From Candidatus Calescibacterium sp. (GTDB lineage Bacteria; DRYD01): a stretch of DNA of 64,000 bases. The notes under the pieces were generated by a model. That model was given only the letters and a program-made list of their open reading frames with translations, was not told where the DNA came from and did no database searches. The DNA lies in contig JANXBF010000002.1 in assembly GCA_025057615.1 (NCBI GenBank), positions 1 through 64,000 on the forward strand. Direction: 5' to 3'. Numbering within the stretch: the stretch's first letter is position 1; each line of letters starts with the position of its first letter. Positions 1-64,000 of the stretch are shown here, one piece after another. A program made the translations under genes and the position numbers.

Positions 1-1044
1 GAGCTTCTGTCACAAATTTATACTCCTGTAAGTATACCTTTTCAGCAACAAAATGGAGATTTAGTTGTTAACTTGGATACGTTGAATGTTCAGCAGAGAA
101 CTGCTTTGGCCACCTTACACGTTAATGGTGGTAATGTGATTATGATGCCCCCAAGTAATGGTAACGCCTCTCTTTCTGTTAATAATCCAAATGGTGTTCC
201 ACAGCCTTTTGATTTGACGGTAATATCAACAAGATTTAATAATACTGATAACATTCGAAATAGAACGTTTTATGCTCAGTCGACCAATCAGCCAGTTGAT
301 CAAAGGATTGGTGGTTGGAGTTTACCAGGTAATGGTAGCTTTACCCCCAATAATTTCATGGTTGACTTAGGTGGAACTAATGGAGTAAACTATGTATTAC
401 CTTCTCAAGACCCCGGAAGTTATGACAGAAGAAGACAAGTGATTAGAACTTTGGAAGGAAACGTTATAATTCAAGATTTCAATGATCAAATTGGTACTGG
501 CCAAATTGGTATAAGAGACGATGGTGAAAATGGAGGTTATGTAGGATTTAATATTAGTCAAACACCAAATTCTATTAACCCACGTAGAGCTGGTGGAAAG
601 CTTTCTATTTTAAGCCATAATTTTGTTTTACTGAATTATCAATTTAGTCAAAATCAGAGACCCGTATTTAATGGAAATAATATACGAGCAGGTTTAGCCG
701 CAGATATAATTTCATATAGAGGAAGTTTACAAATTGTGGATGAGGATTCATTCAGATTCTTACTTGATACTGGTAGGTTTAGAAGAGCTGAAGCTGAGAA
801 TTTCCTCAATAATATCACAACGAATGATAGATTGTATTGGTATGGAAAATATATAGCTAATTTCGCTAACGTAGAGGGAATAATGCTCCAAAGTGGAACT
901 ATAAGAGGGTTTGGAGAGACCATAATTGACGCAAGTGATTACAACTTTAATTTACCCAGATCTACACGAAGAGATTATAGAGTATTAATAAATAACAGAA
1001 CAGTAATACTTTTTGATATAATTCAATTCCAAATAAACAAGTAG
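1..1044 (+). CDS. C-terminal part of a secreted/surface-type hypothetical protein, possibly pilus-associated (5' end outside window)
   Basis: Frame is open from base 1 (ELLSQIYTPVSIPFQQQNGDLVVN...) through the listed ORF; Asn/Gly-rich beta-type sequence with phrases such as GNVIIQDF and RGSLQIVDED. Confidence 0.6.
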   Translation, partial: ELLSQIYTPVSIPFQQQNGDLVVNLDTLNVQQRTALATLHVNGGNVIMMPPSNGNASLSVNNPNGVPQPFDLTVISTRFNNTDNIRNRTFYAQSTNQPVDQRIGGWSLPGNGSFTPNNFMVDLGGTNGVNYVLPSQDPGSYDRRRQVIRTLEGNVIIQDFNDQIGTGQIGIRDDGENGGYVGFNISQTPNSINPRRAGGKLSILSHNFVLLNYQFSQNQRPVFNGNNIRAGLAADIISYRGSLQIVDEDSFRFLLDTGRFRRAEAENFLNNITTNDRLYWYGKYIANFANVEGIMLQSGTIRGFGETIIDASDYNFNLPRSTRRDYRVLINNRTVILFDIIQFQINK

Positions 1045-1073
1045 GAGATAATTTTAAAATTAAAATTAATTTT

Positions 1074-1811
1074 TTAGAACAGGTTTAAAAAATACTTTAT
1101 TAAGGGTAGTTGGTAGTCAACGATTTCTTTTTGTTCAGGATGGTATTGGACAGCTAAAATGGGTAGCTCCATATGTTTCATTATTTCAACTATTCCATCC
1201 TTACTTAAAGCCAATATTTCTAAATTTTTACCCAATTTTGATATTGCTTGATGATGTCTACTATTGGTATACATAAAATTTTCTTTTTTTATATTTTCAT
1301 CAAAATGGAGGTAATCAAATATTTTTCCCTTAATTATATGTCTTAATTTTCTCTTATCTTCGAATTTTTCTATTTCTGGATAGATTTTGTGAGCATTGTC
1401 AATAACTGTACCTCTGATATCATAGGGTAAGTGTTGGAAAAGGGCTCCTCTGAGGAATACATTGATAATTTGGATTCCTCTACATATGCCGAAGATAGGT
1501 TTAGTTTGATGAAACTTTTCAAGTATCTCTAATTCTATTTCGTCTCTTTCTTTATTGAAGTTATATAAGCTTTCTGAGTATTTCACTTTGCTGTTATAAT
1601 ATTCAGGATGAACATCTTCTCCACCTGATAAAACTATGATATCAATTTCTCTTAATTTCTGATTTATTTTACTGTTTATTTCTAATATTTCTATTTCAGA
1701 ATTTTTGGATAGTTTTTTATTGATTTCATTCTGCATTAATGAACAAAAGTTTATATATTCTTCAAACACTATATGATTTGTATCTTTTTTAATAACCAAT
1801 CCAACTTTCAT
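1074..1811 (-). CDS. Class I glutamine amidotransferase-like / gamma-glutamyl-GABA hydrolase family (peptidase C26)
   Basis: LSGGEDVHPEYYN, nucleophile elbow FGICRGIQ, C-terminal VQYHPEQ. Confidence 0.85.
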   Translation of the reverse strand: MKVGLVIKKDTNHIVFEEYINFCSLMQNEINKKLSKNSEIEILEINSKINQKLREIDIIVLSGGEDVHPEYYNSKVKYSESLYNFNKERDEIELEILEKFHQTKPIFGICRGIQIINVFLRGALFQHLPYDIRGTVIDNAHKIYPEIEKFEDKRKLRHIIKGKIFDYLHFDENIKKENFMYTNSRHHQAISKLGKNLEILALSKDGIVEIMKHMELPILAVQYHPEQKEIVDYQLPLIKYFLNLF

Positions 1812-1835
1812 TACTTGACCTCCATCATGATTTCA

Positions 1836-2258
1836 TTATTCTATTATTCTAATTTCATACTCTATTTCTGTGGACTTTTTGAGCATATGACTTACAGAAC
1901 AATATTTTTCTTGTGATAACTCGACTGCCTTTCTTATATTTTCATAACTGAGATTTTTTCCTCTGAATTGATATATGAGTTTTATTTTTGTAAATATTTT
2001 GGGATGTTCTTCTTTTCTTTGTCCCTCAAAAAAGATTCTGAAATCTTCTACCTCTTGCCTCATCTTTTTTAGAATGGATATTACGTCCATTGCTGTACAA
2101 CCCATTAGAGCTATTGAGAGGATTTCCATAGGAGTAGGAGCTGACTCAAAACCACCCACATCTTTTTTACTATCTAATATAATTGCATGGTTGGATTCTG
2201 TAACTCCTATAAATCTTAATCCTTCGTTCCAAATTAACTCTGATTTCATAATAATCAC
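1836..2258 (-). CDS. OsmC-family protein
   Basis: Small protein with the GxxxxPTPMEILSIALMGCTAMDVISIL pattern and a late CSVSHML motif typical of OsmC/Ohr-like proteins. Confidence 0.8.
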   Translation of the reverse strand: MIIMKSELIWNEGLRFIGVTESNHAIILDSKKDVGGFESAPTPMEILSIALMGCTAMDVISILKKMRQEVEDFRIFFEGQRKEEHPKIFTKIKLIYQFRGKNLSYENIRKAVELSQEKYCSVSHMLKKSTEIEYEIRIIE

Positions 2259-2288
2259 TCCTTTTTAGTATCTATAAGTTTATATTCT

Positions 2289-3497
2289 TTATTCTACTAT
2301 GAATATAGACTCCTTAGTTTTAAAGACATTCCTTAAATCATTTATTTCATCTATGGATGTTTTTTTTATGATATCTATATGTTTTGTTAAGTATTCATCA
2401 GGGAGATTATAAGCCTTTATTTTTGCTAATATTGCATTTCTGAAACTTCTTTTCTGTAGTGCTGATGCAAATAATCCTATTATATAATTCTTTGCAGTTT
2501 CCAACTCATCTTTATTAAAACCATTATTAATAATGTTTAATATTTCTTGTTTAAGAGCATTTATTGCCTCTTTTTTCTTTTCTTTTGATGTTAACATTAA
2601 TAATTTTATATTTCCTTTGCCAAAGGGTATGGGATCATAGACTGATGTTATAGCGTAAGCTAATTCTTTTTTTTCTCTTATGTTAATAAATAGTCTACCA
2701 GACATTGAGCTCAATATTCCATTTAAAATTTTGAATTTTATGGACTCAAGTGAGATAGAGGGAGCCTGATAAACAAAAGCTATTCCTGTTTCCTTTTTAC
2801 CTAAATTTTTAGTTTTTTTACTTGTTTTTATATCAAAATTTTTCATCATATCATAGTAATTGTGATCTATTTGAAGAATTTTGTTGAAATGTTTGTATAA
2901 ATATTTTTCTAAATTTTCGTTACAATAACCACTTACTACTATTATTTTTTTTACGTTTTTACTTAATACTTTGGATTCCATCCACGATATCAAATTATTT
3001 CTTGTTATTTCTTTCAAAGTTTTTGGAGTTCCTCTAGTATCCCAACTTAGAAAAGAATTATAAAATACCGTATCAGCATTTTCATATAGATATGTCCATA
3101 CATCATCTCTTGAAATTTTTATTGAGTTTATTAAGTCTCTTTTGCTTTCATCTATGTCCTCATATCTGAATTTGTAATTTGTTAAAACTTCTTTTAGAAT
3201 ATCCACAGCTTTTTTATAGTTGTAGAATGGAAAAGAGATTGATATTCCACTACTAAAATTACCAGTTGAAGAACTTAATGATACTGAATTCTTCTCAAGA
3301 TAATATTGAAATGAATCATAATTCATTGATTTTGTTGACCTAACAATTGTTTTAAAACATAGATTATTTATTCCCATATTGTTTGGCTTTTCTAAATAGT
3401 TGCCAACTAAAAATAATATTGATATGTAAGTTATCGGTATACTGTTATCTTGAACAATAAATATTTTGTTTTCAATATTTTTATATTTTATTTCCAT
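2289..3497 (-). CDS. M16-family (insulinase-like) protein without the canonical zinc motif
   Basis: M16-type fold pattern (LFLVGNYLEKPNNMGINNLC, C-terminal ELAYAITSVYDPIPFGKG); HxxEH not found. Confidence 0.75.
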   Translation of the reverse strand: MEIKYKNIENKIFIVQDNSIPITYISILFLVGNYLEKPNNMGINNLCFKTIVRSTKSMNYDSFQYYLEKNSVSLSSSTGNFSSGISISFPFYNYKKAVDILKEVLTNYKFRYEDIDESKRDLINSIKISRDDVWTYLYENADTVFYNSFLSWDTRGTPKTLKEITRNNLISWMESKVLSKNVKKIIVVSGYCNENLEKYLYKHFNKILQIDHNYYDMMKNFDIKTSKKTKNLGKKETGIAFVYQAPSISLESIKFKILNGILSSMSGRLFINIREKKELAYAITSVYDPIPFGKGNIKLLMLTSKEKKKEAINALKQEILNIINNGFNKDELETAKNYIIGLFASALQKRSFRNAILAKIKAYNLPDEYLTKHIDIIKKTSIDEINDLRNVFKTKESIFIVE

Positions 3498-4414
3498 ATT
3501 TCCACTTCTTCTTCTAAGTTTATCCCTTTTTTCAAAGAATCATTCTTTATTTTTTGTATGATGTTTATAACATCACTAAATTTTGCATTATTGAAGTTAA
3601 CGATGAAGTTGGAATGTTTTTCTGAAACTTTGGCTCCACCTACGGTGTATCCTCTGTAGCCCAAGTCTGAGACTATTTTCCAAGCAGGTGTGTTTGATAA
3701 GTTTTTAAATACACTACCACATGATTTTTGGTTAATTGGTTGAGTAATGATTCTTTTATGCCATGTATCCTTATATATCTGTTTCAATTTATTTTTATCA
3801 GTTATGTTTTTTGATGGAAATTCGAATACAAATGAAACTAAATCTAACATATTACCATTCATATTTTCTTGCTTAAAAAAAGAATTTCTATATGAGAAGA
3901 ATGTTTTATCAACTTCAATTGATCTTATTGATTTTCTCTTTCTATCAAAAAATGTGACTTTTTTCAAAAAATCTGATATTTCCACGTTTTTTATGCCCGC
4001 GTTATTGAATACTGCTCCACCTACAGTTGCTGGTATTCCAGCTAATTCTTCATAACCACTTATACCGTTATCTATTAGAAGTTTAATAAAATATTGTAAT
4101 TCTGTGAAAGAAGTGGAAAATACCCTTATCTTTCTTTCATCCCTAAAAATCCTTACAATTCTGTATTTACCTGTAATTATAAAGAAATCCAATCTTTCAT
4201 CATTTGCTAAGATATTACTGCCTTTTCCTAATATTCTATACGGAACTCTGTTTGATATACTATATAAAGTTTTTATATATTCCTGGTGATTATTTACAAA
4301 TATAACACCAAGCGGCTTTCCACCTATTCCATAAGTGGTTAATGTGGATAAACATATATCATCCCTACAATTGTGGACTTTGAGGTTGGTTAAAAAGGTA
4401 TTCTTTTTTGACAC
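3488..4414 (-). CDS. murB: UDP-N-acetylmuramate dehydrogenase
   Basis: TTYGIGGKP, LGKGSNIL, GYEELAGIPATVGGAVFNNAG, NQKSCGSVFKN, GGAKVSEKHSNFIVN. Confidence 0.95.
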   Translation of the reverse strand: MSKKNTFLTNLKVHNCRDDICLSTLTTYGIGGKPLGVIFVNNHQEYIKTLYSISNRVPYRILGKGSNILANDERLDFFIITGKYRIVRIFRDERKIRVFSTSFTELQYFIKLLIDNGISGYEELAGIPATVGGAVFNNAGIKNVEISDFLKKVTFFDRKRKSIRSIEVDKTFFSYRNSFFKQENMNGNMLDLVSFVFEFPSKNITDKNKLKQIYKDTWHKRIITQPINQKSCGSVFKNLSNTPAWKIVSDLGYRGYTVGGAKVSEKHSNFIVNFNNAKFSDVINIIQKIKNDSLKKGINLEEEVEIWK

Positions 4415-4421
4415 AAATTTT

Positions 4422-4919
4422 CTATTTTTTGGTCTTTTTGGTCTTTCTAAACTTATTCTTTAAGGGAGGTAATTTTGTAAATGTTGAGTTAGTACTTCGT
4501 AATTTTTCTAAGGCATTTTTTGTTATTTTATGTGCATATAAATTTAAAGTTTTTGTTAGTTGACCGTTACCTAATATTTTTACTTCTTTTTTTATGTCTT
4601 TGATTAGTCCCTTTTGTAATAGATTTTCTGGTTTTACAACATCATTGTTCTCAAAAACATTTAGATCTTGTAGTTTGACGATGTGATATTCTTTTTTAAA
4701 TATATTTTTGAATCCTTTTGATGGTACTCTGAGGTACAGTGGATTTTGTCCGCCTTCAAACCATTCGGGTTTTGCTCCTCCGCTTCTGGATTTCTGCCCT
4801 TTTGTTCCTCTTGTTGAGGTTACACCATGACCACTACCTAAACCTCTTCCAACTCTTTTTCTTTTGTGTTTGCTATTGGGAAATGGTTTTAAATCTTGTA
4901 ATTTATACATTTTCATCAC
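4422..4919 (-). CDS. rplO: 50S ribosomal protein L15
   Basis: [30 protein letters not shown] near the N terminus. Confidence 0.96.
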
Positions 4920-5548
4920 CTACTTTTTTTGTAGTATTTAGAACTTTTGGAAAAGTTTTTTCTTTCAAATTTTTTTCTTTCTTCATTTTCTTCATTTTTT
5001 TCTTCTTTTTCAATAGGTTTTTCACTTTTTGAAGCTTGGTAATATTTATCAAATTCATCTTCTTTGTATTCTGCAGTTAAAATTTCTCTGTATTCTTCTT
5101 TGGTTTTTAGTTTCTTGAGTGCATCTATTGTTGCCCAAACCAGGTTTATGTGGTTATTACTACCTAGTGATTTTGTTAGAACGTTTTTATAACCGGCTTT
5201 TTCTAATACGCTTCTTACTGGCATTGATGCTATAATACCAGTTCCTTTACCTGCAGGTTTTAGTAAAACTTTCGAAGTTGTGTTTGAACCAAATACTTCA
5301 TGTGGTATTGTACCATTAATTATTGGAACTTTAATAGTATTCTTTTTTGCTTTATTTTCAGCTTTTCTTATTGCTAATAAAGCTTCTGGAGCCTTAGCTA
5401 AGGCCACACCTACGTTACCTTGTCCGTCTCCTACCACAACTAAAGCACTAAACCTGAACCTTTTGCCACCTTTCATTACCCTCGTAACCCTTCTTAAGGA
5501 AACTAATACGCTTTGATATTCTGATGTTTGTTCTAAAGTTTCCAGCAT
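4916..5548 (-). CDS. rpsE: 30S ribosomal protein S5
   Basis: [55 protein letters not shown]. Confidence 0.97.
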
Positions 5549-5559
5549 TATTACCCTCC

Positions 5560-5934
5560 CTATACTTGTATTCCTTTTTCTCTTAAAGTATCAGCTATCT
5601 TTTTTATGTTACCGTGATATTTGTATCCGCCTCTATCAAAAACAAGTTTGTTTATATTTAATTTTTTACATCTTTCTGCCAATCTTGAAGCAACTTCTAT
5701 AACTATATCCTTGTATTTCATTTCTTTCTTTTGATATTTATCTTTTATGTCTTTTTCTAAGGAGTTGGAATATGTTAGTGTTCTACCTGTTGTATCATCT
5801 ATTACACTTAAGTAGATATTCTTATTGCTTCTGAATACGTTACATCTGGGTTTTTGGGGATTACCTTTTATTTTCTTTCTTAGCCTTTTATGTCTTATTT
5901 TTCTTTTTTCATTCCTGCTTATCTTTTTTATCAT
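5560..5934 (-). CDS. rplR: 50S ribosomal protein L18
   Basis: [26 protein letters not shown] and [24 protein letters not shown]. Confidence 0.96.
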
Positions 5935-6012
5935 TGTGCTGCACCTTCCTTAGTTTTTAATACTTTCTATATAAGATTCTATTTTATTTTTTATTTTCCT
6001 TTGTTTAAAAAT

Positions 6013-7029
6013 TCAGCTTACTTTTAGAACTGCTCTGAGTTTTGCTTTGCCTTTTCTAACTATTTCTAATGCTCTAGGTAATTCATGAAATTCAAACGTT
6101 TCTACCATAGGTTTTAAATTGTTTGATATTGATAATTTAATAGTTTCTATCAAATCTATTCTACTTCCAACAGCATTACCTGTGAGAACTAGATTTTTAG
6201 AGATTAAACTTATTGGTTGGAATGAAATTTCATTTATGTGTGCTCCTACGAAAGATATTTTTCCATAAGCTTTCAGATAGGGTATAAATTTCATTGCTAT
6301 TTCTGAATTTGGTAATGTGGATAGAACTATATCTAACTTACCAACTTTTTCTATTTCATCATATGTTAGGAATTGATCTGCTCCTAATTTTTCTGCTAAT
6401 TTTTTCTTGGAAATATCTGATGAAAAAACTATTGTATATGCTCCAAAAGTTCTGGAGTATTGAACTGCCATATGTCCCAAGCCACCTAATCCAAGTATTG
6501 CAACTCTCATCATTGGTTTTATATTGAGTTTTTTTAAAGCTGTATAGGTTGTTAATCCAGCACAGTAAAGAGGAGCAATTTCTTCCAATTTCCAATTGTC
6601 TATGTTTACCAATTTGTTCACAGGTATTGCAAATTCTCTTCTTAGAACACAATATTCTGAATAGCCACCTATGGTGTTAATTCCAGTTATTTTCCTATTT
6701 TCACAGAATTGTTCATTTGACGACAAACAGTACTCGCAATCTAAACATGAAGAATGAACCCATGGTAATCCAACTATATCATTTATATCCACTTTGTCTA
6801 CATTTTTCCCTTTTTTAACAACTTTTCCTATGACTTCGTGTCCTGGTGTGAGTGGATAATTTACAAACCCTCTTGAATTCCAATCTCCATCAATTATGTG
6901 TATATCACTATGACAAATCCCACAATAATCAACTTTAATTAGGACTTCATTATCATCTATTTCATAAATTTCAGATCTTTCTAAAGTTATATCAGATGGT
7001 TTATTACAAACCCATCTTCGGTATTCCAT
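6013..7029 (-). CDS. Zinc-dependent alcohol dehydrogenase family protein
   Basis: VDYCGICHSDIHIIDGDW, PGHEVIGKVVKKG, Cys-rich structural zinc segment, GLGGLGHMAVQ Rossmann motif. Start taken at internal ATG 7029, consistent with family N termini. Confidence 0.9.
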   Translation of the reverse strand: MEYRRWVCNKPSDITLERSEIYEIDDNEVLIKVDYCGICHSDIHIIDGDWNSRGFVNYPLTPGHEVIGKVVKKGKNVDKVDINDIVGLPWVHSSCLDCEYCLSSNEQFCENRKITGINTIGGYSEYCVLRREFAIPVNKLVNIDNWKLEEIAPLYCAGLTTYTALKKLNIKPMMRVAILGLGGLGHMAVQYSRTFGAYTIVFSSDISKKKLAEKLGADQFLTYDEIEKVGKLDIVLSTLPNSEIAMKFIPYLKAYGKISFVGAHINEISFQPISLISKNLVLTGNAVGSRIDLIETIKLSISNNLKPMVETFEFHELPRALEIVRKGKAKLRAVLKVS

Positions 7030-7154
7030 AATAAAATAATTACAATAAATATTTGTTTTAACCTTTAGATTGATCAATTTTGAATAGGAAAAGGTGTAAT
7101 CAAAGTGGAATAGAATATAAAATAGGGGATAAGAAAGAATAAAAGGGGGGTTCT

Positions 7155-7982
7155 ATGAAAACTTTTTTCAAAGTTTTTTCCATAGGTGTTTTGCTTTTGA
7201 TAGTTATAGCCGTTTTTGCTTTTGCACAACAGTTGTATATTTTTATACATAACAAACCCTACAAAGGGGATTATATTTACCAAGGTAACAGAATTTATGT
7301 TGAAATAAATCAATTTGTAAAAATGACTAATCTCAAAATGTATAACCAAGGTAATTATTATGTTCTGAGTGATAAAACTATAGTTCCACCTGCTTCTTTC
7401 ACCAGTTTAGTTTATTACAATAATAAGCCTCTTAAGTATGTTATATTTCAGAATTCCAAGGTTTATGTCGATCTTTTTGAACTATCTTATTTTACAAATG
7501 CTGTGGTTGAATTTAATAAAGAAACAGGCATTGTTGACTACTATAGCAAAGCTAAAGTTGAATTAACTGCCCAACAGGTATATCAAGCATCTGAGCAAAT
7601 TTATAACACCCAAAAAGACATATATTCAACTGATAAGAAAAAGATACAAGTTGGTGAAAAACCTAAAATACCTGCCGATGCCATAAAGATTGTCGATGAA
7701 AACCCACAATATGATGACAAAAATAATAGAGGAGAACTTAGATATACAGCTAAGGTTAAAAATACTTATAAAGAAACTATTGAAGATATAAAAATAAAGA
7801 TAAAAATAGTTAGCCCAGCGAATGATGTTCTTCATGAGGAAAAATTTTCTTTTTCCCTACTCAAACCAGGTGAATCAAAAGAAATAAGTTTTTATTGGAT
7901 AAATAACACCTCTATACCTTTACCTCAAATAAAATACGAGATAGATTTTAAAGGTAAAGAAGAACAAGAAAAAGATAAATGA
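7155..7982 (+). CDS. Exported hypothetical protein with an N-terminal signal and C-terminal FxLYD-like region
   Basis: Hydrophobic N terminus (FSIGVLLLIVIAVFAFA); C-terminal LRYTAKVKNTYKETIEDIKIKIKI...KPGESKEISF pattern. Confidence 0.6.
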   Translation: MKTFFKVFSIGVLLLIVIAVFAFAQQLYIFIHNKPYKGDYIYQGNRIYVEINQFVKMTNLKMYNQGNYYVLSDKTIVPPASFTSLVYYNNKPLKYVIFQNSKVYVDLFELSYFTNAVVEFNKETGIVDYYSKAKVELTAQQVYQASEQIYNTQKDIYSTDKKKIQVGEKPKIPADAIKIVDENPQYDDKNNRGELRYTAKVKNTYKETIEDIKIKIKIVSPANDVLHEEKFSFSLLKPGESKEISFYWINNTSIPLPQIKYEIDFKGKEEQEKDK

Positions 7983-8566
7983 AAATTAAATTTTTAAATA
8001 AAATAAGAAACAATGTCAGAAATTTTATACATAAAAACCTGGTTTTCTTAGTTCCTACATTGATTTATGATAATATAGAGAAAATAACACCCCAAAAGTT
8101 AAGGGAACTGAATGTTGATACAATATTACTCGATTTGGATAATACTCTGGTTCCTTGGAATAAAAAACAAATACCCAATGCTATATGTAAATATCTTTCA
8201 TCTTTAAAGGAAGCCGGGTTTAAAATTTGTATAGTTTCTAATGCTTTGCCCATAAGAGTTAAAAAAATAAGTGAAGAGCTGAATATACCATATATTGCTT
8301 TGGCAGCTAAACCATCCACCAGACCACTAAGAAAAGCCATTAAGATACTCAACTCCAATATTGAAAATACTGTGATAATAGGAGATCAGCTTTTTACTGA
8401 TATTCTTGCGGGTAACAGATTGGGAATAAAAACCATTCTTGTTAGACCATTGGCTAAATTTGAACTTGTAACATCAAAATTTATTAGGCTAATAGAAAAG
8501 AAAATACTGTCATATTTAGCTAAAAAAAATTATATATCCTCCAAAGAGGTTAAAATTGAAAAATGA
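7979..8566 (+). CDS. YqeG-family HAD-type phosphatase
   Basis: TILLDLDNTLVPW (HAD motif I), ALAAKPSTRPLRKA, IIGDQLFTDILAGNRLGIKTILVRPL. Confidence 0.88.
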   Translation: MKIKFLNKIRNNVRNFIHKNLVFLVPTLIYDNIEKITPQKLRELNVDTILLDLDNTLVPWNKKQIPNAICKYLSSLKEAGFKICIVSNALPIRVKKISEELNIPYIALAAKPSTRPLRKAIKILNSNIENTVIIGDQLFTDILAGNRLGIKTILVRPLAKFELVTSKFIRLIEKKILSYLAKKNYISSKEVKIEK

Positions 8567-9222
8567 AAAAGGGAATAATATGGTCATACACTAAAGGAGA
8601 ATTCGTTATATTTGATCATTACTACTTTTCAACTCTTTATAATTATATAAATTCTAATTATAAGTTAGAAATACCAACTAAGTTCAATGAATTAATAAAA
8701 ATAGCAAGTCAAGATGAATATAAAGCGATTATATTTAATTATCCAGAAAAGTCGTTTACATCCAGACAAATTGAAGCGTTGCTTGAACTTTTTTACAAAG
8801 GAAAGACTCTGGTATTTTTAACATACTATAAAAATGAAGATAGGAGTAGTGAAATTGTTAATTCTATACTCACTAAAGTCGGATTAAAGATAAATTATGA
8901 TGAAGTATTGCAACTAAGTAATATACATAATAATGATAAATATTTAATCATTACTTCACAAGTAAGTGATAAATTAAAAAATGGTTTGAAAAGTGTAATA
9001 ATGCCATGTACCTCAAGTATTGATATTATAGAAAAAGAGGGTTATGTTTATGATGTATTACTTAGAAATGATAGTGGGGATAAAGTAATAGCTGCTGAAG
9101 TTGGGAAAAAAGGTAAAATTATCGCTTTCGGAACTTGTGTATTCTGGGATAATTTTTCCATATCTCTTTATGATAACTTTCAATTTACTAAAAAATTAAT
9201 AAATTACTGTTTGGAGGTATAA
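8563..9222 (+). CDS. Hypothetical protein
   Basis: ORF overlapping the upstream stop; AIIFNYPEKSFTSRQIEALLELFYKGKTLVFL looks like a Rossmann/GATase1-like layout, weakly. Confidence 0.55.
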   Translation: MKKGIIWSYTKGEFVIFDHYYFSTLYNYINSNYKLEIPTKFNELIKIASQDEYKAIIFNYPEKSFTSRQIEALLELFYKGKTLVFLTYYKNEDRSSEIVNSILTKVGLKINYDEVLQLSNIHNNDKYLIITSQVSDKLKNGLKSVIMPCTSSIDIIEKEGYVYDVLLRNDSGDKVIAAEVGKKGKIIAFGTCVFWDNFSISLYDNFQFTKKLINYCLEV

Positions 9223-9224
9223 CT

Positions 9225-9713
9225 ATGGAGAATTTGTATAGGTTGATAGATAAACTTGAAGCCAATTTGAGAAGATCCAGATTGTTTGGTTTATCTTTTG
9301 TTAAATCCAAAGAAAGTATTTCCATTATAAACAAAATAAGACAAATATTGGCTGAAAGTTATACTCCAACAGAAGAATTAATAAGGTTAAGAAAGGAACT
9401 CGAATCAAAAGAAAGAGAACTTAATGATATTAAAAATAATATTATTGAAAATGAGGAAATAGTAAAAATGGCTTATCTAAAAGCACAAGAAATAGAGAAA
9501 AATGCAAAAGAGGAAGCCCAAATATTGATAAATAACGCAGAGAAATATGCTCTTAGAGTATTAGATCATTTTGAGGAAGAACTTAAAAAATTGGTATCTA
9601 CAGTTCAACAAAGTAAAAAAAATATTGAAACAGAAATACAAGCCGAAACCAATAAGGTTGGTGCTAAGAAAGCCGATCAAGAGTTAAAGAAAGTTAATAT
9701 TAAGATCAAATAA
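9225..9713 (+). CDS. DivIVA-like coiled-coil protein
   Basis: Short N-terminal domain then a long Glu/Lys coiled coil (AKEEAQILINNAEKYALRVLDHFEEEL). Confidence 0.5.
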   Translation: MENLYRLIDKLEANLRRSRLFGLSFVKSKESISIINKIRQILAESYTPTEELIRLRKELESKERELNDIKNNIIENEEIVKMAYLKAQEIEKNAKEEAQILINNAEKYALRVLDHFEEELKKLVSTVQQSKKNIETEIQAETNKVGAKKADQELKKVNIKIK

Positions 9714-9728
9714 TTTTATTGCCGCTTA

Positions 9729-9756
9729 ACTGGAGAGCGGTATATAAATCTCCAGT
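9729..9756 (+). promoter_or_regulatory. RNA hairpin upstream of the next gene's RBS
   Basis: Perfect 8-bp inverted repeat ACTGGAGA(9729-9736) / TCTCCAGT(9749-9756), 12-nt loop, just upstream of GGGAGGA...ATG(9776). Confidence 0.5.
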
Positions 9757-9775
9757 GAAAACAGGGAGGAAAAAT

Positions 9776-10489
9776 ATGAACCAGATAAATCTTGAATATA
9801 AAATGAAGGAAGGTCAAACTTATCTTTATGATGTTTATATCACTAATACAAAAATATTTAAAGAAGGAGATAAAGAAGAAAAGGAAACTGATGAAATAAA
9901 ACTGAAATTATCTCAAAAAGTTAGCAAAGTTTTGCCTAATCAAACATATGAATTGGAAGTAGAAATAGAACCAATAAGTTTTCTCAGAAATTCTAATCCC
10001 CAGGAGATACCTATTCCAACACAGACAATGAAGATGACAATGGATAGAAAAGGAAAAGTTTTGGCCAGTACTATGGATAGTCCTGTTAACTCCCCAACTT
10101 TTCCTGATAAACCCGTGTCCTTGGGAGAAACTTGGATATCTCCTGCAGAATTGAAATTACAGGACGGTGGAAATATAAAAATTAATTACTATTATACAGC
10201 TAAAAGTATAGAGAAATATAAGAATTACGAGACTGTTCTTATCGAGGTCAATAGTGATGAATGGTCCAATACTGCTCAAGATGTTACCCAATATCTTAAA
10301 TCTAAGGGAATGACTTTGTTTTCTGTAGAATACGGGGCTCTTATGAAATCAAAAGTTGAGACTGAAGTTAAAGCGAGTATAGAAAATGCTAATCAACATT
10401 TCATATCCATAGTTGAAGTTTTGGTTGAGCTTGATAAATTAACACAAAAAGATCTCACTGAAACCGATGAAGGATATATTATAAAATAA
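9776..10489 (+). CDS. Hypothetical protein
   Basis: ATG at 9776 preceded by AGGGAGGA; the ORF-track start at 9719 has no RBS and overlaps the hairpin. Confidence 0.6.
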   Translation: MNQINLEYKMKEGQTYLYDVYITNTKIFKEGDKEEKETDEIKLKLSQKVSKVLPNQTYELEVEIEPISFLRNSNPQEIPIPTQTMKMTMDRKGKVLASTMDSPVNSPTFPDKPVSLGETWISPAELKLQDGGNIKINYYYTAKSIEKYKNYETVLIEVNSDEWSNTAQDVTQYLKSKGMTLFSVEYGALMKSKVETEVKASIENANQHFISIVEVLVELDKLTQKDLTETDEGYIIK

Positions 10490-10508
10490 TAAAAAGAGGT
10501 GACTAATA

Positions 10509-11840
10509 ATGGTTAAAACGCAGGACGTTATTTCTATTTTGAAAGACCAAAAAGTTCAAAGTATAAGAATGATGTTTGTAGATATATTAGGAATTCCTAA
10601 AGGTGTACAAATCCCCGTTTCTCAAGCTAAAAAGATGCTTGATGGAGAAATACTATTTGATGGTTCTTCAATACAGGGATTCGTTAGAATTGAAGAATCA
10701 GATATGAAATTGGTCCCAGATCTCAATACTTTTGTTGTTGCTGACCTTAAAGGATACAACGAAGCCTTTGTTGTTTGTGATGTTTATTATCCAAATGGTA
10801 AGAGGTTTGAGGGTGATCCGAGATTTGTTCTTCAGAAAGTATTGGAAAAATCTAAAAAGATGGGATTTATTCCAATGGTTGGTGTTGAAGCCGAATTTTT
10901 CCTGTTTCCCATGAATACTGGTAAAGGATTTGCTAGTGCCCCTGTTTTAGAACATACGGATTCAGGTGGATATTTTGATATGTTGTATCTTGATTCAGCT
11001 GAGCAGGTTAAATTGGATATACTAAAAAAATTAGAGGAATTTGGTTTTGAGGTTGAAGCTCTACATCACGAAGTTGCCCCTTCACAACATGAAATAGATT
11101 TTAAATACAGCGATGCTTTGACTACAGCTGATAGATTGTTACTATTCAAAATAATTGTTAAAACAATAGCCCTAAGATATGGTTTGCATGCCACATTTTT
11201 ACCAAAACCAATAAAAGGTATAAACGGGTCTGGATTACATATGCATCAGTCTCTATTCAAAGGAGAAACTAATTCTTTCTATGATAATAGATCTTCAAAT
11301 GGTATTAGCGAAACGATGTTGAACTATATTGGAGGCATATTTAAACATGTCAAAAGTTTTACTGCAGTAACTAATCCTTTGGTTAATTCATATAAGAGAT
11401 TGGTTCCTGGTTATGAGGCTCCTGTATATATTTCTTGGGGAGAACATAATAGGAGTCCTCTAATAAGGATACCTGCCAAAAGAGGAAATTCTACAAGAAT
11501 AGAGCTAAGAAGTCCCGATCCTTCGTGTAATCCTTATCTTGCTTTCTCCGTAATAATTAACTCCGGACTTGATGGAATAAATAACAAATATCAACCTCCT
11601 AAACCAATTGATTTAAATGTATATGAATTGGATAATCAAACTATGAAAAAATATAAAATAGAGCAATTACCATCTAATCTATATGAAGCATTGATTGAAA
11701 TGCAAAAAGATAGCTTTATTAAAGAAACACTAGGGGAACATATATACTATAACTTTATAAACTCAAAAATGAAAGAATGGAAGGATTATTCCACTGAGGT
11801 AACAGATTGGGAACTACAAAAATACTTCAGTATATACTAA
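10509..11840 (+). CDS. glnA: Glutamine synthetase type I
   Basis: ILFDGSSIQGFVRIEESDMKL, GLHATFLPKPIKGINGSGLHMHQSL, NPLVNSYKRLVPGYEAPVYISW, RIELRSPDPSCNPYLAF. Confidence 0.97.
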   Translation: MVKTQDVISILKDQKVQSIRMMFVDILGIPKGVQIPVSQAKKMLDGEILFDGSSIQGFVRIEESDMKLVPDLNTFVVADLKGYNEAFVVCDVYYPNGKRFEGDPRFVLQKVLEKSKKMGFIPMVGVEAEFFLFPMNTGKGFASAPVLEHTDSGGYFDMLYLDSAEQVKLDILKKLEEFGFEVEALHHEVAPSQHEIDFKYSDALTTADRLLLFKIIVKTIALRYGLHATFLPKPIKGINGSGLHMHQSLFKGETNSFYDNRSSNGISETMLNYIGGIFKHVKSFTAVTNPLVNSYKRLVPGYEAPVYISWGEHNRSPLIRIPAKRGNSTRIELRSPDPSCNPYLAFSVIINSGLDGINNKYQPPKPIDLNVYELDNQTMKKYKIEQLPSNLYEALIEMQKDSFIKETLGEHIYYNFINSKMKEWKDYSTEVTDWELQKYFSIY

Positions 11841-11855
11841 ATAATGACCCCATAA

Positions 11856-12764
11856 ATGGAACCAAATAAATGGACTATAAAATCATACGCAAAGATAAAT
11901 TGGGTTTTAGAAATACTAAATATCAGGAAAGATGGTTATCATAACATATCGTCTATATTTGATATAATAGAACTTTTCGATATAATAACAATAGAATTTT
12001 GGGATGATGAAAAGTGGAGTGTTGATATACACTCTAATGTAAAAGAGTTAGAAAGAGAAAATATAATATATAGGGTTTTCGAAGAATTGAATTCTGTGGA
12101 TACCAGGGGTAAGTATAGGGTAAACATAAAACTTGAAAAGAACATTCCGTTGGGTGGGGGGTTGGGAGGTGGCAGCTCTAACGCAGCTTCTATCATATAT
12201 TTCCTATATTACAAACGAATAATAGATATACCTTCCGCGTTTAGAATGTGTAAATCTTTGGGAAGCGATGTTTTACCTATTTTTATGACTTATCTGTATA
12301 AGAATCATTATATTTTTTGTTTTGAAAGACAGAATATATGTGTTCCCCACACTAAATTTTATAATTCAATCTATAATTTTTTTTTAGTATTTTCTCCTTT
12401 TCGTGTTAACACAAAACAAGCTTATGAAGAATATGACAAGATGATAAAAAATAGAGACTTATTCATAGGATATAGAACTTACAGATTTCTTAGCTTTTTA
12501 AAAAAAGGAATGATTAGAGAATATTTTTATTACCTAATACATAATGATTTTGAGAAAATTATTTATGATTATTACAAGAATATTTATTTCATAAAGGAAA
12601 TGATTTACGATTGTTGTGGTAAAGAAAATGTTAGGGTATTCTTGTGTGGAAGTGGATCGACTTTAGCCGTTATTACAAAAGATGAAAGATGTGATGTTAG
12701 TACGTTGAAAAAGGTTATAGAAGATGCGGGATTGGTTTTCAGGGAGGTAAATGTATGGTTCTGA
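11856..12764 (+). CDS. ispE: 4-diphosphocytidyl-2-C-methyl-D-erythritol kinase
   Basis: SYAKINWVLEILNIRKDGYHNISS and GHMP motif IPLGGGLGGGSSNAAS; late FLCGSGSTLAV. Confidence 0.92.
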   Translation: MEPNKWTIKSYAKINWVLEILNIRKDGYHNISSIFDIIELFDIITIEFWDDEKWSVDIHSNVKELERENIIYRVFEELNSVDTRGKYRVNIKLEKNIPLGGGLGGGSSNAASIIYFLYYKRIIDIPSAFRMCKSLGSDVLPIFMTYLYKNHYIFCFERQNICVPHTKFYNSIYNFFLVFSPFRVNTKQAYEEYDKMIKNRDLFIGYRTYRFLSFLKKGMIREYFYYLIHNDFEKIIYDYYKNIYFIKEMIYDCCGKENVRVFLCGSGSTLAVITKDERCDVSTLKKVIEDAGLVFREVNVWF

Positions 12765-13483
12765 TTAGGCCTGAAAAATGGGGTGCAATAGGGGAAGTTG
12801 AGTTACTTATATTCATGCTTGATGGTTCCGCTAGTATGTATGAAACTAATACTTTTGACGGGAGAAGGAAATCTGACCACCTCGTTAATATTGTATATGA
12901 TACTTTGGAGAGGTTGAGAGCAAGTAGCAGAAGTAACAGTTTTAGAGCTTCATTGGTGTATTTTTCTGATAGTGTTATAGTTCCTAAAGTTGATGGTATA
13001 CCATATTATAGTCTGGAGGAGGCAATCAATGAGATAACTGATCCTGTAATAAAAATGGCTGGAGGAGGAACATCTATAGCTAATGCTCTCAATGAAACCT
13101 CCAAAATTATTGATGAATTCAACAGAGATATAGGACTACCTGATGAGAAACATATAACTGTTTTTCTTTTTACCGATGGTAACGAAAATATAAAAACTAC
13201 AAAGGATGTTATTAATGAAGCACTTAAAATAAAAAGTATGGGAGTTACTATATGTTGTATATCTCTTGGAAATGATTGTGATGAAAAATTACTTGTAGAA
13301 ATATCAAGTGTTGCAAGTTTAAGACAGGTTAAAAGAATGGATTTGGCCAATATGTTAGACTTCTTAACCAAGGAACATGAAAACTATAAACTTTTTTTAA
13401 AAGGCCATGTGGACGGTAAGATAAGTAAGAGTATCTCTGAAGCAATAAGAAGCTTTATGAACATATTAAGTGAAACAAGATAA
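12755..13483 (+). CDS. VWA-domain protein (TerY/YegL-like)
   Basis: MIDAS-type FMLDGSASM (DxSxS), GGGTSIANAL, FLFTDGNEN; overlaps ispE and the kinase ORF. Confidence 0.85.
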   Translation: MVLIRPEKWGAIGEVELLIFMLDGSASMYETNTFDGRRKSDHLVNIVYDTLERLRASSRSNSFRASLVYFSDSVIVPKVDGIPYYSLEEAINEITDPVIKMAGGGTSIANALNETSKIIDEFNRDIGLPDEKHITVFLFTDGNENIKTTKDVINEALKIKSMGVTICCISLGNDCDEKLLVEISSVASLRQVKRMDLANMLDFLTKEHENYKLFLKGHVDGKISKSISEAIRSFMNILSETR

Positions 13484-15258
13484 TGTCTATAATATTTAAA
13501 TTAGAAGATAATAAGACTATTAAGATAGAAATCGAGGACTTAAAAGATCCTATATTTGGTGGACAGGGAAGAATATATTTTTATAGGGATTACCTTTTAA
13601 AAGTTCTTCCGCTTGATGATGATACTGAATCTATACCACGGAGATTCAAAACTTTAAAGAAAGTTTGTGCTAATCTTAATGATGAAATAAAAAAATTCAT
13701 AGTTTACAGAGGAATACCATTATCTATATCTGTTGACTTTAAAAACTATTTCAATTTCAGAACAACAGATAAAGCTATTCTCTTACTCTTTAATTTTCTT
13801 GATGGTGAAGATCTGTTCAATTTTCTCAAGGATGAACTACCTCTTAGCCAAAAAAGAATAAATGTATACAGAAAATTGATAGATATACTTATTGCTGTTA
13901 ATTCGGTGGGTATAATTCATGGCGATCTTTATCCAGATAACTTTTTGGTAGACAAAAATGAAGATGTTTATATTCTTGATTTGGAAGGTGCTGGTATATT
14001 AATTGATAGAAAAGAATGGGAGTGGAAACCTCTTGTTATTGGAAAAGAGAGTCTTTTCCCCTTACCTCCAGAAGTGAAGTTTAAAAATGAATTCACCATC
14101 TATTCTGATGTTTGGACTGGGGTTTATTTGCTCTTTTTTATTCTTACTGGTATAAAACCGTTAGATTTTATGTTAAGAAATGATCATAAATATTTACAGA
14201 GTATTATACCTAGTATTAACAAATCAAAGAATTCTTGGCCGCCAGAATTACCTGTTAATTCCATAAGGGAACAAAGAAAGTATGCAGATTTTCATTCTTT
14301 TTATAGCTCTCTATTTAAGAAAAAAAAGTTGTCAGAAATACTTATTAATACCTATATTAAAGGATATCTTGATTATACTTACAGACCTAAGTTTGAAGAA
14401 ATTAAAGAGGCTATTGATTATGAATTGAATATTCAACATTATCAAACACTCTTGGATCAAAGAATATTAAATCCAGTAATCGAAAATGTACCAGATAAAC
14501 ATGTTCTAAGTAATACTGATTTAAGTATTATAGAAGAAAAAGATTTGTTACAAAAAATGGAAGGGCAGAAAAAAGAACAAGATCAGAAATCAGAAAAAAC
14601 TGAAAAAGTTGAACAAAACAAAATTGATTTATCAGAACTTGACAAATCAGATGATAAAAAATATAGATTTCAGAATTATATTAACAACCTTCCTGTATCT
14701 ACTAGAGAATACTTAAACAATATTATTTCATCTTTGAAAAATGAAAAATTATATGGAGAGGAAATTGAAAAAGCTATAGAAGAACTCATAAAAATGAAAC
14801 ATACGGAAATTATTGTTAATACTTTCATAAAAACAAAGGATATTCATTTGGTTGCTTTATTTTTAAAGTTCATTTATGCTGGATACTGGCAGAATTTACT
14901 AGATTCTTTATACGCTCTTTCCAATGTCTCAAACCTTGGGGTCTACAGAATAATAGAGCAAAAAGTTTTACCAATTATTGTTAAGACTAGGAGGAAGAGC
15001 GAAAATATTTTGGATAACTATAAAGAAATTTTTGAACATATATATTCTTCTATAAATAAAGAAATATCTTTTTACTCAAGTAAAAAAGCGGAGATTGTCT
15101 CAAATTATTTGCTTGTCACCTTTTGTTTTCTTTCTTTTATTGTTCCTTTTGTAATGTTCTATTTTTTTAAAATGAGTTATGTTTCTATGATTTTGATATA
15201 TCCATTTTTACTTATTTTGTTTTTGATTGTTTTCAGGATGGTTTTCATTTTTGTATGA
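13483..15258 (+). CDS. Protein kinase-like protein with C-terminal transmembrane segments
   Basis: Glycine-rich loop GGQGRIYF, candidate Lys in LLKVL, catalytic loop IIHGDLYPDNFLV, metal motif ILDLEGAG; Glu/Lys-rich linker and two hydrophobic C-terminal segments. Confidence 0.82.
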   Translation: MSIIFKLEDNKTIKIEIEDLKDPIFGGQGRIYFYRDYLLKVLPLDDDTESIPRRFKTLKKVCANLNDEIKKFIVYRGIPLSISVDFKNYFNFRTTDKAILLLFNFLDGEDLFNFLKDELPLSQKRINVYRKLIDILIAVNSVGIIHGDLYPDNFLVDKNEDVYILDLEGAGILIDRKEWEWKPLVIGKESLFPLPPEVKFKNEFTIYSDVWTGVYLLFFILTGIKPLDFMLRNDHKYLQSIIPSINKSKNSWPPELPVNSIREQRKYADFHSFYSSLFKKKKLSEILINTYIKGYLDYTYRPKFEEIKEAIDYELNIQHYQTLLDQRILNPVIENVPDKHVLSNTDLSIIEEKDLLQKMEGQKKEQDQKSEKTEKVEQNKIDLSELDKSDDKKYRFQNYINNLPVSTREYLNNIISSLKNEKLYGEEIEKAIEELIKMKHTEIIVNTFIKTKDIHLVALFLKFIYAGYWQNLLDSLYALSNVSNLGVYRIIEQKVLPIIVKTRRKSENILDNYKEIFEHIYSSINKEISFYSSKKAEIVSNYLLVTFCFLSFIVPFVMFYFFKMSYVSMILIYPFLLILFLIVFRMVFIFV

Positions 15259-16121
15259 TATACTTAATAACTGATTACGGAGAAAGAGATTATTTTGTTT
15301 GTGCTATAAAGACTGTGATTATTAACTTTTGTAGAGTTTTAAATGTGGATTTACCTTTAATTTTTGACATAACTCATAATATTTGCAGTTATGAGCCTAT
15401 TCCAGCAATTTTGAATATCAAGTCTATGTTAGATCTAATTCCTCATAGATCTATTATTGTTTGCGTTGTTGATCCTGAAGTCGGATCTTCCGTTTTGCCC
15501 TGCCTATCTAAACACGTATATAAAAAAAAGGAAATATTCTTTATTGGAAGGAATAATGGTATTTTGGGTGCTTTTGCAAATTCTAAACATTCTTTTACTT
15601 ATCAGATATCTATTAAAAAGATAGAACGGGATATAAAACGTGGTGGTTTGTTCTATAAATCGGGTATAAAAAATATAAGTAATACTTTTCATGGGAGAGA
15701 TGTATTTGCCCCAATTGCTTCAATTCTCTATTGTGATTTGGTAAAGGGTTCAAGTAACATACAAAGATTTATTAGTAAAAAAATAAAGCCATCATATTTG
15801 AAGATACCTGACCCTCTGGTTAGTGAGAATCAAATTTGTGGCAGAGTGGTGTATTCAGATAAATTTGGAAACCTCGTAACCAATATACCTTCTTCCATTC
15901 TATCTTTAAAGATCAGGAGAATAGATATTGAAATCAATGGAAGTGTCTTTACGATTGATAGGGTTTACAAAAACTATTTGGAAGGTCAAAATAGGGATCT
16001 AATTGTTATTGCTAACAGTTTTGGATACCTTGAGATCAGTAGATTTAAACAGAGTGCGGAAGATTTCATAAAAAACTTTGGAAGCATTAAAAATGTAAAA
16101 ATCTGTATAAGTTTATCATAG
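15255..16121 (+). CDS. SAM hydroxide adenosyltransferase / SAM hydrolase (DUF62 family)
   Basis: MIYLITDYGERDYFVCAIK, VCVVDPEVGSS, FHGRDVFAPIAS, DKFGNLVTNIP are hallmarks of the DUF62/fluorinase-like fold. Confidence 0.88.
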   Translation: MIYLITDYGERDYFVCAIKTVIINFCRVLNVDLPLIFDITHNICSYEPIPAILNIKSMLDLIPHRSIIVCVVDPEVGSSVLPCLSKHVYKKKEIFFIGRNNGILGAFANSKHSFTYQISIKKIERDIKRGGLFYKSGIKNISNTFHGRDVFAPIASILYCDLVKGSSNIQRFISKKIKPSYLKIPDPLVSENQICGRVVYSDKFGNLVTNIPSSILSLKIRRIDIEINGSVFTIDRVYKNYLEGQNRDLIVIANSFGYLEISRFKQSAEDFIKNFGSIKNVKICISLS

Positions 16122-17309
16122 TAATATCAATGGTTCAATTATTTTTTTGTCTAATGAAAAACATATTTCTTTCCAATTATCTGTTTTTAAAATGTTGAAT
16201 ATTCCCATGTATTTTTCTCTTATTTGACCTGCTTTTACATTAAGTAAAAAAGCGGGGTTTGCAGTTATGTATGATAATATTTTTTCTGGTTGTAGTTTCA
16301 AGTAAATTGATGAAAGATTGCAAACCATGAGCATGGAAATTACGTTTGAAGATCCGGCATTGTAATCTGTGGCTAAGCATATTGGAATATCCCTTTCCAA
16401 AAGTTTATAAACTGGGCTATATTCTTTACCTAGAAACCAAGAAGTTGATGGCATAATCACTGCAAAAGATTTCAGCTTCTTTATAATATCTGCTGTTTCT
16501 TCGGGTAAAACTAAAAGGTGATCAAAACTTCTTATATTTATAGAATTTTTGTAATTCAAATAAAGCTGTTTTATTAGTCCATCTTCACCAAATTCGTTTG
16601 TATGAAACCTAAAGTAAAAATTTTGATCTTTTAGTGTTTCTATTATTTTTAGTGTTTGCTCTACAGAGAAAGCTGTTTTGTCACAAAAAATGTCAAAAAA
16701 TTCTGTAAGAGATCTTATTTCAAACTTTTTCTTTCCCAAATGTTCTATGTATTCATTAAAATTTTCTGGTGGTATGTGTGCTAAAAATGTTGGGATTATC
16801 TTTATTGGTGAAAATTTTGAGATCTCTTTAATCAGTTTTAGGTGTTCTATTTCTTTATCTATTTCTATAGCGTATCCATTTTTTATTTCTATTAATGTTG
16901 TTCCATTGTTAATGCTATCTTTTATTCTCTGTATTAGAAGTTTTTTTAGATTCGGTGAGTTAATAGTTTGGTTAACTGTATATTTTATTCCACCTCCTTC
17001 TTGAGCTATTTCTTGATAAGTCTTTCCTTGTTGGCGTTTGAGAAAATCCGTGATTCTTTTACCATCGAATAGTAGGTGTGTGTGGCAATCTATGAAACCT
17101 GGGCATAAGTAATGGTTAGAAATATCTATGATTTTTGTTTCCTTATTTATTTCTGATTTTAGATCTTGGTATTTCCCTATTTTTTCTATTGTTCCTTTTT
17201 TTAAGGATATACAATATTGGTTGTATTCATATAATTGAGGATTATTTGTTATAGGGGTATCTGTGAGGGGAGTGATTATATTTGCATTGACGATTAAATA
17301 TTCCATCAT
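16116..17309 (-). CDS. hutI: Imidazolonepropionase-like amidohydrolase
   Basis: CPGFIDCHTHLLFDGKRITDFLKRQQGKTYQEIAQEGGGIKYTVNQT; LATDYNAGSS; amidohydrolase layout. Confidence 0.85.
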   Translation of the reverse strand: MMEYLIVNANIITPLTDTPITNNPQLYEYNQYCISLKKGTIEKIGKYQDLKSEINKETKIIDISNHYLCPGFIDCHTHLLFDGKRITDFLKRQQGKTYQEIAQEGGGIKYTVNQTINSPNLKKLLIQRIKDSINNGTTLIEIKNGYAIEIDKEIEHLKLIKEISKFSPIKIIPTFLAHIPPENFNEYIEHLGKKKFEIRSLTEFFDIFCDKTAFSVEQTLKIIETLKDQNFYFRFHTNEFGEDGLIKQLYLNYKNSINIRSFDHLLVLPEETADIIKKLKSFAVIMPSTSWFLGKEYSPVYKLLERDIPICLATDYNAGSSNVISMLMVCNLSSIYLKLQPEKILSYITANPAFLLNVKAGQIREKYMGIFNILKTDNWKEICFSLDKKIIEPLILL

Positions 17310-18787
17310 ATGTTCTGAAGTTTTTTTTCTAAGTATTTTATGAAGTGGTCTGGATTGATTTTTTCATTAGTTATTTTCTCAACTAATTCCTGGGTTGTGT
17401 AAGTTTTTCCTTTTAAGTAGATATTTTCCTTTAGAAAATTGATTATATTTTCAAATTTTCCTTTTTCTATTTCTTCTGTTTTGATGTTGTTTTGTAGGGT
17501 ATTGTATATTTGTGCTGCTATTAGGTTTCCGAGTGTGTAGGTTGGGAAATATCCGAACAGCGATTCTGCCCAATGTATGTCTTGCAGAATTCCTTCGCTG
17601 TCATCTTTGGGATAATATCCGAAATATTCTTTGAATGTTTCATTCCACAATTCTGGTATTTCTTGAATTTTTATATTTTTGTTAAATATTTCTCTTTCAA
17701 TATTGAATCTCATGATTATGTGCAGATTATAAGTTGTTTCATCTGCTTCAGTTCTTATTGGTTGTAATTCTATCCTATTTATAGATTTTACAAATTCTTC
17801 TAGTTTAATTTTCTTGACCTCAGGGATATATTTTATTAGTTCATCATAGAAGTAGTTCCAAAAGTTCAGACTTCTTCCTATTAGATTTTCAAAGAATCTT
17901 GATTGGGATTCGTGAATACTGAGTGATGCGCTTGATGATACTGGTTGCCCAAAGTATTTGTCTGTTGGTAGGTAGTAATCATATATTGCGTGTCCGAGTT
18001 CGTGTAATGTGCCAAATATTGCACTTTCAATGTTAGTGTACCTTGTTGTTATTCTTACATCGAATGGAGATATTGCGGTTGCAAATGGATGGGATGTGGG
18101 GTCTAATCTTATATCTAAGTTACTGATTTTTTTTACTAGGTATTTACAAAATTGTTCCAATTTTTCTTTTTCGAATTTTATATTTTTCAGGTTAGTTTTT
18201 GTTTCTGTTTTGTCTTTATATTTTTTTATCAATGGTATCAGTTTTTCTTTTAATTTTGTAAATATTTTTTCTATTTGTTTAGGATTAATGTCGATTTCAT
18301 ATCCCTTAACTAGTGCTTCATATGGTTCTTCTTCATATCCCCATTTTTCTATCATTTCTCTATTGATTTCTATTATTTTTTTTAGGAACGGTAGCAAATG
18401 TTTGAATTTTTTTTCTTTTTTATCTTGTTCCCAAGCTTGTAGTGATGATGGTATTAGTTGTGACAATTTTGTGATTAATTTGGGGGGTATTTTTATGTTT
18501 CTTTCATATTCAAATTTCCACCATTTTATATTTACCCATTCTGGACTATATTTTTCATATTCTTCTGGGCTTATGGATTCTATTAATTTTCCATAGTTTT
18601 TTGAGGTCTTTTGTTTGTGTATATATTCTGTAATTATTGCTATTTGTTGTCCTCTATATTTTGCAGCTTTGGGATTCATACATACTCTGTCATCCCAATA
18701 CAGTAAACTCAGGATGCTTTCGTAATGCCCAAGTTTCTCGTTTAACTTTAATAATTTTTTGTAGTTTTTGTTTTTTAAGCTTAACAT
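17306..18787 (-). CDS. Carboxypeptidase Taq (M32) family metallopeptidase
   Basis: GTLHELGHAIYDYYLP zinc motif, HESQSRFFENLIGRS, RTEADETTYNLHIIMRFNIE. Confidence 0.94.
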   Translation of the reverse strand: MLSLKNKNYKKLLKLNEKLGHYESILSLLYWDDRVCMNPKAAKYRGQQIAIITEYIHKQKTSKNYGKLIESISPEEYEKYSPEWVNIKWWKFEYERNIKIPPKLITKLSQLIPSSLQAWEQDKKEKKFKHLLPFLKKIIEINREMIEKWGYEEEPYEALVKGYEIDINPKQIEKIFTKLKEKLIPLIKKYKDKTETKTNLKNIKFEKEKLEQFCKYLVKKISNLDIRLDPTSHPFATAISPFDVRITTRYTNIESAIFGTLHELGHAIYDYYLPTDKYFGQPVSSSASLSIHESQSRFFENLIGRSLNFWNYFYDELIKYIPEVKKIKLEEFVKSINRIELQPIRTEADETTYNLHIIMRFNIEREIFNKNIKIQEIPELWNETFKEYFGYYPKDDSEGILQDIHWAESLFGYFPTYTLGNLIAAQIYNTLQNNIKTEEIEKGKFENIINFLKENIYLKGKTYTTQELVEKITNEKINPDHFIKYLEKKLQNI

Positions 18788-18805
18788 TATTCCCTCCTTA
18801 TTTGG

Positions 18806-18884
18806 TTTTTATAATTATTTCAACTCAGGTTTTTATTAAACCTCCTATAGGAAATGTTTTACATAGGAAGAATAATTATAAAAA
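18806..18884. promoter_or_regulatory. Divergent promoter region with perfect inverted repeat
   Basis: TTTTTATAATTATT at 18806-18819 and its exact reverse complement AATAATTATAAAAA at 18871-18884, between divergent start codons at 18787 and 18901. Confidence 0.6.
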
Positions 18885-18900
18885 ATGAAAAATATATAAG

Positions 18901-19398
18901 ATGGAATTGCTGTTTGATAGAATAAGTATAAACAAAGCTTTAGATAAAATATTTACGGATATCAAATGTTATCTTTCTGATATTAGTGGGGATGTTCACT
19001 TTATTACCATTCTTAAAGAGGGTATTCATTTCTCGGTCGATCTATCAAAAATGTTAAATGAATATGATTTAATTTTTGATTACATTTTTTTAGAAAACAT
19101 TAATCCAGATAATAGAGAGCTGGCTATAGAAAAGGATATTTTTTTGCCTGTCAAGAATAAGAGAGTGATTGTTTGTTCAGTTTTAACAAGGAGTGGTTAT
19201 GAATTGAGTTTTATGGAAAATTATTTGAGAATAAGAGGTGCCTTGGAAGTTAAGACTGTTTCCTTGATATGTAAAGAGGGTGCTAATAAAAAGCCGGATT
19301 TCTATTTTTTTGAAGTTCCTTCGAGTTACTATCTTGTTGGTTATGGTCTTGGATTTGATGAGAAGTATAGGAATTTGGAAGGAATATACAAGTTATAA
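18901..19398 (+). CDS. Hypoxanthine phosphoribosyltransferase-like protein, active-site divergent
   Basis: HPRT-like layout: TILKEGIHFSVDLSKML and C-terminal FEVPSSYYLVGYGLGFDEKYRNLEGIYKL; the usual PRPP motif position reads RVIVCSVLTRSG. Confidence 0.72.
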   Translation: MELLFDRISINKALDKIFTDIKCYLSDISGDVHFITILKEGIHFSVDLSKMLNEYDLIFDYIFLENINPDNRELAIEKDIFLPVKNKRVIVCSVLTRSGYELSFMENYLRIRGALEVKTVSLICKEGANKKPDFYFFEVPSSYYLVGYGLGFDEKYRNLEGIYKL

Positions 19399-19401
19399 AA
19401 G

Positions 19402-20247
19402 ATGCTATTTTTAATTGATACTTATAGTATTCTGTATCGTCTTTTTTTTGCTCTACCTAAGCTTTCTTATAATGGTATTCAGCTTAATTCAATATATGGA
19501 ATATCAAAGTTAATGATAAAATTGACTAAACAATATAGACCGAAATATTTGGCTTTCTGTATAGATAAAGGTAGATCTAATCGCAATGAAGTAATTAAAG
19601 AATACAAAATGAATAGGAAGCCAACATTGGATGAGTTCAAACAGCAGATACCTATATTTTATGAATTTGCAAACTCTGCGGGATTCATGGTTTATGGTAT
19701 TGATAATCTGGAAGCCGATGATGTTATTTTTACTCTAACTCGGATTTTTAAAAACCAATCTGAAATTTACGTTCTTACTGGAGATAAAGATTTACTACAA
19801 GTTATAGACGACAATGTTAATGTTTTACTAATGAAAAAGGGGATAACGGATATCGATTTTTTCAATTACATCAATTTTGAAAAGGAGTTTGGATTTTGTA
19901 GTAAGTTTTATCCTTATTACAAAGCACTTGTTGGAGACCCTTCGGATAATATAAAAGGAGTAAAGGGTATTGGACCTAAAAAAGCAACTCAAATATTGAA
20001 AAATATCCAATCATTGGAAGAAATATACAAACATTTGAGCCCATCCGAGACTAAAATTTTCAATGATAATCTTTCTGTAATTATACTTAAAGATTATTCT
20101 AAAAATTTGAAAATCGAAATAAATCTGGATGATCTTAAAGTTGTATATGATTGGTACAAAAATGAAGAGTTTGTTAAATTTCTGAAGAATTACTCGTTTG
20201 TGAGTATTTTGAATGAAGTGGAGGATAAACAGTTAAAATTATTCTGA
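19402..20247 (+). CDS. Stand-alone 5'-3' exonuclease (Pol I N-terminal/FEN-like)
   Basis: LFLIDTYSILYRLFFA, CIDKGRSNRNEVIKEYKMNRKP, LEADDVI, VLTGDKDLLQVI, LVGDPSDNIKGVKGIGPKKA. Confidence 0.92.
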   Translation: MLFLIDTYSILYRLFFALPKLSYNGIQLNSIYGISKLMIKLTKQYRPKYLAFCIDKGRSNRNEVIKEYKMNRKPTLDEFKQQIPIFYEFANSAGFMVYGIDNLEADDVIFTLTRIFKNQSEIYVLTGDKDLLQVIDDNVNVLLMKKGITDIDFFNYINFEKEFGFCSKFYPYYKALVGDPSDNIKGVKGIGPKKATQILKNIQSLEEIYKHLSPSETKIFNDNLSVIILKDYSKNLKIEINLDDLKVVYDWYKNEEFVKFLKNYSFVSILNEVEDKQLKLF

Positions 20248-20261
20248 TGAGGAGATTTTTG

Positions 20262-20350
20262 GGAGGGATGGCTGAGCGGTCTAAGGCGGCGGTCTCGAAA
20301 ACCGTTGTGGGATTTTATTCCCACCGGGGGTTCGAATCCCCCTCCCTCCT
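20262..20350 (+). tRNA. tRNA-Ser (anticodon CGA)
   Basis: Acceptor GGAGGGA/TCCCTCC, long variable arm, T-arm GGGGGTTCGAATCCCCC, anticodon loop CTCGAAA; no encoded CCA. Confidence 0.95.
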
Positions 20351-20359
20351 TAGATTCTG

Positions 20360-21619
20360 ATGGATATAATTGAGATAAAGAAAATAATTTCTGAGTGGAA
20401 TCAATCTATATCTAAACCCGATAATTATAAAATGATAAAAACCATTCGTGAAATAATAGGTGTTTATTCTAAATTGGATGAAAAACAAAAAGAATTATTT
20501 ATTTTTAATTTTAAGCCTATTCAGAAAAAAATATTTGATAATATATATTCTAATGATCCTTTGTTGAGAAGGTCTGTTGTTAATCTTGCCATTTCTCTTA
20601 ATACTAATGAATTGATAGCAGACGTTATAAAATATCTGAAAGTTGAGAAGGATTACGAGAATATAATGGTTTATTTGAAATATATAGATAAATTTAAGGT
20701 TGTGGGTTTTATAGAAAACTTGTTTGGCTTCGCTAAACAGGTTGACCTTCCATTGATTATCAGGTTTAAGACTTTTTCTATTATATTTTCATTAGCAATA
20801 AATTATAAAAATAATTCTCTTATTTTAGACCATTTTTTTTCAATGTTAAATGAGTTAGTGAGAAACCAAAATTTTAATTACTCTGTTTTATCGTTATTTT
20901 TAAAAAACTTGATTAATGATCTTTTAGTTTATTATAGAGGGGATGATGTTCCAAAAGTTGTTTCTATTTTTTCTGACTTCTATAACAGTCTTTTCTTCAA
21001 AATATTTGATTTTATCAGGTATTTTTTGGTTAGAGTTGATAATGAGGAAAAATCGGAAATTTTGGTTTTGGCCTTTATTTTAATTTTTCTAATATCTGTA
21101 ACATTAGATAAGATAGGATACTTTTCTGATGAAAAGAATATTTCTGGTGTTAAGGGGTTATTGTACAAGGATTTAGATTTGGTTTCCTTTTTAAAACAGA
21201 TAGTCCTTGAGCTAAAAAACAAAACTTACTTTTTTTTATTTTTTAGTAATTTCTTGAAGGATTACGGTCTTTTGAATGAGTTGAAGAAAATTTTGGATAC
21301 AGATCAAAGTTTTACTGAAATTCTTGTTAGTTTACTTTCTAATGATAATGAAAAGTTGAATTATCAAATTTTGAGTTTAATTTCTGAATTTGATTTGACA
21401 ATTGGACATAATGGATTGAAAAAAATAGCCGATTTTGCTAAAAATAGTTTTAATGAAAATATTGTTTATACTTGTCTGGAAATATTTGATAAAAATGGAT
21501 ATTATGAAGATATTTTTTATTTTGCGAAATATTCAAGTTCTTACGGTGAAAGGATTAAAATTAAGATTAAGGAATTGTTAAAAAAAATGACGAAAGGAAA
21601 AACTGAGGATGAAGGATAG
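20360..21619 (+). CDS. Hypothetical helical-repeat protein
   Basis: 419-aa ORF, all-alpha composition with HEAT-like repeats; start 9 nt after tRNA-Ser. Confidence 0.65.
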   Translation: MDIIEIKKIISEWNQSISKPDNYKMIKTIREIIGVYSKLDEKQKELFIFNFKPIQKKIFDNIYSNDPLLRRSVVNLAISLNTNELIADVIKYLKVEKDYENIMVYLKYIDKFKVVGFIENLFGFAKQVDLPLIIRFKTFSIIFSLAINYKNNSLILDHFFSMLNELVRNQNFNYSVLSLFLKNLINDLLVYYRGDDVPKVVSIFSDFYNSLFFKIFDFIRYFLVRVDNEEKSEILVLAFILIFLISVTLDKIGYFSDEKNISGVKGLLYKDLDLVSFLKQIVLELKNKTYFFLFFSNFLKDYGLLNELKKILDTDQSFTEILVSLLSNDNEKLNYQILSLISEFDLTIGHNGLKKIADFAKNSFNENIVYTCLEIFDKNGYYEDIFYFAKYSSSYGERIKIKIKELLKKMTKGKTEDEG

Positions 21620-22208
21620 GTTAACAATTTTTGTTGGTCTGGGAAACCCTGGAAAACAATACAAAAATACACGTCATAATGTTGGTTTTATTGTCTTGGA
21701 GAATTTTTTAGAGAATTTGCGTGATCTTTCGGAAATAAGGAAAGATTATAAATTTAATAGTATTATAAATGAGTTTATTTTATTTGACTCTAAAGTTGTT
21801 TGTGTTTTTCCCTTAACTTATATGAATTTAGCTGGTATAGCAGTAAAACAGATAATCAATTATTATAAAGTTAATGATTTAAGGAATAGCCTTGTAGTTA
21901 TCAATGATGATATGGATGTTGATTTGGGTTATTTTAAGTTGCGGATTAATGGAGGTGATGGTGGACATAATGGGGTTAGATCTATTATTGATCATATAGG
22001 TAAGGATTTTTGTCGTATAAAGGTTGGAATATCTAGACCCGCTGATAAAAATTATAAAGAGTATGTGCTTCAAAATTTCTCTGATGAAGAAATTATTAGG
22101 ATCAAAGAAATATTACCTACTTTGTCTTTGGTATTAAAAAATATTATAAAAGAGGGTTTTGTTTTAACGATGTCTAAAGTAGGAACATTCTTGATAAAAA
22201 AAAATTGA
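21609..22208 (+). CDS. pth: Peptidyl-tRNA hydrolase
   Basis: FVGLGNPGKQYKNTRHNVGF, PLTYMNLAG, NDDMDVDLGYFKLRINGGDGGHNGVRSI. Confidence 0.96.
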   Translation: MKDRLTIFVGLGNPGKQYKNTRHNVGFIVLENFLENLRDLSEIRKDYKFNSIINEFILFDSKVVCVFPLTYMNLAGIAVKQIINYYKVNDLRNSLVVINDDMDVDLGYFKLRINGGDGGHNGVRSIIDHIGKDFCRIKVGISRPADKNYKEYVLQNFSDEEIIRIKEILPTLSLVLKNIIKEGFVLTMSKVGTFLIKKN

Positions 22209-22227
22209 TTGAAAGGGGTTTTTATCT

Positions 22228-23583
22228 ATGGATAAGCAAAAATTTTATGAAATAGCTACGAAGAGGCTAATACCTCATTTTGCATTGTGGAAAGAAATAG
22301 AAAAATATGGACCAAGAATAATTTCTCGTGCTAAAGGAGTGTATCTTTGGGATATTGATGGGAACAAATATGTTGATGCAATGTCTATTCTTTGGGTTGT
22401 TAACGTTGGACATGGAAGAAGAGAAATTATAGATGCTATGAGGGAGCAAATGGAGAAGATAAATTATGTTTCTCTTTTTGGGGGTTATCATCATGAAAAA
22501 GCTCTTGAGTTGGCTGACTTGATTTGTTCAATCTTGCCCGTTGAATCAGTGTTTTTTTCTAATAGTGGTAGTGAAGCCATAGAAACTGCTATAAAGTTAG
22601 CAAGGCAGTATCATCACATTGTTGGTAACTCTCAGAAATACAAGATTGTTGGAAGATGGCATTCTTATCATGGGGTTACTTATGGTGCATTGAGTGTTTC
22701 TGGTATAAGACAGAATAGGAATTTTTTTGAGCCTTTGGTTCCAGGTTTTATTCATTTTGAGGTGCCTTATTGCTACAGATGTCCTTTTAATCAACGTTTT
22801 CCTGAGTGCGGGTTAAGGTGTGCAGATGATTTTGAGAGATTGGTTGAGAATGAAGGACCTAAGACCATTGCTGCTGTCATTGTTGAGCCTATTATGTCAG
22901 CTTTGGGTTCTGTTTATCCTCCTGATATTAAAAGATATTATTCTAAAATAAGGGAAATTTGTGATAAATATGATATTCTCTTAATATTTGATGAGGTTAA
23001 TAATGGTTTTGGTAGAACGGGTAGATTTTTTGCTTATGAACATACTGGAGTTATTCCTGATATGTTTGTATTTGGAAAAGGAATAACAAGTGGTTATGCT
23101 CCGTTAGGTGCTACTGCTGTTAGTAAAAAAATAAGTGATGTTTTTAAGGATTGGATGTTTGTTCATGGGTTTACTTTTGGGGGACATCCGGTATCCTCAG
23201 CTGCTTCTATAGAAAATATAAAAATAATACAGAATGAGAGGTTATATGATAATGCGCGTGTTATGGGTGAGTATCTCCATCAAAGGTTACAGGAGTTGTA
23301 TGAGTTTGATATTGTTGGTGATGTAAGGGGTATAGGTTTACATTGGTCTATTGAATATGTGGATGATAAGAAGACAAAGAAAAGTATTCCTTCTAAATTC
23401 TGGGTTGCTTCCAAAATTGAGAAAGAGCTTTTGAAGAATGGAGTATATTTAGCTCGTGCTTCTGTGGATAGAACCTATATTGCGCCTCCTTTGATTATTA
23501 ACAAAGAAGAAATAGACTATATAGTAGAGGCTTTAAAGAAATCTATTTATGCTGTTCAAAAGGAATACAAATCGGCTGTATAG
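22228..23583 (+). CDS. Class III PLP-dependent aminotransferase
   Basis: FFSNSGSEAIETAIKLARQYH, IFDEVNNGFGRTGRFFAYE, FGKGITSGYAPLGA; Cys cluster YCYRCPFNQRFPECGLRC. Confidence 0.92.
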   Translation: MDKQKFYEIATKRLIPHFALWKEIEKYGPRIISRAKGVYLWDIDGNKYVDAMSILWVVNVGHGRREIIDAMREQMEKINYVSLFGGYHHEKALELADLICSILPVESVFFSNSGSEAIETAIKLARQYHHIVGNSQKYKIVGRWHSYHGVTYGALSVSGIRQNRNFFEPLVPGFIHFEVPYCYRCPFNQRFPECGLRCADDFERLVENEGPKTIAAVIVEPIMSALGSVYPPDIKRYYSKIREICDKYDILLIFDEVNNGFGRTGRFFAYEHTGVIPDMFVFGKGITSGYAPLGATAVSKKISDVFKDWMFVHGFTFGGHPVSSAASIENIKIIQNERLYDNARVMGEYLHQRLQELYEFDIVGDVRGIGLHWSIEYVDDKKTKKSIPSKFWVASKIEKELLKNGVYLARASVDRTYIAPPLIINKEEIDYIVEALKKSIYAVQKEYKSAV

Positions 23584-23619
23584 AGGGTTTAGGAATTTTT
23601 TATTGAATATTATTTTTGT

Positions 23620-23691
23620 GCCGGTGTAGCTCAGTGGCAGAGCAGGTGATTTGTAATCACCAGGTCAGGGGTTCAAATCCCCTCACCGGCT
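23620..23691 (+). tRNA. tRNA-Thr (anticodon TGT)
   Basis: Cloverleaf GCCGGTG...CACCGGC, anticodon loop TTTGTAA, T-loop GGTTCAAATCC. Confidence 0.96.
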
Positions 23692-23703
23692 TAAATTCCA
23701 ACT

Positions 23704-24831
23704 ATGTCTAAAAGTGAGGTCATTTTCAATGAGCTCTTAAGAGCAATGGTTGCCAATAGAGCTTCTGACCTCTATATTAAACCTTTACATAGTCCTATTT
23801 TTAGAATAGAAGGGGAGCTTTATCCTGTTAAGATAGATGATATATTACCGAATTTTACAGAGGATATATTGGACCTTGTTGCCACTCCAAGTCAAAAGAA
23901 ATCATTTGAGACCTCTCCTGAGCTCAATTTGATGTATTCTGTACCTGACGTAAGGGACAGGTATAGGATTAATTTCTATAAAAATAAAGGATATATTTCT
24001 TTGGTTGTTAGGAGGATAAATTCTGTTATCCCGACTATTGAAGAATTAAATTTACCTTCTATATTGAAAAAGTTTGTTCTTTATAAAAGGGGATTGGTTA
24101 TAGTTTCTGGTGCTACCGGAACAGGTAAGTCAACAACTTTGGCTTCCATGCTTGATTTTGTTAATCAGAATTATAGAAAACATATAGTTACAATAGAAGA
24201 TCCAATTGAATTTATAATAGAGGATAAGAAATCCTATATTTCACAAAGAGAAGTTGGGATAGATACCAATAGTTTTTCTGATGCTTTGAAAAGTGTTGTT
24301 AGACAGACACCTGATATAATAATGGTTGGAGAGACAAGAGACAAAATAACTGCATCAAGTATCCTTCAGTTATCTGAGACCGGGCATTTGATATTGACAA
24401 CTCTGCACTCTCCAAATACCGTACAGGCTATAATTAGGATATTACAGTTTTTTGAACAATCTGAACATAGAGAAATTGTCAATTACTTAGCTTCCAATCT
24501 TATAGCTGTTGTTAGTCAGAGACTTATCCCTCGAATTGATAAGAAGGGAAGAGTTCCAGTTGCTGAAGTTTTGATAATAAATGCAAGAATGCAGGAATTG
24601 TTGATGGATATGGAGTTTAAACGAATGAAATCAGAAATAGATAGTTTTTTGACTGATGGTATGCAGTCTTTTGATATTTCATTAATAAGACTCTATGCTA
24701 AGGGATTAATTAGCTTAGAGACTGCTCTGGAATATGCTGAAGTTCCACATGATTTACAGTTAAAAATAAGAACTTGGGGTGTAAAACCAGGTGGAGAGTT
24801 GCCTGAAAATCTCGAAGCACTATCTGAATAA
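23704..24831 (+). CDS. pilT: PilT/PilU-type twitching motility ATPase
   Basis: Walker A SGATGTGKSTT, TIEDPIEF, RQTPDIIMVGETRD, TGHLILTTLHSPN. Confidence 0.92.
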   Translation: MSKSEVIFNELLRAMVANRASDLYIKPLHSPIFRIEGELYPVKIDDILPNFTEDILDLVATPSQKKSFETSPELNLMYSVPDVRDRYRINFYKNKGYISLVVRRINSVIPTIEELNLPSILKKFVLYKRGLVIVSGATGTGKSTTLASMLDFVNQNYRKHIVTIEDPIEFIIEDKKSYISQREVGIDTNSFSDALKSVVRQTPDIIMVGETRDKITASSILQLSETGHLILTTLHSPNTVQAIIRILQFFEQSEHREIVNYLASNLIAVVSQRLIPRIDKKGRVPVAEVLIINARMQELLMDMEFKRMKSEIDSFLTDGMQSFDISLIRLYAKGLISLETALEYAEVPHDLQLKIRTWGVKPGGELPENLEALSE

Positions 24832-24881
24832 AGGAAAAAGATGATATTTGGTGTATTAAAAAATAGGAGGTAGAAGTTTGT

Positions 24882-25076
24882 ATGTCAAGAGTATGTTATC
24901 TTTCAGGTAAGAAAACTGTTACCGGTTTTGCTGTTAGTCATTCAAACAGACATACGAAAAGAAAATGGAAAGTAAATTTGAGAAAAGTTAGGGTTGGAGA
25001 TAAGGTTATTAAAGTTTCAGCCAAATACTTGAGAAAGTTTGGTGTTATTCTTAAATCTGGAAATATGAATATCTAA
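24882..25076 (+). CDS. rpmB: 50S ribosomal protein L28
   Basis: MSRVCYLSGKKTVTGFAVSHSNRHTKRKWKVNL; strong SD TAGGAGGT upstream. Confidence 0.95.
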   Translation: MSRVCYLSGKKTVTGFAVSHSNRHTKRKWKVNLRKVRVGDKVIKVSAKYLRKFGVILKSGNMNI

Positions 25077-25100
25077 AATTTTAAAAGAGAGGGAGATAAT

Positions 25101-25415
25101 ATGTTGGCAATTGTTGAAATAAAAGGACATCAATATACTGTTAAGGATGGTCAAGTAATAACAACAGAAAAAATAGATGAAGAGCCTGGTAAAGAAATAG
25201 AAATAAAAAATGTTCTTTTACATTATGATGGTAAAGAACTGAAATTGGGAAAACCATATTTAGACCCCAGTAGTTTGAATATTAATTTAAGAGGTAAAAT
25301 TTTGAGACATTTTAAAGGACCTAAAATAATTGATTTTAAATATACACCTAAAAAGAGATATAGAAAAAAAAGAGGACATAGACAAGAATTAACGGAACTA
25401 CAAATATTGTTTTGA
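25101..25415 (+). CDS. rplU: 50S ribosomal protein L21
   Basis: MLAIVEIKGHQYTVKDGQ...KIIDFKYTPKKRYRKKRGHRQELTELQI. Confidence 0.95.
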   Translation: MLAIVEIKGHQYTVKDGQVITTEKIDEEPGKEIEIKNVLLHYDGKELKLGKPYLDPSSLNINLRGKILRHFKGPKIIDFKYTPKKRYRKKRGHRQELTELQILF

Positions 25416-25555
25416 TTTTTTGTAATATTAGTTCTCTTTTGTAGTGATTATATTCTTTCCATGCAGATCGCCATGTTAATTTGGTTTGTCTCTAATTCAT
25501 ATATAAAGGGATAAATATCTGTTGTGTAGTATTATATTGAGTAGGGTAGAATTAT

Positions 25556-25629
25556 GGTGGGTGTAGCTCAGCGGTTAGAGCAGTGGACTGTGGATCCACG
25601 GGTCGGGGGTTCAAGTCCCCTCACCCACC
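25556..25629 (+). tRNA. tRNA-His (anticodon GTG)
   Basis: G-1 opposite C73, acceptor GTGGGTG/CACCCAC, anticodon loop CTGTGGA. Confidence 0.95.
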
Positions 25630-25640
25630 CCAAGTAAAAA

Positions 25641-26969
25641 ATGTCAATAAAAGTTACTCAAATACCGGGACCAAAGGTTGAAGAAATAGCAAGAGAAGAA
25701 AGAGAATTATTAGCCACATCAACTAAATGTTGGGATACTCCAGCAGGTCCTGTTGAGGCCAAGGGAATATACTTTAGAGATAAAGATGGTAATGTTTTGA
25801 TGGATTGGACAAATGGAATGGTTGTTATCTTGGGTCATAATCATCCTAGATGGAATGAATCTGTAATAGACCAGATAAATAAATTTGTTTATTTCAATGG
25901 TCCAGATTTTGTTTATGATGTTCAGAAAGAGGCTGCAAAGATTCTTACCCAGATAACTCCAGGTAACTGGAAAAAGAAAGTTTTCTTTTGTAACTCAGGT
26001 ACTGAAGCTAATGAAGCCGCTATGAAACTTGCCAGAATATCTCAGAAAAAGAACTTAATTATAGGTTTTCTTGGAGCATTTCATGGCAGAACTCAAGGTT
26101 CCCTATCTGTTACAGCTAGTAAGAGTGTTCAGAGAAAAGGTTATACTTCTTACTTAAATAACTCTTTTTCTGTTCCTTATCCTTATTGTTATAGATGTTG
26201 GTATAATATGACCTATCCTTCGTGTGATCTTTATTGTATTAGAGTAATAGAGAGATATTTTCAGCATAATTTACCTCCTGATGATGTTGCTGCTTTTATA
26301 TTTGAGCCTGTTCAAGGAGAAGGTGGATACATTGTTCCTCCACAGGAATCGTTTAAATTGTTGAAATCGATATTGGATAAGTATGGAATTTTAATGATAG
26401 CGGATGAAGTTCAGACAGGTTTTGGAAAAAGTGGTTACATGTTTGCTTCTTCATACTTTGGAGTAGAACCAGATATAATCACTATCGCCAAAGCCATATC
26501 GAACGGTCTTCCCATGGGTGCAACAGTTTTCAGGGCTTCATTGGATTTTAAAGAGCAGGGGATGCACTCCAACACTTTTGGTGGAAATCCCTTATCCTGT
26601 AGATCTCTTATAGAAGTCTATAATATCATACAAGAAGAAAGTTTGTTAAAAAGAGTTGTGGATATGGGAAATTACTTCAAACAGAAGTTGTATGAACTTA
26701 TGGAAAACAGCAGAACCATAGGTGATGTTAGAGTTTTGGGTATGTTAATTGGTATAGAGTTTGTTAAGGATAGAAGTACCAAGGAACCTGCTAAGGAAAT
26801 AAGAGATTTTGTGGTAAAAAGAGCATATGAAAAAGGGCTGTTACTTTTATCTTGTGGGCAATCTGTAATTAGAATAACTGCTTCTTATATTATTACTCAA
26901 CAGGAAATAGATGAGGGTATTAGAATAATTAAAGAGGCGGTTGAGGAGGCTGAAAAGCTATTTTTATAA
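25641..26969 (+). CDS. Class III PLP-dependent aminotransferase (GABA/acetylornithine-type)
   Basis: FFCNSGTEANEAAMKLAR, GRTQGSLSVTASK, ADEVQTGFGKSGYMFA; Cys cluster YCYRCWYNMTYPSCDLYC. Confidence 0.92.
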   Translation: MSIKVTQIPGPKVEEIAREERELLATSTKCWDTPAGPVEAKGIYFRDKDGNVLMDWTNGMVVILGHNHPRWNESVIDQINKFVYFNGPDFVYDVQKEAAKILTQITPGNWKKKVFFCNSGTEANEAAMKLARISQKKNLIIGFLGAFHGRTQGSLSVTASKSVQRKGYTSYLNNSFSVPYPYCYRCWYNMTYPSCDLYCIRVIERYFQHNLPPDDVAAFIFEPVQGEGGYIVPPQESFKLLKSILDKYGILMIADEVQTGFGKSGYMFASSYFGVEPDIITIAKAISNGLPMGATVFRASLDFKEQGMHSNTFGGNPLSCRSLIEVYNIIQEESLLKRVVDMGNYFKQKLYELMENSRTIGDVRVLGMLIGIEFVKDRSTKEPAKEIRDFVVKRAYEKGLLLLSCGQSVIRITASYIITQQEIDEGIRIIKEAVEEAEKLFL

Positions 26970-26971
26970 AA

Positions 26972-27451
26972 TTGAGGCGCTTATTAATTTTATTCGTTTT
27001 ATTATTTTCACTGACTATTTCTGTGGGTCAGGAGTTACTAAAGATTAAAAATATGACTTTATTTTATCCTTCATATTATATAAAAGTTGAGTTGTATAAT
27101 CAGTATCAGACGGTTGTTCTTCTTGATTCAAGAAATCAAAACAGGAGCTTATATGTTGAACTGTTGAGAACTGATATTAAGGATTATATAAAGCAAAACC
27201 TTTTGGATCTATATAGCCTTTATGAAGGGAAATATAAGGTGATTACAAATGAAGTTAGGAATTATAAGGGAAGAAATTTGTATGTTTTGGAGTACACTTT
27301 TGTTCAGCTTAATGAAGAGTATAAGACTGTAAAATACTTTTGGGAGTTTGAGAGTGGTTCTTATTTGGGTTTGTATTGTTTATCTCCTTTTGCTGAGTTT
27401 TCTCAAATTTATAGTGATTTTGTAAATCTTTTTCAATCAATTAAGGAGTGA
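26972..27451 (+). CDS. Exported hypothetical protein
   Basis: Signal-like N terminus (LLILFVLLFSLTISVGQ), compact ORF between the aminotransferase and gcvPB genes. Confidence 0.6.
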   Translation: MRRLLILFVLLFSLTISVGQELLKIKNMTLFYPSYYIKVELYNQYQTVVLLDSRNQNRSLYVELLRTDIKDYIKQNLLDLYSLYEGKYKVITNEVRNYKGRNLYVLEYTFVQLNEEYKTVKYFWEFESGSYLGLYCLSPFAEFSQIYSDFVNLFQSIKE

Positions 27452-27458
27452 GTATATT

Positions 27459-28826
27459 ATGACAAATTATATTGAATTTTCTAAAGAGGACGTATGTAGT
27501 TTAGAAAGGAAAGATATTGATATTCCTGATTTTTCTGAATTGGAAGTTGTAAGATATTTTACCAATTTGAGTAGGATAAATTGGGCTGTTGATGTTGGTT
27601 TTTATCCTCTGGGTTCCTGTACTATGAAGTATAATCCTAAGATTAATGATTTTATAGCCAATAAGTTTAATGATTTTCATCCTTATTTGGATGATGCTCA
27701 ACCAATTTTGGAATTATTGAAGAAGTTGGAGCATAGTATAGCTTATTTGGTTGGTTTGGATGCTGTGTCTCTTTTACCCGCTGCTGGTGCCCAAGGGGAA
27801 TATACAGCTTTACTTATTGCAAAGAAATATTTTAATACAAAATCTGAGTTGAGAGATACTGTTTTGATCCCAGACAGTGCACATGGGACCAATCCTGCTT
27901 CTGCCTCTATGGCAGGTTTCAATGTTATTACAATAAAAAGTAATAATCAGGGTCAGATAGATATTGATGATTTGAAGAATAAACTTGGTTCTCATGTTGC
28001 AGTGTTTATGATTACTAATCCTAATACTTTGGGAATTTATGAAAAAAATATAGAAGATATTACAAGGTTGTGTAGAGATTATGGGGTTTTGACTTATTAT
28101 GATGGAGCAAATTTCAATGCTATTATTGGTAAGTTAAGACCTGGGGATATGGGATTTGACATGGTTCACTTGAATTTGCACAAGACTTTTTCTACTCCTC
28201 ATGGTTCTGGAGGACCTGGTGCTGGACCTATTGCAGTTAGAGAGTTTTTGAAAAGGTTTCTCCCTGTTCCAGTGATCTCTTACAATGGTAAATACCGTTT
28301 GGATTTTGATTTGCCTGACAGTATTGGAATGATTAGAGATTTTTGGGGTAATATTGGTGTATTGGTAAGAGCTTTGGCTTATATATTATCCTATGGTAAA
28401 GATATAAGAAAAGTTTCTGAGTTTGCTGTTCTAAACGCAAATTATTTGAGAAAGAGGCTTAAAGATTATTTTGTTGATCCTTATGACCAGGAGTTTTGTG
28501 CACATGAGTTTGTCTTGTCTGCTTCAAATTATAAACCTATTAAAGCAATGGATATAGCAAAAAGAATGTTGGATTATAATGTTCATTCTCCGACAACTTA
28601 TTTTCCTCTTATTGTTGAGGAAGCTTTGATGATAGAACCGACGGAGACGGAAACTATTCATACTTTGGACCATTTTGTTGAGGTTGTGAAATCAGTTGTT
28701 AACGATATTAATACAGATCCTTCTTTACTCACAGAGGCTCCATTTAATACTCCTGTTGGTAGAGTTAATGATGCTCTTGCTTCAAGGGAACCTAAGCCTA
28801 CTAAAAAGAGTCTGAACAAAGAATAG
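27459..28826 (+). CDS. gcvPB: Glycine dehydrogenase (decarboxylating) subunit 2
   Basis: FYPLGSCTMKYNPKIN, SLLPAAGAQGEYTALLIAKKY, DSAHGTNPASASMAGF, NLHKTFSTPHGSGGPGAGPI. Confidence 0.96.
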   Translation: MTNYIEFSKEDVCSLERKDIDIPDFSELEVVRYFTNLSRINWAVDVGFYPLGSCTMKYNPKINDFIANKFNDFHPYLDDAQPILELLKKLEHSIAYLVGLDAVSLLPAAGAQGEYTALLIAKKYFNTKSELRDTVLIPDSAHGTNPASASMAGFNVITIKSNNQGQIDIDDLKNKLGSHVAVFMITNPNTLGIYEKNIEDITRLCRDYGVLTYYDGANFNAIIGKLRPGDMGFDMVHLNLHKTFSTPHGSGGPGAGPIAVREFLKRFLPVPVISYNGKYRLDFDLPDSIGMIRDFWGNIGVLVRALAYILSYGKDIRKVSEFAVLNANYLRKRLKDYFVDPYDQEFCAHEFVLSASNYKPIKAMDIAKRMLDYNVHSPTTYFPLIVEEALMIEPTETETIHTLDHFVEVVKSVVNDINTDPSLLTEAPFNTPVGRVNDALASREPKPTKKSLNKE

Positions 28827-30310
28827 TGATTTTATCTGTTTTACTTTTTTATTTTTGTTTTTTTTTAACTTTTTATTTTGATTTCGAGTTCAATGGTTTC
28901 TTATTTTTATTTGCATCTTTTTTTCTCGTGAGGAAATTGTTTGAGTATCAGATTGATTTGAAGAGGGTTTGGTTTTTCAGTTTGGGGCTCGGTTTTCTGT
29001 GTGTTCTATGGATGTGGTTTATTGTCAATTATGTTGGGTTTTTTTTCACTATACTGGCAATGTCGTTATCAATTTTTATTTTGAGTATTTTTTTTAGTTT
29101 GATGTTTTTACCATTTATTTGGATGAAGGCGAAAAGAGGGATTTTGGTATATTCATTGATTTATGGACTATATTTTGTTTTGTGGAATTATCTTTTTTAT
29201 ATTTTTGATGATTTAGGTCTGAGTTTTTTACAGTTCTATTTTACACAGAGTAGTATTTACTTGTTTTATCCCTTGTTTTCTATACATCCGATTCTTGTCA
29301 ATTTTGTTATGGTATTGTTGGTGTTTTACTTTGTTTATTTGGCATTTTTTAAAAATGTGAAAATGGTTTATTGGATTTTAGGAGTTCTTGTTTTATCAAA
29401 TTTGATTGCTAAGTTTTACTATGACTTTCTTTCTGGTATGATTTTGGGATATTTGAATGATAAGTTGAATAGAGAGAATGTTTTTTTATTTTTTATTTCT
29501 ACAGATACTGTTGCCCAGCCTCCAGATTATAGAATTAGGAACGAGAATATGACTTTTTATAAGTTATCCGTTGCTCTAGCATCAGCTTATTCCACTAAAA
29601 GGAATAATAAATCAATTTTTATTTTTTTCTTACCAGAGGGATCTTTGAGTAAGGATGAAAGGTATACGTTTAATTTGAATAATCCAAATTTAAGTTATTC
29701 AATAACTAATTTGAAATATAACATGAATAATTTGATTGGTAATCGGGATTTTTTTTCTATTTTTGGAAATAGCTTTCTTTTTTTTAATCCGACTTCTGTA
29801 GATTATGAAATAAAGAAGATATTTAATAGTGTTGTTTTATTAAGTTTTAATGATATAAATAACTTGAGAATTATTGATTATCAGATATACAGTAAACGTT
29901 TTTTGGTTCCATTTACTGAGGTTACACCTGGTTTTTTCAAATCCATTTCCAAATTTTTATCCAAATGGATAGTTCTTTACAAGTATCTCGATTATAGTGA
30001 AGGTAAAGATTATTTTAAAGAATTTGCTATTAGGGATATAAAATTCGTTCCACTTATATGTTTTGAAAGTTTTAAACACATATATCCTATATCGATTTAT
30101 TCTAATGTTGATTTTTTAGTGGTTTCTTCCAATGATAGTTGGTTTAAAAATAACCCGATGTTGTTTTTACATTTGAAAAGTGTTAGAGTTCTCTCTGTTG
30201 TTAAGAGAAAACCTGTTATTTTCTTAGCTAATGGTTATGAAAATAGGATCTTTATTTTCAGTGATAAGACTAGGAATATAAGAAATACAATTCATATAAT
30301 TAGTTTTTAG
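28826..30310 (+). CDS. lnt: Apolipoprotein N-acyltransferase-like membrane protein (divergent)
   Basis: Multiple N-terminal TM segments then nitrilase-type domain: FLPEGSLS, LVPFTEVTPG, FVPLICFESF, VSSNDSWF, HLKSVRVLSVVKRKPVIFLANGY. Confidence 0.8.
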   Translation: MILSVLLFYFCFFLTFYFDFEFNGFLFLFASFFLVRKLFEYQIDLKRVWFFSLGLGFLCVLWMWFIVNYVGFFFTILAMSLSIFILSIFFSLMFLPFIWMKAKRGILVYSLIYGLYFVLWNYLFYIFDDLGLSFLQFYFTQSSIYLFYPLFSIHPILVNFVMVLLVFYFVYLAFFKNVKMVYWILGVLVLSNLIAKFYYDFLSGMILGYLNDKLNRENVFLFFISTDTVAQPPDYRIRNENMTFYKLSVALASAYSTKRNNKSIFIFFLPEGSLSKDERYTFNLNNPNLSYSITNLKYNMNNLIGNRDFFSIFGNSFLFFNPTSVDYEIKKIFNSVVLLSFNDINNLRIIDYQIYSKRFLVPFTEVTPGFFKSISKFLSKWIVLYKYLDYSEGKDYFKEFAIRDIKFVPLICFESFKHIYPISIYSNVDFLVVSSNDSWFKNNPMLFLHLKSVRVLSVVKRKPVIFLANGYENRIFIFSDKTRNIRNTIHIISF

Positions 30311-30349
30311 ATTGAGGTAATTTTTTATATATTATCTTTTTTACATTTT

Positions 30350-30381
30350 TTTTACAAATGAACCTCTTTATTTGTGTAAAA
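30350..30381 (+). terminator. Possible terminator/operator hairpin after the Lnt-like gene
   Basis: Imperfect dyad TTTACAAAT / ATTTGTGTAAA flanked by T and A runs; AT-rich, so weak. Confidence 0.3.
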
Positions 30382-30427
30382 GTGATCAAAAAGAACGTTA
30401 AAATAATCATTAAGGAGGTAAATAATC

Positions 30428-31996
30428 ATGGCAAATATAAATAACAAGATTGTATATCCTGGAGTAAATCCGTTTATACCATTTTCTTCTGAGCCTGTTG
30501 TCTGGAATAAGGATGTTCCTGTTGACTACGATGTAAAATTGGATGATAGTTATAATGTTGAGCAGAGCGTGGGAGAGGAGGGGAAAAGGAAGAAATGGTT
30601 GGTTATACATTATGGAGCAGGAGATAATAACTTGGCAAAGATGATATTTTCTGATACTGATGAATTAGAAAAAGTTGGTTCTGACATTAATACACATATT
30701 GTCTCCATACTTGATGTTGGTAAGCAATGGGGTGTTCCGTTTAAAGGTGCCAGAATTTTTTACTTGAAGAAGGACGATGTTTCTGGTAAGATAAACTCAC
30801 CTGTTTTAAAGAACTTGGGACAGGTAAATACTGCTGACCCTGCATTTATGGCAAGTGTATTGAAAGAGATTATAAAGAGGTTCCCTGCTGATAACATCGC
30901 TATATTTATAGGTGATCACGGGGCTGGCTGGGAAGGTGCTATTGAAGATGATAGTTCTAATGGAAAGTTTATGAAAATAGGAGAGATAAGAGAGGCCTTA
31001 GAAAGTGTTGCTCAAAGTTTGGGTAAGAAAATAGATGTTTTGGCTTTTGATGCTTGTTTAATGGCAATGGCAGAAGTTGGGTATGAATTGAAGAATGCTG
31101 TTAAATATATGGTTGCAAGTGAGCAATTGGAAGGTGGGGGTGGATATAACTACACTATACTTTTCTCTAAGGCAATGGCTGATGCTATTAAAAATCTTCA
31201 ACAGGCAAATTTGGTAAAGATAAAGGTTGGTCCTGAAGAGTTTGCCAAACTTATAGTTAATGCTGCTAAAGAATATAGTAGAGATATAGAAACAATATCA
31301 GCAGTTGATTTGGAAAAAGTTTCCGATTTAGCAAATTCTATAAACCTATTTGCTGAGACTGTTATATCTAAAGCCAAGGAATCACAAATCTATGAAGCAC
31401 TTAGTAATTATCAAAAATTGACAGAGGAATTGAAATCTTTAAAATCGCAGAAGACTGAAGTTGATTATGATAAAGTCATAGAAATTTTGAAGAACTATAA
31501 TAATTTGATGCAAACTTTAGCTAATATTCTTGGAAGTGGTTCTAAGAGCGATCTAGATTTAGAGAAACAGTTGTCTCAATTGAAGGAGTTCGACGCTAAA
31601 CTGAATCAATTCTTATCTGCTTATTCCGCACTCAGTTTGTCTTCTAAGGTTCAAGATTTATTTGCTGAGCTCAATAATACCGATGCTAAAAAAATAAGAG
31701 AAAAAATAACTAAGACTCAGGGATTCTATGGTTCTTTCAGAGATCTGAAACATTTTATGCAGCTAATAGCTGAGGATAATACAATAAGTTTGGATGTTAG
31801 AGAAAAAGCAAAGGAAGTTATCAAATCTCTGGATCAATATGTTATAGCGGAGTTTCATGTTGAAAAGTATCCAAATGCAAATGGTGTAACAATAGAGCTT
31901 CCTTCATATGGTGGTGTCAAATCAGATTATAAGGATACCATGTTTGCAAAAGATACGAAATGGGATGAAATGTTGGATAAATTAAACAAGGTTTAA
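30428..31996 (+). CDS. Clostripain-type (C11) cysteine peptidase
   Basis: WLVIHYGAGDNNL, IFIGDHGAGWEGAIEDD, VLAFDACLMAMAEVGYELKN, VASEQLEGGGGYNY; SD AAGGAGG upstream. Confidence 0.88.
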   Translation: MANINNKIVYPGVNPFIPFSSEPVVWNKDVPVDYDVKLDDSYNVEQSVGEEGKRKKWLVIHYGAGDNNLAKMIFSDTDELEKVGSDINTHIVSILDVGKQWGVPFKGARIFYLKKDDVSGKINSPVLKNLGQVNTADPAFMASVLKEIIKRFPADNIAIFIGDHGAGWEGAIEDDSSNGKFMKIGEIREALESVAQSLGKKIDVLAFDACLMAMAEVGYELKNAVKYMVASEQLEGGGGYNYTILFSKAMADAIKNLQQANLVKIKVGPEEFAKLIVNAAKEYSRDIETISAVDLEKVSDLANSINLFAETVISKAKESQIYEALSNYQKLTEELKSLKSQKTEVDYDKVIEILKNYNNLMQTLANILGSGSKSDLDLEKQLSQLKEFDAKLNQFLSAYSALSLSSKVQDLFAELNNTDAKKIREKITKTQGFYGSFRDLKHFMQLIAEDNTISLDVREKAKEVIKSLDQYVIAEFHVEKYPNANGVTIELPSYGGVKSDYKDTMFAKDTKWDEMLDKLNKV

Positions 31997-32013
31997 GATT
32001 AAACAAGGTTTAA
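31981..32013 (+). repeat. 16-bp tandem direct repeat over the stop codon of the C11 peptidase gene
   Basis: ATTAAACAAGGTTTAA at 31981-31996 and 31998-32013. Confidence 0.85.
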
Positions 32014-32036
32014 ATTGGGTTTTCATAGTCATTACC

Positions 32037-32065
32037 AAAGGGAGGTTGTAAATTACCTCCCTTTT
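32037..32065 (+). terminator. Rho-independent terminator
   Basis: AAAGGGAGGT(32037-32046) / ACCTCCCTTT(32055-32064), 8-nt loop, short T run. Confidence 0.75.
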
Positions 32066-32108
32066 GGATTATGTAAAAAATAATTTAATTATAAAGGAGG
32101 TAGTTTTA

Positions 32109-33065
32109 ATGAGAGTTTCTATTGTTGGTATTAATGGTTTGGTTGGTAAAGAATTAGAAAAATTGATAAAAGATAATACTAATTGGGATATTGAGGGTTT
32201 TGGTTCGTCTGATAAAATAGATTACGAAAAAATGAGAAAAAAGGATATTGTATTTTTATGTGTTGACAATGATGTTAGTGCTTCTATAGCTCCACATATA
32301 TATGATTACACTACTGTTATAGATAATAGTTCTTATTACAGGATGGATAGTGATGTGCCTCTTGTGGTTCCAGAAGTGAACATGGTTTATGATTGGGATA
32401 GTAGGAAATCAAAGAGAATAATTGCTAATCCTAATTGTTCAACCATTCAGCTTGTTATACCTTTGAAGCCAATTTTTGATAGTTACGGTATTGAGGAGGT
32501 TTTCGTTGCGACGTATCAATCAGTTTCCGGAGCGGGTAAGAAAGCTCTTGATGAGTTTAAGGATCAAATAAAGAGTAATCACTTTGAGAATAAATATTTG
32601 CCATATCCAATTGCATATAATTTGTTTCCTGTTATTGGAAATTTTTTTGAGGATAATATAGAAAACATTGTCTGTACTGAAGAAAAAAAGATTATGGAGG
32701 AAACGAATAAAATATTAAACTCTGATATAAATGTTCATCCTTTTACGGTAAGGGTTCCTGTTATAAGAGCTCATAGTCAGGCTGTTTTTGTAAGAACTAA
32801 GAGGGATTTTGAATATGAGCAACTTATTGGTTTACTTGATGAATTTGCAAGGTCGGGTGGTTTGAAAGTCTGGGTGGATAACAGTGTTTTACCACAACCA
32901 TATACTGTTTCAAATACAAATGAAGTTCATATTTCAAGAATAAGGAAGCTTGGTAGTAAATTAATCGGTTTTTGGAGTGTTTCTGATAATTTACTTCGTG
33001 GTGCTGCTTATAACGCTTTCCTGATTGCAAAGAAAATATTACAGAACAAAGTTGCTACTAAATGA
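32109..33065 (+). CDS. asd: Aspartate-semialdehyde dehydrogenase
   Basis: VSIVGINGLVGKELEKLI, IANPNCSTIQLVIPLKP, ATYQSVSGAGKKALDE; ATG 32109 has SD AAAGGAGG. Confidence 0.93.
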   Translation: MRVSIVGINGLVGKELEKLIKDNTNWDIEGFGSSDKIDYEKMRKKDIVFLCVDNDVSASIAPHIYDYTTVIDNSSYYRMDSDVPLVVPEVNMVYDWDSRKSKRIIANPNCSTIQLVIPLKPIFDSYGIEEVFVATYQSVSGAGKKALDEFKDQIKSNHFENKYLPYPIAYNLFPVIGNFFEDNIENIVCTEEKKIMEETNKILNSDINVHPFTVRVPVIRAHSQAVFVRTKRDFEYEQLIGLLDEFARSGGLKVWVDNSVLPQPYTVSNTNEVHISRIRKLGSKLIGFWSVSDNLLRGAAYNAFLIAKKILQNKVATK

Positions 33066-33163
33066 AATGCTTTTAATAAAATTTTTTAATGAAATTTTTA
33101 AGTTAGGTTTTTACTTATAAAAGAAAGGATAGTTATCTTTTTTGTTGAAAAAACTTTTATAGA

Positions 33164-34324
33164 ATGAAGAACATTTGTATATTGGGTTCTACTGGTTCGA
33201 TAGGTTTCCAATCTATGGATGTAATATCCAAGTATCCGGAAATTTTGAGGGTTTATTCTATTGCTGCTTATGGAAGAAACCCGAATAGTATAATTGCTCA
33301 GATAAAGAGGTATAACCCGAAATATGTTGCTGTTTTTGATGAGCAAACTGCAAAGAAAATATCCAGTGAGGTTAATGTTAAAATTTTTACTGGTATGGAT
33401 GGTTTAATGAAATTGGTTGAAGATGATAATGTGGATTTAGTTATCAGTGCTATGGTTGGATTTGTTGGATTAAAACCAACACTTTATGCTTTAGAAAAAG
33501 GTAAATATGTTGCCTTGGCTAACAAAGAATCTGTTGTTGTTGGTGGACCTTTAATACAGAAGTATATAGATAAAATCATTCCTGTTGATAGTGAACATAG
33601 TGCAATATTTCAGCTTATAGAAAATAAGAATAAAAGCGATATAAAAGAGATTGTAATTACTGCTTCTGGTGGACCGTTTTGGAAAAAAAAGGAGAGTCAA
33701 CTTAAAAATGTTAGAATTGAGGATGCTCTTAAGCATCCTGTTTGGAAAATGGGAAACAAAATAACTATTGATAGTGCAACTTTGATGAATAAGGCTCTTG
33801 AGATAATAGAGGCATACTTTTTATTTTCTCTTCCTTATGATAAAATAAAGGCTGTAATTCATCCACAGAGTTATATTCATTCACTCGTAATTTTTAATGA
33901 TAATAATGTTTTTGCTCATATTGCAAAGCCTGATATGAGGATACCTATTACTTATGCTCTATTCTATCCCCATAGAGTTGAGAACCAGTTCTCAGAATTC
34001 AGCTTTGCTGATTTATATAATAAGAGGTTGGAGTTTTATGAAATACCTTCTCATTTCAGGTCTATAAAATTTGCTTATTCTGTTTTATCAAATGGAGGTG
34101 TTTTTCCAACTATTATGAACGCTTCAAATGAAGTCGCAGTGGATTTATTTATTCAAAGAAAAATAGGGTTTACTGATATTTTTAATATAGTTGAAGATAC
34201 TTTATGTTGTTATGGTGGTCCTAATTATGATGATTTGAATTTGGAAATACTTGAGCAGGTTGACTCGTGGGCCAGAAGGACAGCTGTTGATTTGGCTAAG
34301 AAATCAAAAATATTTATAAACTGA
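33164..34324 (+). CDS. dxr: 1-deoxy-D-xylulose 5-phosphate reductoisomerase
   Basis: ILGSTGSIGFQSMDVI, LANKESVVVGGPLI, PVDSEHSAIFQ, TASGGPFW, KHPVWKMGNKITIDSATLMNKALEIIEA. Confidence 0.97.
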   Translation: MKNICILGSTGSIGFQSMDVISKYPEILRVYSIAAYGRNPNSIIAQIKRYNPKYVAVFDEQTAKKISSEVNVKIFTGMDGLMKLVEDDNVDLVISAMVGFVGLKPTLYALEKGKYVALANKESVVVGGPLIQKYIDKIIPVDSEHSAIFQLIENKNKSDIKEIVITASGGPFWKKKESQLKNVRIEDALKHPVWKMGNKITIDSATLMNKALEIIEAYFLFSLPYDKIKAVIHPQSYIHSLVIFNDNNVFAHIAKPDMRIPITYALFYPHRVENQFSEFSFADLYNKRLEFYEIPSHFRSIKFAYSVLSNGGVFPTIMNASNEVAVDLFIQRKIGFTDIFNIVEDTLCCYGGPNYDDLNLEILEQVDSWARRTAVDLAKKSKIFIN

Positions 34325-34989
34325 TGGCAAAGATAATTTCCCCGGCTGCTATTAGTACTAGAAAATTAGAAATTCAACGTAAGAACAAGTTAATAATAAT
34401 TTATATCACTGCTTTTGTTTTGTTAATTATTATCATTTTTTTTATTGTAAAATCTAATGTTTGGGCAGTCATTTTTGTTGCTTTTGTGTTGTCTTTTTTT
34501 TTATATAACATAATAATTTTTTCTAAGAAGATTAATGATGCCAAGATAGGTGCTAAAGCAGAAAAATATTTATCAGATTTTTTGGATACTCATCTTTCTC
34601 CAGCTTATTGGGTTGTTAATGATGTGAAAATTAAATATGGTAATATAGATTGTTTAGTTATTGATACAATCAAGAATTGTATTTTTCTATTAGAGATAAA
34701 GTCTTCAAAGAGGTTTGATTCTTCTAAGGTTTCTAAGTGGATAAAGCAGTGTAAATTGAGTGAAAAATTATTAAAAAGTATTGTTTTCAGAGTTTTGGGG
34801 CAAGAAGTTCCTATTTTTACTATTGTCTCTTTACCTTTTTTGGATAATCAGGATTATTCTTATCATTTTGAAAATTCTAATGTTTGGATGTTTGGAAACA
34901 GAAAGTTATTGGAATTTATAGACAGTGTTCCTAAAAATAACAGCAAGGTAGATTGGTATAAATTTATAGATGATATTTGCAGTAAATAA
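34324..34989 (+). CDS. NERD-domain membrane protein
   Basis: Two N-terminal TM segments, then KIGAKAEKYLSDFLD...DVKIKYGNIDCLVID...FLLEIKSSK, the nuclease-related domain pattern. Confidence 0.75.
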   Translation: MAKIISPAAISTRKLEIQRKNKLIIIYITAFVLLIIIIFFIVKSNVWAVIFVAFVLSFFLYNIIIFSKKINDAKIGAKAEKYLSDFLDTHLSPAYWVVNDVKIKYGNIDCLVIDTIKNCIFLLEIKSSKRFDSSKVSKWIKQCKLSEKLLKSIVFRVLGQEVPIFTIVSLPFLDNQDYSYHFENSNVWMFGNRKLLEFIDSVPKNNSKVDWYKFIDDICSK

Positions 34990-35419
34990 GAAGCTCAGAG
35001 ATTTACAAATATTAGAAACTTTTGAGGCTGGAGTTTCTCTTATTGGTCCTGAAGTAAAAGCTATTAGAAATAAGAATTTATCAATAAGTGAAGCTTTTAT
35101 TAAAATAAAGAATGGAGAAGTATTCATAATAAATATGAATATTATACCTATTTCTCAAAATTCCTTTTTTGGAAGGTTTAATCCTGTTAGATCTAGAAAA
35201 TTATTATTAAAGAAGAGTGAAATAAAAAGGTTAATTGGTAAAGTGGAGGAAAAAGGGTTAACCATAGTTCCTACAAAGGTTTATCAAAAAGGGAAGTGGA
35301 TAAAAGTGGAGATTGCTATTGCTAAACATAAAACTCAATACGATAAGCGCCAAGAAATAAGGAAGAAGGAAGTCGATAGAAAAATTCAAGAAATAATGAA
35401 AAGGAGGGGATTAAGATAG
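34970..35419 (+). CDS. smpB: SsrA-binding protein
   Basis: NKKLRDLQILETFEAGVSLIGPEVKAIR...AKHKTQYDKRQEIRKKEVDRKIQ. Confidence 0.96.
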   Translation: MIFAVNKKLRDLQILETFEAGVSLIGPEVKAIRNKNLSISEAFIKIKNGEVFIINMNIIPISQNSFFGRFNPVRSRKLLLKKSEIKRLIGKVEEKGLTIVPTKVYQKGKWIKVEIAIAKHKTQYDKRQEIRKKEVDRKIQEIMKRRGLR

Positions 35420-36042
35420 TGTCTAAAGGTTTACTTTCTATTTTCCCTAAACATGTCGATTTTTTTAGATACCTCTGTGAATGTTCTGAAATACTTATTG
35501 AAGTATGTAAAGAATTAAAGGTTTTATATGATGACCCTAAGGAGGAAATTTTTAACAAGATAATTGAACTTGAGCATAGAGCAGATAAGTTGGTTTATGA
35601 ATACAGACATAAGCTAAATGAGGTATTTATAACACCTCTTGATCGTGAAGATCTTCATCAGTTGATTATAGAACTTGATGATATAATAGATTTTGCTAAA
35701 TCTTCTGCAGAGAAGTATTTTCTTTATAAACCAAAAGGTAAATATGATTTTATAGACCAGATACTGGAGGTTTTAATGAAGTCTGCTCAAAAAGTTAAGG
35801 ATTTGATGAAAATTCTGAAAAATCAGAATAACGAGATAATAAAAATAGTGAATGAAATATGTGACTTGGAAAAGCAAGCTGATGTTATAAATAGGAGAGG
35901 TATTGCTAACCTCTTTAATAATGGACAAGATATTCTTGAAATAATCAAAGTGAAAGAAATCCTGTCTCAATTGGAAGAAACTATTGATAGAACGCAAATG
36001 CTTGCTATAACTATTGAAAATAGTATTTTTAAACATATATAG
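35419..36042 (+). CDS. PhoU-like DUF47 protein
   Basis: IIELEHRADKLVYEYRHKLNEVFITPLDREDLHQLIIELDDIIDFAK. Confidence 0.9.
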   Translation: MSKGLLSIFPKHVDFFRYLCECSEILIEVCKELKVLYDDPKEEIFNKIIELEHRADKLVYEYRHKLNEVFITPLDREDLHQLIIELDDIIDFAKSSAEKYFLYKPKGKYDFIDQILEVLMKSAQKVKDLMKILKNQNNEIIKIVNEICDLEKQADVINRRGIANLFNNGQDILEIIKVKEILSQLEETIDRTQMLAITIENSIFKHI

Positions 36043-36044
36043 TT

Positions 36045-37040
36045 ATGGAATCTGTTACAATTCTATTAATAATAGTTATACTGTTAGCTTGGATTTTCGA
36101 TTATACTAATGGTTTAAATGATTCCGCAAATGCTATTGCTACTGTTGTTTCAACTAGAGTTCTAAAACCTTTTGCTGCTGTTGCTCTGGCAGCAATATTC
36201 AACTTTCTTGGTGCTTTTATTACTGTTGAAGTTGCTACGACCATTGGTAAAGGCATAGTTGATCCTAAGTCAATAGATATATATACCATACTTTCTGCTT
36301 TGATTGGTGCTACTTTTTGGAATATTTTTGCAACTTATCTGGGGTTACCTATAAGTGCCAGTTATTCACTAATTGGTGGTATAGTGGGTGCTTCTATTTC
36401 TCATGCTTCATTAAGTGTGGTAAATATGAGTGGCTTGATCTCTAAGTTTATGGTTCCTTCGATATTGTCTCCTTTTTTGGGTATGTTGGCTGCCATTTTG
36501 TTTTTTTCTATTTCTTATTTTGTAGCTTCTTGGTTGAAAGCGACTACAGTAAACAGGGTTTTTAGTGTGCTTCAACTTATTTCAGCTTCGTATATGGCTT
36601 TCAGTCATGGTTCAAATGATGCTCAAAAAACAATGGGAGTGATTGCTATGGCTCTGGTGACTGGTGGTATGTTGTCTAATTTTGAGGTTCCTTTTTGGGT
36701 AAAATTCAGTGCTGCCTTTTTTATTTCTTTGGGAACTCTTATGGGTGGATGGAAGGTTATAAAGACTCTGGGTATGAAATTGACAAAATTGAGACCAATA
36801 GATGGATTTTCTGCTGAGACTGCCGCTGCCACTACCATAATAACAGCTTCATTTCTGGGTATGCCCATAAGTACTACATACGTTATAACATCCTCTGTTA
36901 TGGGAGTTGGAATGTCCAAGAAAATCAATGCAGTAAAATGGAGCCTTTTTTCTACAATAATACTGGCTTGGTTATTTACTATTCCAGGTTCTGCTATTGT
37001 AGCCTTTGTTTCATACAAATTGATCAAGCTGTTATTTTAA
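36045..37040 (+). CDS. pit: Inorganic phosphate transporter, Pit family
   Basis: DYTNGLNDSANAIATVVSTRVL, GLPISASYSLIGGIVGA, SHGSNDAQKTMGVIAMAL, GMPISTTYVITSSVMGVG. Confidence 0.94.
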   Translation: MESVTILLIIVILLAWIFDYTNGLNDSANAIATVVSTRVLKPFAAVALAAIFNFLGAFITVEVATTIGKGIVDPKSIDIYTILSALIGATFWNIFATYLGLPISASYSLIGGIVGASISHASLSVVNMSGLISKFMVPSILSPFLGMLAAILFFSISYFVASWLKATTVNRVFSVLQLISASYMAFSHGSNDAQKTMGVIAMALVTGGMLSNFEVPFWVKFSAAFFISLGTLMGGWKVIKTLGMKLTKLRPIDGFSAETAAATTIITASFLGMPISTTYVITSSVMGVGMSKKINAVKWSLFSTIILAWLFTIPGSAIVAFVSYKLIKLLF

Positions 37041-37121
37041 TAAATCTTTTACAATTTTTTTGTATAATTCATAGGGAATTTCACTATTAAATGCATAAAT
37101 TTAGATTGGGAGGTTTTGTAT

Positions 37122-37748
37122 ATGTTTCGAGATGTGAATATTGGAAAGTATATACCCTTTTTAAACAGAGAGGTTGAAAACATATCGTCGAGTAATTCTT
37201 CAATCCAAAATAATGACAAAAAAATAGATGTTGATGCTATTCTTAGAGATCTTTATAAAGGTAAGGTTGAAATGACCAGGGATGGGGTTAAAGTTTCTGG
37301 TTTTTTTGGAGAGGAAGAGGTGAAAATTTTTGGTGATGATCTTGAGAAGATGCCTGACCAATCCTTATTCGAAGGTATAATAAAAGGATTATTAGTTGGA
37401 TTACTTGGTATAAGTTATCCACTTTTCCTTGCTATTGCTAAATCAATTCGAGGATATTTTGATGGAGCTGGAGCTGCAATAGGTGTTGGATTGAGTTTAA
37501 AAGATAGTATAAAAGCTGGTGGAATTCTTGCTCTTCATGGTGCAGCAAAAGCATTACCTCATGGTATTATAGATTTGATTGGTATTATGGCATTCAATGC
37601 TGCTTGGCATGCTCTATTTGGAGGACCTGTGTCAATTGGGATTACTGCTCTAGTTGGGGGTTTTTACAACCTTTTCAAGGATGATTTTAGACATATTTAT
37701 AAGAGAATCCAGGAGAGAAAGGAAAATTTAGATAGTACCGGAGAGTAG
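37122..37748 (+). CDS. Hypothetical protein with Gly/Ala-rich hydrophobic segments
   Basis: 210-aa ORF; ATG 37122 preceded by GGGAGG; segments GIIKGLLVGLLGISYPLFLAIAK and GPVSIGITALVGGFY. Confidence 0.6.
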   Translation: MFRDVNIGKYIPFLNREVENISSSNSSIQNNDKKIDVDAILRDLYKGKVEMTRDGVKVSGFFGEEEVKIFGDDLEKMPDQSLFEGIIKGLLVGLLGISYPLFLAIAKSIRGYFDGAGAAIGVGLSLKDSIKAGGILALHGAAKALPHGIIDLIGIMAFNAAWHALFGGPVSIGITALVGGFYNLFKDDFRHIYKRIQERKENLDSTGE

Positions 37749-37783
37749 TGTAAATGATAAATAAATTGGGATAAGGATTGTGT

Positions 37784-38169
37784 GCTCCGAAGTTACCCAT
37801 AATTTTTCTCAGATTCAGTGGGCAAAGAAAAGATAATTATGTTCTAAAAAAATATTATCCTATTAGTGAGTACGCTGTTTAAATCTATTGATGGGTATAG
37901 AAAAATTTATGACTCTGGTAGGAAAGTAGGTTTGGAAGGGTGTAACATTATAAGATCAGATTTAAGGGGAATTTGGGTAGTGGATAGATTTACTCATCAT
38001 TTTTGTATTTTATATTACTGCACTAACAGGTATGGGTATGGTTATAGTAGTCCTTTTGGGTAATGCTATCATAACGGTTTTTGGTGAAAGATTTTGTAAC
38101 CTGCTGAAAGATGCTTTGAGGAATGATTGGTTAATTTTGGATTATTTATGTGAAGGTTTTTTGGGGTAA
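37784..38169 (+). pseudogene. Frameshifted remnant of a membrane protein gene
   Basis: Consecutive frames give coherent pieces: KLPIIFLRFSGQRKDNYVLKKYYPISEYAV*, FKSIDGYRKIYDSGRKVGLEGCNIIRSDLRGIW, then FVFYITALTGMGMVIVVLLGNAIITVFGERFCNLLKDALRNDWLILDYLCEGFLG*. Confidence 0.5.
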
Positions 38170-38197
38170 GTTGTAGAATTTAAGAAAAGAAAGGGTA

Positions 38198-38272
38198 CGG
38201 GGTGTAGCTCAGCCTGGCTAGAGCGCGTGCCTTGGGAGCACGAGGTCCGCGGTTCAAGTCCGCGCACCCCGA
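38198..38272 (+). tRNA. tRNA-Pro (anticodon TGG)
   Basis: Acceptor CGGGGTG/CACCCCG, A73, anticodon loop CTTGGGA, T-loop GGTTCAAGTCC. Confidence 0.95.
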
Positions 38273-38281
38273 TAATAATAA

Positions 38282-38836
38282 ATGAAAATCAAAACCACTT
38301 TTGTTTCTTCCTCGTTTGAAAATAATGTTTATCCCAAAGGTATAGCTTGTGTTCAATGTACCGTTCAAACCAAAGATTCAGAAGTATCCTTTATGTTTAT
38401 TAGAAAGGCCGATGAAAATACCGTGGAATCGTTTGTTGAAAATGATAATATTTGTCAAAAATTTGCTATTCAAAAGACGTTGAAAATCATTAAGTACATA
38501 GAAAACTATGGTTTTGATGAATTATCCGAAATTCCTCAATATACTGAAGTCAATTATCGTAATGATATAGGTTATCGTAAAGAAGAAAAAAAGAATATTT
38601 CTTATAAACAAAAAGTTATTGAACTTGTAAATTTGTTAGATTGGAGTATTGAAAAGTTATCCAAATTTGTTCAAAAGTATAGCAAGAAAAAGTTGAGTGA
38701 GCTGACAGAAAATGAATGGGCAAGAATTTATGATTATCTTTCTAAAATGAATACGACGTATAATGTAAATAATGAAAAAATTGATGATGTAGAATCTGAA
38801 ATTATAAAACCTGAAGAATGGGAAGAAATAATATAG
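38282..38836 (+). CDS. Hypothetical protein
   Basis: 184-aa ORF starting 9 nt after tRNA-Pro, ending against the ABC ATPase gene. Confidence 0.6.
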   Translation: MKIKTTFVSSSFENNVYPKGIACVQCTVQTKDSEVSFMFIRKADENTVESFVENDNICQKFAIQKTLKIIKYIENYGFDELSEIPQYTEVNYRNDIGYRKEEKKNISYKQKVIELVNLLDWSIEKLSKFVQKYSKKKLSELTENEWARIYDYLSKMNTTYNVNNEKIDDVESEIIKPEEWEEII

Positions 38837-39562
38837 ATGCTTGAGATTCAGGATATTCACAAAACCTATAGAAAAGGTAATCAAATCATAAATGCTCTTA
38901 GGGGTTTGAGCTTTGTGATTAATGAAAATGAATCTTTTGCTCTCATTGGTCCAAACGGTGCTGGTAAAACTACAACTATAAAAGCGATTCTTAATTTGAT
39001 AAAAATTGATAAGGGGAAAATATTAATTAATGGAGTTGATGCTACTCTTGACGAGAATAGAAAATTAATAGGTTACGCTCCTGAGATACCATATTATCCT
39101 ACTCATATGCCAGCAATAAACTTACTTAAAGTATATCTTGATATATACGGAAAAAATATATCTTATGATAAAATAGAATATTACTTTGAACTTGTTAACC
39201 TGAAGAAATTCATTAATTCTCCTTTGTCTAATTATTCTAAAGGTATGTTGCAAAGATTTAGTATTTTGCAGGCTATTATTGTTGAACCCAAATTACTTAT
39301 ATTGGATGAGCTAACCAGTGGGCTTGACCCAATAGGACAATATGAGATAATTGAGATAGTTAAAAGTTTAAAGCAAAAAACTACTATACTATTTACTTCT
39401 CATAATTTGGCAGAAATAGAACAAATATGTGACAAAGTGATGATAATAAACAAAGGGCGTGGAATCTTTTATGGTTCCATATCAGACCTGAAAAACCAGT
39501 TTGGTAAAGATCTATACAGAATATTTTTTGAATTGATTATGAATGATAATAAAATGGAGTGA
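38837..39562 (+). CDS. ABC transporter ATP-binding protein
   Basis: LIGPNGAGKTTTIKAIL Walker A, NYSKGMLQRFSILQAI signature, LLILDELTSGLDP Walker B, FTSHNLAEIEQICD. Confidence 0.95.
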   Translation: MLEIQDIHKTYRKGNQIINALRGLSFVINENESFALIGPNGAGKTTTIKAILNLIKIDKGKILINGVDATLDENRKLIGYAPEIPYYPTHMPAINLLKVYLDIYGKNISYDKIEYYFELVNLKKFINSPLSNYSKGMLQRFSILQAIIVEPKLLILDELTSGLDPIGQYEIIEIVKSLKQKTTILFTSHNLAEIEQICDKVMIINKGRGIFYGSISDLKNQFGKDLYRIFFELIMNDNKME

Positions 39563-39568
39563 TATATT

Positions 39569-41506
39569 ATGGAAATGAATCTTGAGAATCTTAAAATTGT
39601 TTATACTCCCGCTGAGGAGGACATATTTAATTCAAATATCTATAGAATTTTGAAAGAAGAAAATATTAACTATCAGGAATTTTATGAAAAGTCTATAAAA
39701 GATGAGGATTGGTTTTGGAAAAGGTTTTTTAATGATATTCAGTTTAAATGGATCAAGTATCCCGATAAGATAGTTGAGAAAGATGGTTTAAATACAAAAT
39801 GGTTTTTGGGTGGAATTCTTAACATATCATCCAATTGTTTGGATGCTCCAAAGGAAAAAATTGCTGTTATTGATGTTGATGAGAATTTGAATGAAGTTAT
39901 TATTTCCTATGGTCAATTGGAGATTATGGTTAATAAGTTGGCTAATTTTTTGGCTAATAGTGGCATAGGTGTTGGAGATAGGGTGGCTCTGTATATGCCT
40001 CTCTGTTATGAGAGTGTTGTTTGTTTTCTTGCTATTGCAAGAATTGGAGCTATTGTTGTCCCTCTTTTCTCTGGATTTGGTAAGGATTCTATTAATATTA
40101 GACTTAAAGCTTCAAAATCAAAAATGGTCATATCTTTTACTTCTAATCTTAGAAGAGGTAAGCTAATCGATATGAAAAATATTCTCTTTTCTGCAATTGA
40201 TGATACATTTGTTGAAAAAATATTATTTATAGATAGGTATGATGATTATGGTAAATATCAGAGATATGATAAGGTTAAAATATATTACTATGATGAAATT
40301 GAGGATTGTGCTTCAAATATAAAGGTTCCATACTTCAGTTCTGATCATCCTTTAATGATAATATATACTTCTGGAACTACCGGTTTACCTAAAGGGATTT
40401 TACATTTTCATGCTGGTTTTCCTATAAAGGCCTCTCAGGATATGTTCCATGTTTTTGATATTAAACAGAATGATGTGGTAACATGGATAACTGACATAGG
40501 TTGGATGATGGGACCTTGGTTGATTTATGGAACTCTTATAAATAGAGCAACTATATTTATTTATAATGGTTCTCCTGATTATCCTGATGTTGATATTATT
40601 TGGAAGTTGGTTGATAAATATGGGGTTACCTGTGTTGGATTGTCTCCTTCGTATGTGAGAGCTATTTCTACCAGATCACAGGTTGAAAGAATGGAATTGA
40701 ATTCTCTTAGGATGGTAGGTTCTACTGGTGAGGTTTGGGATGAGCATCATTGGAATTGGGTTTTCCAAAAAGTTTGCAAAAACAAAAAACCTATAATAAA
40801 CTATTCTGGTGGTACTGAAATAAGCGGCGGTATACTGGGAAATGTAATCGTTAAACCTATAAAGCCTTTATCTTTTAATACAGTTGTTCCAGGAATAGAG
40901 GCTGATGTTCTTGACGATAGTGGTAAAAGTGTAAGGGGTGAAGTTGGGTATTTATGTGTTAAGAATCATAATCCTGGTATGGCTACAACATTTTTGGATG
41001 ATCATCAGAGGTATATAGATACTTATTGGTCAAGATTTGAGAATGTATGGTTCCATGGAGATTTGGCATATGTCGATAAAGACGATTTTTACTACATTCT
41101 TGGTAGGGCCGACGATACTTTAAAGATAGCTGGTAAGAGGATAGGCCCTGCAGAATACGAAACTATAATAAATGACATTGAAGGTGTAAGGGAGTCTGCG
41201 GTAGTTGGTGCACCCGACGAATTGAAAGGTATGGTTCCTGTGGCTTTTGTTGTTATTGATAGTCATTCAGAAGATGACATAAAGAAGCAGATAATATCAA
41301 AAATTATTGAGATGCTAGGTAAACCATTTGCTCTCAAAGATGTATTTTTTGTGGAGGATTTGCCAAAAACCAGAAACTTTAAAATAATGAGAAGAATATT
41401 AAGGGATATAGTGGTTTATGGTTATATAAAAGGAGATACCAGTAATTTGGTTAATCCAGAAGTTTGTGAAAAGATAATAAATAAGGTTAAAAGGGTGAGC
41501 TTATGA
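39569..41506 (+). CDS. AMP-dependent acyl-CoA synthetase (acetyl-CoA synthetase-like)
   Basis: IIYTSGTTGLPKGILHFH, WITDIGWMMGPWLIYG, NYSGGTEISGGI, GDLAYVDKDDFYYILGRADDTLKIAGKRIGPAEYE. Confidence 0.92.
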   Translation: MEMNLENLKIVYTPAEEDIFNSNIYRILKEENINYQEFYEKSIKDEDWFWKRFFNDIQFKWIKYPDKIVEKDGLNTKWFLGGILNISSNCLDAPKEKIAVIDVDENLNEVIISYGQLEIMVNKLANFLANSGIGVGDRVALYMPLCYESVVCFLAIARIGAIVVPLFSGFGKDSINIRLKASKSKMVISFTSNLRRGKLIDMKNILFSAIDDTFVEKILFIDRYDDYGKYQRYDKVKIYYYDEIEDCASNIKVPYFSSDHPLMIIYTSGTTGLPKGILHFHAGFPIKASQDMFHVFDIKQNDVVTWITDIGWMMGPWLIYGTLINRATIFIYNGSPDYPDVDIIWKLVDKYGVTCVGLSPSYVRAISTRSQVERMELNSLRMVGSTGEVWDEHHWNWVFQKVCKNKKPIINYSGGTEISGGILGNVIVKPIKPLSFNTVVPGIEADVLDDSGKSVRGEVGYLCVKNHNPGMATTFLDDHQRYIDTYWSRFENVWFHGDLAYVDKDDFYYILGRADDTLKIAGKRIGPAEYETIINDIEGVRESAVVGAPDELKGMVPVAFVVIDSHSEDDIKKQIISKIIEMLGKPFALKDVFFVEDLPKTRNFKIMRRILRDIVVYGYIKGDTSNLVNPEVCEKIINKVKRVSL

Positions 41507-43953
41507 AAACATTGAATTTTCAAGAGATAGAGCGTAAGTGGCAGAAATATTGGGAAGACAACCAGATATATAAAGCTGTGTTTGATAAAACCAAACCCAA
41601 ATATTATGTTTTGGAGATGTTTCCCTATCCCAGTGGTCAGCTTCATATGGGTCACGCCAGGAATTATTGTATAGGTGATGCCATTGCAAGGTATTACTTA
41701 TTAAAGGGGTATAATGTTTTGCATCCGATAGGGTGGGATGCTTTTGGGCTACCTGCTGAAAACGCCGCTATAAAGCATAAAATACATCCAAAGAAGTGGA
41801 CAGACAACAATATAGAAAATATGAGAAAGCAACTCAAACAGTTGGGTATATCCTATGACTGGTCAAGAGAGATTAATACTTCTCTACCAGAGTATTATAA
41901 ATTCACACAATGGATGTTTCTAAAACTGTATGAAAATGACATGGTTTATAGGAAAAAAGGAATAGTAAACTGGTGTGCTTATTGTAATACCGTTTTAGCA
42001 AATGAGCAAGTTATTGATGGAAAATGTTGGAGATGTCACAATATTGTTGGTAAAAAAGAACTTGAACAGTGGTATGTGAGAATAACCAAGTATGCTGATA
42101 GTCTTCTATCTGAGCTGGATAGTTTGGAAGGTTGGAGCGATTATGTTAAACAAATGCAACGCAATTGGATAGGTAAAAGTAGTGGTGCAAAAATAAACTT
42201 TAGGGTTCCTGAGTTGAACGAATTTTTAGAGGTTTTTACAACCAGAGCTGATACTTTACCAGGTGTTACTTTCATATCTATTGCTCCCGAACATCCGATG
42301 GTCAGAAAAATTTTGGAAAAAAATAGTAATCCTGAATTGGATTTATACCTTCGAAGATCAATGTCTTTAACTACCACTGAAAGAACAAAAGAAAAAACAG
42401 GGGTATTTACAGGACTCTATGCTGAGAACCCTTTAAATGGTAATTTAATTCCTATTTGGGTTGCTAATTATGTTTTAGTTGATTATGCCACGGGTGCAGT
42501 TATGGGGGTTCCTGCCCATGACCAAAGGGATTATGAATTTGCTAAAGTTTATAATCTACCTATAATTCCTGTTATTATGCCTGAGTATGAAGTAGAAAAT
42601 GCTGCTTATGAGGAAAGCAAAGGAAAGATGTTTAATGTTGGTTTTGTTGGCGGTATTTTAGTTGATGGCATGGATTGCAACGATTTTAGAAAATTTGTTG
42701 TAAAGTATTTAGAATCAAGAGGAATTGCTAAAGAAGACATAAATTACAGATTAAAGGATTGGTTGATTTCCCGGCAGAGATATTGGGGAGCACCTATTCC
42801 GATAGTTTACTGTGATTCTTGTGGTGTTGTTCCAGTACCATTTGAAGATTTGCCTGTTATGTTACCAGATGATATAGAGATAACTGGAAAAGGTGATTCT
42901 CCTTTGGCTTACTCTTCTGAATTTGTTAATACCTTGTGTCCAAAATGTAAGGGGAAAGCTAAGAGAGAAACAGATACAATGGACACTTTCGTTTGCTCAA
43001 GTTGGTATTTTTGGAGATATACGAGTCCTAATGAGACAGATAAACCATTCGATCCTGAAGAATTGGGTTATTGGATGCCCGTCGATCAATATATAGGTGG
43101 GATAGAACATGCTGTTATGCATCTGTTATATTCTCGTTTTATGAGCCACTTTCTGTATGATTTGGGAGTTGTTCCTACTAAGGAGCCATTCAAAAATTTG
43201 CTTAATCAGGGAATGGTATGCAAAGATGGTAAGGCTATGTCTAAATCTCTTGGGAATATAGTTTCTATTGAAGAAATTATTGAGAAGTATGGTGCAGATA
43301 CTGGAAGAGTATTTGAATTGTTTGTTGCTCCTCCAGAAAAAGATATAGAATGGTCAGATAATGGTATAGAAGGTGTACATAGATTTTTAAACAGATATTT
43401 TAAGTATTGTATTGAATTAATAAATAGTGAAGTTTATAATCATGATCAAGAAGTTGATCATAAAAGGATATTAAATAAAGTATATAAATCTCTGTATAAG
43501 ATAACGGAAGAATTCGAAACGCAGAGATATCATTTCAATACTTCTATAGCATCACTTATGGAAATGTTGAATTACTTAGAGGATAATAAAGATAGTGTTA
43601 GAAGATTGAATATTAAGCATAAGGAAATATTGATAAATATATTGATAAAGGTGTTAGCTCCGTTTGCACCCCACATAGCTGAAGAGCTATGGAGTTTATG
43701 GGGTAAGAAAGATAGTGTTTTTAAGGACAAGTGGCCAGATATAAATACAGAGTATCTTGTAGAAGAAAAGATAACTATTCCTGTTCAGATTAATGGTAAA
43801 TTGAGAGGACAAATTGAAATAGAAAATAACGCAGAAATAGACCAAATAATGGATTGTATAAAAATGGACCATAAAATTTACAAGCATATAAGTGATAAGA
43901 CAATAAAAAATATTATTTTTGTAAAGAATAAAATAGTAAATATAATTGTCTAG
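41503..43953 (+). CDS. leuS: Leucyl-tRNA synthetase
   Basis: MFPYPSGQLHMGHARNYCIGD, WDAFGLPAENAAIK, TTRADTLPGVTF, GKAMSKSLGNIV. Confidence 0.98.
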   Translation: MKTLNFQEIERKWQKYWEDNQIYKAVFDKTKPKYYVLEMFPYPSGQLHMGHARNYCIGDAIARYYLLKGYNVLHPIGWDAFGLPAENAAIKHKIHPKKWTDNNIENMRKQLKQLGISYDWSREINTSLPEYYKFTQWMFLKLYENDMVYRKKGIVNWCAYCNTVLANEQVIDGKCWRCHNIVGKKELEQWYVRITKYADSLLSELDSLEGWSDYVKQMQRNWIGKSSGAKINFRVPELNEFLEVFTTRADTLPGVTFISIAPEHPMVRKILEKNSNPELDLYLRRSMSLTTTERTKEKTGVFTGLYAENPLNGNLIPIWVANYVLVDYATGAVMGVPAHDQRDYEFAKVYNLPIIPVIMPEYEVENAAYEESKGKMFNVGFVGGILVDGMDCNDFRKFVVKYLESRGIAKEDINYRLKDWLISRQRYWGAPIPIVYCDSCGVVPVPFEDLPVMLPDDIEITGKGDSPLAYSSEFVNTLCPKCKGKAKRETDTMDTFVCSSWYFWRYTSPNETDKPFDPEELGYWMPVDQYIGGIEHAVMHLLYSRFMSHFLYDLGVVPTKEPFKNLLNQGMVCKDGKAMSKSLGNIVSIEEIIEKYGADTGRVFELFVAPPEKDIEWSDNGIEGVHRFLNRYFKYCIELINSEVYNHDQEVDHKRILNKVYKSLYKITEEFETQRYHFNTSIASLMEMLNYLEDNKDSVRRLNIKHKEILINILIKVLAPFAPHIAEELWSLWGKKDSVFKDKWPDINTEYLVEEKITIPVQINGKLRGQIEIENNAEIDQIMDCIKMDHKIYKHISDKTIKNIIFVKNKIVNIIV

Positions 43954-45016
43954 ATTGGAAAGGAAATTTTTGGTGTCAAAGGAAAAATTTTTAAACCAAG
44001 CTACTTCAGTAGATAACATAGAAAAATTCTTAGAAATTTTAGGAAAATTTTATATAATGTTTGACCAAAATAAGATAACATATAATGAAGATGTTTTCAG
44101 GGATGTTTTTCTACCAAATGATTTTATTAAATCTTTGATTGATAAAGTTAGAAATTTCTATTTTACTAATATCGAAAATATTGATAAAATAAATACTGCA
44201 ATTATTACCACTTCTTTGCATGGGAGAGAAATGAATTTAGAATTCATCATAATCAATAAAGATAATAAATACTTTTTTGTTCTTTCGAATGATAGCTATA
44301 TTCGCTATGAATTTTTTAGAACTAATATTTTAAACACTCTTTCTCATGAACTTAAAACTCCTTTGACGATAATAAAGGGATATGTACAGTATGTTATGAA
44401 ATCTTTACCAGAGAGGAATGCTCTTATGAACATTATGTCCGTTATTTTGAATGAGACTTATAGATTGGAAGAAATAATATCTGAGTTAATAGAAGTTTCA
44501 AAATTTTACTCAAATTCGGTCATTATTAAAAAGGATATCTTTTCTGTTAATAGTTTGATTAATATGGTTATAAATAAGTTTGAGCCTAAGATTAAGTCTA
44601 AGGGAGTTTCTATGTCTGTGGAAATACAGAATAATGATTTTGAAGTAGTTGCGGATTTTGAAAAGATGAGATATGTTATTTCTGAATTAATAGAGAATTC
44701 CATAAAATATGGTAAAGATAAGATTTTTTTGAGATGTTTTGAAAATACAGAAGGTTTTTATTTTGAAATTATTGATAATGGTAAAGGAATGTCAAAAGAA
44801 ATTATCAAAAACTTATTTAACTTGTTTATTAGGACGGAGAATGAGCTTAACAGAAAGATATATGGGCTTGGTGTAGGATTGTTTCTTGTTAAAAAGATAG
44901 TTGAAGCTCATGGAGGAGAAATATACATTAAATCTAAGCTTAATAAAGGAACCAGAGTGATGATATTTATACCGAGGACTTTTTCTGCAGCTGGTAGCCT
45001 ATTTGCAGGTGAGTGA
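43946..45016 (+). CDS. Soluble sensor histidine kinase
   Basis: H-box NTLSHELKTPLTIIKGY, N-box ELIENSIKYG, IIDNGKGMSKE, GLGVGLFLVKKIVEAHGGEI; no TM segment evident. Start codon (TTG) uncertain. Confidence 0.9.
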   Translation: MSRLERKFLVSKEKFLNQATSVDNIEKFLEILGKFYIMFDQNKITYNEDVFRDVFLPNDFIKSLIDKVRNFYFTNIENIDKINTAIITTSLHGREMNLEFIIINKDNKYFFVLSNDSYIRYEFFRTNILNTLSHELKTPLTIIKGYVQYVMKSLPERNALMNIMSVILNETYRLEEIISELIEVSKFYSNSVIIKKDIFSVNSLINMVINKFEPKIKSKGVSMSVEIQNNDFEVVADFEKMRYVISELIENSIKYGKDKIFLRCFENTEGFYFEIIDNGKGMSKEIIKNLFNLFIRTENELNRKIYGLGVGLFLVKKIVEAHGGEIYIKSKLNKGTRVMIFIPRTFSAAGSLFAGE

Positions 45017-46359
45017 TTATGAAAAGTTTTGATATCTACAAATATAAAGTTGTTGAAAAAATAAATATCTTGAGTATAGAAGAACGGGAAAAGATACTAG
45101 AAAAAGCCGGATATAATTTATTTAATATTAGTTCTAAGAATGTAACTATTGATTTGCTTACAGACAGTGGTACAAACGCTATCAGTGATTTACAGTTATC
45201 TATGATGATGCTTTTTGATGAGTCTTATGCAGGTTCATCGAGTTTTGAAAGATTCTTAGAAAGTGCTCAAAATTTCTGTAATAAAAAATATATAATTCCT
45301 GTACATCAGGGTAGGGCAGCTGAAAAGATAATAGCAGATATATTTTGCAAGGAAGGAAACTATGTTTTAAGTAATACTCATTTCGACACTGGATTTGCTA
45401 TATACAGATATAAAGGCGCAATTCCTATAAATATACCTACACCTGAGATAGATGATGATAGTTTTTGTTTCAAGGGTAACATTGATCTTTCTAGGTTAGA
45501 GTATCTACTTACAAATGAATGCAATAGAATTAGTCATGTTGTTATGACTATTACGAATAATGCATTGGGTGGCCAACCTGTAGATATTGAAAATCTAAAA
45601 CAAGCCTATTTACTTGTTAAACGTTATGATAAACCGTTTATTATAGATGGTTGCAGAATAGCTGAGAATGCAATGCTTTATAAAAAAGCAAAGAATGTGA
45701 ATTTAAACATACGAGAAATCATACATTCATACACTTCTTACTGTGATATTTTCTATATGAGTACAAAGAAAGATGGGATTGCTCATATGGGTGGTTTTTT
45801 AGCGACTGATGAAGAGAAATGGGTATCAAAAATTAGGCAGCTGGCCATAATTTTTGAAGGTTTCCCTTCATATGGTGGTCTTTCGGGTAAAGATATGGAA
45901 ATAATAGCTCGGGGATTAAATGAGGTTCTCTCAGAAGATTATTTGAATGATAGAATAAATCAGGTGTCTTTTTTGGGTTCATTACTTCACAAAGAAGGAA
46001 TACCAGTAATAAAGCCATTTGGTGGACATGCTATATTTGTGGATGCCCAGAAATTTATTGAACATATAACTCCTGATGATTTGGTAGGTCAGAGTTTGGT
46101 TGTGGAACTTTATAGACTTGGGGGAATAAGGGCTGTCGAAGTTGGTAATCTTATGTATGGAAAAGATGCTATTAAAAATCTCGTTAGGTTGGCTATACCT
46201 CGTAGAGTTTATACATATAGCCATCTGGAGTATGTTTGCGAAATTTTTAAAGAAATAAAAAATAATAAGAAAAATTTAACTGGTTTTGAAGTGGTTTCAT
46301 CAGATCCTTTAGTTCCTCATTTTACTGCTGTTCTTAGACCTAAAAAGGTAGGTGGATAG
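45013..46359 (+). CDS. tnaA: Tryptophanase / beta-eliminating lyase
   Basis: LLTDSGTNAISDLQLSMMMLFDESYAGSSSFERF, IPVHQGRAAEKI, CDIFYMSTKKDGIAHMGGF, GGLSGKDMEIIARGL. Confidence 0.94.
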   Translation: MIMKSFDIYKYKVVEKINILSIEEREKILEKAGYNLFNISSKNVTIDLLTDSGTNAISDLQLSMMMLFDESYAGSSSFERFLESAQNFCNKKYIIPVHQGRAAEKIIADIFCKEGNYVLSNTHFDTGFAIYRYKGAIPINIPTPEIDDDSFCFKGNIDLSRLEYLLTNECNRISHVVMTITNNALGGQPVDIENLKQAYLLVKRYDKPFIIDGCRIAENAMLYKKAKNVNLNIREIIHSYTSYCDIFYMSTKKDGIAHMGGFLATDEEKWVSKIRQLAIIFEGFPSYGGLSGKDMEIIARGLNEVLSEDYLNDRINQVSFLGSLLHKEGIPVIKPFGGHAIFVDAQKFIEHITPDDLVGQSLVVELYRLGGIRAVEVGNLMYGKDAIKNLVRLAIPRRVYTYSHLEYVCEIFKEIKNNKKNLTGFEVVSSDPLVPHFTAVLRPKKVGG

Positions 46360-46402
46360 GTTTTTAGGTTGTTAATTTTTTGTTAATTTTTTTTCGAAAA
46401 AC

Positions 46403-46430
46403 TTGACAAAACAATTTTTTACGATATTAA
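46403..46430 (+). promoter_or_regulatory. Sigma70-like promoter for the HD-GYP gene
   Basis: TTGACA at 46403-46408, 16-bp spacer, TATTAA at 46425-46430; GGGGAG then ATG 46447. Confidence 0.55.
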
Positions 46431-46446
46431 TTCAGGGGAGAGTAAA

Positions 46447-47487
46447 ATGCCTCAAATAAAAGTTTTTTTTGATATAGAAAATAGTAAAGTAGAAAAATTT
46501 CTAAGGGATATTATTCGCAATTATGGAGAATTTGATTTAGCAGAGGGAATAGGAAATTGCCAATTGATATTTACTGACAAAGAAACAAAATATACCATAA
46601 TAAATAGCGATAATTTTATTCTATCTCCATCTGAACCTACTGTAAATAAATCAATATTTGTCATAAAAGTTATAGAAAAGATTAATAATTACGATTTTGA
46701 GGATTTAAACCAGAGTGATTTACCAGTATTGATTGTTGATTTTAATGATCCTTTAAAAACATCTACAAATGTTAGAAATGTCCTAATTTTTTGTAAGAGA
46801 ATTTTTCAATGTGGGTATCCTGATGAAATATCTGCTCTAAAAAGGAAAATAGAAGAATTAGATAATCAAGTTATTGTTATTAGCAAAGGTTTGCAAGAAA
46901 CTCTTGAGGAGATGATATTGAGATTATCATTAGCTGTTGAAGCACGGGATTATTTCACAGGGGATCACGTAAAGAGAGTTGCTAACTATTGTAAAGTAAT
47001 AGCTGAATATATTGGTCTTCCTTCTGATTTAGTTAATAAAATTTATTTAGCTAGTCCATTACACGATGTTGGTAAGATAGGTATCCCAGATAACATACTT
47101 CTTAAGCCCGGTAAACTGACAACTGAGGAATTCGAAGTGGTTAAAAAGCATACTTTAATAGGGGCTCAGATACTTTCAAATTCTAAGCACGATGTTATAA
47201 AAAAGGCCGAGATAATAGCCTTGACACACCATGAAAAATATAATGGTACAGGGTATCCTTTGGGATTAAAGAAGGAGGAAATACCAATTGAGGGTAGGAT
47301 AGTTGCTGTTGCAGACGTTTTTGATGCTTTGACAACAAGAAGACCATATAAAGAGCCATGGACAGTGGAAAATGCAATGATGCAAATAAAAAAGGAAGCA
47401 AATCAACATTTTGATCCTGAAATTGTTAACGCCTTTGTTAAGTGTATTAAAAAGATAATCGAAATTAAACATACTTTTTCTTGTTAG
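46447..47487 (+). CDS. HD-GYP domain protein, putative c-di-GMP phosphodiesterase
   Basis: GDHVKRVANYCKVIAEYIGL, SPLHDVGKIGIPDNILLKPGKLT, HHEKYNGTGYPLGLKKEEIP, VADVFDALTTRRPYK. Confidence 0.93.
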   Translation: MPQIKVFFDIENSKVEKFLRDIIRNYGEFDLAEGIGNCQLIFTDKETKYTIINSDNFILSPSEPTVNKSIFVIKVIEKINNYDFEDLNQSDLPVLIVDFNDPLKTSTNVRNVLIFCKRIFQCGYPDEISALKRKIEELDNQVIVISKGLQETLEEMILRLSLAVEARDYFTGDHVKRVANYCKVIAEYIGLPSDLVNKIYLASPLHDVGKIGIPDNILLKPGKLTTEEFEVVKKHTLIGAQILSNSKHDVIKKAEIIALTHHEKYNGTGYPLGLKKEEIPIEGRIVAVADVFDALTTRRPYKEPWTVENAMMQIKKEANQHFDPEIVNAFVKCIKKIIEIKHTFSC

Positions 47488-47502
47488 AACCTTTTATTTT
47501 AA

Positions 47503-47916
47503 TTATTCTATCTTTTTTATTTCTTTTTCTATTATCAATTCTATAGAATTTTCGGTTTCTTTAACCAGAAATTTTGAACACAAGTAAGTTAGTATATGAA
47601 TTGTTAGACCATTCTTTGAAAAATTTTGAAGAATATATTCACTTATTTTAGTGGAAATATTTATTTTTAAGAGTATTTTTTGATCCTCATCTTCAAGATT
47701 AAATTTGGTCGTTATATGGTTTTGTTTATTCATATCTATTAGTAGGTTGATTGCTTCAGAAACAATTAATTTTATATTCTCTATTTCTTCTAGAGTTATT
47801 TTTTGGGTTGATAGTAACCCTGAGATTACAAGTCTGGGTATTATTATTATATTTTCTTGTGAAGGGAAAGTTATAGTTATCTCGAGATTAGTTTTTGTGT
47901 TTTCCACAATTTTCAC
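47503..47916 (-). CDS. RsbW-like ATPase / anti-sigma factor-like protein
   Basis: Size and IIPRLVISGLLSTQKITLEEIENIKLIVSEAINLLID resemble the N-box region of HATPase_c anti-sigma factors. Confidence 0.55.
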   Translation of the reverse strand: MKIVENTKTNLEITITFPSQENIIIIPRLVISGLLSTQKITLEEIENIKLIVSEAINLLIDMNKQNHITTKFNLEDEDQKILLKINISTKISEYILQNFSKNGLTIHILTYLCSKFLVKETENSIELIIEKEIKKIE

Positions 47917-48289
47917 ACGTTCCTTCTAAATATATGTTTACTTTTTCTACATAGAAATCGTTGGGAAAGATTTCTATTTTCAACTCTTTTAGAGGTATAT
48001 CAAAGATTTTTTTACATAGTTTACAGTAGAAGTTTAAATGTTCTTCTTCCATAAAATCAAATCTCTGTTCTTCTTTTATTTTTATATCGTGAATTATTTT
48101 TTTTTGTAAAAATAGATTCAGGTTAAGGTATACCGAGGTTTTGGATAGTGTTGGCAATTCTTTTTTGAGATGTGAATATATTTCATCTGCGGTAGGGTGA
48201 GTCTTGTTTTTCATCAGATATTCCAATATTTTTACTCTTATTATCGAAGGTTTTATATTATTCTTTTCTAATATTTTTTTTACTTTCAT
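47888..48289 (-). CDS. Fur/PerR-family metalloregulator
   Basis: KPSIIRVKILEYLMKNKTHPTADEIYSHLKKELPTLSKTSVYLNLNLF, RFDFMEEEHLNFYCKLCKKIFD, C-terminal CENCG. Confidence 0.9.
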   Translation of the reverse strand: MKVKKILEKNNIKPSIIRVKILEYLMKNKTHPTADEIYSHLKKELPTLSKTSVYLNLNLFLQKKIIHDIKIKEEQRFDFMEEEHLNFYCKLCKKIFDIPLKELKIEIFPNDFYVEKVNIYLEGTCENCGKHKN

Positions 48290-48867
48290 TGCTCTAATTT
48301 TTTGTTATTTTTTATTATTGATAAGTTTTTGTTAATAAGTAAATCAATTTTGATGGATATAGAAAAAAGTAAATCAGAGATTCTATTTACTATTTTCAGG
48401 ATTAAAGGATTTATATTGTATTTGGAATTTGCTTGTAATAATATTGGTTCTACTTCTCTACATATTGATCTAGCTAAGTGCAAAGAGGCGCTGTAGGGGT
48501 CATTCCCAGGGATTATAAAGTTTTTGAGTTGTGGTAATTCTTCCCATATTTTGTCTATTTGTGATTCTATATACTCAATATCTTTTTCTTCTATTCTTTC
48601 TATATTTTGAATATTTGTTCCAGCTAAGTCTGTCATAATTTTGAAACAAATTATTTGTAGTTTTTCTAACTCGTTTGCTATCTCTTTTATTTTTGCTCTA
48701 CTATTTTTTCTCTTTATTGAACTTATTAATGATTTGGAGAATCCTATGAACGATACTAATGTATCAATTTTACCATACGCCATTACTAGAGGATCATTTT
48801 TAGGGACTGTTTCTCCGCTGTAAAGTCTTGTTGATCCTTTATCTCCTATTTTTGTATATATTTTCAT
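48286..48867 (-). CDS. Cob(I)alamin adenosyltransferase, PduO-type
   Basis: [42 protein letters not shown] and [25 protein letters not shown]. Confidence 0.9.
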
Positions 48868-49985
48868 TGTTTTTTCTTGAATATTTTGTCAAAAAAACTT
48901 TTTTTGTTATCTTCTTTTGATTCTGAAAACAGATGTCTAATTGATTCCAATGCTTTAATTTGCTCTGATGATAACTTTTTAGGAAATACTATTTTTAATT
49001 TTATGATAAAGTCTCCTTTTTTGTTTGAATCCTTGGTTGGCATACCTTGATTTTTTATTACTATTTCTGAGCCTGGTTGAGTTGATGGAGGTACTTCTGC
49101 TTCTATGTAACCACTAATATGTGGAACTTTTATTTTTGTTCCCAGTATTGCATCTATGAAATTTATGGGGTATTCTATTATTAAATTGCTATTTTTTCTG
49201 ATTAAAAATGGATGATCCAATATTTTTATTTTTATGTATAAATCTCCATTTCTGCCACCATTTATTCCTTCATTTCCTTGTCCCTGGATTAGTAGAACTT
49301 CTCCATTTTCTACTCCTTTGGGTATATTTATTTCTATTTCTTTTTCTTGTTGTATAAATTTGTTGCCTTGGCATGTGGGACATATTCTTTTTGGTGTATA
49401 GCCCCAACCATGACATTGATCACAGGTGTACGTACTTACGACAGTTCCCCATAAAGATTTCGCTCTATAACTGACTTGTCCAGTTCCTTTACATTTTTCA
49501 CATTTTATCAATTCCTCTTTCGGGAATCCCAATCCTTGACATTGGTGACATACTTTTTTGTAGGGTATTTTTATTTTCTGTGTTTTCCCAAAATATGCAT
49601 CTTCTAATGTTATTTCTAAGTTTAATGTTATGTCTTTTCCTTTTTGCGGTCTATATAGTTCATCTATAGGATTAACTCTGTTGTAAGTAGTGGATTTGAA
49701 AATAAAGTCATCGAATAATTCTGAAAAGATATCGAAAATATCTGATGTTTGAACATTTCCTTGATAAGTATTTTCTATTTTTCCGTAGCGATCATATATC
49801 CTTCTTTTTTCTGGATCGCTTAATACTTGAAAAGCCTCATTTATTTCTTTGAATTTTTTTTCTGCCTCTTCTTTGTTTTCTGCTACATCTGGATGATATG
49901 TTTTAGCCAATTTCCTATATGCTGTTTTTATTTCTTCTTCTGAAGCGTTTCTACTGACCCCAAGGATTTCGTAATAATCTTTCAT
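48864..49985 (-). CDS. dnaJ: Chaperone DnaJ
   Basis: [33 protein letters not shown]; four-repeat Cys-rich zinc domain. Confidence 0.97.
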
Positions 49986-49992
49986 ACCCTAT

Positions 49993-51882
49993 TTAGCTTT
50001 CTTTCTTCTTTTTGAACCATGATAATATATCTTCATCTGTTACTTTTTTAATTTGTTCTAATATTGATGAATCTTTGGTTTTCTGTTGAGAAGGTCCTGC
50101 TTCAATTAAGATTTTTTCTTTTTGTTCACTTATTTGTTTTTCCATTATGTTGTACAGTTCTGTACCTAGCGCAAAATTTAAGCTCCTCAACTCTTCTGTT
50201 AATTTTTTTATTTCCTCAAATTTTTTGGAATCTATTGCCAATTTTAATGCTTCCATTACTTTTTTGGCTTTTTCGAGCATTTTTAGATCCAGTAACTCGG
50301 AATGATTTCTTATTATGTTTTCTGCAGAATCAAGTTCCACGCTTGCTTGTGACAATATTTGCTGTTCTTCTCTTATTTTTCTGTCTACTTGAGCATATTT
50401 TGAAGCTTCTTCTAACATTCTCTCTACTTCTGTCCTATCTAAATGTAGAACAGAATGTATTACCACTCTTTGTTTGTTTCCTGTCGCTAAATCTATAGCA
50501 CTAACGTGCAATATTCCATCTGCGTCTATCTCAAAAGTTACTTCTATTTTAGGTACTCCTTTTGGTGCTGGTGGAATACCTACCAAATCAAATCTTGCCA
50601 ATGATTTGTTATACTTTGCTAACTCTCTTTCTCCTTGTAAGATATGTACTTCCACTACTTGTTGCCCATCCTGAACTGTGGTAAATATTTTTGTTTTTTT
50701 GACGGGTATTTGAGTGTTTCTTGGGATTATTTTAGTAAATCCTCCACCTGCTGTTTCAACTCCTAGCGATAGTGATGTAACATCAAGCAAGACCATTTCC
50801 TTAACATTTCCTTCTATGATTCCTGCTTGTATTGCAGCACCAATTGCCACTACTTTATCTGGATCTATATCTTTTCTGGGCTCTCTGTTGAATATTTTTT
50901 TTGCCATTTCTTGAACCATTGGCATCCTTGTTGCTCCACCAACCAAGATTACATCATCTATTTGGTTATATCGCAGATTGGCTGCTTTGAACGCTTCTTC
51001 TACAGGTATTCTTAGTCTTTCTACTAAATCTTTTGTCATCTCTTCAAATTCTTTTCTTGTTAAGGAGTAGTTTATATGCTTTGCTCCTGTGGCATCTGAG
51101 GTTATGAATGGAATTTTTATTGTTGTTTCTTCCTTACTTGAAAGTTCTATTTTAGCTTTTTCTGAAGCTTCTAATATTTTTTGTAGAGCTTCTTTTTGTA
51201 TTTTTAAATCTATTCCGTAGTCTTCATAGAACTTGTTTATTATCCAGTTCATTATTCTTTCATCCCAATCGTCTCCACCTAGGAAGTTATCTCCTGCTGT
51301 TCCGAGAACTTGGTAAATACCTTCTCCTATCTCTAGGATAGATACATCAAATGTTCCTCCACCCAGATCGAAAACTACTATTGTTTGTATTTTTTGTTGT
51401 TTATCGAAACCATATGCCATGGCTGCAGCAGTTGGTTCATTGAGGATTCTGACTACTTCCAATCCTGCAATTGTCCCAGCATCTTTTGTTGCTTGACGTT
51501 GAGCATCATCAAAGTGTGCGGGCACTGTTATAACAGCCTTATCTATTTTTGTTTCCAAATAACTTTCACAGTCCAGTTTCATTTTTTGTAATATCATTCC
51601 GGATATTTCTTGTGGAGTATACTCTTTGTTATCTATTTTAACTTTGTAATTGGTTCCCATTTTTCGTTTTATACTTTTGATTGTCCTATCTGGATTTATA
51701 ATTAATTGCCTTTTGGCAAGAGATCCAACTATCCTCTCACCTGTTTTTGTGAAACTAACTATTGATGGTGTTAGGTATTCTCCTTCAGAATTTGGTATAA
51801 CAGTTGGTTTACCTCCTTCTATTATTGCCATTACACTATTTGTTGTGCCAAGATCTATACCTAAAATTTTGGGCATAATCAC
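49993..51882 (-). CDS. dnaK: Chaperone DnaK
   Basis: ILGIDLGTTNSVMAIIEGG, VITVPAHFDDAQRQATKDAG, VFDLGGGTFDVSIL, LVGGATRMPMVQ. Confidence 0.98.
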   Translation of the reverse strand: MIMPKILGIDLGTTNSVMAIIEGGKPTVIPNSEGEYLTPSIVSFTKTGERIVGSLAKRQLIINPDRTIKSIKRKMGTNYKVKIDNKEYTPQEISGMILQKMKLDCESYLETKIDKAVITVPAHFDDAQRQATKDAGTIAGLEVVRILNEPTAAAMAYGFDKQQKIQTIVVFDLGGGTFDVSILEIGEGIYQVLGTAGDNFLGGDDWDERIMNWIINKFYEDYGIDLKIQKEALQKILEASEKAKIELSSKEETTIKIPFITSDATGAKHINYSLTRKEFEEMTKDLVERLRIPVEEAFKAANLRYNQIDDVILVGGATRMPMVQEMAKKIFNREPRKDIDPDKVVAIGAAIQAGIIEGNVKEMVLLDVTSLSLGVETAGGGFTKIIPRNTQIPVKKTKIFTTVQDGQQVVEVHILQGERELAKYNKSLARFDLVGIPPAPKGVPKIEVTFEIDADGILHVSAIDLATGNKQRVVIHSVLHLDRTEVERMLEEASKYAQVDRKIREEQQILSQASVELDSAENIIRNHSELLDLKMLEKAKKVMEALKLAIDSKKFEEIKKLTEELRSLNFALGTELYNIMEKQISEQKEKILIEAGPSQQKTKDSSILEQIKKVTDEDILSWFKKKKES

Positions 51883-52664
51883 ACCTCACTTTGGTTTCTT
51901 AGTTTAAAAACCTTGACTGATGCTGGTCTTATAACTTTGTCCATTAATTTGTATGCAGGTCTATATTCCTGAGATATTATCCTATCTTTTTCTTCTTGTT
52001 CTGTTTCTTCTGTTTCTATTGCCTCATGTATTGATGGATCAAATTGATCTCCCACATTTGATTTGATTATTTCTAATCCCTCATTTTTTAAAACATCGAT
52101 TAATTGAGTATATATTAATTCTACCCCTTTTATTATTTCTTCTATGTTTTGTGTATTTCTTATTGATTTTAGAGATATTTCAAAACTGTCTATAACTGGT
52201 ATTAAATTATATATTATTCTTTCTTTTGATTCTCTTTTAAGTTTTTCAAAATTTTTTTCTGTTCTATGTATGTAATTTTCATATTCTGTTTTTATGTCTC
52301 TGTATGCTATGCTTAGCTTTTGATATCTGTCAACTAATTCCTGGTATTTATATTCATATTCTTGGACTTGTGTTTTAAGCTCCTTTTCTAAATTTTCTTT
52401 CTCTTGCTTTATTTTTTCATACTCTTCTGTTGAGAATTCCTCTTTTAAGGCTTTGACTTTTTCATTTTCTTTTTCTATGTAATTACTTAATTCAGAGATT
52501 TTTTCTTCAAAAATTGAGCATATTAATCTCAGTAGATCGTTAATTTTATATATATCTTGGGTTTCTTTGATTTTTTCTAATGATTTTTGGAAAGTATTTA
52601 AAAAATCATATTTTTGTATAATTTCTTCTATATATTGTATATTTCTTTGGATTTTGTTTTCCAT
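51879..52664 (-). CDS. grpE: Nucleotide exchange factor GrpE
   Basis: Long coiled coil, then LIPVIDSFEISLKS...GVELIYTQLIDVLKNEGLEIIKSNVGDQFDPSIHEAIET. Confidence 0.93.
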   Translation of the reverse strand: MENKIQRNIQYIEEIIQKYDFLNTFQKSLEKIKETQDIYKINDLLRLICSIFEEKISELSNYIEKENEKVKALKEEFSTEEYEKIKQEKENLEKELKTQVQEYEYKYQELVDRYQKLSIAYRDIKTEYENYIHRTEKNFEKLKRESKERIIYNLIPVIDSFEISLKSIRNTQNIEEIIKGVELIYTQLIDVLKNEGLEIIKSNVGDQFDPSIHEAIETEETEQEEKDRIISQEYRPAYKLMDKVIRPASVKVFKLRNQSEV

Positions 52665-53446
52665 ACTATTCCCCGCTTTCTTTTTATTATTTCTGACAGA
52701 AGGAATATGAATACCAATGTTATTGTTATTGTTGAACTTACAGGGATATTAAATGTGAACGAGATAAAGTATCCTGATAAGAATGAAAAAAAGCTTAATA
52801 TTGAAGTTAAAAATATGCATTTTTCAATACTGTTTGAGTTTTTTATTGCTATTGTTGCAGGTATTGTAAGTATCGCAATTAATAATATTATTCCCATTGC
52901 TTTTATTGTGAATACTATTGCTAATCCTACTAATGATAAAATCAATATATTAAACAAATCTGTTTTTACCCCTATTATTTTACTATACTCTTCATCTATT
53001 ATTAAGTTCTTTATTTCTCTATTGAACACCGTATAGATTATTATACAGATTAAAGAAAAAATTGTGGATATTATTATGTCTGAATTATCTGTAAACAATA
53101 TATTTCCAAAAAGGTAGAAAGAAATAGTAGATGAGTAAGTGTTTGACAAGTTTATTAATATTATACCTATTGATACCCCTATAACCCATATTATTGATAA
53201 TGCTATTTCTTCATTAATTTTCTTATTTTGTTTTATGTAATGAATTATTATTGATGTTAAAAATACAAATGGTATTGAAGTTATAACGGGATTTACTTTT
53301 AATATATTTGATAATGCTACGCTTGCAAGCAAAGAATGTGATATACTACCTGCTATTGACGACATTTTTTTTAATACAACTATTGTTCCTATTATACCTG
53401 TTATTATACTAACATTTATAAAAAATAGCAATAATTGAATATCCAC
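52628..53446 (-). CDS. ABC-3 family metal ABC transporter permease (ZnuB-like)
   Basis: Eight or so TM segments with VVLKKMSSIAGSISHSLLASVALS, SIIWVIGVSIGIILI, KAMGIILLIAILTIPATIA. Confidence 0.85.
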   Translation of the reverse strand: MDIQLLLFFINVSIITGIIGTIVVLKKMSSIAGSISHSLLASVALSNILKVNPVITSIPFVFLTSIIIHYIKQNKKINEEIALSIIWVIGVSIGIILINLSNTYSSTISFYLFGNILFTDNSDIIISTIFSLICIIIYTVFNREIKNLIIDEEYSKIIGVKTDLFNILILSLVGLAIVFTIKAMGIILLIAILTIPATIAIKNSNSIEKCIFLTSILSFFSFLSGYFISFTFNIPVSSTITITLVFIFLLSEIIKRKRGIVWKTKSKEIYNI

Positions 53447-53516
53447 AATAATCTATTTTGACGATATTAATTTTTTACCTCTTGCTGACCAATAGGTGTT
53501 TTGTTAAGGATTTTAT

Positions 53517-53540
53517 GGAGGTTATTTAATGTTTTTGTAG
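53517..53540 (+). promoter_or_regulatory. SD + 3-codon leader ORF (Met-Phe-Leu-stop) upstream of nuoJ
   Basis: GGAGG 53517-53521, 7 nt, ATG TTT TTG TAG 53529-53540, in frame with the nuoJ start ATG at 53553. Confidence 0.5.
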
Positions 53541-53552
53541 AACTTTAAAAAC

Positions 53553-54083
53553 ATGTTATCCGAGGTTGTATACTTGGTTTTGTTGTTAGGGGTATTGATA
53601 CTCAGTTTAGTTGCTATTTTTAGCAGAGAAATTTTTAAGGCAGCCGTTTCTTTGGTTTTTGCCTTTATATTTCTAAGTGGTATGTATTTACTTCTGGGTG
53701 CAGAGTTTCTTGCTGTTATCCAGCTTATAATATACGCTGGTGCTATTGCTATCCTAATACTTTTTGCTATAATGCATACTCCTGCAAAGATAGAGAATTT
53801 GGGTGATGCTAAAATTTTTGACTACAAACCACATTACATCAATGCTTTTATAATCGGAATTATTATTTTTTCAATACTTATGTTTGTAGCAATAGTTATA
53901 TTAAATGAATTAAACATAAATGTTAATAATTATAAAGTTACTTTGGTTGACTTTGCCAATGCTCTTTTCAATATAAAAGATTTTGATAATTATGGAGGTA
54001 GGTTTGTTCTAGTTTTTGAACTTGCAGGAATATTGATACTTGCTTCTATTGTGGCTGCTATAACTGTTGCAAAAAAGGAGTAA
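53553..54083 (+). CDS. nuoJ: NADH-quinone oxidoreductase subunit J
   Basis: FKAAVSLVFAFIFLSGMYLLLGAEFLAVIQLIIYAGAIAILILFAIM. Confidence 0.93.
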   Translation: MLSEVVYLVLLLGVLILSLVAIFSREIFKAAVSLVFAFIFLSGMYLLLGAEFLAVIQLIIYAGAIAILILFAIMHTPAKIENLGDAKIFDYKPHYINAFIIGIIIFSILMFVAIVILNELNINVNNYKVTLVDFANALFNIKDFDNYGGRFVLVFELAGILILASIVAAITVAKKE

Positions 54084-54085
54084 TT

Positions 54086-54418
54086 ATGGATAATATACTT
54101 GTAATAACAACATTCATTGTTAGTTTGATAATGATAACCGCTGGATTGGTTGGTATTATATACAGGAGAAATTTGGTTGCTATCTTAATATCTATAGAAG
54201 TTATACTTAATGCTATAAATCTTGACTTCATAATGTTTTCGCGATTGAAATCAAACATGAATCAACTTATTGATGGTCAAACTTTCGCGCTTTTTAACAT
54301 ATTGATTGCCGCAGTTGAAATAACGGTTGGACTGGCCATAATATTTGCCATAAGAAATACAATGCAAACAAGTGATATTGACAAATTGAGTAATATCAAA
54401 GAAATAACAGAAGATTAG
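54086..54418 (+). CDS. nuoK: NADH-quinone oxidoreductase subunit K
   Basis: GLVGIIYRRNLVAILISIEVILNAINLDFI and ALFNILIAAVEITVGLAIIFAI. Confidence 0.95.
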   Translation: MDNILVITTFIVSLIMITAGLVGIIYRRNLVAILISIEVILNAINLDFIMFSRLKSNMNQLIDGQTFALFNILIAAVEITVGLAIIFAIRNTMQTSDIDKLSNIKEITED

Positions 54419-54466
54419 TAATCTTTCTTATCTTCTGTATTTTTAAATTGGAAGGGGGAGTAAACG

Positions 54467-55405
54467 TTGAATATTGCTGTTTTTTCATCAGGATCTTTAT
54501 CCTTAGGGATTATTCAATACATTTTTGAGAATTTTTCTAACTTTATTTTGATAACAAAAAGTGATAAACACCAAGGTAGGGGAATGAAAATAAGATCTAA
54601 TATTGTTAAACAAAGAGTCACTGAAGTTTCAGAAAAAGTGAAGGTATATGAATTTGATACTCTAAAAAAAATGGAAAATACCGAAGAAAAAGAAAGATTT
54701 GAAAATCTAAAAGATGATCTCAGAAATACGGACTTAGCTATTTCTTGTGATATAGGTTTAATTATACCTGAGGAACTGATAAATTTACCAAAAATTTTTA
54801 TAAATATTCATCCCTCATTGCTACCATTATACAGAGGGCCTTCTCCTATACAATACACACTACTTAACGGTGACGAGTTAACAGGAATTACTATTTGCTT
54901 ATTATCTAAGGAAGTAGATAAAGGTGACATAATTCTCCAATCTGTTTTAAGAGTTGAAGAAAATGATAATTTTCATACTTTAAAAGAGCGATTATCCAGT
55001 TTGGCTGTTAGTAGTTTCAAAAGGTTTATAAAAATGTATGAAAAAGGAGAACTACAGTATTTTAAACAGGATGAAAATAAAGCAACATATACCAAAAAGA
55101 TTGAGGATACAATTCTTGATTTTTCCAAAAGTGCAGAGTATTTGCATAACCAAGTAAGAGCTTTCTACCCCAATGCTTATATTGTAACAGAATTAAATAA
55201 TCAACTGAAAAGAATAAAAATACTCAAGACTAAAGTATTGGAAAGTATTGATTTTGAAGTTTCTAAGAAAGGCTTATTTCTTTTTTCCAAAGATAGACTA
55301 TTTTTACATAAGGATTCAAAAATGGTTGAAATACTTGAAATTCATGTAGAAGGTAAAAAACCTATCTCTCCTTTATCTTTTATAAATGGATATCTTAAGA
55401 AATGA
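54467..55405 (+). CDS. fmt: Methionyl-tRNA formyltransferase-like protein
   Basis: INIHPSLLPLYRGPSPIQYTLLNGDELTGITICLLSKEVDKGDII; formyltransferase layout. Confidence 0.93.
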   Translation: MNIAVFSSGSLSLGIIQYIFENFSNFILITKSDKHQGRGMKIRSNIVKQRVTEVSEKVKVYEFDTLKKMENTEEKERFENLKDDLRNTDLAISCDIGLIIPEELINLPKIFINIHPSLLPLYRGPSPIQYTLLNGDELTGITICLLSKEVDKGDIILQSVLRVEENDNFHTLKERLSSLAVSSFKRFIKMYEKGELQYFKQDENKATYTKKIEDTILDFSKSAEYLHNQVRAFYPNAYIVTELNNQLKRIKILKTKVLESIDFEVSKKGLFLFSKDRLFLHKDSKMVEILEIHVEGKKPISPLSFINGYLKK

Positions 55406-55980
55406 ATATTAAGAAAGAAAATTTTTTGGAATTAAAAAAAATAGAAAAGCAGATAAAAGAGTGTAGTAAGTGTAGGTTACATCAGTTCAGAAAAAATGCT
55501 GTTCCTGGAAACGGGGTATATAACACAAAGATCATGCTTGTAGGGGAGGCTCCAGGTAGAAACGAAGATATAGAAGGTTTACCTTTTGTTGGCCAGGCCG
55601 GAAAACTTCTTGAACAAATGTTGAACAATATAGGAATCTCTAGAAATGATATTTTTATTACCAATGTGGTGAAATGTAGACCCCCTGAAAATAGGGATCC
55701 ATTGGATGATGAAATACAAACATGTAAACCATACTTGTTCAGACAAATAGAACTCGTAAACCCGAAACTTATAATTTTGGTTGGTAAATATTCCATTAGT
55801 ACAATATTGAACATTAACATCAAAATATCTCATATTAAAGGTAGAACTTTTGTTAAAGATGGAAGATATATTTTCTGCACTTATCACCCAGCTTTTATTC
55901 TTAGAAACTATTCTTCATATATAGAGGAATATACCTATCACTTTGAAAAAATAAAAAAAATTATAAATGAGTTTTTTTAG
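55402..55980 (+). CDS. Type-4 (Fe-S) uracil-DNA glycosylase
   Basis: CSKCRLHQFRKNAVPGNG, LVGEAPGRNEDIEGLPFVGQAGKLLE, ITNVVKCRPPENRDPLDDEIQTC, CTYHPAFILRN; four Cys positions. Confidence 0.94.
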   Translation: MNIKKENFLELKKIEKQIKECSKCRLHQFRKNAVPGNGVYNTKIMLVGEAPGRNEDIEGLPFVGQAGKLLEQMLNNIGISRNDIFITNVVKCRPPENRDPLDDEIQTCKPYLFRQIELVNPKLIILVGKYSISTILNINIKISHIKGRTFVKDGRYIFCTYHPAFILRNYSSYIEEYTYHFEKIKKIINEFF

Positions 55981-56095
55981 AATTTAATTAAACTTATAGT
56001 TGAGCTTATTAGGATATTTTAGGATATTTTAGGATTTTTTATCATGTTAGGATAAATTGTTATTAGGAATCTTTAAAGGGAGATTTTTTTGGAGG

Positions 56096-56251
56096 ATGTT
56101 TACTAAAGGGTATATACTGTATTTGTGGTTAGCATTGTTCACAGTATTTGTTAGTATATTTAGTTTGATATTATTTGAATACGTCGGAAGTGATATAAAG
56201 GTAGTTAGGAAAATATACATGGAGACAAGAAAGTATTTTATAGATCAATAA
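56096..56251 (+). CDS. Small single-TM hypothetical protein, possibly pilin-like
   Basis: MFTKGYILYLWLALFTVFVSIFSLILFEY: N-terminal TM then short soluble tail, in a run ending in a prepilin gene. Start uncertain (track starts at 56057). Confidence 0.4.
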   Translation: MFTKGYILYLWLALFTVFVSIFSLILFEYVGSDIKVVRKIYMETRKYFIDQ

Positions 56252-56253
56252 TC

Positions 56254-57583
56254 ATGGCAGTGGCAGAGATATATAAAGAGACTGAAAGAAAAAGAGGAAG
56301 ATATCAAATAAATTTGGGCGGTATAAGATATAATTTAGAATATGAAATAACAAATTTGAGTGGTACTGATATAATTGTGGACTTGAAAAAAGGAAGACAT
56401 TTAGTAGCACGTGGAATGATTCGTATAAGAGAGAGATTTGATAAATTTGCTTTTATAACAGGGAAGAACCAAATAAATTTAATAGCTGGTAATTATTATT
56501 CATCTGGATGGTTGTTGGGACAGAGAATAAGTATAGAGGGGGATATAGATGTAAATAAGAAACCATTGAGTTTGGTAATGATAAGAGAGGACACTATAGT
56601 TAATGGAAAAGGCTCTAATAACATGGAAAATGTGAAGGAGTTGGAAAAATATGCTGATTTTGTCTCATACGGAGATAACAGACATGTATTGATGAGCTAT
56701 TATAATCAGTTATATGATGAGTTGTACAATCAAACAAGGGATTATAGAGGTATGGAGAGGTTTTATAATGTAAGTGGTTTACCAGCAAATCATCCACATA
56801 ATTTTATAAGGCTAACGCCCTCGGGAATACTTTATATTGGTAGAAATAACTCTTATAAGAATATTGCCTTGCAGTTGTATGGCAATAGTTCTTACAATTC
56901 TATTTCACAGAATATAAGGATAATCGGAGTTAGTAATAATGATAGTTTGGTTGATTTGGGGGAGTTCAATTTTTACAGTAATGTCTCGAAGACTGTCAAT
57001 TACGGAACCATACTTATATCTAATGATCCTGAACTGTGGAAACTATAATAAAGTACGATAAAAGTACTATGCCGGTTCTATCTATCATTTCGGAAATGCC
57101 TATTGATATAGTTGGTTATTATGACTATCGAAGGAGAACTGCTCAAGGTTCTATTGTTCTTTGGAAAATATTGATATTGACTAAAAAATCAGTAATAATT
57201 ATTCTAATCCCTATCCTGAGTTAAAGATAGTAGCAGAAGAGATACTTTTAGACTATAATTATCCTGACATATATAGATATCTTGGAACTGGGGTAAATTT
57301 AGTTAGTCCAAAATTTTTCCTAATGGGAAGCTTTATATCATTTTTTGATAATGATAGTAGAATAGACATTATATCTACTCACGGTGAGATTCCTAGCATA
57401 TACTTTTTTGGTTCTATTCAAGCTTTTAACTTGAATATATTAAATAGAAACGTATCACAAGAATATGTGGTAGATAATAGACAAGCTTGTAAAGATGGAA
57501 ATTCAATGATTGAGCCTTCAAACATCGATAATCAAGTCTATTTGAATACATTAGTTCCCTATTTTATAGAAGTTTATAAATGA
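56254..57583 (+). pseudogene. Pilus-locus-type hypothetical protein interrupted by two apparent -1 frameshifts
   Basis: ORFs 56254-57048 (frame 1), 57036-57224 (frame 3) and the open stretch from 57185 through 57583 (frame 2) read as one protein if one base is restored near 57036 and one in the A6 run near 57181-57187. Confidence 0.6.
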
Positions 57584-58089
57584 TTAGGGGATTGACAATA
57601 GTAGAAGTTGTAATTTCATTTTCTATAGCTCTAGTGTTGATAATATCATTATATGTGATAGTATATTGGGGATCAAATTTTAATACTGTAAATGAAAAAA
57701 TAATGGAAGTGAATAATGTACTTACTTTTATACAATCTGATATGTTAAAGAACATGACTTTGTACTTTGATTACGATCAGAATACAGGAAATATTTATCC
57801 CAGATCTAATATAGACGTTATAATTCAGGACAGAATAAGAAATAAAGGCTACAAAATAAGATTTGTTGAGAGTATAAATGTTATAAGTTTTGAAAAAGAG
57901 CAAAAGCCGGGGGGTGGAACGTTTGAAAATCTATACAGGGTTGGAATAAGAGTCAGATGGAAACATAAGAATTATAGTAAAAACTACGATGTTGAAATAT
58001 TATTAAGCAGTTACGATTACAAAAAAATAATCTCAGGTCAGAATCTTGGTGCAGTGAGTTTGAGTTTAAATATACCAAGTACTCACTAG
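57580..58089 (+). CDS. Type IV prepilin-like protein (PilW/minor pilin type)
   Basis: MIRGLTIVEVVISFSIALVLIISLYVIVYW: short leader with G|(L)TIVEV prepilin motif and hydrophobic helix. Confidence 0.75.
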   Translation: MIRGLTIVEVVISFSIALVLIISLYVIVYWGSNFNTVNEKIMEVNNVLTFIQSDMLKNMTLYFDYDQNTGNIYPRSNIDVIIQDRIRNKGYKIRFVESINVISFEKEQKPGGGTFENLYRVGIRVRWKHKNYSKNYDVEILLSSYDYKKIISGQNLGAVSLSLNIPSTH

Positions 58090-58317
58090 TATGTATAACA
58101 CAACTATTCAGAGGCCGTGAATTTAAATTTGTATCTTATCAAAAAGAATTAGGTGTGTGCAGCGAGGTTTTTGTAGCCACATATTTTTTAGCCAGTATTC
58201 ATCATATCCAACGACGTTATTCGAAAAAGCTAGTCTATGGTTAAAATACACTAAATATATCTTATAAAGTATTGATAGATTATCTACTTCATTAGTTGTT
58301 TTTTCCCATGTTTATGA

Positions 58318-58457
58318 TTTAATTGATGGACATAATATTCCTATGTAGATGTTGGATCTATCCGTTCCTGGGTTTTCTACTCTTGAACCGAAAAATAACA
58401 TAGCGTAATCTTTGCTATCCAGATATTTTGAGAAAATTGAAGCTAATTGTTTTTTAG
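58318..58457 (-). pseudogene. Degenerate MNT-type minimal nucleotidyltransferase
   Basis: Minus-strand reading AKKQLASIFSKYLDSKDYAMLFFGSRVENPGTDRSNIYIGILCPSIKS*; resembles the FGSRxxGxxxxxSDIDxGI motif with stop codons on both sides and no start. Confidence 0.45.
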
Positions 58458-58523
58458 CTTATTTATATCGTAATATTCTAATTTCGTCTCAATTTATATT
58501 TTTTATTATTTTTTGAATTATTT

Positions 58524-59210
58524 TTAGACGACTTGTTTGTCAAAAATTTCTCCGGGTTTGAGAACTATACATTTGGTTTCTGTTTGTTTTTCAACCAATT
58601 CTTTGAATTCATAAGGGTTTGCTTTTATTAGATCAAATGTGTTATAGTGCATTGGTATTGTATATTGTGGTTGAATAATTTTCACTGCTTCTACAGCTTC
58701 TTCTATGTCCATTGTGAAAAGTCCTCCTATTGGTAGCATGGCTATTTCAATGTTATAGCGGGGGAGTAATTGCATTTCTGCATTTAGGCAGGTATCACCC
58801 GCATGGTAGATTGTGGTTTTATCTATGTTTATAACAATGGAGGTGGCTAGTCCTGCATAGTTACCCTCAGGAGTTGAGCTTCCATGGAAAGCAGGGAGAA
58901 ATTTTATGTATCCCCATTCAAACTTTATTTTTCCTCCCATATAGGCTCCGTTGGCTTCTATACCTTTGTTGATAAAGTAATTTGATAATTCAAAATTACA
59001 CCATATTTGGCTTCTGAATTTTTTGTATATGTTTTCCACATCTGCTATATGGTCAAAGTGTCCATGGGTAACAAGTACATAATCTATCTTTGGGAGGTTG
59101 TCTATGGAAAGTAATTGGTTGGAGGGGTTGTTATTTATCCAGGGATCTATTATGATATTTTTTGAAGCTAGTACAAGAAAACAAGAGTGCCCAATATATT
59201 GTATTTTCAT
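58524..59210 (-). CDS. UPF0173-type metal-dependent hydrolase (metallo-beta-lactamase fold)
   Basis: MKIQYIGHSCFLV, IIDPWINNNP, LVTHGHFDHIADV, YHAGDTCLNAEM, PMHYNTFDLI; ATG 59210 preceded by GGGGGTGAG. Confidence 0.93.
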   Translation of the reverse strand: MKIQYIGHSCFLVLASKNIIIDPWINNNPSNQLLSIDNLPKIDYVLVTHGHFDHIADVENIYKKFRSQIWCNFELSNYFINKGIEANGAYMGGKIKFEWGYIKFLPAFHGSSTPEGNYAGLATSIVINIDKTTIYHAGDTCLNAEMQLLPRYNIEIAMLPIGGLFTMDIEEAVEAVKIIQPQYTIPMHYNTFDLIKANPYEFKELVEKQTETKCIVLKPGEIFDKQVV

Positions 59211-59405
59211 TCTTCTCACCCCCTTGTGAAACATATTCTCTAAGGAAATTAATTATACCTTTTACTCTTTTAAAAGTATTGTAAATGTATGAATGGATTT
59301 TTACAGAGTTGTATGAAGAACTTTTAAATTTTTCATTTTTTGATTAGGAATTTTTATAAAAATTTTTAAATATAAAATGAGGGATTAATAGAAAGGAGGA
59401 AAAAA

Positions 59406-60668
59406 ATGAAGGTACTTATAACAATAGTATATGTTCTGGTGTTTTTAACGATAGTTACTTTTGCAGAGGATGTAAGAATTAATTTCTGGCATTCTTTCTC
59501 TCCCAAATCTATGACGGGTAAAGCTTTGCAATCGTTGATAGATGAATTTAATCAAAAAGGTTTCAAAATTAACGGCAAAAAAATATTTGTGGATAGTATC
59601 TATAAGGGAGGTCATGGTAGTTTTAATAATCCTTATAATTTTCTATTTTCTGAGCTTTTGAAGGCGAGTTATGAGAAAAAGTTACCTCATGTCTCAATAG
59701 CTTACGAAAATTGGGTTTCACAGTTTTACGAAGTGGATGTCATTAGGGATTTCAACTCTTTTAATAGCACTGAAATTAAGGATTACATTAATAACCTCTA
59801 TCCAGAGTTTAGACGTTCTTCTGAAATTGATGGAAAAGTTTATTCATTGAGTTTTAATAAAAGTTTGTTTGTATTGTATTATAACTCTAAATATGTTGAT
59901 GCTATTCCTACAGATTTTAATAAGTTTATCGTGAAATTGGAAGAAATAAGAAATAAAACCGGTAAAGCTCCTTTATATCTTGAACCAAATGAAGATGTTT
60001 TTATAATTCTCTACCTGCTTTCTGTTTCTGAAGACTTTTTCCGAATGGGTTCTAAAATACAACCTTTATTTTTAGGTGAGAACTTACAAAAAGTTACAAG
60101 ACTTGTAAATGAACTTGAGAGTAAAGGTTTAATAAAATGGACTGATAATTCATATGAGGATTTTATAAAAAACCGAGCACCTATAATACTGGCAACTACT
60201 AGTAAATACACCGATTTGAAAATGAGAAGTCGTGATTACTATATTTCTCCATTACCCGCTGATAAGGGTAAAATATATGCTGCTGGAACAAATCTGGTGA
60301 TATTTAAGTCAAACGAAGAAGAAGAGCTTGCTTCCCTTGAATTTATTAAATACCTTGTGGATCCAGTTAATTTGGAAAAGTTCTGCATCAGTACTGGCTA
60401 TATTGTTCCTACTTTAAGTTATAGCAAAGTTTACAATGAATTTTTGGATACAAACCCAGATTACAAGAGAGTTCTTGAATACAGTAAAGATAGGATTTAT
60501 GTTCAACAGCCTGTATGGGCTTGGGAAAATGTTAGATATTTTCTTAACGATTACATGTTATCAGTTTTTGTAAATAAGCTATCAGTAGAAATACAACAGA
60601 GAGATTTAGAGCAAAAAGTTAAACAGATAATGGTAAATCAGAATTTGAAATATAGAGAGGGGGGATAA
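59406..60668 (+). CDS. ABC transporter extracellular solute(sugar)-binding protein
   Basis: Signal peptide, INFWHSFSPKSMTGKALQSLIDEFN, SFNKSLFVLYYNSKYVD, AAGTNLVIFKSNEEEELASLEFIKYL; SD GAAAGGAGG. Confidence 0.9.
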   Translation: MKVLITIVYVLVFLTIVTFAEDVRINFWHSFSPKSMTGKALQSLIDEFNQKGFKINGKKIFVDSIYKGGHGSFNNPYNFLFSELLKASYEKKLPHVSIAYENWVSQFYEVDVIRDFNSFNSTEIKDYINNLYPEFRRSSEIDGKVYSLSFNKSLFVLYYNSKYVDAIPTDFNKFIVKLEEIRNKTGKAPLYLEPNEDVFIILYLLSVSEDFFRMGSKIQPLFLGENLQKVTRLVNELESKGLIKWTDNSYEDFIKNRAPIILATTSKYTDLKMRSRDYYISPLPADKGKIYAAGTNLVIFKSNEEEELASLEFIKYLVDPVNLEKFCISTGYIVPTLSYSKVYNEFLDTNPDYKRVLEYSKDRIYVQQPVWAWENVRYFLNDYMLSVFVNKLSVEIQQRDLEQKVKQIMVNQNLKYREGG

Positions 60669-60671
60669 ATA

Positions 60672-60863
60672 TTGAGTGAATATGAAATAAATGAGTATGA
60701 ATCAAAAGATATGGAGACCGAGAGTCTGGAACGCTTAATGTTAAAGGAATTTAAGAACATTATAAGAATATGTGATATATGTGGTGAAGAGATGCTTCTT
60801 GATGACGAAAATACTTTCATATGCCAAGGATGTGGATATCATCTTAAAGTTGATACGAAATGA
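60672..60863 (+). CDS. Small zinc-ribbon protein
   Basis: ICDICGEEMLLDDENTFICQGCGYHL: two CxxC pairs. Confidence 0.7.
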   Translation: MSEYEINEYESKDMETESLERLMLKEFKNIIRICDICGEEMLLDDENTFICQGCGYHLKVDTK

Positions 60864-60898
60864 AAGGTATAAAAATATATAAGTAGAATAAAATATAG

Positions 60899-62233
60899 AT
60901 GATTAGAACAAAAAATTTTAGCGTCATAACTCTCGGGTGTTCAAAAAATACCGTTGATAGTGAGCTTTTAATTGCTTCTCTAATTGATAAAGGATACAGG
61001 TATTCCGATAACATATTGGATAGTAGTTTTATTATTATAAACACTTGTGGTTTTATAAAACCTGCAATAAACCAGTCTTTAGAAACAATCAAAAATGTTG
61101 TGAAAACAATAAAGGACAATAAAGTCAATTCAAAGGTGATTGTGTCCGGTTGTTTGGTAAGTAGGTATAAAAATAAAATAGTTGATGATCTTAAAGATGT
61201 TGATGCTTTTTATGATACCAATTCTTTTTTTCAAATTCCTTTTGATGTTGAGAAAATAAGGAGCGGTAAAAAAATATTCAGTGTTTCACAATATACCCCA
61301 GATTATTCTTCAAAATTGTCCAAATTTGTATCAACCGGCTATTATTCGTACGTAAAGATAGCAGAGGGATGTAATCATACATGTTCTTTTTGTGCCATTC
61401 CTTTGATAAGGGGTAAGTACAAGTCAAGAACTATAGAAGACATAGTCAGTGAAGTAAAAAAGTTGGTTAACATAGGTATAAAGGAAGTGATTCTAGTTTC
61501 TCAGGATACTTCATTTTATGGGTACGATATATATAAGAAACTTTCTCTAGATAGGTTGTTATATTCTCTTAGTGAGTTGGATGGTGACTTTTGGATCAGA
61601 CTACTTTATTTATATCCAACAACTTTGAATAAATCTGCTTTGAATGTTATCGGTCAGTCTCCAAAAATAGTCAAGTATATTGATATTCCTCTGCAACATG
61701 TTAGTTCCAATGTTCTTAAGGCTATGAGAAGACCAGGAAATAAGGATTTCTATAAAGATATGATTTATCAAATAAGGAATATTATACCTGATGTTGTTAT
61801 AAGATCAACTTTTATAGTTGGGCATCCTATGGAGGAAGAAGAGGATTTCTTGGAGTTGATGGAATTTCTCAAGGAAGTAAAAATAGAAAGGGCTGGATTT
61901 TTTAAATATTACCGAGAAAAAAATACTCCCTCTTATTCCTTGCCACAGGTTGATTATAAAACAAAAAGAAAAAGGTATAGTATGGTAACTTCTCTTCAGG
62001 ATAGGATCCTTAAGGAGTGGTCTCTAAAACAAATTGGTAAAGTATTTAAGACTCTTATTACTGAAGAGAATGAAGATTACTATGTTGGTAGGGCTTATTT
62101 TGATGCTCCAGAAGTTGATTCGAGTATAAAAATATCGAAAAATAAAAAGAAAAAGATTTTAGTTGGGCAGTTCTATGATATCCAAATAACGGGTTTCGAG
62201 GAGTATGATTTTTATGGATCATGTGTTAGTTAG
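60899..62233 (+). CDS. rimO: Ribosomal protein S12 methylthiotransferase
   Basis: ITLGCSKNTVDSELL, INTCGFIKPA, radical-SAM CNHTCSFCAIPLIRGKYKSR, IDIPLQHVSSNVLKAMRRPG. Confidence 0.95.
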   Translation: MIRTKNFSVITLGCSKNTVDSELLIASLIDKGYRYSDNILDSSFIIINTCGFIKPAINQSLETIKNVVKTIKDNKVNSKVIVSGCLVSRYKNKIVDDLKDVDAFYDTNSFFQIPFDVEKIRSGKKIFSVSQYTPDYSSKLSKFVSTGYYSYVKIAEGCNHTCSFCAIPLIRGKYKSRTIEDIVSEVKKLVNIGIKEVILVSQDTSFYGYDIYKKLSLDRLLYSLSELDGDFWIRLLYLYPTTLNKSALNVIGQSPKIVKYIDIPLQHVSSNVLKAMRRPGNKDFYKDMIYQIRNIIPDVVIRSTFIVGHPMEEEEDFLELMEFLKEVKIERAGFFKYYREKNTPSYSLPQVDYKTKRKRYSMVTSLQDRILKEWSLKQIGKVFKTLITEENEDYYVGRAYFDAPEVDSSIKISKNKKKKILVGQFYDIQITGFEEYDFYGSCVS

Positions 62234-63212
62234 TGGAATGAGACCAACCGGTAAATTACATATAGGCCATATATTTGGAACACTCAGCAACTGGGTTAAT
62301 TATCAGGACAAATATAAGTGTTATTTTATAGTTGTTGATTGGCATGCTTTAACGACAAATTATGAGAATACTAAGGATATATCTTCAAATGTTATAGAGG
62401 TTCTGATTGACTATCTTGCCTTTGGCTTGGATCCATTAAAGAGTACTATCTACCTTCAGTCTATGGTTGAGGAAGTTGCTGTTTTACATCTTATTTTATC
62501 TATGATAACCCCTATAAGTTGGTTAGAGAGGGTGCCTTCTTTTAAAGATCAGATACAGCAGCTTGGAAAAAGTATAGCCACTTATGGTTTTTTGGGTTAT
62601 CCCGTTTTGATGACTTCTGATATACTTATTTTTAACGGCAAATATGTTCCGGTTGGTCAGGATCAGATACCACATCTTGAGTTGGCAAGGGAAATAGCAA
62701 GGAGATTCAATTTTTTGTATGGGGACACTTTTGTTGAACCAGAACCTCTATTAACTGAAACACCTTATATTCCAGGATTTGATGGCAGAAAAATGAGTAA
62801 AAGCTACAACAATGCGATATTTATAGATGAATCAGAAGAAGAAACTGAAGAGAAAGTAAAAAAATATATAACTGATCCCCAGAAGATATACAAGCACTCT
62901 CCTGGAAGACCTGAAGTTTGCAATGTTTTTACCTTACATAAAGCTTTTAAGAATTCTGAAATTGAAGAAATAGAACAAAGTTGTAAATCTGGAAAGCTCG
63001 GATGTGTAGAATGTAAGAAAAAACTATCTAAGTTAATAAACTCTTCTCTAAAACCAATAAGGGAAAAAAGAAGAGATTTACAAAAGAATAAGAATAAGCT
63101 TCTTGAAATATTGATAGATGGTTCTAAGAAGGCTAAAAAGGTTGCAAAACAAAAAATTGAAGAAGTTAATCAAAAGGTTAATATTGGTTTACTAAGGGGT
63201 GTTCAATTATGA
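62205..63212 (+). CDS. trpS: Tryptophanyl-tRNA synthetase
   Basis: VSGMRPTGKLHIGHIFGTL, VPVGQDQIPHLELAREIARRFN, GRKMSKSYNNAI. Confidence 0.96.
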   Translation: MIFMDHVLVSGMRPTGKLHIGHIFGTLSNWVNYQDKYKCYFIVVDWHALTTNYENTKDISSNVIEVLIDYLAFGLDPLKSTIYLQSMVEEVAVLHLILSMITPISWLERVPSFKDQIQQLGKSIATYGFLGYPVLMTSDILIFNGKYVPVGQDQIPHLELAREIARRFNFLYGDTFVEPEPLLTETPYIPGFDGRKMSKSYNNAIFIDESEEETEEKVKKYITDPQKIYKHSPGRPEVCNVFTLHKAFKNSEIEEIEQSCKSGKLGCVECKKKLSKLINSSLKPIREKRRDLQKNKNKLLEILIDGSKKAKKVAKQKIEEVNQKVNIGLLRGVQL

Positions 63213-63592
63213 AAAAGATTATGGTAGTAGATGATGATCCAAATATAGTTGAATTGGTAAGAAAAATACTAGATTTGGAGGGTTACCAAAGTATAGGAGC
63301 GAACGGTTCTAAAGATGCTCTCGTTATTCTTGATGAGTATTGGAAAGATATTGGTTTAATAATTTGTGACTATATGATGCCTGAAATGGACGGTTTGGAA
63401 CTTGTGAGAAATATTAGAAAAAATCCTTTATACAATGATATAAAAATTATAATGTTAACTGCAATAGATACTTATGATATAATAAAACAGAGTATGGTTT
63501 TGGGAGTAGATGATTATATAGTTAAGCCTTTTGACCCACAGGAGGTTATTAATGCAATAGAAAGGATAAAAGAAGATGAAGTCAAGAGTTAA
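63209..63592 (+). CDS. Single-domain response regulator (CheY-like)
   Basis: KIMVVDDDPNIVELVRKILDLEGY, IICDYMMPEMDGLEL, MLTAIDTYD, DDYIVKPFDPQEV. Confidence 0.95.
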   Translation: MKKIMVVDDDPNIVELVRKILDLEGYQSIGANGSKDALVILDEYWKDIGLIICDYMMPEMDGLELVRNIRKNPLYNDIKIIMLTAIDTYDIIKQSMVLGVDDYIVKPFDPQEVINAIERIKEDEVKS

Positions 63593-64000
63593 AGTAATTT
63601 TTGTTCTTTTTATTTTTGTTTTTACTGTTGTTTTTTCTAATGTCAGTACGGTGAAGAAATATGAAAGTAGGGCAGAGTCTTCTTATAGGTATGCCAAAGA
63701 GTATGCTTTACAGAGGGATTATATCAAATCGTTAGTTAGTTATGTTGAATCAATAACTTATTACACTTTGGCTTATCACGTTTATATTGATGAGCTCAAG
63801 GATAAGAATAATTTTTTTAGGCTTTCGGATATTGTTCTTAAGTTATCAATAGAAAGTGATGAAATAAATAAGAAAGCTTTTGAACAAACAAAAGATAATG
63901 ACAAGAAAAATAATATACTCAATATAAAATCCTCTAACTATCTAAATATTGCATCTACTTTGCAAAAAATGTATGGAGTTGATTATAAAATTGCAACGGA
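63576..64000 (+). CDS. Exported hypothetical protein, truncated by the window end
   Basis: ATG 63576 opens MKSRVKVIFVLFIFVFTVVFSNVSTVKKYESRAESSYRYAKEYALQRDY... and stays open to base 64000. Confidence 0.6.
   Translation, partial: MKSRVKVIFVLFIFVFTVVFSNVSTVKKYESRAESSYRYAKEYALQRDYIKSLVSYVESITYYTLAYHVYIDELKDKNNFFRLSDIVLKLSIESDEINKKAFEQTKDNDKKNNILNIKSSNYLNIASTLQKMYGVDYKIAT

Follow-up and report, generated by a model that had tools for sequence, protein, structure and literature searches.

A VWA protein and a membrane kinase of Candidatus Calescibacterium as probable parts of a dispersed phosphorylation switch

We analysed a 64,000-nucleotide stretch of contig JANXBF010000002.1 (the window, positions 1 to 64,000) from a 1.4 Mb Candidatus Calescibacterium genome (G000), and find it likely that a VWA protein and a Hanks-type kinase encoded there by overlapping genes belong to a reversible, three-protein phosphorylation switch whose PP2C phosphatase gene has been separated to another contig (C17). 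This reading draws on the identities of the genes and their intact motifs, on a homologous operon encoding all three products in an unrelated MAG (L054), and on the joint absence of the VWA protein and PP2C from relatives in which the kinase has decayed. In such a switch, the kinase would be anchored at the inner membrane face by its C-terminal transmembrane (TM) pair and would phosphorylate itself and/or a client; the VWA protein would bind the kinase or the client through its MIDAS, dependent on Mg2+ and an acidic ligand; and PP2C would reset the phosphorylation. We infer complex formation and kinase activity, together with a substrate and a signal of the switch.

Gene layout and linkage across relatives

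Relatives of the window genome are few. The lineage comparison covers six incomplete MAGs (71–90% complete): G000 itself, three members of its genus (G001–G003) and two of a sister genus (G004 and G005). A further genome, G006, belongs to another family. The genes of interest and their upstream neighbours are as follows.

10509–11840, + strand: glnA-type glutamine synthetase, identified by translation and synteny; 88% identical in G002
11856–12764, + strand: ispE, co-directional upstream neighbour; TIGR00154 match at 1.4e-28, below cut-off, with synteny in G001–G003
12755–13483, + strand: VWA protein of 242 aa without a TM segment, putative kinase adaptor; PF00092 at 6.7e-13
13483–15258, + strand: Hanks-type kinase, 591 aa; PF00069 (Pkinase) at 1.1e-10
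15255–16121, + strand: DUF62 / SAM_HAT protein, 288 aa, putative operon passenger

The first-pass annotation described the last three of these as overlapping ORFs for a VWA protein, a kinase and a DUF62 protein, co-directional with ispE and glnA; their coordinates and overlaps, their Pfam identities and the ORF layout all agree with that description, and the motifs it named (DGSAS, IIHGDLYPDNFLV, ILDLEGAG, a charged linker and a C-terminal TM pair) are present in the sequence. Because all three are 91–95% identical in G003, they are real genes and not chance ORFs. The VWA and kinase genes share 1 base, the kinase and DUF62 genes 4 (an ATGA overlap), and the VWA gene and ispE 10. We rejected such overlap as evidence of function, since among the window's 58 same-strand adjacent ORF pairs 26 overlap and 43 are within 30 bases of each other; overlap is ordinary here and gives no sign of functional linkage, and the overlapping ends of the three genes probably imply only co-transcription.

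Conservation of the three-gene linkage did not survive a neighbourhood comparison, in which the full cassette is shared only with a near-identical sibling of ~95% identity (G003, order glnA-ispE-VWA-kinase-DUF62). The order in G002 is glnA-ispE-kinase-DUF62, without the VWA gene, and ispE directly overlaps the kinase gene. G001 has ispE-VWA-kinase followed by a convergent hutI-like gene; DUF62 is absent from this position after the kinase, and none was found in the 71%-complete genome. The kinase gene of G004 and G005 adjoins tsaD, with DUF62 at another, unlinked place. The linkage patterns in G001–G005 indicate that VWA and DUF62 come and go independently of each other. A Bud32-like link, considered for the kinase beside tsaD, was rejected, as the DFG Asp is lost in these proteins and no such link occurs in the window genus.

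Conserved features of the VWA protein and the kinase

The MIDAS of the window VWA protein is intact, with the complete DxSxS...T...D pattern, which bears out its initial identification from DGSAS.

12821–12835, + strand: MIDAS DxSxS (DGSAS, residues 23–27), from the sequence and VWA alignment
13070–13072, + strand: MIDAS Thr (GGGT, residues 103–106), from the sequence and alignment
13175–13177, + strand: MIDAS Asp (TDG, residues 140–142), from the sequence and alignment

An AF2 model of this protein was of low confidence (pLDDT 51) and was left out of the evidence. In the kinase model (pLDDT 76.7) a confidently predicted kinase domain is joined by a disordered linker to a C-terminal helical domain, and Foldseek searches with this model return PknB, CHK1 and similar Ser/Thr kinases at prob 1.00. 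Together with the Pkinase profile match, these results sharpen the earlier "kinase-like" description to a Hanks-type kinase.

Residues ~1–320: kinase domain (AF2 model)
13555–13578, + strand: glycine loop FGGQGRIY, kept in G003, G001 and L054, lost in G002, G004 and G005
13600–13602, + strand: VAIK-type Lys, from the sequence
13918–13941, + strand: catalytic loop HGDLYPDN, with His lost in G002, G004 and G005, and Asp and Asn retained in all
13978–13995, + strand: DFG-equivalent DLEGAG, a family signature present also in L054, with Asp replaced by Asn in G004 and G005
14449–14658, + strand: charged disordered linker (pLDDT <50 at residues 323–392; 43% D/E/K/R)
Residues ~393–540: helical domain (AF2 model)
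15109–15246, + strand: C-terminal TM pair (hydropathy peaks at residues 543–561 and 570–588)

The glycine loop, Lys, HxD, Asn and DFG Asp are all intact in the kinases of G000, G003, G001 and L054, so that the window kinase keeps the predicted catalytic residues of a Ser/Thr kinase. Profiles for RIO, Kdo, APH and lanthionine-synthetase kinases scored more weakly than Pkinase and these assignments were set aside. Matches to antiphage systems (PADLOC PD-T4-6 and mad6) were likewise discounted as generic kinase-domain matches, YegI itself matching some of the same models, as were Planctomycete and other distant kinase loci, in which the similarity (E 1e-7 to 1e-4) is to the generic kinase domain only.

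A PP2C on another contig, homologous to the PP2C of a VWA-kinase-PP2C operon

The first-pass annotation read the DUF62 protein as occupying the place of the phosphatase. A PP2C search instead gave the single PP2C_2 match of the G000 genome, on a different contig from the VWA and kinase genes:

Contig C17, 10274–11026: PP2C, PP2C_2 match below the Pfam cut-off, metal Asp motifs conserved

A kinase-profile search of named genomes identified one independent operon that encodes all three protein kinds, in uncultured bacterium AlinenLipids_bin-0794 (L054, CAIXPS010000333.1), with overlapping genes for VWA (1240–2094), kinase (2095–3123) and PP2C (3120–4271). Each of the window-genome proteins has its homologue there (BLASTP E 1e-47 for VWA, at 38% identity; 3e-47 for the kinase; 5e-14 for the C17 PP2C), and the motifs DLYPDNF, DLEGAG and GGQGR are common to both sets. 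The C17 PP2C has no match among PDB chains at E≤1, so its match to the L054 protein is specific and not a generic PP2C resemblance. The L054 operon differs from the window set in that its three genes are contiguous, with an IS66-like ORF beside them, and in that its kinase is only 342 aa long, without the linker and TM domain. A VWA profile run against 386 genomes from across the domain and 396 from L054's class returned only the triads already known, and none was found on plasmids, phages or viral contigs.

Because the L054 operon matches all three products, the phosphatase gene of the window genome has most likely come to lie apart from those of the VWA protein and the kinase; DUF62 has not taken its place. 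Sequence comparison is most simply read as an ancestral triad that was later split in the window genus. The proposal of a TerY/YegI-type signalling module is therefore supported for the VWA-kinase pair, which L054 encodes together with PP2C, and unsupported for DUF62 as a member; this suggests that the neighbourhood taken alone, with a SAM enzyme standing where a phosphatase is expected, would have misled the assignment.

Alternatively, the kinase and VWA protein could form an ordinary pair served by other phosphatases, with the C17 PP2C acting on other kinases. The genome holds seven kinase matches to its one PP2C_2 match, and contig C17 also carries a kinase gene about 4 kb from that of PP2C (C17:5418–6545). 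That kinase, however, persists in G002 (L083 9027–10160) though PP2C is gone there, PP2C instead tracks the VWA protein, and the L054 counterpart of PP2C shares an operon with a VWA protein and a kinase; we consider this alternative unlikely.

Joint absence of VWA and PP2C and decay of the kinase

G000, G003 and G001 each have the VWA protein as well as PP2C; G002, G004 and G005 lack the two together (no PP2C match was found in any of these three). Within the first group, the G001 PP2C is an N-terminal fragment at a contig edge, and the G001 VWA protein carries a 41-aa in-frame deletion that takes out the MIDAS Thr loop, with kinase and PP2C remaining. The absence in G002 is clean, at two unlinked syntenic loci: the PP2C locus retains lysC and lysA, the gene for membrane protein p422 and an ALDH-like gene (80% identity), and the 247-bp gap between p422 and the ALDH-like gene holds no PP2C remnant. 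Within this small clade the co-absence amounts to two events at most and perhaps to a single one.

Where VWA and PP2C are missing (G002, G004 and G005), the catalytic motifs of the kinase have decayed. In the G002 kinase neither the glycine loop nor the HRD His survives, and its kinase domain is 43% identical to that of the window, versus 60% for G001; the corresponding values for LeuS, which leaves the branching order of G001 and G002 undecided, are 78% and 74%. With L054 as outgroup, unique changes in the kinase domain number 50 in G002 versus 16 in G000 (p=3e-5), and 44 in G002 versus 17 in G001 (p=7e-4). Neither G002 LeuS nor the C-terminal part of the G002 kinase is accelerated. The rate test shows no acceleration when the G004 and G005 kinases, themselves degenerate (DFG Asp to Asn), serve as outgroup.

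The unaccelerated C-terminal part, and the persistence of degenerate kinases with C-terminal hydrophobic segments in G002, G004 and G005, would also fit a membrane protein that is mainly a scaffold or pseudokinase, its conserved part being the C-terminal membrane region and catalysis dispensable. We regard this as very unlikely, given that all catalytic motifs are intact in G000, G003, G001 and L054, and that the L054 kinase lacks the C-terminal part altogether. Against the dispersed switch itself stand the comparison of six genomes only, with one or two events of co-absence, the rate test with the degenerate outgroup, the G001 VWA protein without its Thr loop, the fragmentary G001 PP2C, and the single independent triad operon. 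As the pattern suggests, dispersal of a VWA/kinase/PP2C switch across a chromosome need not prevent its loss as a unit, and the defined three-protein set, with a natural relative lacking both VWA and PP2C, provides a control for the role of the VWA subunit in triads.

Relation to TerY-P and Yeg systems

In TerY-P triads a TerY-like VWA protein and a PP2C accompany a Ser/Thr kinase that carries a zinc ribbon or OB-fold; these triads have reported ties to tellurite resistance and to loci for restriction or defence (PMC11090510, PMC4978471). With them the window set has in common the three protein kinds, the MIDAS VWA and a proposed phosphorylation-dependent switch, but it differs in its unlinked PP2C and in a kinase that has a helical TM C-terminus and no zinc-ribbon or OB-fold domain found by Pfam. 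Neither the window VWA protein nor that of L054 matched TerY in PADLOC, and no DNA-processing, tellurite or defence genes were seen beside the window set.

The E. coli kinase YegI is reported to sit in the membrane and to phosphorylate itself, with PphC removing the phosphorylation (PMC13232886), and the YegI/PphC (YegK)/YegL set resembles the window set in combining a membrane-anchored kinase, a PP2C and a VWA protein. The TM pair follows the kinase domain in a similar layout (393–411 and 417–435 in YegI; 543–561 and 570–588 in the window kinase). The E. coli genes are adjacent, whereas their window-genome counterparts are split. BLASTP of YegL or PphC against the window set gave no match, and YegI matched only the G002 kinase (E 0.003). 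YegI is the closest functional counterpart of the window kinase. The window set appears TerY-P/Yeg-like by composition, a variant of that kind with no detectable membership of either named family, because its PP2C is non-adjacent, TerY/Yeg sequence similarity is lacking and no zinc-ribbon/OB fusion was found by Pfam.

The DUF62 protein as a probable operon passenger

The DUF62 protein resembles (R,S)-SAM hydrolases/SAM hydroxide adenosyltransferases (PF01887/PF20257; NF058624, NF053629) in matching both Pfam domains above cut-off (SAM_HAT_N 6.4e-25, 88.1 bits, cut-off 26.3; SAM_HAT_C 7.9e-13, 49 bits, cut-off 25.5) and in retaining the Asp and His of the Asp-Arg-His triad.

15465–15494, + strand: VVDPEVGSSV, with triad Asp73 retained and Val80 (15492–15494) at the triad Arg position
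15690–15692, + strand: triad His146 (TFHGRD), retained

It departs from SAM hydroxide adenosyltransferase in the change of the triad Arg to Val and of the PDNG loop to RNNG, the latter throughout its family, and falls far under the cut-off of the NCBIfam equivalogs (63 versus 350 bits). The Arg position was set by ungapped alignment from Asp73 to the Arg of 2zbu (VVDYGVGTSR) and MJ1651 (VIDPTVGSER); it is occupied by Val in G000 and G003, Ile in G002, Arg in G004, Lys in G005 and Arg in G006. SAM-degrading activity of the window protein is doubtful because this catalytic Arg is missing, though the RNNG loop may supply a relocated Arg. The copies of the window genus bring to notice a DUF62 branch without the catalytic Arg.

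It had been suggested that the VWA protein, kinase and DUF62 protein form a single module, possibly coupled to the turnover of SAM or to methylation state, in which DUF62 replaces the phosphatase. The ATGA overlap of kinase and DUF62, and their adjacency in G000, G003 and G002, speak for this; against it, a PP2C homologous to a triad PP2C lies elsewhere, DUF62 is missing after the kinase in G001 and unlinked in G004 and G005, it stays in G002 without VWA and PP2C, its catalytic Arg is absent, and overlaps are ordinary in the window. Such a coupling is unsupported, and we hold it to be highly improbable. The other option raised initially, operon hitch-hiking, is favoured by the breaks in linkage in G001 and the sister genus. 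Since DUF62 tracks neither VWA nor PP2C, being kept in G002, off the locus in G001 and unlinked in the sister genus, we infer that it is a separate, vertically inherited gene on a shared transcript. There is only a slim chance that, without the catalytic Arg, it is no longer a hydrolase and has become a SAM- or adenosine-binding subunit sensing SAM status for the membrane (pseudo)kinase, for which the persistence of the kinase-DUF62 adjacency in G002, although VWA and PP2C are gone, would count.

At the triad Arg position, PDB entry 22uy has Gln where MJ1651 has Arg, which looks like a deliberate mutant.

Neighbours and variants of the triad genes

Directly downstream of PP2C in the window genome lies a protein with an N-terminal transmembrane segment, which is possibly a sensor of the VWA-kinase-PP2C triad. 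Its homologue in G002, a genome of the same genus that has no PP2C, shares 31% identity with it, against 80% for the flanking ALDH-like gene.

L039 (contig C17) 9008-10270: 420-aa protein beside PP2C
L083 5099-6367: its G002 homologue

In the window genome, PP2C is positioned between lysA and tsaD. Two sister-genus genomes carry degenerate kinase homologues in which the DFG Asp is replaced by Asn and the Gly loop is missing, and in G004 lysA falls within the same stretch as this kinase and tsaD.

L034 4198-6300: G005 degenerate kinase homologue, adjoining tsaD
L035 6238-8130: G004 degenerate kinase homologue, adjoining tsaD

In the uncultured bacterium AlinenLipids_bin-0794 (L054), the genes on either side of the triad operon may place it in a mobile or defence setting.

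L054 2-535: IS66-like ORF, upstream of the triad
L054 4828-9108, opposite strand: five uncharacterised genes, one with an S1 domain, downstream of the triad

Catalytic and metal-site residues

Loss of the DUF62 triad Arg is genus-wide and accompanies a family-wide change of PDNG to RNNG; the Arg may have been relocated.

Window 15492-15494: triad Arg loss
Window 15549-15560: PDNG to RNNG

The G001 VWA has lost its MIDAS Thr loop through an in-frame deletion, and the adjoining kinase retains its catalytic motifs.

L031 4092-4727: G001 VWA with 41-aa in-frame deletion
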